Origin: an uncultured Bacteroides sp.
Lineage (GTDB): Bacteria > Bacteroidota > Bacteroidia > Bacteroidales > Bacteroidaceae
Direction: 5' to 3'
Assembly (NCBI GenBank): GCA_934716785.1
Contig: CAKUYM010000018.1
Location: 1 to 29,377, forward strand
DNA: 29,377 nucleotides
Shown here: positions 1 through 29,377 of the stretch, in pieces
Position numbering within the stretch: position 1 is the first letter of the stretch
How the letters are laid out: each line of letters starts with the position of its first letter
Notes under the pieces: model-generated
Seen by the model: the letters and a program-made list of their open reading frames with translations, nothing else
Told to the model about the DNA's origin: nothing
Database searches by the model: none
Position numbers and translations under genes: made by a program

Positions 1-1367
1 ATTATGACCTACAACTGGTTGCCGAGCCGGGTGACTTTGAAGTAATGATCGGCACGAACAGCCGGGATGTGAAAACCGCGAAATTCACTTTAACCTCCAA
101 CGCCACCGGCTCTCTGACGGACGATGCACTGATGGACACCGTTCAGCGACGTACCTTCCTCTACTTTTGGGAAGGTGCAGAACCGAACAGCGGTCTTGCC
201 CCCGAACGTTATCATGTAGACGGTGTATATCCACAGGATGATGCCAATGTAGTCACTTCCGGCGGCAGCGGTTTCGGTATCATGGCTATCCTTGCAGGTA
301 TTGACCGCGGATACGTCACCCGTGAAGAGGGACTGGCACGAATGGAGCGCATCGTCTCCTTCCTTGAGAAGGCTGACCGTTTTCACGGGGCTTATCCCCA
401 CTGGTGGTATGGCGACACAGGGAAAGTAAAACCTTTCGGACAGAAAGACAACGGCGGTGACCTGGTGGAAACCGCCTTCCTCATCCAAGGGCTGCTCGCC
501 GTACATCAATATTATATAAACGGCAGCGAAAAAGAAAAGGCGCTTGCCCGACGCATCGACCGGATATGGCGCGATGTGGACTGGGATTGGTACCGGAAAG
601 GCGGACAGAACGTTCTCTACTGGCACTGGAGCCCCACCTACGGATGGGATATGGACTTCCCCATACACGGCTACAACGAATGTATGATTATGTATATCCT
701 TGCCGCTGCTTCACCGACGCATGGTGTGCCTGCCGCCGTCTATCATGACGGATGGGCGCAGAACGGAGCCATTGTCTCTCCTCACAAAGTAGAAGGAATC
801 GAACTTCATCTTCGCTACCAAGGCACGGAAGCCGGACCACTTTTTTGGGCGCAATATTCCTTCCTCGGTCTCGACCCCGTCGGGCTAAAGGACGAATACT
901 GCCCCGACTACTTCCACGAAATGCGGAATCTGACATTAGTGAACCGCGCCTACTGCATCCGCAATCCCCAACATTACAAGGGTTTCGGACCTGACTGCTG
1001 GGGACTGACCGCCAGTTATTCCGTAGACGGATATGCCGCCCATTCACCGAATGAGCAGGACGACAAAGGTGTCATCTCACCCACCGCCGCACTCTCCTCC
1101 ATCGTCTATACACCGGAGTACTCCATGCAGGTGATGCGCCATCTCTACAATATGGGCGATAAAGTGTTCGGACCTTTCGGCTTCTATGACGCTTTCAGCG
1201 AAACGGACAACTGGTATCCGCAACGTTACCTCGCCATAGACCAGGGACCTATCGCCGTCATGATTGAGAATTATAGGACCGGCCTGTTGTGGAAACTCTT
1301 CATGAGCCACCCCGACGTGCAGGCAGGACTGGCGAAATTGGGGTTTATTCGCCCCCTCCACCAGTAG
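1..1367 (+). CDS. GH3 (C-terminal tail)-GH144 fusion glucanase, 5'-truncated by window edge
   Basis: The reading frame is open from base 3, with no start codon before ATG 45, which lies inside a conserved strand. The first residues read like the end of the Fn3-like domain that closes GH3 beta-glucosidases (LVAEPGDFEVMIGTNSRD). With no stop or signal peptide between them, a full GH144/'glycoamylase-like' (PF10091) domain follows. In residues counted from ATG 45 it starts near 25 (DDALMDTVQRRTFLYFWEG) and contains an acidic KDNGGDLVET cluster (D135, D139) and HGYNE (E212). GH144 enzymes are endo-beta-1,2-glucanases, and in Bacteroides they usually sit beside a separate GH3 sophorosidase. Here both appear to be one polypeptide, probably periplasmic, that would cut beta-1,2-glucan internally and trim sophorooligosaccharides. 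The acidic residues resemble those proposed as catalytic in GH144; I have not aligned them. The 3' end overlaps the convergent gene by 23 bp. Specificity is inferred from family. Confidence 0.85.
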   Translation, partial: YDLQLVAEPGDFEVMIGTNSRDVKTAKFTLTSNATGSLTDDALMDTVQRRTFLYFWEGAEPNSGLAPERYHVDGVYPQDDANVVTSGGSGFGIMAILAGIDRGYVTREEGLARMERIVSFLEKADRFHGAYPHWWYGDTGKVKPFGQKDNGGDLVETAFLIQGLLAVHQYYINGSEKEKALARRIDRIWRDVDWDWYRKGGQNVLYWHWSPTYGWDMDFPIHGYNECMIMYILAAASPTHGVPAAVYHDGWAQNGAIVSPHKVEGIELHLRYQGTEAGPLFWAQYSFLGLDPVGLKDEYCPDYFHEMRNLTLVNRAYCIRNPQHYKGFGPDCWGLTASYSVDGYAAHSPNEQDDKGVISPTAALSSIVYTPEYSMQVMRHLYNMGDKVFGPFGFYDAFSETDNWYPQRYLAIDQGPIAVMIENYRTGLLWKLFMSHPDVQAGLAKLGFIRPLHQ

Positions 1368-3903
1368 CGTTTTCACCGCCACCTTTCACATCATCATTAT
1401 TGATGCTTCGGGCCGCTTTCTTCACACTGGCCTTCAGCTCACCAATCCGGTAGCTGATGCTGAATCCGATATGACGGCTGGGATACCTTCCATTGCTTTT
1501 AGACATGAAGTTGGTATCTTCCGTATGACTGCTATACGTTCTGTACTTCTCAAAAACGTTATTGCAATACAGATTCAGAGAAAGACGGTCTTCCTTTAGG
1601 AACGAACGGCTCACCCCAATACCGTAATATTGATAGCCCGACCCCTTTCCCTGCAAACTGATATAGGGGGTACTTCCGCCACCATTCAGGCTCAGACGGA
1701 TTTTCAGAGGGAGTGTATGCTGGATGCCGCCATAGAAAGAACCGTTCCATCCATAATTATGCAACTTCTGCGCTTCGCTCTTCAAATCCCTGTAACTTCC
1801 ACGCCCATTCATATAAATGCGCGTTTTGGAAGAAGCGTTCCAGTTCATGTAAAGAGACATTCCGGTGTCCCGGCTCTTGCCGATATTATTATAAGTGCTG
1901 TATAAGGCACCGTCCGGTGCAAGATGGTCGGGATTGTCATCAAAGATCTCCCCGTCCACGGCAGTTATCAAACGGCTCACTCTTTCTATCTCGCTGTTAT
2001 TGAACGAATGGCGCAACGACACATTTATATTGAACTTGGCACTGAAATTACTGTATGCAATATCAAAAGCGTGGCTTTTCTCGCTCTTCAAGTCCGAATT
2101 CCCCTGAGTGATAAACATCGGATCCTGATTATCGAAATAAGGGTTCAAATACCAGATTCCCGGACGCCAGATACGCATATTATAGCCGGCACGCAGGTTC
2201 TGCGTCTTGCCTATTTTCATCCCCAAAGAGACAGACGGAATCAAGTCACTGTAATCCGTATGAAAGTTCTCTCCCGATCCAACGATATATTTCACTTGTT
2301 GTATAGTCTGCTCATAACGCACGCCCGGCTTGAAAGAAAAGCCCTTATGCTTCAAGGTATATCCCACGTAAGCCGACAGGATATGATTCAAATGGCGGTA
2401 CTCACTGCTACGGCTTTCGTTATACACATAATCGCTGCTTCCGCCTGCCGCTTCATAAAGTCCGTTGTCACTACTGTTGCGACGGAAAATATACTTCGCT
2501 CCCGTTTCAATCGTATGCAGTTTTCCTAACGGAGTGGTGTAGTCTACCTGAAAAGTCTGCTCCATCGTGTTCGTCTTGCCATCCGAGTGGTAGTTCTTCA
2601 GTAGCAACCGTTCAACCAGTTCATCTTTCTGCCCGTCGGGATATATATCCAGATAAGTACTATAAGAATCACTTGTATCGGGCTGTGTATTTACCTTATA
2701 AGACAAGGTTATCATCCGGTCCTTGTTTTTTCGGGAAGTACGCTGATAATCCACATTTCCATTAATGGAAAACCAAGAACCCTTCCCGTGGTTATCCGTC
2801 CGGTAACTATAAGCGACAGCCTCATGGTCGGACTTATACATCACCGTATTCCCGTCACTGTTACTATTACTGCCGCTGCCATACATCCCGAAAGCCATAG
2901 TCAGAAGCCTCAACGTATCAATCTCATAACTCGCCTCCACATTGCCATACTGAAAGCGTCCTTTTGACTTGGAGCTACTTTGAGACTCAAGATACTTTTC
3001 ATCTCTGATACCCGGCTCGTAGCTCTCCCGATAACTGTCCGAGTAACTACGAGGGCGATTATTATAATTGTAGTTGTAATTGGCAGATACGGTCAGTTTT
3101 CCTTGCTTCACCATTGCATAGCCGCCCGCTCCTACCCCGTTATTGCTGGCATTTCCCCGAAATGTAGCCGTATATCCCTCAAATCCGCCACCTACCGTGA
3201 CAATATTCAGGATGCCGCCCACTCCCTCAGCATCATACTTGGCTCCCGGCGAAGTAATCACCTCGATATACTTGATGGTACTTGCCGGCATACTTTTCAG
3301 CACTTCCTTCGGATTGCTGCTCATCATATTGTTGGGCTTCCCGTTCACATGAATCTTGAAACTGCTACTACCATTCACCTGTACGTTGTCTTCTCCGTCC
3401 ACCGTTACCAAAGGCACTTTCCGCAACATCTCCAATATGCTGTTAGACTTTGAGTCGGGGTCATCCTCGATGTTATATTCAATCTTGTCCACATCCACTT
3501 TTACCAAAGGTTTCTGCGCTACCACTTCCACTCCTTTCAGTTCATTGCTGGCTTCCGAAGAATACAATGTCCCCAAATCGACTGTCCTTACCGAAGTGTT
3601 CAGTGTGAATTCCTTCACCACTGTCGCTTTGCCCATTGAAGAGATACTGATAACATAGCGTCCCTCCGGAACACTCAGCTTCTCCTGAAACTTACCATTC
3701 GCCTCGGTCACCGCCATCTTCACCGCTTTATCCGGAGCGTCTTTCTTCGTAACTCTGATTGTAGCATACGGTTCACCTTCCCGCGTCAAAGAATCCAAAA
3801 GTACGCCTTTGATTGTAAAAGAAGAAACTGTGTTTTTTTGCGCCCATCCCGCAGCCAGTGTAGTAAACGCGAATAGCAATAGTAGCAATAGCCTGTGTTT
3901 CAT
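1345..3903 (-). CDS. TonB-receptor-like outer membrane beta-barrel protein (CarboxypepD_reg + OMP_b-brl_3)
   Basis: The protein has 852 aa from the preferred start at 3903 (MKHRLLLLLLFAFTTLAAGW), which opens directly with a signal peptide ending at WAQ. An upstream in-frame ATG at 3942 would put 13 polar residues before the signal and is less likely. Residues ~25-110 form a CarboxypepD-regulatory-like beta-sandwich (IKGVLLDS...GKFQEKLSVPEGRYVISI). A plug-like domain follows (KVDVDKIEYNIEDDP, SILEMLRKVPLVTVDGED, KSMPASTIKYIEVITSPGAKYDAEGVGGILNIV). The rest is a long Tyr/Asn/Ser-rich beta-barrel of the PF14905 type. The tail is an odd Gly-rich string (GGGENATGGGGE) encoded over the 3' end of the opposite glucanase gene. 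Family members are outer-membrane proteins related to TonB-dependent receptors; the ligand is unknown. No SusD partner is adjacent, so it is not an ordinary glycan uptake pair. Confidence 0.85.
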   Translation of the reverse strand: MKHRLLLLLLFAFTTLAAGWAQKNTVSSFTIKGVLLDSLTREGEPYATIRVTKKDAPDKAVKMAVTEANGKFQEKLSVPEGRYVISISSMGKATVVKEFTLNTSVRTVDLGTLYSSEASNELKGVEVVAQKPLVKVDVDKIEYNIEDDPDSKSNSILEMLRKVPLVTVDGEDNVQVNGSSSFKIHVNGKPNNMMSSNPKEVLKSMPASTIKYIEVITSPGAKYDAEGVGGILNIVTVGGGFEGYTATFRGNASNNGVGAGGYAMVKQGKLTVSANYNYNYNNRPRSYSDSYRESYEPGIRDEKYLESQSSSKSKGRFQYGNVEASYEIDTLRLLTMAFGMYGSGSNSNSDGNTVMYKSDHEAVAYSYRTDNHGKGSWFSINGNVDYQRTSRKNKDRMITLSYKVNTQPDTSDSYSTYLDIYPDGQKDELVERLLLKNYHSDGKTNTMEQTFQVDYTTPLGKLHTIETGAKYIFRRNSSDNGLYEAAGGSSDYVYNESRSSEYRHLNHILSAYVGYTLKHKGFSFKPGVRYEQTIQQVKYIVGSGENFHTDYSDLIPSVSLGMKIGKTQNLRAGYNMRIWRPGIWYLNPYFDNQDPMFITQGNSDLKSEKSHAFDIAYSNFSAKFNINVSLRHSFNNSEIERVSRLITAVDGEIFDDNPDHLAPDGALYSTYNNIGKSRDTGMSLYMNWNASSKTRIYMNGRGSYRDLKSEAQKLHNYGWNGSFYGGIQHTLPLKIRLSLNGGGSTPYISLQGKGSGYQYYGIGVSRSFLKEDRLSLNLYCNNVFEKYRTYSSHTEDTNFMSKSNGRYPSRHIGFSISYRIGELKASVKKAARSINNDDVKGGGENATGGGGE

Positions 3904-4117
3904 AGTTATAATTATTTGTTTTAATTTGTTTATTAGACGCACACATATCTGAAACGGATACGAATGCAGCGGTAAAAGTAGATGGTTTTCCGTTAGTTAC
4001 GAAATATCCGTAGTTAAGAAAGCAAAATAGACGGATAAAAGTTCTTACTGCGTCAACGCAAATGAGCAAAGCTGCATATCGTTTTATTTCAACGGCTTTG
4101 CATTATTCCTATAAAAC

Positions 4118-4151
4118 TCACCCATATATGAGTGAATTTTTCGTATATTTG
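4118..4151 (+). promoter_or_regulatory. Bacteroides -7 promoter box with adjacent near-palindrome (possible operator)
   Basis: TATATTTG at 4144-4151 matches the Bacteroides -7 consensus TAnnTTTG and lies 43 bases before the ATG at 4195. Just upstream, at 4118-4135, is TCACcCATATATGaGTGA, an 18-bp palindrome with one mismatched pair. No TTTG -33 box is visible at the usual spacing; the palindrome ends only 8 bases before the -7 box. An operator here would suit autoregulation of the two-gene module that follows. The rest of the 3904-4117 gap shows nothing else I can name. Confidence 0.5.
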
Positions 4152-4194
4152 CACTGTAAAGAATACCAATTATAGTCATTAAAATAGAAGTATC

Positions 4195-4623
4195 ATGTGC
4201 CAGACAAGTTTAATTTCAAGCAATATTGTAAGGCTAAGCACACGCTCTTACAGGCAAAGGCTGGAAGCTGTAACTCCCGGTGGTTACAGTGTATCCCGAT
4301 TGGCTCGTCTGAACAAGGATTTGGACGACTTCTACGAACTTCTTTACGACCAGTGGCAAACGGTGACGGAAAAGGACTACAAGATTTTGGGTCCACAACT
4401 CAACATTATGCTGACAACACTCAAAGAGTTGCTGACCGCCTATAAAAAACACTCGAAAGAACCGGGCTTATACAAGGAAGTAGAGAAGTTAAATATGAAC
4501 TATTCAGCTATCCACGAAGTCAATAGTGACATTGTAAACTTCAAGATTAAACTTCCTCAGGATACAGAGGTTAAAAAGTTAATAGACCGGGCTTCAAAAG
4601 TCGCAAAACAGACCGCTCTATGA
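4195..4623 (+). CDS. Hypothetical helical protein, first gene of a toxin-antitoxin-like pair
   Basis: This is a 142-aa soluble protein without a signal peptide or membrane segment. The middle is strongly helical and charged (DLDDFYELLYDQWQ, LNIMLTTLKELLTAYKKH), with a Lys-rich C-terminus (KKLIDRASKVAKQ). I do not recognise a named family and see no clear helix-turn-helix. Its TGA overlaps the ATG of the next gene (ATGA at 4620-4623), so the two are almost certainly translationally coupled. Position in front of a RelE/ParE-like protein, plus a palindrome by its promoter, makes it the candidate antitoxin. That role rests on context only. It could equally be an accessory protein of unknown role. 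Confidence 0.65.
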   Translation: MCQTSLISSNIVRLSTRSYRQRLEAVTPGGYSVSRLARLNKDLDDFYELLYDQWQTVTEKDYKILGPQLNIMLTTLKELLTAYKKHSKEPGLYKEVEKLNMNYSAIHEVNSDIVNFKIKLPQDTEVKKLIDRASKVAKQTAL

Positions 4624-5024
4624 TTCTGTTCAAGACGATTTCTGCATTCCGCAGACGTTTGAATGAACTTTTGAAGATTCGTCGTCATGTCTATGCCGGT
4701 GTTTCCTCTGAGTTGAATAAAGAATTTGCAGCCAAGTCCATCGAGCAAATCCGACAGAACAATGACATGATTCTGATTGAAGGAGATTTGGTGATCATTA
4801 AATTGCGCCTGCCCGACAAGAAGCAACATTTATCAAGAAAAGATGGATTCCGCTTGGTTTATTTAGTCTCAAAGGTAGATGATTTGGTTGTATTCTTGGA
4901 TATTTATCCCAAGAACGGTCCGTCACAGCAGTTGGATATAAACGATGCTGAAGTCAAACTGCTCATAGGAGCATTTATAGAGGAAGGCGAAGCTGGAGAG
5001 TTAGAGGATTATTCTATCGGATAA
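4620..5024 (+). CDS. RelE/ParE-superfamily-like protein, putative toxin
   Basis: The protein has 134 aa. An N-terminal helical part (FKTISAFRRRLNELLKIR, ELNKEFAAKSIEQI) is followed by a beta-rich core: ILIEGDLVIIKLRLPDKK, then GFRLVYLVSKVDDLVVFLDI, YPKNG, and a final helix (NDAEVKLLIGAFIEEG). The step from a basic loop to G-[FY]-R-x-[VI]-Y, then hydrophobic strands ending [LD]-I-Y-x-K, is the usual C-terminal pattern of RelE/HigB/ParE mRNA interferases or gyrase poisons. It is longer than most family members (about 90-110 aa), with an extended N-terminus and an acidic tail. It is coupled to the preceding gene through ATGA. The assignment is from pattern only and toxicity is not shown by the sequence. 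Confidence 0.55.
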   Translation: MILFKTISAFRRRLNELLKIRRHVYAGVSSELNKEFAAKSIEQIRQNNDMILIEGDLVIIKLRLPDKKQHLSRKDGFRLVYLVSKVDDLVVFLDIYPKNGPSQQLDINDAEVKLLIGAFIEEGEAGELEDYSIG

Positions 5025-5075
5025 TCGAGAGAAGATGAATATGGTTGGGCAGTAGTCTGAAAAAGTCAGTATAAT

Positions 5076-5121
5076 ATTATCCAACTACCGTCAGTTGAAT
5101 AGCCGACGGTAGTTGGATAAT
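5076..5121. terminator. Strong hairpin, likely bidirectional terminator
   Basis: ATTATCCAACTACCGTC (5076-5092) and GACGGTAGTTGGATAAT (5105-5121) are perfect 17-bp inverted repeats around a 12-base loop. They lie between the convergent ends of the putative toxin gene (stop 5024) and the nuclease lipoprotein gene (stop 5152). Neither side has a long T tract, so efficiency as an intrinsic terminator is uncertain. Confidence 0.7.
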
Positions 5122-5151
5122 CACAAAAACAGTATCAACAGCAGCAAATGC

Positions 5152-6750
5152 CTATTGCCACTTTGACTTATCCAGTTTCTTGTTCTGTGCGTCTAAAGTC
5201 GGGAAGAAGGTAAAGCCCGTGGTCTTCTCCAATTCTTCTACGGAGATAGCATAGTTCATATAATCATCGCCTGCCAACTCTGCCTTATTGTCTATTTTAA
5301 AGGCAATCGTATAAAACATGCCTGATGAGGAGAACTTGCGGGCCAATGCTTTGAAATAATATTCAGGAACAGCTATACGTCCACCACTCTTTCCGTTCGT
5401 GTACTTGATATTATCCTTGTCCACCATGGCACCTGTCACAACAAAGAGCGTATCTACCCCACTCATCCACTTGCGCACTTTAATCTCCAGATACTGCCAT
5501 ATTTTTTGGTTCACGCTATTTATCTGTGGAGTCATATTGGTAGAATAAAAAGTGGTTATATTCACATCATTGTCACGCACCCTATCTGCGCTTGGCAACT
5601 GATGTCCACGGTCATATTTCGAGGATTCCGCCAGATTACTGCTACCATTTTCTTTCCAGAAACAAAATTGCAAATCGGAAGATATTTCCGGATCAAATCC
5701 CCAGTCATTCGTACGGTTGCCCGTGCCTGTAGTATAATATGAGCATAAGGGATATGCCACCCAATATGCCATCTTTAAGTCGGAGTCATAAAGCAGCGAA
5801 TAGTTGCGGACTTTCTTGTCGTTCGGCATATAATGTTTGATGTAATGAATGTTGTTTTTCGTCAACATACTCTCCGGTATCACCGGAGTTTCTCGCCACC
5901 TTGCATATTTAGCTTCTTCCAGTTCAACTTGCGAACCACCGTTTGTTACATTTACCGAGAAGATGTGCCTTACTTCCTTCTTGAGGGAAGTTATAGAAGA
6001 GGGCAATGGTATGTCTTTAACGTTCCCGTTTAATGTCAAGGTAAGTTTTATGCCGTCAACAGTGCTCACCGGCAATAAGATTGCTTCTGCCGTATTTCCT
6101 ACACGATGCATGTTCACTGTTGCCGTTCCCGAAGTTTTATCAATGGTCAATGAGCCGTCCGCAAGATTAAAATCAGCTTTTGTTTTCACTCCGGAGATAG
6201 AGACAGCCAAGTTTGTGAGCTCCGTATTATCAGAGCTGTTTAGATTAAGCACCAGTTGAGAAAGCTGATGATAGAACTGTAAGTTGCCCGTCACGGAAGT
6301 CTGCGTGCGGTCTTTCAGATTATCCGCATAAAGCAGGTCTATCTCTTCCGGCTTGCCCTGCTCGGTGACATCCACCTTATAGATGTAATTATCCAATGCC
6401 GGCTGATATGGATAATATGCAATAAAGTCGACTGCACTCCCATCCGACGGATATCCCAACGTTGTCTCGGTTGCCAAGAAGTTGCCGTCACCGGACGTTG
6501 TGATGTAAGAGATATTCTCCCCTCCACCTACAATCGCCCCTCTTCCTAAAGTTTTCCCACTTTGTTTCATGAAAACTCCAACCTGAGCGTTGGCAGTCCA
6601 TGAATTTCCTGTAATCGCAGTGAAAGCATCCCCTTCTACGACAGAGGTAAACTGCACTACTGTCTGTTTCTCTTCTTGCTGAGTAGTTTTATCACAAGCT
6701 ACCAATACAAACAGCAAGCATACACTCCACAAAAAATTCTTCTTAATCAT
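5152..6750 (-). CDS. Mfa-like (fimbrillin-type) lipoprotein fused to a DNA/RNA non-specific endonuclease
   Basis: The protein has 532 aa. It starts MIKKNFLWSVCLLFVLVACD, a lipoprotein signal with lipobox LVAC and lipidated C19. Residues ~30-275 look like the fimbrillin/Mfa-like fold of Bacteroides (VGVFMKQSGK, AYYPYQPALDNY, FYHQLSQLVLNLN, ILLPVSTVDGIKLTLTLNG). Residues ~295-532 are a betabetaalpha-metal (Serratia-type NUC) nuclease: SKYDRGHQLPSADR carries the DRGH motif (D380-H383, catalytic His). It is followed by NMTPQINSVNQKIWQYLE, which contains the Mg-site Asn and a conserved Glu. The substrate would be DNA or RNA outside the cytoplasm, at the outer membrane or cell surface, for nutrient scavenging or removal of extracellular DNA. 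It is probably monocistronic: the upstream gene ends 62 bp away and the downstream gene is convergent. Confidence 0.88.
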   Translation of the reverse strand: MIKKNFLWSVCLLFVLVACDKTTQQEEKQTVVQFTSVVEGDAFTAITGNSWTANAQVGVFMKQSGKTLGRGAIVGGGENISYITTSGDGNFLATETTLGYPSDGSAVDFIAYYPYQPALDNYIYKVDVTEQGKPEEIDLLYADNLKDRTQTSVTGNLQFYHQLSQLVLNLNSSDNTELTNLAVSISGVKTKADFNLADGSLTIDKTSGTATVNMHRVGNTAEAILLPVSTVDGIKLTLTLNGNVKDIPLPSSITSLKKEVRHIFSVNVTNGGSQVELEEAKYARWRETPVIPESMLTKNNIHYIKHYMPNDKKVRNYSLLYDSDLKMAYWVAYPLCSYYTTGTGNRTNDWGFDPEISSDLQFCFWKENGSSNLAESSKYDRGHQLPSADRVRDNDVNITTFYSTNMTPQINSVNQKIWQYLEIKVRKWMSGVDTLFVVTGAMVDKDNIKYTNGKSGGRIAVPEYYFKALARKFSSSGMFYTIAFKIDNKAELAGDDYMNYAISVEELEKTTGFTFFPTLDAQNKKLDKSKWQ

Positions 6751-6812
6751 TTGCGTAATTTAAATCGTCTATGTTTTCGTTTAAAATATTTAGAATAATA
6801 TCTGAGTTTTCT

Positions 6813-8111
6813 TTAAAGATAAAAGAACAGTAATAAAACAAGGTTACAACCAATCACGACACCAAATCCTTTCAAGATCCAAGGGCGAAGCCGGCTCCCC
6901 TTGCCGACAAAAAACAGCGCATAGAACATGTTCACCAAGATATTGCTGATAATAGCCTGCATACAACATGCCGTAACGACCAAGGCTGCAATGTTGCCCG
7001 TATTTTGCAACAGGTTTAATATAAAAGGAGTGATATCGCTAAGTCCGGACACAAAAGAAAGGAGATTCAGCCCGCCCGTACCGGCATAAACCAATGTATA
7101 ATGGGTAAGAACCGTAAAGACTACAAAAAGGACAGCAAAGATTAACGCCACTTTAAATTCCAGCGGGTTACTGCTGTCACCATCGTCTTCCTGAGATGGC
7201 TGTCCTTCCGAACGCTTCTGCCGGGAATGGATAAACCAGCCGACAACGGCTGCCACTATGGACATGATCAACAAGTAGGGATAGATAGAAAGGAAAATCT
7301 CTCTGCTGAAAATGAATATCAGTATCATAAAGCGCAGAAACATCATACTGATGGCAAGCAGCATGGCAGCCACATATTCGGTGGTCTCCTGTTCCGAAGC
7401 TTTCCGGCTCTTGCGGGCAAGCACCGAGATGGTGGCGGTACTGCTGTATAGCCCGCCAATAATACCTGACACCAAGGTGCCGGATTCATGGAACACATAC
7501 CGTTTCAGGAGATAAGAAAGGTAAGAGATGCCGGAAACAACTACCGTGGCCAGCCAAATGGAATAAGGAGTCAGGTTGATGTCGGGAATCAGGTTCTTAT
7601 CCGGAAGCATTGGCAATATGATACCGCTGATGGCAAGGAACTTTGCCAACGTTATCATCTCGTCATTCTTCATCCGTTGGGCAAATTCGGTAAAGGTGTG
7701 TTTCAGTTCCGTCAGCAAGAGCACCGCCACTATCACCGTGACATAGAACCAAGAGGGCTGTGTGGCTACGATAGGAGCCATGCAATAAGTAATCAGTGCT
7801 ATAATGATGGTCGTTACGCCGAATACATGGAACTGGGATTGCTTTACGTAATAGTTCAATCCGAGCAACATTCCCAATATCGCACCGCCACCCATAAACA
7901 GACGCAGGCCGGTGGGGTCCAGTATATAGAGCAGGTAACCCAAGATGCCGATGAAGGTAAATGTACGGTCGGTTCCGAACATTGTGGTTTCCCCCTCGCG
8001 CTTCAAACTGATCCGACGCTGCGAAAGGCCGATCAGCAAAGAAAACAAAGTCACCAGAATAAATGTGGCCAATTCGCGCGGCACATAATTGTATAACTGT
8101 TCCATATCCAT
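6813..8111 (-). CDS. MgtC/SapB-family membrane protein with DUF4010
   Basis: The protein has 432 aa from the start at 8111 (MDMEQLYNYVPRELATFIL). An in-frame ATG at 8138 lies upstream, but it overlaps a -7 promoter box at 8136-8143 and adds only a polar stub. The N-terminal part has the MgtC/SapB pattern (FSLLIGLSQRR...FGTDRTFTFIGILGYLLY, then GLNYYVKQ). The C-terminal part is the DUF4010-type membrane domain, with GTLVSGIIGGLYSSTATISVLARKS and GLNLLSFVSGLSDITPFILNL. About 11-12 hydrophobic segments are visible. It acts in the inner membrane. Family members have been linked to Mg2+ limitation and membrane stress, but the exact transport role is unknown. Confidence 0.85.
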   Translation of the reverse strand: MDMEQLYNYVPRELATFILVTLFSLLIGLSQRRISLKREGETTMFGTDRTFTFIGILGYLLYILDPTGLRLFMGGGAILGMLLGLNYYVKQSQFHVFGVTTIIIALITYCMAPIVATQPSWFYVTVIVAVLLLTELKHTFTEFAQRMKNDEMITLAKFLAISGIILPMLPDKNLIPDINLTPYSIWLATVVVSGISYLSYLLKRYVFHESGTLVSGIIGGLYSSTATISVLARKSRKASEQETTEYVAAMLLAISMMFLRFMILIFIFSREIFLSIYPYLLIMSIVAAVVGWFIHSRQKRSEGQPSQEDDGDSSNPLEFKVALIFAVLFVVFTVLTHYTLVYAGTGGLNLLSFVSGLSDITPFILNLLQNTGNIAALVVTACCMQAIISNILVNMFYALFFVGKGSRLRPWILKGFGVVIGCNLVLLLFFYL

Positions 8112-8135
8112 ACATCGTTCTTTTTTAGATAAGAA

Positions 8136-8143
8136 CAAATATA
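8136..8143 (-). promoter_or_regulatory. -7 promoter box for the MgtC-family gene
   Basis: On the minus strand the bases read TATATTTG, an exact TAnnTTTG match, 24 bases before the chosen ATG at 8111. The -33 region is not clear. It sits in the 50-base gap after the CYTH gene stop, so the MgtC-type gene probably has its own promoter. Confidence 0.5.
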
Positions 8144-8161
8144 CGGTTTATTTGTTAACAT

Positions 8162-8629
8162 TCACCACATCTTATACGGATTTTTCATTAGCTGGGAGTT
8201 ATAATAGCGTATATCTCCCGTCACCTCCTCACCGATAAAACCGGGTTTCACAAAAGCCTCATCTTCGGAGTCCAGCTCTACTTCCGCTACGACAAGCCCA
8301 CCGTTGTCGCCATAAAACTCATCTACTTCGAATATATGCTTGCCGCTACGTACCAGATAACGGGTTTTGTCAATGATGCCCGGTTCGCAAAGTTTCATCA
8401 GTTCTTCCGCTTCAGATAAAGGAAGTTCCTTTTCCCACTCATAGCGACTGGTACCGGAAGCATTGGAAGCCCCTTTGATAGTCAGATACCCTTTATTATC
8501 GCGAATACGCACCCGGACAGTCCTCCCGCGAGCACTGCTGATATAACCTTGTACTATGCGGCTGTGCGCAAATGCGAGAGACTTGAATTCTCCGGTAACC
8601 AAAAATTTACGTTCTATTTCTTGTGCCAT
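8162..8629 (-). CDS. CYTH-domain protein (triphosphate tunnel metalloenzyme)
   Basis: The protein has 155 aa and starts MAQEIERKFLVTGEFKS, with the family signature ExExK at E4-E6-K8. Alternating basic/acidic strand motifs that line the triphosphate tunnel follow: YISSARGRTVRVRIRDNKGYLTIKG, SRYEWEKELPLSEAEEL, KTRYLV, WEVDEFYG-type IFEVDEFYGDNGGLVVAEVEL. Bacterial single-domain members are mostly metal-dependent tripolyphosphatases or thiamine-triphosphatases rather than adenylate cyclases; the substrate here cannot be told from sequence. It is cytoplasmic. It lies 34 bases after the porin gene. A TATTTTTG box (8634-8641 on the minus strand) sits only 4 bases before the ATG, so any transcript from it would be nearly leaderless. 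Confidence 0.9.
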   Translation of the reverse strand: MAQEIERKFLVTGEFKSLAFAHSRIVQGYISSARGRTVRVRIRDNKGYLTIKGASNASGTSRYEWEKELPLSEAEELMKLCEPGIIDKTRYLVRSGKHIFEVDEFYGDNGGLVVAEVELDSEDEAFVKPGFIGEEVTGDIRYYNSQLMKNPYKMW

Positions 8630-8663
8630 GCTGCAAAAATAGTTGAATAAGTTGAAAACCGAA

Positions 8664-9716
8664 TCAAAATCTCGTCATGAATTCTATCACGATTTTATCT
8701 CGTTCAGATTCTTTGGGGATGCCGGACTTTCCATAGAAATACTTCTCGAAGTTCAGCCGCAGATCGGCAATAAAGGCTTTGGACAAGCTCAGGGTGATTC
8801 CACCCGTCACCCGACGCCGGGAATAATCATTGATTATCAACGCATTGGTTGCCGCATCTTTTTTGCCGTCACTATGATCGGTCATCATGTCATAGCGGGC
8901 AAGGAAAGAAATCTTGTTGAATGCCTTTTTCAACGGCAAATCGTAGTTAACGAAACTGTTCACTGCATGCACATCCTTGAACGCTTCGTGTCCATACATC
9001 TTATATAGGTATTCCGCTTCGATATGAAAACGGTTGTTCTGATAATAAATACCGGCGTCATACATATTGATTCGCACATCCTCCGGTTTTATCAGTTGGG
9101 TGCTGAGAGTGATATTCCAGTTTTTATCAGGCAAGAACTGCGCTTTCACCGAATAATTCAATGTCTTATGCCACACCTTTTGATTGGTCAGTCCGGAGCC
9201 GTTGAATAATCCGCCTTCAAGGATAAAAGGAAAAGCACCTTTATTTGCATAGGCAGTAGTAAAACCGACATCGCGCACATTGCCGACCTGCTTGGCTATA
9301 AACGAACGGTTGGCAAAATATTGCTGATGAGGGGAACGGTGGGCGTCTATCGTGAAAGGTACACGCATCTGTCCGATAGTGAAGTTCAAGTTCTTCACCG
9401 GGAAGACACGCGCATACGCATCGAGCATCTTGATAGAGCCTTCGTCGGAAAGGTCGATCTCCGCTTTATAAGCCACCAAAGGGTGAACGTTTCCCGAAAC
9501 GCTGAAACGCGCATTGCGTACTTCAAAACGACTTTCCTGCGTTTCCGTCTGGAATTCGTATTTCCCGCGGATCGTTCCGTGAATTTCGGGAAGATAATCC
9601 TTCAATTCCATCGTTTCTTTATCCAATTTCTTGCCATCCCCGGCATCTTCTTTAGCCTGTCCGAAGGCTGCTGTCGCCAATAAAAACGTAACGACTGTTG
9701 TTGTGATTCTATTCAT
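8664..9716 (-). CDS. Phosphate-selective porin O/P-type outer membrane porin
   Basis: The protein has 350 aa. A signal peptide MNRITTTVVTFLLATAAFGQ is followed by a short charged stretch and then the porin O/P fold: PEIHGTIRGKYEFQTETQE, RFEVRNARFSVSGNVHPLVAYKAEIDLSDEG, DAYARVFPVKNLNFTIGQMRVPFTID, HQQYFANRSFIAKQVGNVRDVGF. It ends with an aromatic residue (EFMTRF), as expected for a barrel inserted by the BAM machinery. The family includes P. aeruginosa OprO/OprP, but Bacteroides homologues are numerous and their anion specificity is mostly untested. Length is near the family norm. It could be cotranscribed with the CYTH gene downstream. Confidence 0.88.
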   Translation of the reverse strand: MNRITTTVVTFLLATAAFGQAKEDAGDGKKLDKETMELKDYLPEIHGTIRGKYEFQTETQESRFEVRNARFSVSGNVHPLVAYKAEIDLSDEGSIKMLDAYARVFPVKNLNFTIGQMRVPFTIDAHRSPHQQYFANRSFIAKQVGNVRDVGFTTAYANKGAFPFILEGGLFNGSGLTNQKVWHKTLNYSVKAQFLPDKNWNITLSTQLIKPEDVRINMYDAGIYYQNNRFHIEAEYLYKMYGHEAFKDVHAVNSFVNYDLPLKKAFNKISFLARYDMMTDHSDGKKDAATNALIINDYSRRRVTGGITLSLSKAFIADLRLNFEKYFYGKSGIPKESERDKIVIEFMTRF

Positions 9717-9743
9717 TTCAGTTGTTTGCCACTTAATTCATGG

Positions 9744-9751
9744 CAAAAGTA
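9744..9751 (-). promoter_or_regulatory. -7 promoter box for the porin gene
   Basis: The minus strand reads TACTTTTG, matching TAnnTTTG, 27 bases before the porin ATG at 9716. A TTTG lies further upstream (9768-9771), but its 16-base spacing is shorter than the usual 19-21. Confidence 0.45.
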
Positions 9752-9850
9752 CAACTGCCAAGATACACAAAAATGACAATTCAAATACAGATGGATTACA
9801 AAAAAGTTACATTCATGTTACATGAATGACAAATACGTTACCAAACAAAA

Positions 9851-9936
9851 TTCACCACAGATTATATGCCTTACCGGAGCGACAATTGAACCGCAATTGT
9901 TCAGCCTTCCGGCACTCTTATATAATCTGTAGTGAA
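9851..9936. repeat. 86-bp inverted-repeat element (MITE/REP-like or terminator)
   Basis: The outer arms TTCACCACAGATTATAT (9851-9867) and ATATAATCTGTAGTGAA (9920-9936) pair over 17 bp with one mismatch. Inside is a second hairpin, ACAATTG-aaccg-CAATTGT (9882-9900), and a CCGG pair (9874-9877/9909-9912). It lies immediately 3' of the 44-aa gene (stop at 9941) and could serve as its terminator. The terminal-repeat layout also fits a small dispersed palindromic element. Nothing else is seen in the gap to the porin promoter. Confidence 0.7.
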
Positions 9937-9940
9937 CCAA

Positions 9941-10075
9941 TCAGCCGAAAAAGGAGAATGCTATCAGCATAATCAGCGCCAAAATAATCAATGAGACAAA
10001 TACTATTTTGACAACCTTCTGAGCTTGTGCTTCCTCTTTCTTGCTTATCGCTGCTTTTTTCTTGCCTTTACCCAT
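9941..10075 (-). CDS. Small single-pass membrane protein, 44 aa
   Basis: A short gene that is easily missed: ATG at 10075, TGA at 9943-9941. The product begins MGKGKKKAAISKKEEAQAQK, a very Lys-rich cytoplasmic head of about 20 residues. One strong transmembrane helix follows (VVKIVFVSLIILALIMLIAF) and the end is SFFG. Basic head plus hydrophobic tail predicts N-in, tail-out insertion in the inner membrane. No family is recognised by name. It sits alone between prfB (stop 10160) and a large inverted repeat, and an 8-bp inverted repeat covers the bases just before its start. The good amphipathic organisation and clean stop suggest a real gene, but expression is unproven. Confidence 0.7.
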   Translation of the reverse strand: MGKGKKKAAISKKEEAQAQKVVKIVFVSLIILALIMLIAFSFFG

Positions 10076-10077
10076 AA

Positions 10078-10106
10078 TTGTTAGCTTTAAAGTTCAACGC
10101 TAACAA
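10078..10106 (-). promoter_or_regulatory. Inverted repeat in the leader of the 44-aa gene
   Basis: TTGTTAGC (10078-10085) and GCTAACAA (10099-10106) pair perfectly over 8 bp with a 13-base loop, ending 2 bases before the ATG at 10075. On the mRNA this would place the ribosome-binding region in a hairpin. It could also be a protein-binding palindrome. A weak -7-like TTACTTTG overlaps it at 10104-10111. Confidence 0.4.
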
Positions 10107-10159
10107 AGTAAGAACAAATCTTTTAACTTTCCAAAAATAAAACTCGTTAATTTTGCATT

Positions 10160-11276
10160 TTATGACTCCTGCGAAGAGAATTCCATCAGATAGGCTTTGA
10201 TGAAACCGTCTATCTTACCGTCCATCACCCCATTTACATCCGAAGTCTGATAGTTGGTGCGATGGTCTTTCACACGACGGTCGTCAAACACATAACTCCG
10301 TATCTGCGAACCCCATTCGATCTTCTTTTTGCCGGCTTCCACCTTTGCCTGTTCGGCCATGCGGTGCTGCAACTCCTTATCATATAAGATAGAGCGCAAC
10401 TGGCGCATTGCATTCTCACGGTTCTTCGGTTGGTCGCGGGTTTCCGTATTCTCGATCAGGATCTCTTCTTCCGCACCGGTATAAGGATCTTTGTACTGAT
10501 AACGCAAACGAACGCCGGACTCAACCTTGTTCACATTCTGTCCGCCGGCACCGCCACTTCGGAAAGTATCCCAAGAGATACGTGCAGGCTCAATGTTGAC
10601 CTCGATACTGTCGTCCACCAACGGAGTGACGAATACAGAAGCAAAAGAAGTCATACGCTTGCCTTGCGCATTGTATGGAGAGACACGCACCAGACGATGT
10701 ACCCCGTTTTCTCCTTTCAGATAACCGTAGGCGAAATCCCCCTCGATATTGATCGTACAAGTTTTGATTCCCGCTTCATCCCCTTCCTGAAGGTTGGCAA
10801 TGGTTGCCTTATAACCATTCGTCTCGGCATAGCGCAGATACATACGCATCAGCATGGAAGCCCAGTCCTGGCTTTCCGTACCACCGGCCCCCGAATTGAT
10901 TTTCAACACACAGTCCATCTGGTCGGCTTCATCACGAAGCATATTCTTGAGTTCGAGCGCCTCCACCGCTTCGTATGCTTTTGCATAAGCAGTGTCTACA
11001 TCTTCCTCAGTCACCAGTTCTTCCTTATAAAAATCAAACGCCAACTCGAGTTCGTCTGTCAGCGTCTTGACTTCATTATAGCCGTCAATCCACTTCTGCA
11101 GGTCTTTCACTAACTTCATCTGAGCTTCGGCTTTCTTCTGGTCATCCCAGAATCCCGGAGCCTGCGTCCTTAATTGTTCTTCTTCGACTTGAATTTTCTT
11201 CCCGTCGACGTCAAAGATACCTCCTCAGCGCATCCGTGCGCTCTTTCACGTCTTTAAGTTGTTCGATAGTAATCAT
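10160..11276 (-). CDS. prfB: Peptide chain release factor 2, expressed by programmed +1 frameshift
   Basis: RF2 reads UAA and UGA stop codons. The gene begins at ATG 11276 and is read for 21 codons (MITIEQLKDVKERTDALRRY, then L). It meets an in-frame TGA at 11213-11211, slips +1 on CTT-TGA-C and continues to 10160, giving 371 aa, close to E. coli RF2. Joined sequence continues DVDGKKIQVEEEQLRTQAPG. The GGQ catalytic motif is present (GGAGGQNVNKVESGVR). The codon-recognition tripeptide position reads SPY (VSPYNAQGKR) rather than the usual SPF. An ORF caller starting at 11119 (MKLVKDLQK) would lose the first 52 residues. A -7 box TATCTTTG lies at 11319-11326. Confidence 0.96.
11210..11225 (-). 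promoter_or_regulatory. prfB programmed +1 frameshift site
   Basis: On the minus strand: AGG AGG TAT CTT TGA C. The internal Shine-Dalgarno-like AGGAGG lies 3 bases before the CTT slippery codon, followed by the poor-context UGA-C. This is the known autoregulatory cassette: low RF2 slows termination at UGA and favours the shift. Confidence 0.95.
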
Positions 11277-11318
11277 TGATTCTGAATTTTATTATTTACA
11301 AATTTCTGATTTCGCACA

Positions 11319-11326
11319 CAAAGATA
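11319..11326 (-). promoter_or_regulatory. -7 promoter box for prfB
   Basis: The minus strand reads TATCTTTG, matching TAnnTTTG, 42 bases upstream of the prfB ATG and 30 bases after the stop of the acyl-CoA synthetase gene. The -33 box is only ATTG at about 19 bases. Confidence 0.45.
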
Positions 11327-11355
11327 ATGCAGGTCCATGCAAAGACAATGCCTGC

Positions 11356-13167
11356 CTATGCATTTTCTTCATACATCTTCTCAATTATATCCTTATAATT
11401 TTTAGCAACAACCGACCGTTTTAGCTTCAACGTATTGGTTAGCTCGCCACGCTCCATGCTGAACGGTTCGGGCAGCAAAGTGAAACGCTTGATCTGTTCA
11501 TAATGCGCAAATTGTTGTTGCAAGGTATCTATCCGTGCACGGAACAAACCGACAATCTTAGGATGCTGCAACAGTTCTGCCATATCCGTATAGTTGATAC
11601 CTTTCTCCTTTGCATACTCTTTCACATATCCGTATACAGGAACAATCAGAGCCGAGACAAACTTACGCTGATCGGCAATAATGGCAATCTGATCTATATA
11701 CCGGTCGATGACCAGTTTTGTTTCCAAAGCCTGGGGAGCAATGTACTTGCCGTTAGATGTCTTGAACAAGTCCTTGATACGTTCCGTGAGGAAGAGCTGC
11801 CCATTCTTGAAGTATCCCGCATCACCCGTATGGAACCATCCCTCAGAGTCGATGGCAGCAGCCGTAGCCTCCGCTTTCTTATAATATCCTTTCGTGATGG
11901 ACTTGCCCCGAAGCAGGATTTCATTATCTTCGCCTATCTTCACATCAATTCCGGGCAATACAACGCCCACCGAACCGATGTCATAGCCAACCGGCAATGT
12001 GCAGGATACAGTGGCCGTAGATTCCGTCAGCCCGTAGCCGACTATCATATTGATACCTACCGAATGCACAAATTCATTGATTTCATCGGGCACGGCAGCA
12101 CCGGCAGTCGGGAAGAAGTTACCATTCTCTATACCGATAGTCTTCTTCAGCAAAGAATAGATGGTTTTCTCGTAGAATTTATATTTCAGTTGGTTCATCA
12201 CCGGCGGAGTCTTGCCTTTGCGCAAATATTCCAGATTATGGATTCGGCCTACGCGAATGGCATCCAGCATCAACGCTTTCTTCATCCCCGTCGTTTCATT
12301 AATCTTCTCCTGCACACCGGCATATACCTTTTCCCAAAAACGGGGGACGCTGCACATCAGTGTCGGACGAATTTCTTTAATGGTGGTCTGGATATCCGCC
12401 GGGCGGAGATTGATGCAAATCTGTACCCCTTTGTGGATACAGAGATAGCACCATGCTTTCTCAAACACATGCGTCAGCGGAAGGAAGTTCATGGATACAT
12501 CCTTATCCGACATTGTTGTCAGGCGTTCATCATGCGTACGGAACTGCTCCAGATAACAAGAATGATGAAGCATTACTCCCTTCGGCTCGCCCGTAGTTCC
12601 GGATGTGTAGAGAATATTCGCCAGATCATCATAAGAAGCCCGGCTCGTACGCTCTTCCACCACGTCATTATGCGGAAGCCCCTCTCCCATCGCCATAAAT
12701 TCATCAAAATAGATAGACGACACATCACGAGGGTCTTTCACCACCGAGCGGTCAAAGATAATCAGTTGTTGCAGGGAAGAGCAGAAACCAAAGACGCTGA
12801 AAGCTGCATCATACTGAAATTGCTCACCTACAAAAAGATAACGTATCTGTGCATCGTTGATGATGTATTGAGCTTGCGCCGGAGAGCTGGTTGCATAGAA
12901 TGGAATGGTCACAGCCCGATTGGCGAATGCGCCGAAGTCTACATAAAACCATTCGGGTTTGTTCTGCGAAAAGATTCCGATATTCTCTTGTTCTTCCACT
13001 CCTAATGCCACAAGTGCGTTGGCAGCCTGTCTCACTGTTCCGGAGAACTGGTTCCAAGTGATCGGAATCCATTGTGCTGTCTCATAGTCACGGTATCTCA
13101 GAGCCACCTTGTCGCCATACTTTTCAGCCTGGCGATGGACTAAGACAGATAAATGATGATAAGTCAT
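11356..13167 (-). CDS. Long-chain fatty-acid--CoA ligase (AMP-forming)
   Basis: The protein has 603 aa and belongs to the ANL superfamily. It activates fatty acids to acyl-AMP and then acyl-CoA in the cytoplasm, at the membrane surface. The P-loop motif YTSGTTGEPKGVML is at ~187-200. Further motifs are NFLPLTHVFEKAW, the adenylate motif IVGYGLTESTATVS, and EGWFHTGDAGYF with LTERIKDLFKTSNGKYIAPQ near the domain hinge. The full length and late Lys region match the long-chain (FAA/FadD-like) class common in Bacteroides. The start at 13167 gives MTYHHLSVLVHRQAEKYGDK, the expected N-terminus. It is probably monocistronic, with its own -7 box 26 bases upstream. The large open frame on the other strand (11503-13005) is a shadow. 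Confidence 0.92.
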   Translation of the reverse strand: MTYHHLSVLVHRQAEKYGDKVALRYRDYETAQWIPITWNQFSGTVRQAANALVALGVEEQENIGIFSQNKPEWFYVDFGAFANRAVTIPFYATSSPAQAQYIINDAQIRYLFVGEQFQYDAAFSVFGFCSSLQQLIIFDRSVVKDPRDVSSIYFDEFMAMGEGLPHNDVVEERTSRASYDDLANILYTSGTTGEPKGVMLHHSCYLEQFRTHDERLTTMSDKDVSMNFLPLTHVFEKAWCYLCIHKGVQICINLRPADIQTTIKEIRPTLMCSVPRFWEKVYAGVQEKINETTGMKKALMLDAIRVGRIHNLEYLRKGKTPPVMNQLKYKFYEKTIYSLLKKTIGIENGNFFPTAGAAVPDEINEFVHSVGINMIVGYGLTESTATVSCTLPVGYDIGSVGVVLPGIDVKIGEDNEILLRGKSITKGYYKKAEATAAAIDSEGWFHTGDAGYFKNGQLFLTERIKDLFKTSNGKYIAPQALETKLVIDRYIDQIAIIADQRKFVSALIVPVYGYVKEYAKEKGINYTDMAELLQHPKIVGLFRARIDTLQQQFAHYEQIKRFTLLPEPFSMERGELTNTLKLKRSVVAKNYKDIIEKMYEENA

Positions 13168-13192
13168 ACTCTTTGTATTAATAAATATGACA

Positions 13193-13200
13193 CAAAGGTA
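13193..13200 (-). promoter_or_regulatory. -7 promoter box for the acyl-CoA ligase gene
   Basis: The minus strand reads TACCTTTG, matching TAnnTTTG. An ATTG at a 20-base spacing could act as a degenerate -33 box. Confidence 0.5.
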
Positions 13201-13372
13201 TTGGTTTTATTCCACTTAGGCAATATTAATCAAAGAGTTTTATAATGGAACGCCACTTTCCCATGAACTTCTGCTATTTGTATAAGCATACATTATCTTA
13301 ATATTAAAGAATAAATGGACATCGTGATTGATAAATGTCGTACAAGCCTCCGAAACCTGAAAAAAAATTTCC

Positions 13373-13380
13373 TATATTTG
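13373..13380 (+). promoter_or_regulatory. -7 promoter box for the GH20 gene
   Basis: TATATTTG is an exact TAnnTTTG match, 58 bases before the ATG at 13439. No good TTTG -33 box is seen. Confidence 0.5.
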
Positions 13381-13438
13381 CTGACAACAATATAAAAACA
13401 GGAAAGGAATAATCTGTATACCATAAATTTAGTGAGCT

Positions 13439-15433
13439 ATGAATAAATTAAACCTACTGAAAAGAGTAACGGTGCTGGGCATGTTTCTATTGCTTGCCGA
13501 TATAGCCGTAAATGCCAAAACGGTTCATCCCAAACCATTTGTGATACCCGAGTTGAAAGAATGGAGCAGTGGTGAAGGCTACATATCCCTTCATGACCAA
13601 AGCCGTATTGTAGTACCTCGCAATATGCCCGAAGCAGCACGCATAGCCCATCTGTTTGCAGATGATTGCCAGACTATGTTCGGAATAAAACTGGAAGTGG
13701 CAGAAGGCAAACCGGCCAAGGGAGACATCGCATTTTCTTTCAAAGCCGATAAGATATTGGGCAAGGAAGGATATGAGATCCGGATATCGGACAAGGGAGT
13801 TGCGGTCACAGCCCCATACACTGACGGCCTCTACTGGAGCACGCGCACCTTGTTGCAGATAGCCGAACAGAGTGAAACCCATCGGCTGCCTTTAGGAACA
13901 ATCCGCGATTATCCCGATTATGCGATGCGGGGATTCATGATAGATTGCGCTCGTAAGTTCATCCCGCTCCATTACTTGCAGGATTTGGTAAAAATCATGG
14001 CATATTATAAGATGAATACCTTGCAGATACATCTGAACGACAACGGTTTCAAACAATTCTTTGAAAATGATTGGGACAAGACATATGCCGCTTTCCGCTT
14101 GGAATGTGATACCTACCCCGGATTGACGGCACGTGACGGTTCATACACAAAAAAAGAGTTTATAGCCTTACAGAAACAAGGTGAATCGCAATTTGTTGAA
14201 ATTATCCCCGAAATAGATGTCCCGGCACATACGCTCGCCTTCAGCCATTACATGCCGGAGATAGGGAGCAAGGAGTATGGAATGGACCATCTGGATCTTT
14301 TCAATCCGCAGACATATTCTTTCCTCGATGGACTGTTCAAGGAATATTTGGAAGGTGACGAACCTGTATTCTGCGGAAAGCGTGTACATATCGGTACGGA
14401 CGAATATTCCAATAAGGACAAGGCAGTAGTGGAGAAATTCCGTGAGTTTACAGACCGCTATATCCGGTTGGTAGAATCGTATGGCAAACAAGCTTGCATA
14501 TGGGGAGCTTTGACACATGCCAAGGGAGACACACCGGTGAAATCGGAAAACGTCATCATGAATGCTTGGTATAACGGCTATGCAGATCCCGAAGCAATGG
14601 TGAAAGACGGATACAAATTGATTAGTATCCCCGACGGTTTTGTATATATCGTGCCTGCCGCCGGCTATTACAATGATTATCTAAATGAACCTTTCCTATA
14701 TAAATCATGGACCCCGGCGCATGTCGGAAAAACTGTTTTCGCAGAGAAAGATCCGGCAATCTTAGGCGGAATGTTTGCCGTATGGAACGACCACGTCGGC
14801 AACGGCATTTCTACCAAAGACATTCATCACCGCATATTCCCAGCCTTGCAGACATTGTCCGTGAAAATGTGGGCAGGAGCCCGGACAGCACTGCCATACG
14901 AAGAATACAACACCCGAAGAGCCACGTTGAGCGAAGCCCCCGGAGTGAATCAACTGGGCAGAATCGGTTCGAGACCGGAAGTCGTGTACCAAGCCAAACA
15001 GGTAAAGCCGCAAATGACATTGCCATACGCTGAAATCGGATATGATTATACGGTATCTTTTGATATTGAAGGCAGGAAGGAGTTGTCCGGCACCGAATTA
15101 TTCCGTTCACGTGATGCCGTGTTCTATTTAAACGACCCTATCAAGGGGATGTTCGCCTTTGCCCGTGACGGATATCTGAATACATTCCGATTCGCCATTC
15201 GCGAAGGAGAAAAGGCACATATCCGGATAACGGGCAACAACCGTTCGACAACCTTGACCGTAAACGGGAAAGTGGTCGATAGGCTTGATATTCAGCCCCG
15301 CTACTTTGATCAGACGGGAAAGAGTAAAATCAATTATGTATCCACATTGGTCTTCCCGCTCGAAAAAGCCGGCAATTTCAACAGTAAAATCAGTAACCTG
15401 AAAGTATACAATTACTGTACAGATACCATGTGA
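13439..15433 (+). CDS. GH20 beta-N-acetylhexosaminidase
   Basis: The protein has 664 aa. The N-terminus MNKLNLLKRVTVLGMFLLLA then DIAVNAK is a signal peptide, so the enzyme acts in the periplasm or at the surface. Residues ~30-155 form the GH20b alpha/beta domain, ending in the typical GYEIRISDKGVAVTA / GLYWSTRTLLQ. The TIM barrel starts at RDYPDYAMRGFMIDCARKF (155-173), continues through MNTLQIHLNDNGF and EIIPEIDVPAHTLAF, and carries the catalytic pair D321-E322 in VHIGTDEYS. Most GH20 enzymes have HxGGDE, so Thr before Asp marks a side branch. Residues ~520-664 are a beta-sandwich, perhaps carbohydrate binding (VSFDIEGRKELSG, FRFAIREGEKAHIRITGNN). The enzyme removes terminal GlcNAc/GalNAc from host glycans or cell-wall fragments; the exact linkage is unknown. 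Confidence 0.9.
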   Translation: MNKLNLLKRVTVLGMFLLLADIAVNAKTVHPKPFVIPELKEWSSGEGYISLHDQSRIVVPRNMPEAARIAHLFADDCQTMFGIKLEVAEGKPAKGDIAFSFKADKILGKEGYEIRISDKGVAVTAPYTDGLYWSTRTLLQIAEQSETHRLPLGTIRDYPDYAMRGFMIDCARKFIPLHYLQDLVKIMAYYKMNTLQIHLNDNGFKQFFENDWDKTYAAFRLECDTYPGLTARDGSYTKKEFIALQKQGESQFVEIIPEIDVPAHTLAFSHYMPEIGSKEYGMDHLDLFNPQTYSFLDGLFKEYLEGDEPVFCGKRVHIGTDEYSNKDKAVVEKFREFTDRYIRLVESYGKQACIWGALTHAKGDTPVKSENVIMNAWYNGYADPEAMVKDGYKLISIPDGFVYIVPAAGYYNDYLNEPFLYKSWTPAHVGKTVFAEKDPAILGGMFAVWNDHVGNGISTKDIHHRIFPALQTLSVKMWAGARTALPYEEYNTRRATLSEAPGVNQLGRIGSRPEVVYQAKQVKPQMTLPYAEIGYDYTVSFDIEGRKELSGTELFRSRDAVFYLNDPIKGMFAFARDGYLNTFRFAIREGEKAHIRITGNNRSTTLTVNGKVVDRLDIQPRYFDQTGKSKINYVSTLVFPLEKAGNFNSKISNLKVYNYCTDTM

Positions 15434-15469
15434 CAACGAAAAATGTTTCATGAATACGCATAGAATAAT

Positions 15470-15477
15470 TATCTTTG
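15470..15477 (+). promoter_or_regulatory. -7 promoter box for the M20 hydrolase gene
   Basis: TATCTTTG matches TAnnTTTG, 62 bases before the ATG at 15540. TTTC about 21 bases upstream could be a weak -33 box. This suggests that the gene is not only transcribed by read-through from the GH20 gene. Confidence 0.45.
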
Positions 15478-15539
15478 CAAGCGTCTCCAACAATATTGGA
15501 AGCATAAAAAGAAAAAACAGACTCTAAAAGATTGGCGTT

Positions 15540-16607
15540 ATGAAATATGATACTCAAGATATGGCAGCCGAAGCCGTTAGCCTGCTCAAGTCATTGATTA
15601 GCATTCCCTCCATCAGCCGGGAAGAGACCCAAGCTGCGGACTTCCTGCAAAACTATATCGAGATGGCGGGGATGCAGACCGGACGAAAGGGAAACAATGT
15701 ATGGTGCTTCAGTCCGATGTTCGACCTCAAGAGACCGACCATCCTGCTCAACTCTCATATAGATACGGTAAAACCTGTGAACGGATGGCGTAAAGATCCG
15801 TTCACTCCGCGGGAAGAAAACGGCAAGCTATATGGCTTGGGAAGCAACGATGCCGGTGCCAGTGTCGTTTCTCTATTACAGGTGTTCATGCAACTATGTC
15901 GTACTTCGCAGAAGTATAACCTGATTTATCTCGCTTCCTGCGAAGAGGAAGTTTCGGGCAAAGATGGAATTGAAAGTGTATTGCCGGGACTTCCCCCCAT
16001 TTCATTCGCCATCGTAGGCGAGCCTACGGAGATGCAGCCCGCCATTGCCGAGAAAGGATTAATGGTTTTGGATGTGACCGCAACGGGAAAAGCCGGACAT
16101 GCGGCACGCAATGAGGGAGACAATGCCATATATAAGGTATTGGACGATATCGCTTGGTTCCGTGATTATCATTTTAAGAAAGAGTCGCCACTGTTGGGAG
16201 CTGTGAAGATGAGTGTCACTGTCATCAATGCCGGGACTCAGCACAATGTCATCCCCGACAAGTGCACTTTCGTTGTTGACATACGTAGCAATGAACTTTA
16301 CTCCAACGAGGAATTATTTGCCGAAATCAAGAAACACATTTCTTGCGATGCCCAAGCTCGCTCATTCCGGCTCAATTCTTCGCGGATTGATGAAAAACAT
16401 CCGTTCGTACAGAAAGCAATAAAGATGGGACATGTTCCTTTCGGTTCCCCTACCCTGTCCGACCAGGCATTAATGTCATTTCCATCGGTAAAAATAGGAC
16501 CGGGACGTTCATCACGCTCACATACGGCAGAGGAATATATTGTGTTAAAGGAGATAGAAGAAGCTGTCGGGCTGTATTTAGAGTTATTGGACGGGCTTCT
16601 GATTTAA
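15540..16607 (+). CDS. M20-family deacylase (ArgE/DapE-type metallohydrolase)
   Basis: The protein has 355 aa, is cytoplasmic and has no signal. The M20 co-catalytic zinc site is complete: NSHIDTVKP (H73, D75), GLGSNDAGASV (D104), SCEEEVSGKDGIE (E135/E136) and VGEPTEM (E161), with a late His in SRSHTAEEYI. A lid/dimerisation domain lies between (GKAGHAARNEGDNAIY). Bacteroides ArgE-type enzymes deacylate N-acyl-ornithine in arginine synthesis; B. fragilis-type pathways use N-succinyl-ornithine. The protein matches that group in length and motif layout. No other arg genes are in the window, so the substrate is inferred; succinyl-diaminopimelate or a peptide remains possible. Confidence 0.85.
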   Translation: MKYDTQDMAAEAVSLLKSLISIPSISREETQAADFLQNYIEMAGMQTGRKGNNVWCFSPMFDLKRPTILLNSHIDTVKPVNGWRKDPFTPREENGKLYGLGSNDAGASVVSLLQVFMQLCRTSQKYNLIYLASCEEEVSGKDGIESVLPGLPPISFAIVGEPTEMQPAIAEKGLMVLDVTATGKAGHAARNEGDNAIYKVLDDIAWFRDYHFKKESPLLGAVKMSVTVINAGTQHNVIPDKCTFVVDIRSNELYSNEELFAEIKKHISCDAQARSFRLNSSRIDEKHPFVQKAIKMGHVPFGSPTLSDQALMSFPSVKIGPGRSSRSHTAEEYIVLKEIEEAVGLYLELLDGLLI

Positions 16608-16614
16608 GAATAAA

Positions 16615-16680
16615 CATTGGTGAATTGATAGTTGTTGCTCTACTAATAATTAACAATTTCCAACTGTCAATTCACCAATG
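16615..16680. terminator. Long hairpin between convergent genes
   Basis: CATTGGTGAATTGATAGTTG (16615-16634) pairs with CAACTGTCAATTCACCAATG (16661-16680) over 20 bp with a single wobble position and a 26-base loop. It lies 7 bases after the M20 gene stop and 20 bases before the stop of the minus-strand TlpA-like gene, so it can end both transcripts. Confidence 0.75.
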
Positions 16681-16700
16681 CAATAAAAACAAAGCAACGA

Positions 16701-17891
16701 TTATTCAAACAGCTTCGATAAAGCCTCATCCAACTTCTCGCCCCTTAAGTCACTATCAATAACAATTCCTGTAGAGTCCACAAGAAAAGTTTTAGGTATA
16801 GCATAGATACCATATATATCAGCAGCATCCACATCCAGCAATTGTATCCAATTCATTCCAAGTTCTTCAATAGCAGCTCTCCAAGGTTTCAGTTTCCGGT
16901 CTATAGATATGCTAATCACCTCAAATCCCTTAGAAGCATATTTTTCATAAGCCGCTTTCACATTAGGCATCTCATGCCGACACGGACCGCACCATGAAGC
17001 CCAAAAGTCAATCAATACATATTTTCCTTTACCAACATAATCAGACAAAAGCGTTATACTACCGGCATCATCTTTCACCTTAGCATCCGGAAAACGTTCG
17101 CCAATCTTTATCTTGGCATCCATTTCTTTCCGTTTTTTCTCTTCTTCACGCTGTTCCGGAGTCATTCTATTTTCAACTTCCGCCTTCATGCGCAACTCTG
17201 CCTGCTTTTTCTTTTCCACAATATTTTTCACCAAATCGTTTTGCGAAAATATAGGCGAAGCTTCTTCCATCAGAGCCTTCATATCATCAAAAGACATCAC
17301 CATACCTCCAATTGTAAAAAGGTATACCCCCACTATACTATTCTTATAATCCTTTATACAATGCGATATAGAATCTATTTGCGAGAAAAAGATCTTATCA
17401 ATTCTATCATGCTTTGCTTTAAATGCGGTATCATTCCACATCTTATCTATAAATACTCCCGGCTCAACACCAAGAACAAGATCATAAATTGCCTTTGTTG
17501 TCTGGTTCAGATTATCCATTATAGCCTGCATATAATTTAAGGCTACATTCAATGAATCATTCAAAGGTGTTCCCCCTCTCTCTTTCGCAGCTATATTCAC
17601 TGAGATTTTCCCCCTTTCAAGGATTATCGGGTAAGTTTCTCCATCCCGATCCTTGATGATTGCAATATCCGGCATCTGATGTACACCGGAAAAAGAGAAT
17701 TTTCCTTTTTTCACTTTCGCACTGTCGAGAATGACTTCTTTAGCTTCCTCTCCATCACCCATCAGACACAAATACAACAATTGATTATTCAATTCCTCAT
17801 TAGCAATGCCTTTAATAGAGAACCTTCCCTGAGCCGAGGACAATACAGCAATAGCACAAAGAGCACATAAAATCATAATTTGCTTTTTCAT
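16701..17891 (-). CDS. TlpA-like thiol-disulfide oxidoreductase with DUF4369-type N-domain
   Basis: The protein has 396 aa. A signal peptide MKKQIMILCALCAIAVLSSA targets it to the periplasm. Residues ~22-110 form the DUF4369-type beta domain common in Bacteroides TlpA homologues (FSIKGIANEELNNQLLYLCL, KKGKFSFSGV). A central helical and very Lys/Glu-rich linker (~225-260) leads to a thioredoxin domain (~262-396). This has IDFWASWCGPCRHEMPNVK, with CxxC at C301/C304, and the cis-Pro motif YAIPKTFLVD. It could reduce or isomerise disulfides in exported proteins. It is the last gene of the 21619-to-16701 run, 37 bp after the transglutaminase-like lipoprotein. The Cys-rich lipoproteins nearby are plausible substrates, by context only. 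Confidence 0.9.
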   Translation of the reverse strand: MKKQIMILCALCAIAVLSSAQGRFSIKGIANEELNNQLLYLCLMGDGEEAKEVILDSAKVKKGKFSFSGVHQMPDIAIIKDRDGETYPIILERGKISVNIAAKERGGTPLNDSLNVALNYMQAIMDNLNQTTKAIYDLVLGVEPGVFIDKMWNDTAFKAKHDRIDKIFFSQIDSISHCIKDYKNSIVGVYLFTIGGMVMSFDDMKALMEEASPIFSQNDLVKNIVEKKKQAELRMKAEVENRMTPEQREEEKKRKEMDAKIKIGERFPDAKVKDDAGSITLLSDYVGKGKYVLIDFWASWCGPCRHEMPNVKAAYEKYASKGFEVISISIDRKLKPWRAAIEELGMNWIQLLDVDAADIYGIYAIPKTFLVDSTGIVIDSDLRGEKLDEALSKLFE

Positions 17892-17928
17892 AAAATTTTT
17901 TATTTAGTCAACATCATTCATATTATAA

Positions 17929-20016
17929 TTAAGGATAGATGAACTTCTGTCGCCCATCACTATCCACATAAAATGGGAGTTCTTCTTTTCCTCCCGTCAA
18001 GTTTCTGAGCCATAAAAGTGAACCGGACGGAACACTGACTGCAATATAATTATATTTAGCCCGTTCACTCAGGATTTTCTTCCATTCACCATTATCCCAA
18101 CAGAACAATTCATATTGATTACCAGTTATAATACCATTGTCAGCATTCAATGGCATCATCCGTATCTTTGTAACAAATTGAGGTTTCTCCAACATAAAAC
18201 GTATAGTCGGGTAAGGCTCCGGAGATGTTTGCGGATTACCGTCGTATTCAGCTTTCCATTTAATCCGTTCCAAAGGTTCATCCATTAGTCGGACTTCAGT
18301 TTTATTTCCAGATAAAGTATCCCCAGATGAGAGTATCGGCAAAGGAGATGACGCAATGACATTCTCATATCCATATCGAATGTCAGTTATAAATTCCAGT
18401 TCCGACAGGGTGGCATGAGGATATTCATCCGTTGTCTTTATCTGATAATATTGATAAGGTCCTTTATTCATGTCAAGTTTTATATCCTGAAAATAAGGTT
18501 GTAGTGTATCCGCTATTATCCCGACAGTATCACAGGGCTGAAAACCGGGGTCATTACTCGCCTGAATTACCGTTCCAATCAATTTTACCACCTTATCCAC
18601 CAACCCTTGCTTCACAGGGAACTTACGAAGCAATGTCACATCATCAACCTTTCCTTCTATATGAGACTTAATTATCTCCCCACCTTTATCCAAATAGAAA
18701 GGTTCTCCAAAAGAGAATGACTTACCAAATGGTGAATAGTAAACAGGGAAATAGTATCTATCCGGAATTACAGACGAGAAAGTGACATTCTGTTTCGTAC
18801 GATTTATTTTCCCCCAAGTTACAGGAATGATGCCAGAAGGCACCCCACTATTAAAAGTAGCAAGATATGCCAAATTATTATTCCCGTTTTCCCGATAAGG
18901 AAGAATCAAAGGGATGGTCTTCAACAAATGCGAAGTAACATCTTTCAGAAACGGAGAATCAAAAATGTCCGGGATATATTCACCGTTATTCTCCATAAAG
19001 AAAGGCGTATCCTTTTGCTCAGAAAACATAAAACGATACACATTCAACATTTCTTCAGGCTTCAAAAAGCTACCATCAATGGTGGGTAACGAAGATTCAG
19101 GATTAAACATCAGCCAATCCTTGTTTTTATCCAATACAACAGCGTAATAATGCCTTCCCTGGAATTTCTTATAAGATGAATTAAACTCCACGGCAGCAGG
19201 TATGCCACATGCCCTCAATATAGACACACCATAGTTTGCAATCGGAATACAATCATGAAAGCCATGAAAGAATAGTTCCTGATAACCAACTTCTTCTTTA
19301 TAAGGATAAGGCGGAAAGAACTCGCGCGTTCGTCCTATTACATAGTTATATTTCTGAGCCACTTCCCGCAAGGAGTCCTTATTGACAGCCGACAGGTATT
19401 TATTCATAAACGCGGCATAACCATCCGAGAAATCAATCAATGAAAAATCAGGGATACTTCGATAAGAGAGCACATATTCGTAAAAATCTTCGGCAGACAG
19501 CCGTTGCAAACCAGTTATTTGTCTTTTCAATTCAAATACATGATCGATATGACTTATTAGTTGCGCGGCCTTCACCCAATGAAGATCATAACCATCTTTC
19601 CAGAGAATCCGGACAGGTTGTTCCGCAACTCTTTCACCCTGTTTCTCCCGAAAGCCAACTCGAACCTCATTTATCATTTTCCGCGCTTTTTCAGTATATA
19701 AACTATCAGCAGCCAAAGAAACCGAGCAGAAAAGAAGAGAGTCCGCGACTCCCGTCAGTGAATCCAACAACGGATGTTGCCGCGGATTCCTTACGGAATA
19801 ATACGAATGATGATGCCGCATATTCGCAATTAAAAACTTTGCGGCTTTCAATTTTTGAGGTTCATGCTTATAATGCTTCAATACCGTTTCCAAGTCAGTT
19901 CTGTTCGCCCCGAAAATTGACAAGACAGTATCAACACGTTTGTCTACTTCACTCGCACAGCCTGACAACAGAAACAGAAAAAAAGTAATAACAAGGCTAT
20001 TCTTTATCATATTCAA
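17929..20016 (-). CDS. Transglutaminase-like lipoprotein
   Basis: The protein has 695 aa and starts MNMIKNSLVITFFLFLLSGC (lipobox LSGC, lipidated C20). An in-frame ATG at 20010 is an equally good start. The middle contains a transglutaminase/cysteine-protease-like core: DCIPIANYGVSILRACGIPA (C256), GRHYYAVVLD (H289) and WLMFNPESS (N305). The usual third triad residue, Asp, appears replaced by Asn. The C-terminal third is beta-rich with an F5/8-type-C-like look (HATLSELEFITDIRYG, PTIRFMLEKPQFVTKIRMMPLN). It would sit at the outer membrane or face the periplasm. Family members act as peptidases, amidases or crosslinkers; the substrate is unknown. It is spaced 25 bp after the O-antigen-ligase-like gene and 37 bp before the TlpA-like gene, so an operon is likely. 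Confidence 0.75.
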   Translation of the reverse strand: MNMIKNSLVITFFLFLLSGCASEVDKRVDTVLSIFGANRTDLETVLKHYKHEPQKLKAAKFLIANMRHHHSYYSVRNPRQHPLLDSLTGVADSLLFCSVSLAADSLYTEKARKMINEVRVGFREKQGERVAEQPVRILWKDGYDLHWVKAAQLISHIDHVFELKRQITGLQRLSAEDFYEYVLSYRSIPDFSLIDFSDGYAAFMNKYLSAVNKDSLREVAQKYNYVIGRTREFFPPYPYKEEVGYQELFFHGFHDCIPIANYGVSILRACGIPAAVEFNSSYKKFQGRHYYAVVLDKNKDWLMFNPESSLPTIDGSFLKPEEMLNVYRFMFSEQKDTPFFMENNGEYIPDIFDSPFLKDVTSHLLKTIPLILPYRENGNNNLAYLATFNSGVPSGIIPVTWGKINRTKQNVTFSSVIPDRYYFPVYYSPFGKSFSFGEPFYLDKGGEIIKSHIEGKVDDVTLLRKFPVKQGLVDKVVKLIGTVIQASNDPGFQPCDTVGIIADTLQPYFQDIKLDMNKGPYQYYQIKTTDEYPHATLSELEFITDIRYGYENVIASSPLPILSSGDTLSGNKTEVRLMDEPLERIKWKAEYDGNPQTSPEPYPTIRFMLEKPQFVTKIRMMPLNADNGIITGNQYELFCWDNGEWKKILSERAKYNYIAVSVPSGSLLWLRNLTGGKEELPFYVDSDGRQKFIYP

Positions 20017-20041
20017 TACTATTTATAATATGAATCTTCAA

Positions 20042-21619
20042 TCATTCAAAATTCTCTTCTGTCAACAATCTCGTTTGTTCTCTTTTCATTTCTCTCTTCA
20101 TCATCCGGATAGTTGAGGTCTTAATTTTCATTGGTTTATCTATAATTGACTTGGCAACATCAAGCATACGCTCCCGGTTGCCCATATCCTTATATAAATA
20201 GAACAACTTATGAAGAGGCAGGAAACGGGAAGGACACATCATAGATGCATTAGCATAATACTTCTCTGCCAACTCATGCTTATCCAACTCCTGATAGTTT
20301 TCACCTATCATAAGTTCCAAATCATAATCCGCCCAATATTTACGGCATTTCAACGCCACTTTCAGACTCTCGTCATATTGCTTATTCTCCAAAAGTATAG
20401 CTGCATAATTATAAAGGAAGTACGGATTATTTTCAAATTTCCCCTCTAACTCAGCATATACCGGAAGAGTTTTTCCGGACACTCCATAAAGTGCAAGACC
20501 TGATACCTTTCCCCATTCCTTTTCTGCCATTACACGCTCTACCAATTTGTAAATACCTCCAAATGAACAGAAAAGAATAAAGATACATATGACATTCTTT
20601 ATCATCGAACAAGCAAGAATCTCTGTAATATACTCCTTTGTAAAGATAACGATACACAAAAGTGTGACAATCCACGTAAAAGGATATGTGAACGGATAGG
20701 AGAAGAATGAAAATACACCTATTGATATAAGGGAATAAAGAGCTATCCGTTTCTCCAGACAAGGGTGTGTTTTATAACAGTACATTAACAATGTTATCAC
20801 TGCAAATATCATTAACAAGCCGACAAATCCAAAATTCAGGAGAACTCCCACATATTCATTAAAAGGATGTTTTACATTATCAGCTAACATAGAATAATGG
20901 TTCTCTCCGTGTTGTCGGAAATAATCTGCCTGATAATCCATATAACGAGCTTCAAAGCTACCTACCCCGTGACCAAACCACGGTGCATCTTTTATCATAT
21001 CTGCGCTACATCGCCAAATAAGTAACCTACCGTCAGCAGAGTCTTTTTTCATCCAGTAACATCCCAACAGTAATAAAGCGAAACATACTAAAGAAAGACA
21101 TTTCATCCATCTTTTATGAAAGAACTTTATATTCAAAAGAATAAAACAGATAAAGGCAATGCTCATAACACCCGCTCTTGATTGCGACAAAAACACAGCT
21201 ATTGCAATTACGAATCCTGCCACCCATCCTACATACCTGATATATTTATTCTTGTCCGACAATAAGAATCCTGCAAAAGGAAAGCCTGCACAGAGACATG
21301 CCGCAAAGCCCGCAGGATTGTCGAAACTCCCTGTAACCTCAAAAGTAGTGGACACCTGAAAGAAGCCAAGAAACTGAACTATTCCGAGCATTGCCTGCAA
21401 AAAGCAAGAAATAACAATGATAAAACCATACACAGCTCCTCTCAGATCCTCATGTTTATTCTGTCTGCAAAATAGTATATACACAGATTCATATATCAAT
21501 ATTACTAATAATAGAAACGCTGCAAAACACCATTTAGGAACAATATACGAATCCGTAAATTGTCGTGAATAGGCAAAAAGACTACCCAAGCACAATACTG
21601 CAAACAAACTATGAGACAT
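20042..21619 (-). CDS. O-antigen ligase-like (Wzy_C) membrane protein with C-terminal TPR repeats
   Basis: The protein has 525 aa. About ten membrane segments occupy residues 1-370, with the family motifs TGSFDNPAGFAACLCAGFPF and FLSQSRAGVMSI. The long periplasmic loop carries GRLLIWRCSADMIKDAPWFG HGVGSFEARYMDYQADYF (contiguous) and the H-P-x-N-E-Y motif (KHPFNEYVG). After the last helix, ~385-510 are TPR-like helices (LYNYAAILLENKQYDESLKV, YQELDKHELAEKYYANASMM). Wzy_C enzymes transfer or polymerise lipid-linked glycans. Bacteroides carries many such TPR-tailed homologues beside secreted-peptide or lipoprotein loci rather than O-antigen clusters, so a role in glycosylating a local lipoprotein is possible but unproven. 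It is first gene of its operon as read. Confidence 0.88.
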   Translation of the reverse strand: MSHSLFAVLCLGSLFAYSRQFTDSYIVPKWCFAAFLLLVILIYESVYILFCRQNKHEDLRGAVYGFIIVISCFLQAMLGIVQFLGFFQVSTTFEVTGSFDNPAGFAACLCAGFPFAGFLLSDKNKYIRYVGWVAGFVIAIAVFLSQSRAGVMSIAFICFILLNIKFFHKRWMKCLSLVCFALLLLGCYWMKKDSADGRLLIWRCSADMIKDAPWFGHGVGSFEARYMDYQADYFRQHGENHYSMLADNVKHPFNEYVGVLLNFGFVGLLMIFAVITLLMYCYKTHPCLEKRIALYSLISIGVFSFFSYPFTYPFTWIVTLLCIVIFTKEYITEILACSMIKNVICIFILFCSFGGIYKLVERVMAEKEWGKVSGLALYGVSGKTLPVYAELEGKFENNPYFLYNYAAILLENKQYDESLKVALKCRKYWADYDLELMIGENYQELDKHELAEKYYANASMMCPSRFLPLHKLFYLYKDMGNRERMLDVAKSIIDKPMKIKTSTIRMMKREMKREQTRLLTEENFE

Positions 21620-21748
21620 TTTAATTATCTATATATGATATGCTAATAATCAGTTTTATGTTCTCCGCTCAATCTTTCCAATGTTCTCAATAGTCATCAA
21701 GTGTTACCTTCAAACGTTACATTCTCAATATACTCCTTATTACATAGG

Positions 21749-21837
21749 GCTGACTAAAAAGATTGAAAAGATGATTTTTACCTTTCTACTGATAGTTGGA
21801 GGGGAAAGCAACAAACAATTCTTTCTTTTTAGTTAGC
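21749..21837 (-). repeat. Inverted repeat between the cassette and the ligase operon
   Basis: GCTGACTAAAAAGA (21749-21762) and TCTTTTTAGTTAGC (21824-21837) pair over 14 bp with one mismatch (wobble in RNA) around a 61-base loop. It lies in the 268-bp gap between the 86-aa gene and the ligase-like gene and could modulate read-through. No clean TAnnTTTG box was found in this gap. Confidence 0.35.
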
Positions 21838-21887
21838 TCCATTATGATGTAATAGTTCGACAACTATTGCTTATTTGCAGTGGAAAC

Positions 21888-22148
21888 CTAATCGCTATTC
21901 TTCCTAATCATATGTAATACATTTAATAGGATTACAAAAAAAACGACTATGCTTGGAATATAATTTTTCAAACACCTACTTTGTTTAGGCATTTTACTTA
22001 TCGTATAAAAGAAAATACTAAGCCACATCAAAATATAAGTTCCTGAAATATACCAATCATTTATAATGTAGCCATAAATTCTATTTATTGTCATAAGTAA
22101 GACAGAAAGCAAAGCAAATGAAATAAAAATATTATAAAGATATTTCAT
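21888..22148 (-). CDS. Small 3-TM membrane protein of cassette 1
   Basis: The protein has 86 aa. Three hydrophobic segments are visible: ~5-25 (YNIFISFALLSVLLMTINRI), ~33-52 (YISGTYILMWLSIFFYTI) and ~64-82 (IPSIVVFFVILLNVLHMI). Short basic loops (KMPKQSRCLKNY) follow the second. I do not recognise a family. It starts 12 bp after the lipoprotein gene stop. The same order, lipoprotein then roughly 90-aa 3-TM protein, recurs in cassette 2 (23979-24278). That argues for a dedicated role such as anchoring, export or immunity for the lipoprotein. The sequence is strongly AT-rich. Confidence 0.7.
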   Translation of the reverse strand: MKYLYNIFISFALLSVLLMTINRIYGYIINDWYISGTYILMWLSIFFYTISKMPKQSRCLKNYIPSIVVFFVILLNVLHMIRKNSD

Positions 22149-22160
22149 ATTTATTATTTA

Positions 22161-22814
22161 TCAAGCATTCTGCATACAATCATAATAACTACGATCTGCC
22201 AATGTTATAGCATAATCGTAAGCCGCAGAAGCTGCGATAGCACAAAAACATGCCCCCAAACCACCGGTTGCACAAGAGCAGCCCACCATTGCCGCTAAAT
22301 AAATAGCGGAAGCGTAGGCATAATCTTCATTAAGCCTTCGTCTGCATTCTTCACTACCAACACCACCACCTTCACCACGAGTTTTTACCATCACTTTTGA
22401 TGAACTAACGGAATTTGTTATAAAAAGGGTAGTTTGTTCTGATTCATTTAACAAATGAAAGTTGGTATTATTTAGCAGATTATTTCTTGCATTTTCCACT
22501 ATAGCCAAATCTTCCATCAAATTAACTCCATCAACTATCCTCATCATATAATCATCATTATTCAGATTATTCATTAGTTCATCGAATTCCTCTTTACTTA
22601 ATGTTGATGTGTAAGACTGTACCTTCTCTGCCAAACTCATACAATGCTGTTTAAAATCCAAAAATTCATCAGATTCTGCAACTGAATTGACTAACGTTGG
22701 CTCCCTATCAACTTCAAAGCCATGTTCATCAGAACTACAACTGGAGATAATGATATTTATACCAATAATAAATGCAAATACGCTCAAACGTGAAATCACT
22801 TTTTTTAAATTCAT
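22161..22814 (-). CDS. Cys-rich lipoprotein with twin CX21C C-terminal domain (cassette 1, intact)
   Basis: The protein has 217 aa. The N-terminus MNLKKVISRLSVFAFIIGIN leads to lipobox ISSC (C26). Residues ~47-91 form a helical, acidic module (SDEFLDFKQH, QSYTSTLSKEEFDELMNNLN, NDDYM) shared with the paralogue at 23291. A linker VKTRGEGGGVGS (143-154) follows. The C-terminal domain has C157-x21-C179 and C191-x21-C213, joined by a Gly-rich turn with two extra Cys (CSCATGGLGACFC). The equal spacing and Ala/Tyr-rich segments suggest two antiparallel helices stapled by disulfides C157-C213 and C179-C191. No database family is recognised. The KTR-x-EGG stretch resembles a processing site but is unproven. 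Candidate roles are a released peptide, a signal or a surface antigen. The -33/-7 promoter at 22928-22959 is well formed. Confidence 0.8.
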   Translation of the reverse strand: MNLKKVISRLSVFAFIIGINIIISSCSSDEHGFEVDREPTLVNSVAESDEFLDFKQHCMSLAEKVQSYTSTLSKEEFDELMNNLNNDDYMMRIVDGVNLMEDLAIVENARNNLLNNTNFHLLNESEQTTLFITNSVSSSKVMVKTRGEGGGVGSEECRRRLNEDYAYASAIYLAAMVGCSCATGGLGACFCAIAASAAYDYAITLADRSYYDCMQNA

Positions 22815-23290
22815 AATTCTTCATTTTTATCTATTAATACTAAAACTTATTCCAAAGACAAATTCATTTCCTTTTTTAAATGCAAACAATGCTTATAATC
22901 CAACTAAAAACCACTTGTTATTTTCCACAAATGTATGAACCATTTTGAGACAATACAAAAGGGTGTTACACTACTTCACCCCCACAAAGCTATATAGAAG
23001 GGGGTAACCCAATATTTTATATATTTCTCCTATTAATTGTAACAATTCATACTCCCTATTAAACTAAAACAGTCTTTTCTAAGATAAGACCTCATTAATG
23101 TTACACTCGCAAAGCCATCATAGCAGCCTAAAAAGGCTTCTTACAGTTTTCAGTTTCTCAATTTGATGCAATATTGTAACACAATAAAATGCTTCAAAGC
23201 CAAACTATTCCCTTTTTTTCAAAACAGATATCATTATAATGGAGCTTTTTTTATTACCTTGCGTCAGAATTAAACAAAACACTTACAATC
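22815..23290. other. 476-bp AT-rich divergent intergenic region
   Basis: This separates the two divergently transcribed lipoprotein cassettes. The left half carries the minus-strand promoter and a leader of about 105 bases. The right half holds T tracts and a weak -7-like TTACCTTG just before the ATG at 23291. No gene, tRNA or long inverted repeat was found. The length and paired promoters suit shared regulation of both cassettes. Confidence 0.5.
22928..22959 (-). promoter_or_regulatory. Complete Bacteroides promoter for cassette 1
   Basis: On the minus strand TTTG (22959-22956) is followed after 20 bases by TACATTTG (22935-22928). This matches the TTTG-N19-21-TAnnTTTG consensus exactly. The expected transcript start is near 22921, leaving a leader of about 105 bases before the lipoprotein ATG at 22814. 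Confidence 0.75.
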
Positions 23291-23994
23291 ATGAGAAAAA
23301 AAAGACCCTTTTTGTATTATGCAATAACGCTTGTCTGCGGATTAATGACCATCTTTATTATTTATAGCTGCAGCACGGACGAATTCTATTCTGGTGAACT
23401 ACAAATAGAAGAAAACAGGATCGCGGAAAAATCAGTGTATTCATCAGACATAATAAATAACACGAATTCACTTATTGACTCTATTGCTATTTCTGATGAA
23501 TTTTGGGAGTTTGAACGAAACAGTAAACTCTTATCTGATAAATTTCAGGCTTACACTTCAACACTGAGTGAAGAAGAGTATGACAAACTCATGGAAAACT
23601 TAAACGATGATGATTACATGGAAGAGTTTATCAGAAAAGCGAATTTAGAAAAAGAACTTCAACAGATGGATGAAGCGAAGGAAAACCTGCTTCTGCACAC
23701 CGGATTCTCCAGACTAAGCGAAGATGAACGTATTTCATTATTCCGGCAGCATACTGAGTTCCAAGAATCTACAGGTAAAACACTCATAAAAACACGCACT
23801 GAAGGAGGAGACACTAATAGCTGCGAAGCTAAAAGACAGGCTGCGTATGCGCAAGCAAAAACGGATTATGAGAATGCTATCATCAAATGTAGAACAGAAT
23901 CCTCTATAATTATTGCTACACACAAGCATTAGCTAAATATGCAAGAGACAAAGACATAGCAGACACAAACTATAAAACATGTATAGGAAAATAA
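23291..23994 (+). pseudogene. Cys-rich lipoprotein paralogue (cassette 2) with frameshift in the twin CX21C domain
   Basis: As read, the protein is 213 aa (stop 23930-23932). The start is MRKKRPFLYYAITLVCGLMT with lipobox IYSC (C27). It shares with the 22161 protein the blocks SDEFWEF, AYTSTLSEEEYDKLMENLN, DDDYM and IKTRTEGGD, plus the first CX21C (C178-C200). The second half is missing in frame, yet the other frame reads C-YTQALAKYARDKDIADTNYK-TC then IGK and stops at 23992. This restores CX21C and the IADxxYxxC tail of the paralogue. The shift lies between about 23891 and 23913. The 704-nt span is 234 codons plus 2 nt. The restored stop would overlap the next gene's ATG (23979) by 16 bp, as in an operon. 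It may be a real mutation, a phase variant or a sequencing error. The truncated protein might still be made. Confidence 0.75.
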
Positions 23995-24278
23995 TTATAT
24001 ATATAGTTCTTAATAATGTAATGTGGCTTACCAGCATTGCAATGTGTTATCTTCATCGCTTTATTGACAACCTAAATTACACATTTCAAGATTTCCTCAT
24101 TATCTTCTTCGAACTTCTTGCACGCATGACACTTGTTGCAGGAGCTATCAGTATATTTCCACAAGAACCATACTCTAATAAAAGAGTATGGTTCTATTAT
24201 ATCATTTTGGGTGGAAGCATGACTATTATTGATGCATTGGTACGATTGACTGATACTTTACAAAAGTTATTATTTTAG
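23979..24278 (+). CDS. Small 3-TM membrane protein of cassette 2
   Basis: The protein has 99 aa. Hydrophobic segments lie at ~5-25 (IIIYIVLNNVMWLTSIAMCY), ~38-60 (FLIIFFELLARMTLVAGAIS) and ~70-88 (VWFYYIILGGSMTIIDALV). It is similar in size, topology and position to the 86-aa protein of cassette 1, though sequence identity looks low. Its ATG lies inside the 3' end that the frameshifted lipoprotein gene would have if intact. A perfect 13-bp inverted repeat sits inside the coding region. The 3' end overlaps the convergent regulator gene by 9 bp. Function is unknown. Confidence 0.65.
   Translation: MYRKIIIYIVLNNVMWLTSIAMCYLHRFIDNLNYTFQDFLIIFFELLARMTLVAGAISIFPQEPYSNKRVWFYYIILGGSMTIIDALVRLTDTLQKLLF
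24164..24195. repeat. Perfect intragenic inverted repeat
   Basis: AGAACCATACTCT (24164-24176) and AGAGTATGGTTCT (24183-24195) pair perfectly over 13 bp with a 6-base AATAAA loop. It lies inside the 99-aa membrane protein gene, encoding the loop QEPYSNKRVWFY. No T tract follows that would make it a classic terminator. Confidence 0.75.
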
Positions 24279-25082
24279 TGTTGTTTGCAGAAAAATTTCC
24301 AATTCTTCATTGTCAATGCCTAAGCGTTTTCGGGCACGAGACTTCATCGTGCGATAAGTACCATCGGTAATGCAAAATATAGACAATATTTCTTCTTTCG
24401 TTTTATACATTCGAATAAGTACACATAGTACAATATCCCGTGGTGGAAGTTGACAACCTTGTTGCTTCAACCAAGCAAAAAAATCGGGATCAATTATCCG
24501 ACACTCCTCTACTAATAAAAGATAGTCTCTGGCTGAAAACTGAATAATAGACTTATTTTCAAGAATTTTACGAAGGAGAGTAATATTTTTCTGATCTGCA
24601 GGAGGAGAATCAAGCAACTGCTGTATTCTTTGAGCTTGAAGAATATTTTGCTGACGTTCGTCCGCCAACTTTTGATACAATGCAATAGAAACTTTAATTG
24701 TACAAGCTACCATTATGCCAACAACAATTAATACAGGAATAGTATACCCTGACAATACAGGTGCTATATCCAAATGAATCTCCTTCGGCATAATCATATA
24801 AATCTGATCTGCTGTAATCAGAATAAAAGCAGCTATGAATTGCCAATCTATTATCTCTGAGAAGCCAATACGTTCACCTTTTGCACGAAATGTCCACAAT
24901 AATGCTCCCACAAAAAGAATCAGCCACATTAACAAATGCATTGAAGACGAGAATGCATCAACATACATTTCAGGAAAAAAAGCCTGAAATATATAAGCTG
25001 CCAACAGAATTGCGCAACATAGCAGTCCCCCTGACAGTAATTGCTTAAAAGAATAAGTAAACTGTTTCATCATTCTCCTCAT
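24270..25082 (-). CDS. Membrane-anchored LuxR-type HTH regulator
   Basis: The protein has 270 aa. Four transmembrane segments (~16-36, 47-65, 80-98, 113-135) are followed by a helical linker rich in Gln (ADERQQNILQAQRIQQLLDS) and a C-terminal LuxR/GerE-like helix-turn-helix (~213-255: PPRDIVLCVLIRMYKTKEEI, LSIFCITDGTYRTMKSRARK, RLGI). It thus senses at or in the inner membrane and binds DNA without a phosphorelay receiver. The most likely targets are the neighbouring cassettes, a guess from position. In-frame ATGs at 25082, 25073 and 25070 are all possible. The -7 box at 25100-25107 leaves only about 10-25 bases of leader, which favours 25073 or 25070. Confidence 0.8.
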   Translation of the reverse strand: MRRMMKQFTYSFKQLLSGGLLCCAILLAAYIFQAFFPEMYVDAFSSSMHLLMWLILFVGALLWTFRAKGERIGFSEIIDWQFIAAFILITADQIYMIMPKEIHLDIAPVLSGYTIPVLIVVGIMVACTIKVSIALYQKLADERQQNILQAQRIQQLLDSPPADQKNITLLRKILENKSIIQFSARDYLLLVEECRIIDPDFFAWLKQQGCQLPPRDIVLCVLIRMYKTKEEILSIFCITDGTYRTMKSRARKRLGIDNEELEIFLQTTLK

Positions 25083-25099
25083 CTTGCGCTTTTACTTCG

Positions 25100-25107
25100 C
25101 AAATATA
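25100..25107 (-). promoter_or_regulatory. -7 promoter box for the membrane HTH regulator
   Basis: The minus strand reads TATATTTG, an exact TAnnTTTG match. A TTTG is present upstream at 25132-25135, but at 24 bases, somewhat beyond the usual spacing. Confidence 0.5.
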
Positions 25108-25208
25108 CGCAAAGCATATGAGATACGATAACAAAAAAATGCTTATTTTCATACTTATAGTAGAATACCTAACGGATTTATTTCCAAATTGAACAGCCTC
25201 TTTCTACC

Positions 25209-25239
25209 TGATTATTAATTGATTATTACTTGATTATTA
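25209..25239. repeat. Three 11-bp-phased TGATTATTA repeats
   Basis: TGATTATTA occurs at 25209, 25220 and 25231, exactly one helical turn apart. It lies in the non-coding spacer upstream of the membrane regulator gene. Phased A/T repeats can bend DNA or form a binding array; no binding protein is identified. Confidence 0.7.
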
Positions 25240-25262
25240 TTACATTTGTCCATTATTGGTTG

Positions 25263-25302
25263 AGAAGCTTGTTAATATATAAAGAAGCTTGTTGATATAT
25301 AA
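25263..25302. repeat. Tandem 20-bp direct repeat
   Basis: AGAAGCTTGTTAATATATAA (25263-25282) is followed directly by AGAAGCTTGTTGATATATAA (25283-25302): two adjacent 20-bp copies with a single A/G difference. Confidence 0.85.
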
Positions 25303-25323
25303 TGATGTATATTGTGAAAATGA

Positions 25324-25413
25324 GAAAGGCGAGAAGTTCTTTTAGGAATAGCCACTGACATCATATCACAAGCAACCGGATTATCAAATGAGGACATAGA
25401 TAATTTTATATAA
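25324..25413 (+). pseudogene. C-terminal remnant resembling Rpn/PD-(D/E)XK transposase-like protein
   Basis: A 29-codon open stretch, ending at TAA 25411-25413, reads ERREVLLGIATDIISQATGL then SNEDIDNFI. The pattern 'I.QATGLS.EDI..' is the usual end of Rpn-family (PF12784) recombination-promoting nuclease/transposase-like proteins of Bacteroidetes. Two in-frame stops (25315 and 25321) precede it and no start or nuclease core is present, so this is a decayed tail. The match is short and from memory. Confidence 0.4.
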
Positions 25414-25422
25414 GCACTTCAC

Positions 25423-25519
25423 CGCTTTCACCTTCTTCCTGAAACCGCTATCCAGAACAGGAAAGCGGGTGAAAGCGACCCCGTAAAGTCTCCTCTATCA
25501 CGCCTTCATCGCTTTCACC
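25423..25519. repeat. CGCTTTCACC motifs in direct and inverted orientation
   Basis: CGCTTTCACC occurs at 25423-25432 and 25510-25519, with its inverse GGTGAAAGCG at 25468-25477. A related GGTGAAAGGGGTGAAGG is found at 27906-27922 beyond the VirE gene. The motifs therefore flank the HU-like/VirE islet. The inverted pair can fold as a hairpin downstream of the HU-like gene (stop 25543). Confidence 0.6.
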
Positions 25520-25542
25520 TGCATACCGCCAATTCCCCTTTT

Positions 25543-26178
25543 CTATTTCCGCAGCACATCACGAGACACCCCGTAATAACCAGCCGCTGCCACATAAATC
25601 GGCTGCATACGTTTACCTATATTTCTCAATTTTCCTTCTTCCTGCAATCGCCGGAGATGGCGGTTCGCCGTGGTCCGTGTCATACAGCATGCTTCTTGGA
25701 AATCGTAACGAAGCATTACGTCATGTTCGGCAAAATAGTCCTTCAGCCGCATATCTATCTCCACCTCCGACAAAGACTCCGAATGGCGTGCATACTTGCT
25801 CCGGCTTGCCTTGGCACCGACCAGTTCTCGCCGCAAACGGGCATCGGGACGAAAGCCGATTGTCTTCAGTTCCATTTTCAGCCATTTGCTCTTCGTGCTG
25901 TGAGTCACTTTTTGCGTGCTCCTCAAGATCGGAGCAAAATAGCCAAGCCCCTCGATATGCACCTCACGCCCCTCGCGCAGCTCCTCACCGCAAATCTGGG
26001 CAAGCATCTCGAATGCATTTTTTACATCACCTACGGATAGCGAACTGCGACCGTGAATCATACGACACAGTTTATCCGTCCCCACCTTGCCATTCAAAAA
26101 AATGCGCGGATGCAAACCTTTCTCTTCCGAATCACCGGACTCACCGGGATTCTCATACCAATCATAAAGTATAGCCAT
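25543..26178 (-). CDS. HU-like DNA-binding protein with C-terminal winged-helix-like domain
   Basis: The protein has 211 aa from the preferred start at 26178 (MAILYDWYENPGESG), the standard opening of the Bacteroides HU-like family. An upstream in-frame ATG at 26274 falls inside a direct repeat and adds an untypical N-terminus. The HU/IHF fold is clear (~22-115): LHPRIFLNGKVGTDKLCRMI, LSVGDVKNAFEMLAQICGEE, GREVHIEGLGYFAPIL. Residues ~145-200 look like a winged helix (FQEACCMTRTTANRHLRRLQ, EEGKLRNIG). It binds DNA in the cytoplasm. Such proteins are regularly found next to VirE-type genes in Bacteroides islets; the joint role is unknown. Confidence 0.85.
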   Translation of the reverse strand: MAILYDWYENPGESGDSEEKGLHPRIFLNGKVGTDKLCRMIHGRSSLSVGDVKNAFEMLAQICGEELREGREVHIEGLGYFAPILRSTQKVTHSTKSKWLKMELKTIGFRPDARLRRELVGAKASRSKYARHSESLSEVEIDMRLKDYFAEHDVMLRYDFQEACCMTRTTANRHLRRLQEEGKLRNIGKRMQPIYVAAAGYYGVSRDVLRK

Positions 26179-26272
26179 TGGTTGTTTATGCTTTAATAGT
26201 GAATACATTTCATGCAAAGCCCTTAGATCTATCATTAAACCACTCCCGTGGTTCACCTGAATCACACTCGTC

Positions 26273-26310
26273 ATCCGATTAAACCACGCTTGTTATCCGA
26301 TTAAACCACG
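26273..26310. repeat. Direct repeats in the leader of the HU-like gene
   Basis: ATCCGATTAAACCACG occurs at 26273-26288 and 26295-26310, a 22-bp period. A third partial copy, ATTAAACCAC, is at 26234-26243, where ACCACTCCCGTGGT forms a small hairpin. They lie between a minus-strand -7 box (26337-26344) and the HU-like start (26178). They could be operator or iteron-type sites for the HU-like protein itself. Confidence 0.75.
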
Positions 26311-26336
26311 AGAGTGAATCAACAATAACTCTACGC

Positions 26337-26344
26337 CAAAGATA
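26337..26344 (-). promoter_or_regulatory. -7 promoter box for the HU-like gene
   Basis: The minus strand reads TATCTTTG, matching TAnnTTTG. Transcription from here gives a leader of about 150 bases containing the direct repeats. The remaining stretch 26345-26509 up to the VirE gene shows no other recognisable element. Confidence 0.45.
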
Positions 26345-26509
26345 CAATAAAAAGTAGAGAAAAGGAGGATAAGAAGCCGACTTATTCAGTAGGGCATAAA
26401 TTAATATCTTTTCCTGAGAAATACTTGCAAACCGGCATCACCGTATCGTACATTCGCAGCATCAGCGCTGAGAGACAAACCGAATTTAATCACTTAAAAA
26501 ATAAAAAGA

Positions 26510-27844
26510 ATGGATGCAATGACATTTGTATGGAAACAGATTTTGAAAAAGTTGAGAAAGTTGAAACTGTTTCAAATGAAAAAGAATGAAGAAGGAACTG
26601 TAATGGCTGTGAAAACTGTGAAGGAGGACCGGACAAGATTGGCAAAATCTTACGAGGGCAAGCCTGCTGACGGGAAAAAGAAAGAGACGGAGCGAAAACT
26701 GCCGATTCGCCTGACACAAGAGGTACGCACATTCCTGCAAGAGCGGTATGATTTTCGTTACAACCTACTGACGGAAGAGACGGAATTTCGTCCTGCCGGC
26801 AAGCGGGGCACCCCCTTCGAACCGATAGGAAAGCGGGAATTGAACACGTTCTGCATGGAAGCACACGACCTGGGCATATCCTGCTGGGACAAGGATTTGA
26901 ACCGCTATATCTACTCTACTTGTGTCTCCGAGTACCACCCTTTCCGGCTTTACATGGAAGAATTGCCCGATTGGGACGGAACAGACAGACTGGAGGCTTT
27001 AGCACGACGCGTCTCCGACCATCCGCTTTGGATGAAGAGTTTCCATACCTGGATGCTGGGGCTCACTGCCCAATGGTTGGGCATGACAGGAATACATGCC
27101 AACAGTGTGGCACCTATACTTGTCAGCAGCGAGCAGGGACGACAAAAATCCACGTTTTGCAAAGCGCTGATGCCTCCGGTATTGTCACGCTATTACATGG
27201 ACAACTTGAAACTCTCTGCCCAAGGGAAGCCGGAAAGATTGCTTGCCGAGATGGGGCTTCTGAACATGGACGAATTTGATAAGTACGGAACGCAGCAAAT
27301 GCCGCTATTGAAGAATCTGATGCAGATGGCAAACCTGAATATCTGTAAAGCGTATCAAAAGAACTTCCGCAACTTGCCGCGTATCGCTTCTTTCATTGGG
27401 ACGAGCAACCGCTTTGACCTGCTCACCGACCCCACCGGTAGCCGACGATTCATCTGCATTGAAGTAGAACGCCAGATAGATTGCAAAGGCATCATGCACG
27501 ACCAGATTTATGCCCAACTAAAAGCCGAACTGCTCTCCGGCCTCCGCTATTGGTTTACAAAAGAAGAAGAGTGGAAACTGCAACGGCACAACGCCGCCTT
27601 TTATCATCCGTGTCCGGCTGAGGAGGTATTTCATACCTGCTTCCAGAAAGGCGGGGATGATGAAGAAGGGAGTGAACGACTTTCGGCTTCGGACATATTC
27701 AGGAGACTGAAAATGTATAACCCTGCCGCTATGCGTGGAAGTAATCCTGCTGCATTCGCACAAACTTTGCTTGCCGCAGGCATCACCCGCAAACATACCA
27801 AATATGGAAATGTATATCTGGTGAAACCGATGAAAGCGGTATAA
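26510..27844 (+). CDS. VirE/VapE-family P-loop ATPase (primase-helicase-like)
   Basis: The protein has 444 aa. The virulence-associated E (PF05272) core is evident. Residues ~145-195 read FRLYMEELPDWDGTDRLEAL and WMLGLTAQWLG. A degenerate Walker A is in LVSSEQGRQKSTF (~205-215, K213-S214), the Walker B is LLNMDEFDK (D254-E255), and a sensor-like segment is IGTSNRFDLL ... GSRRFICIEV (~296-318). The C-terminal ~80 residues are the usual wing domain of the Bacteroides version (ASDIFRRLKMYNPAAMRGSN). The N-terminal primase domain of longer homologues is absent; only a Lys-rich stub precedes. Family proteins occur on phage-derived and polysaccharide-associated islets, and their biochemical role is unsettled. 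The start at 26510 is chosen for its AAAAAG-rich leader; ATGs at 26576 and 26603 are alternatives. Confidence 0.85.
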   Translation: MDAMTFVWKQILKKLRKLKLFQMKKNEEGTVMAVKTVKEDRTRLAKSYEGKPADGKKKETERKLPIRLTQEVRTFLQERYDFRYNLLTEETEFRPAGKRGTPFEPIGKRELNTFCMEAHDLGISCWDKDLNRYIYSTCVSEYHPFRLYMEELPDWDGTDRLEALARRVSDHPLWMKSFHTWMLGLTAQWLGMTGIHANSVAPILVSSEQGRQKSTFCKALMPPVLSRYYMDNLKLSAQGKPERLLAEMGLLNMDEFDKYGTQQMPLLKNLMQMANLNICKAYQKNFRNLPRIASFIGTSNRFDLLTDPTGSRRFICIEVERQIDCKGIMHDQIYAQLKAELLSGLRYWFTKEEEWKLQRHNAAFYHPCPAEEVFHTCFQKGGDDEEGSERLSASDIFRRLKMYNPAAMRGSNPAAFAQTLLAAGITRKHTKYGNVYLVKPMKAV

Positions 27845-27850
27845 AGCCCC

Positions 27851-27875
27851 CTACGGAGTGAGGGTTCACCCGTAG
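27851..27875 (+). terminator. Hairpin after the VirE gene
   Basis: CTACGGaGTGA (27851-27861) pairs with TCACCCGTAG (27866-27875) around a 4-base loop with a bulged A. It starts 7 bases after the VirE stop. No U tract follows, so the terminator call is tentative. Confidence 0.45.
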
Positions 27876-27929
27876 TGAGCTGTGAAGCAATGGTTTATCT
27901 AAAAAGGTGAAAGGGGTGAAGGCTGATAT

Positions 27930-29016
27930 TTAACCTATCACCCATTTACTGCCCGGTATAAACGAAATGGCCTTTGCCGTTACAAAACAACAGACATATG
28001 TAACCACGGCAATGCATGGTATGGCGGCAACAGTAGGAAGCGCCAATGTATCCTTGAACACAGTGGCCCACAAGCCGAGCCAGAATATGTGCATAAGATA
28101 CATGCCATAGCTAAGCTTCGATATCTCCGTCACCAACCGGGGAGCTTGCGGACGTTTGATGCATGTGAACATGAGGAATGTGCCCGTTGTGAGAAGTACA
28201 CAGTTGATAGTACAGAAAGCCCATCCTATCTCTATCACAGGTGTGGCATGAATCACGCCGGGCACTGCCTGCACATAGAATGAATAAATAGTCCATACGG
28301 CACCTACCAGCATCAGGACAGTTCCGATAGTGAGACGTTTGGAACGGTTCCATGTAAGGTGCGTACGGATGTAATGCGCCAGTACAAGATAGCCCAAGTA
28401 ACCGGAGAAGTACCACAGCATGTGGTATTCATTCCAGAAACATTGTCCCCACAATTCACCGCACCAGCGGTTGAGATATGGCATACAGGGACAGCACGAA
28501 CAGTCCGATGAAGAAACGCTCTTCTTTTGCCGTGGCCTTTCTCAGCCAGGGGGATATAACGGGAATGAACAAATAAAGGCTTATCAAGGGATACATGAAC
28601 CACAGGTGTCCGGCAAGTGTCGGGAAATTCAATAATATTCGCGACAAGTCCTTCATGGACGTCTCACCGTCTATCTGTCCCCACAGCATTGGCAGGGTGC
28701 TGTACAGCAGCATGAATACGAAAAACGGCGGGAGGATGCGAAGGCAGCGCCGGCGATAAAATTGCCACATGGACTGCTCTTCCTTCATCGGGACAAGCAG
28801 GAAGGCGGAGACTATGATGAACAGTGGCACTGCCATACGTGAGAAGCCATCGTATACAGATACCCATAGCCGGTCGGTTTCATTCGCAAGGAAGGACTGC
28901 GGTCCTGCCATATCTGTGGCTCCGGGAGCTGCGTAGAAGTTTTCACTGGCATGAACAAGGATGACCAGAAAACATGCGAACACACGGATGTAATCTAAAA
29001 AAGCGATACGTTTCAT
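27930..29016 (-). pseudogene. Acyltransferase family 3 membrane protein, split by a 1-nt frameshift
   Basis: Two frames together make one acyltransferase-3 (PF01757) protein. Part 1 (29016-28456) starts MKRIAFLDYIRVFACFLVIL then VHASENFY, the typical first helix with the conserved Arg and His, and runs to FIGLFVLSLY. Part 2 (28484-27930) continues MPYLNRWCGELWGQCFWNEY, HMLWYFSGYLGYLVLAHY, and ends KWVIG. The span of 1087 nt equals 362 codons plus one, so a single extra base near 28484-28500 (for example in the CCC of TCCCTG) would explain the break. Intact enzymes O-acylate extracytoplasmic sugars. The two parts overlap by 29 bp, so reinitiated translation into two pieces is possible. A sequencing error is the main alternative. 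Confidence 0.8.
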
Positions 29017-29041
29017 TTATTCCAATAATTTGATGCTAAGC

Positions 29042-29075
29042 AAAAAACGGGTTGTTCTTGACTTAGCAACCCGTT
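29042..29075 (-). terminator. Rho-independent terminator of the aldose epimerase gene
   Basis: Read on the minus strand, AACGGGTTG (29075-29067) pairs perfectly with CAACCCGTT (29054-29046) around a 12-base loop and runs into TTTTTTG. It lies 27 bases after the epimerase stop at 29103 and upstream of the acyltransferase start, separating the two transcripts. Confidence 0.85.
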
Positions 29076-29102
29076 CTTTAATAGTTATAAATCTTTTATC
29101 TG

Positions 29103-29377
29103 TTATTTATCTACAGAGAATTTGAATATACACTGACTGGTATATTTCTCACCCGGGCGAAGTACTGCCGACGGCCATTCGGGCTTGTTCGGAGTATCCG
29201 GATACTTCTGCGTCTCAAGACATACGGAAGCACGTTGGTTGTAAGTAATGCCTTTCTTTCCGGTGAGCGAGCCGTTCAGGAAGTTGCCGGCATATACTTG
29301 GATACCCGGTTCGTTGGTATAAACATCAAGCACGATACCGGTCTTCGGTGATTTCAAAGAAGCGCATTTGCGCGTCA
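29103..29377 (-). CDS. galM: Aldose 1-epimerase (mutarotase), C-terminal part
   Basis: Only the last 90 codons are in the window and the frame stays open to the right edge. There is no true start here: the apparent start at 29357 is an internal TTG. The sequence (SPKTGIVLDVYTNEPGIQVY, AGNFLNGSLTGKKG, ASVCLETQKYPDTPNKPEWP, SAVLRPGEKY) is the classic GalM C-terminus. The Glu of NEPG lies where characterised GalM enzymes have their catalytic base. The enzyme interconverts alpha and beta anomers of galactose or glucose before phosphorylation. Whether a signal or lipoprotein peptide exists cannot be seen. Confidence 0.9.
   Translation of the reverse strand, partial: TRKCASLKSPKTGIVLDVYTNEPGIQVYAGNFLNGSLTGKKGITYNQRASVCLETQKYPDTPNKPEWPSAVLRPGEKYTSQCIFKFSVDK

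Follow-up and report, generated by a model that had tools for sequence, protein, structure and literature searches.

A 29,377-nucleotide stretch of DNA from an uncultured Bacteroides sp. (GenBank contig CAKUYM010000018.1; hereafter, the window) encodes a predicted lipoprotein whose carboxyl-terminal tail carries two exact C-x21-C units. The explanation that we favor, to which we give an even chance, is that this protein is the precursor of a helical-hairpin bacteriocin, released by a protease and directed against related Bacteroides, with a small membrane protein providing immunity. The proposed mechanism has five steps: the 217-aa pro-lipoprotein would be displayed on the cell surface; its two C-x21-C units would form a helical hairpin clamped by disulfides; a protease specific for Arg (a C11 protease from the producer or the target, or gut trypsin) would cut after R146; the released 71-residue tail would kill related Bacteroides; and the adjacent small transmembrane (TM) protein would protect the producer. 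Several lines of evidence count for this explanation: conservation of the Cys residues, the lipobox, the Arg hinge, the TM gene, a tail that diverges faster than the rest, and the clustering of the cassettes; their patchy, tandem, and often broken occurrence; and the presence of other Cys-rich tails on the same hinge at related loci. Together, the pro-domain, the hinge, the membrane-protein partner, and the operon suggest a hairpin that can be released as a warhead. The features of the lipoprotein gene and its immediate surroundings are these:

22161..22814, minus strand: predicted lipoprotein of 217 aa, type A (six Cys), an ORF with 32 homologues; layout of signal peptide and lipobox, helical pro-domain, disordered KTR hinge, and hairpin
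22737..22814, minus strand: signal peptide and lipobox Cys26 (ISSC, then SSDEH), from sequence and C26 conservation
22416..22706, minus strand: helical pro-domain, residues 37-133, with NLNNDDYM, from AlphaFold2 (AF2) and conservation
22377..22385, minus strand: K144-T145-R146 hinge, cut predicted after R146, from AF2 disorder at 138-150 and conservation
22164..22376, minus strand: C-terminal domain of 71 residues (147-217), release predicted, from sequence and the AF2 helices
22176..22346, minus strand: twin C-x21-C hairpin, C157 to C213, with C181 and C189 in the turn, from sequence and conservation
21888..22148, minus strand: multi-TM protein of 86 aa, immunity candidate, 12 nt downstream of the type A gene
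22928..22959, minus strand: promoter candidate upstream of the type A gene, an exact match to TTTG-N20-TACATTTG

The 217-aa protein contains Cys at positions 26, 58, 157, 179, 181, 189, 191, and 213. A preliminary description of this DNA had drawn attention to two exact C-x21-C units around a Gly-rich turn that holds two further Cys, and all of this is confirmed: the units are Cys157-Cys179 and Cys191-Cys213, the turn residues are Cys181 and Cys189, and positions 22176-22346 correspond exactly to codons 213 to 157 of the ORF. The finer points drawn from the window sequences hold there as well: Tyr occupies position 8 of both units; the units end in (L/I)ADxxYxxC, which LADRSYYDC fits; and the neighboring paralogue has unit 1 in frame (23822-23890) and unit 2, CYTQALAKYARDKDIADTNYKTC, in a different frame (23914-23982). 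The six C-terminal Cys are, moreover, palindromic about residue 185.

A twin C-x21-C arrangement appeared in 655 of 200,000 shuffles of the 71-aa tail, so the pattern in one protein alone is only mildly surprising; its reality is decided by conservation and not by the shuffle test. Homologues numbered 152: 32 from a search with the type A protein, and 120 of the 155 matches to a four-Cys relative (L058). Among these listed matches, 129 of the 152 carry a twin C-x21-C, 24 of them with six Cys and 105 with four; in another 10 the first unit is C-x22-C, and the remaining 13 are cut, frameshifted, or odd. The six-Cys proteins constitute type A, most commonly C-x21-C-x-C-x7-C-x-C-x21-C, and the four-Cys proteins type B, with a loop mostly of 8 or 9 residues. 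The 29 copies read in their loci divide similarly: 24 with twin C-x21-C, one with C-x22-C, and four with neither. Conservation of the Cys spacing, on which the preliminary description had staked its case, therefore holds for most homologues among the matches listed, but the C-x22-C and odd copies mean that C-x21-C spacing is not absolute.

The 152-homologue count is the unpicked measure of conservation; the alignments have a narrower scope. Alignment A2 is 17 of the 34 rows of A1, and the rows of A3 (45) and A4 (74) were picked by hand, judged intact by eye, so that "invariant" applies to the chosen rows only. Within the chosen 45, the only invariant columns are the lipobox C26, F131, C157, C179, C191, and C213, and pro-domain residues N85, D87, and Y89 are nearly invariant; within the chosen 74, the invariant columns are the matching Cys, that of the lipobox included, and one Lys, the K of the hinge.

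Structure prediction gives substance to the helical-hairpin idea. The AF2 model of the type A protein (45 sequences; mean pLDDT 76.4; pTM 0.71) has a disordered N-terminus (1-36), a helical pro-domain (37-133; pLDDT about 87-95 per ten-residue block from residue 41 to 130), a disordered linker (138-150), and a tail consisting of two helices (154-177 and 190-216). A four-Cys relative is modeled with the same layout, though less confidently (mean pLDDT 67.5; pTM 0.46), with a linker at 158-172 and helices at 175-202 and 208-234. The two long helices are what had been envisaged, and the 22-residue step from one Cys of a unit to the other leads back to one helix face: the step is 40 degrees off at 100 degrees per residue, and 0 degrees off in a hendecad repeat, of which it spans two. 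Landing on the same face offers a simple reason for the x21 spacing.

The palindromic arrangement suggests that disulfides would more likely form across the hairpin (C157-C213, C179-C191, and C181-C189) than within units. Relative L055 (3724-4392) retains the outer two Cys and has lost both inner ones, which fits cross-hairpin disulfides, as if one had been lost whole; relative P0146, missing one inner Cys alone, fits them less well. Hydrophobicity further separates the two types. The highest Kyte-Doolittle mean over 19 residues reaches 1.6 or more in all 25 six-Cys hairpins and in none of the 115 others; by this sequence measure, the six-Cys hairpin is hydrophobic enough for membrane entry, and the four-Cys hairpin is not. 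This split makes it probable that types A and B act on the envelope in different ways: the six-Cys hairpin would act at the membrane, and the four-Cys hairpin would more likely bind an envelope protein or receptor.

The early impression that the pattern belongs to no named family was upheld by the searches. Pfam and NCBIfam returned no family above cut-off for the 217-aa protein; PHROGs contained none at E≤0.01; and PDB sequences gave nothing better than E 0.37 with a profile built from 45 relatives. PADLOC gave one weak match, to PDC-M49A (17.2 bits), confined to residues 32-86.

The promoter candidate is an exact match to the Bacteroides-type promoter consensus; the window contains two such matches against 1.14 expected by chance, so this evidence is weak. 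The predicted localization draws on the residues behind the lipobox: one to three acidic residues lie at +2 to +6 in 127 of the 128 lipobox-bearing homologues among the matches listed, as judged from sequence only. Acidic residues right behind the lipobox Cys are described as the Bacteroidetes lipoprotein export signal, or LES (PMC5080379).

Between the pro-region and the C-terminal part lies a putative Arg cut site, and cutting there is predicted. Among the matches listed, 126 of the 139 intact homologues have a K/R-x-R-x-E hinge, which is KTR in 117. The 13 exceptions comprise seven KSP or KIP sequences (P0006 and kin), three KTH, two from which the hinge is lost, and one KTR without the Glu. 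Published sites of C11 proteases include QTR in BFT and LTR in BcpT (PMC9308784); BfCDCLs are described as cut after TR by C11 proteases (PMC11169675), and Fab1 as cleaved at R200-A201 (PMC8406203). C11 proteases were detected in 148 of the 158 Bacteroides genomes overall: 15 of 19 hairpin carriers versus 133 of 139 non-carriers (Fisher p 0.02). The four carriers in which none was detected are G002, G005, G491, and G509, and the first two keep KTR hinges. Since the hinge has exceptions and carriers possess C11 proteases no more often than non-carriers, the protease may be a different one, may belong to the target cell, or may derive from the host gut. The protease that activates CDCLs is reported to sit on the target cell (PMC11169675), and a host-gut protease is noted for BFT cleavage (PMC8406203).

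The candidate immunity gene is a regular companion of the hairpin. A multi-TM gene of 84-107 aa, recognized by its hydrophobic segments, lies behind 25 of 29 hairpin copies, those in L044, L050, and L053 included. The four copies with no TM gene directly behind are two in G420, one split by an insertion, and one broken (L045 8957, L045 10833, L004 2749-3471, and L056). In all, 33 genes were examined, and four with other tails were set aside; a small TM gene follows two of these (L048 and L049 1449-2255) and is absent behind the other two (L052 3442-3990 and L058 3267-3908). In 11 of 16 type B genes the ATG of the TM gene coincides with the final Cys codon, 13 or 16 nt ahead of where the putative toxin's coding sequence ends.

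TM relatives largely track the hairpin genes across the 158 Bacteroides genomes. At E≤0.001, relatives of the type B TM protein occur in 15 genomes, all among the 19 carriers, and relatives of the type A TM protein only in G001, G303, and G154. That in G001 sits behind a type A gene. Neither G303 nor G154 has a hairpin gene match at E≤1e-5, and their TM genes resemble orphan immunity genes; the one in G303 lies near a Cys-rich KTR lipoprotein (L016) and so may not be a true orphan.

The window also contains a type B cassette and, convergent with it, a candidate regulator:

23291..23932, plus strand: paralogous lipoprotein, type B (four-Cys family), whose ORF stops early; open relatives are P0039 and L058
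23979..24278, plus strand: multi-TM protein of 99 aa, type B immunity candidate
24270..25082, minus strand: protein of 270 aa with N-terminal TM segments and a probable C-terminal helix-turn-helix (HTH; by eye), regulator candidate

The ORF of the window paralogue ends between its two units, for which real variation and assembly error are both possible. P0039 is open through both units, so intact type B copies exist. The ATG of the 99-aa TM gene overlaps the codon for the last Cys of unit 2.

Divergence was compared among 16 type B genes (120 pairs), with dN/dS medians taken from the 19 pairs with usable dS; the set leaves out the window paralogue, the insertion-cut L004 copy, both L045 copies, L054, L055, L056, and L057. 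In 113 of the 120 pairs, the tails differ more than the pro-domains do. Mean identities are 0.62 for the pro-domain, 0.44 for the tail, and 0.55 for the TM protein, and median dN/dS values are 0.18, 0.40, and 0.18, respectively. Identities correlate most strongly between tail and TM protein (r 0.88), followed by pro-domain and tail (0.85) and pro-domain and TM protein (0.72), the pairs being non-independent. A faster tail with coupled TM divergence fits a toxin-immunity pair on a stable carrier. The tail dN/dS is below 1, which makes relaxed constraint an alternative to diversifying selection, and the slight overlap of type B tail and TM sequences itself couples their divergence.

The cassettes are patchily distributed: 19 of the 158 Bacteroides genomes carry the hairpin at E≤1e-5. 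A sample of 399 genomes from the family yielded 11 matches at E≤0.01, of which eight are weak (E 1e-4 or worse) and cover only the N-terminal part. The hairpin lipoprotein had no match among phage, plasmid, or IMG/VR sequences. Tandem cassettes occur in L002, L004, L005, and L051, and G420 has four matches. Broken copies are common (the window paralogue, L004, L059, L056, and L057); in L004 2749-3471 (also L013), an insertion with a DDE transposase (PF13751) splits the tail, and the TM gene lies beyond it.

The 270-aa protein accompanies 17 of 18 type B loci, an association that raises a rather unlikely alternative: an envelope sensing or signaling unit, in which redox or surface stress would register at the Cys hairpin and the 270-aa TM-HTH protein would regulate the output. 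The protein has no Pfam or NCBIfam family above cut-off, and its relative in L054 has a LuxR-type HTH match (GerE, E 0.001) below cut-off; the overlap of the lipoprotein and TM genes would also suit such a unit. In L001 (one flank only), L003, and L059, however, no regulator gene adjoins the type A cassette. A sensor needs neither a disordered Arg hinge nor a fast-diverging tail, and tandem, patchy, and broken copies fit it poorly.

Release of the tail could instead serve contact with the host. The tail would then be a released or surface-held effector toward host or mucus (an adhesin or an immune-active peptide), and the TM protein would assist in its folding or export. Fragipain is cited as freeing many B. 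fragilis surface proteins (PMC9308784), and sequence cannot tell antagonism from host contact. We nevertheless consider a host effector unlikely: the coupling of tail and TM protein (r 0.88) and the TM genes in G154 and G303 that have no hairpin gene suit immunity better, and a patchy presence (19 of 158 Bacteroides genomes) agrees with antagonism inside the genus.

The bacteriocin explanation gains a possible extension from the genes beyond the cassette. In the window, the type A cassette is followed by these neighbors, in this order:

20042..21619, minus strand: Wzy_C (O-antigen-ligase-like) and TPR membrane protein, hallmark of the locus (PF04932, E 2.1e-20)
17929..20016, minus strand: transglutaminase-like lipoprotein (PF01841, E 2.7e-4, below cut-off)
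16701..17891, minus strand: DUF4369-thioredoxin, TlpA/ResA-like, with WCGPC (PF00578, E 1.1e-21)

Relatives of the Wzy_C-TPR protein, the transglutaminase-like lipoprotein, or both occur in 18 of 21 hairpin loci, with Wzy_C-TPR in 14; the transglutaminase relatives are mostly 23-26% identical. The DUF4369-thioredoxin could help form disulfides; in the other loci it is not conserved, with a single weak relative (L050, 23%). The Wzy_C-TPR proteins form a multi-copy family, with matches in 84 of 158 genomes at E≤1e-20, and those above 500 bits come from 15 genomes, all of them hairpin carriers. We know of no bacteriocin part for Wzy_C-TPR or transglutaminase-like proteins; the Wzy_C-TPR protein may modify these lipoproteins or help to export them.

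Regions around other Wzy_C-TPR copies were screened for lipoproteins in which three or more Cys follow a K/R-x-R-x-E hinge. Such lipoproteins were found in five of the eight regions of next-best copies (seven non-carrier genomes) and in one (L070) of a further eight regions, from carriers or around weaker copies. None occurred in 20 control regions, each of 20 kb, whose positions in ten genomes were set manually to round numbers. The difference gives Fisher p 0.0006 for the first set and p 0.004 for both sets (6/16 vs 0/20). The search rule was fixed after the first examples had been seen, so the 5/8 is exploratory; the control set is independent. The lipoproteins of the first set, with K/R-T-R-x-E hinges, are:

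L063:7894-8595, lipoprotein near Wzy_C-TPR, other tail
L064:4209-5141, lipoprotein near Wzy_C-TPR, other tail
L065:12650-13336, lipoprotein near Wzy_C-TPR, small Cys knot
L067:8776-9453, lipoprotein near Wzy_C-TPR, small Cys knot
L069:5299-6075, lipoprotein near Wzy_C-TPR, CX3C-clamped tail

By eye, these tails are unrelated to the C-x21-C hairpin. CX3C tails are also found in L048, L049, and P0153-P0161, and seven of the nine proteins P0153-P0161 have a K-x-R-x-E hinge. The lipoproteins at L052:3442-3990 and L058:3267-3908, mentioned above, contain KTRTEGG and a short Cys-rich CKKC/CAC tail, and lie about 2 kb from a hairpin cassette. In G480, the genes for the Cys-rich KTR lipoprotein and for Wzy_C-TPR flank one for a membrane protein whose C-terminal domain is thioredoxin-like (PF13905; L067:7634-8476) and which could serve as a disulfide partner.

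These neighbors lead to a more tentative proposal, which we offer as possible and short of probable: a platform of modular warheads. On a surface-anchored pro-lipoprotein that has a K-T-R-x-E hinge and is encoded beside Wzy_C-TPR, unrelated disulfide-rich tails would be swapped, and the hairpin types would have their own TM immunity proteins; the C-x21-C hairpins would be the first bacterial toxins made of a two-hendecad, disulfide-stapled pair of helices. The tails on such a platform would include six-Cys and four-Cys C-x21-C hairpins, CX3C-clamped hairpins, and small Cys knots.

The same neighbors can be turned to a quite different end, in which the lipoprotein is structural and stays uncut, the hinge serves as a flexible spacer, and glycan is added by the Wzy_C-TPR protein at a D-S-I/V site in the pro-domain. 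A D-(S/T)-(A/I/L/V/M/T) site lies in the pro-region, ahead of the domain, in 106 of the 139 intact homologues among the matches listed, mostly as IDSIA or IDSVA, and sites of the D-(S/T)-x type match the Bacteroidetes O-glycosylation motif described in PMC8550257. Wzy_C-TPR relatives of 82-90% identity lie near the cassettes in L044, L046, L053, and L058; other cassettes have more distant relatives nearby. The window's own lipoprotein, however, lacks the site, having VNSVA where relatives have LIDSIA; moreover, the conserved Arg, the TM partner, and the swapped tails would be left unexplained, and we regard a structural role as improbable. That the genes are degenerate or selfish lipoprotein paralogues of no present function, as the broken copies listed above might imply, is very improbable given a median dN/dS of 0.18 for the pro-domain and TM protein and the retention of the outer Cys across deep divergence.

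If the bacteriocin explanation is true, the hairpin is a new kind of warhead among gut bacteria and a new, very simple disulfide scaffold. The K-T-R-x-E hinge with a Cys-rich tail would likewise be a searchable signature, through which many gut bacteriocins now hidden could come to light. The diffusible antibacterial toxins described for Bacteroidales fall into few families, with four listed by the authors of the BcpT study besides BcpT, which by their account resembles no characterized toxin (PMC9308784). A fragipain mutant is reported to kill less than a Fab1 mutant (PMC8406203), from which further protease-activated bacteriocins are to be expected.

How does the hairpin compare with known systems? 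CHCH (twin CX9C) proteins, which reside in the mitochondrial intermembrane space, have antiparallel helices with two Cys per helix. The analogy to them that the preliminary description drew stands for topology and fails for membership: the units are x21 and not x9, and Pfam CHCH is absent at E up to 1. Microcin V (PF17508) matches residues 177-212 weakly, at E 0.14 and with 13.2 bits against a gathering cut-off of 27, and membership was rejected on that score. Microcin V is also a Gly-rich hydrophobic hairpin; it differs in having a double-glycine leader in place of a lipoprotein signal. Its immunity protein is a small membrane protein.

The plant alpha-hairpinins are antimicrobial helix-loop-helix peptides with four or six Cys, proteolytically released from a precursor (PMC11591084), as is predicted here. 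They differ in having C-x3-C pairs on short helices (PMC11591084) rather than C-x21-C. Their C-x3-C...C-x3-C motif is missing from the hairpin, and only the separate CX3C-type tails (L048, L049, and P0153 and kin) come near it.

Other parallels come from the Bacteroidota. The two-component BfCDCL toxins are described as antibacterial protoxins with a TR site, activated in their case by a target-cell protease; they are MAC/CDC-like pore formers with folds far larger than a hairpin (PMC11169675). BcpT/BcpI of Phocaeicola is described as a surface lipoprotein protoxin that C11 proteases cut at LTR motifs, with a small immunity gene downstream (PMC9308784). BcpT differs in being plasmid-borne, 499 aa long, and equipped with only three Cys, and in needing two cuts; its immunity protein is described as a 57-aa lipoprotein (PMC9308784), in contrast to the multi-TM candidate in the window. 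Fab1 of B. fragilis is a secreted antibacterial fragment, cut by fragipain after Arg, with its immunity gene directly downstream (PMC8406203). By description, Fab1/RFab1 parallels what is predicted for the lipoprotein: release of a C-terminal fragment from a larger protoxin, an Arg cut, and a downstream gene, here a candidate for immunity; Fab1 is 50 kDa with a 28-kDa active part (PMC8406203), as against 217 aa with a 71-aa Cys-rich tail. The lipoprotein would work like Fab1 and BcpT, a likeness drawn from their described features.
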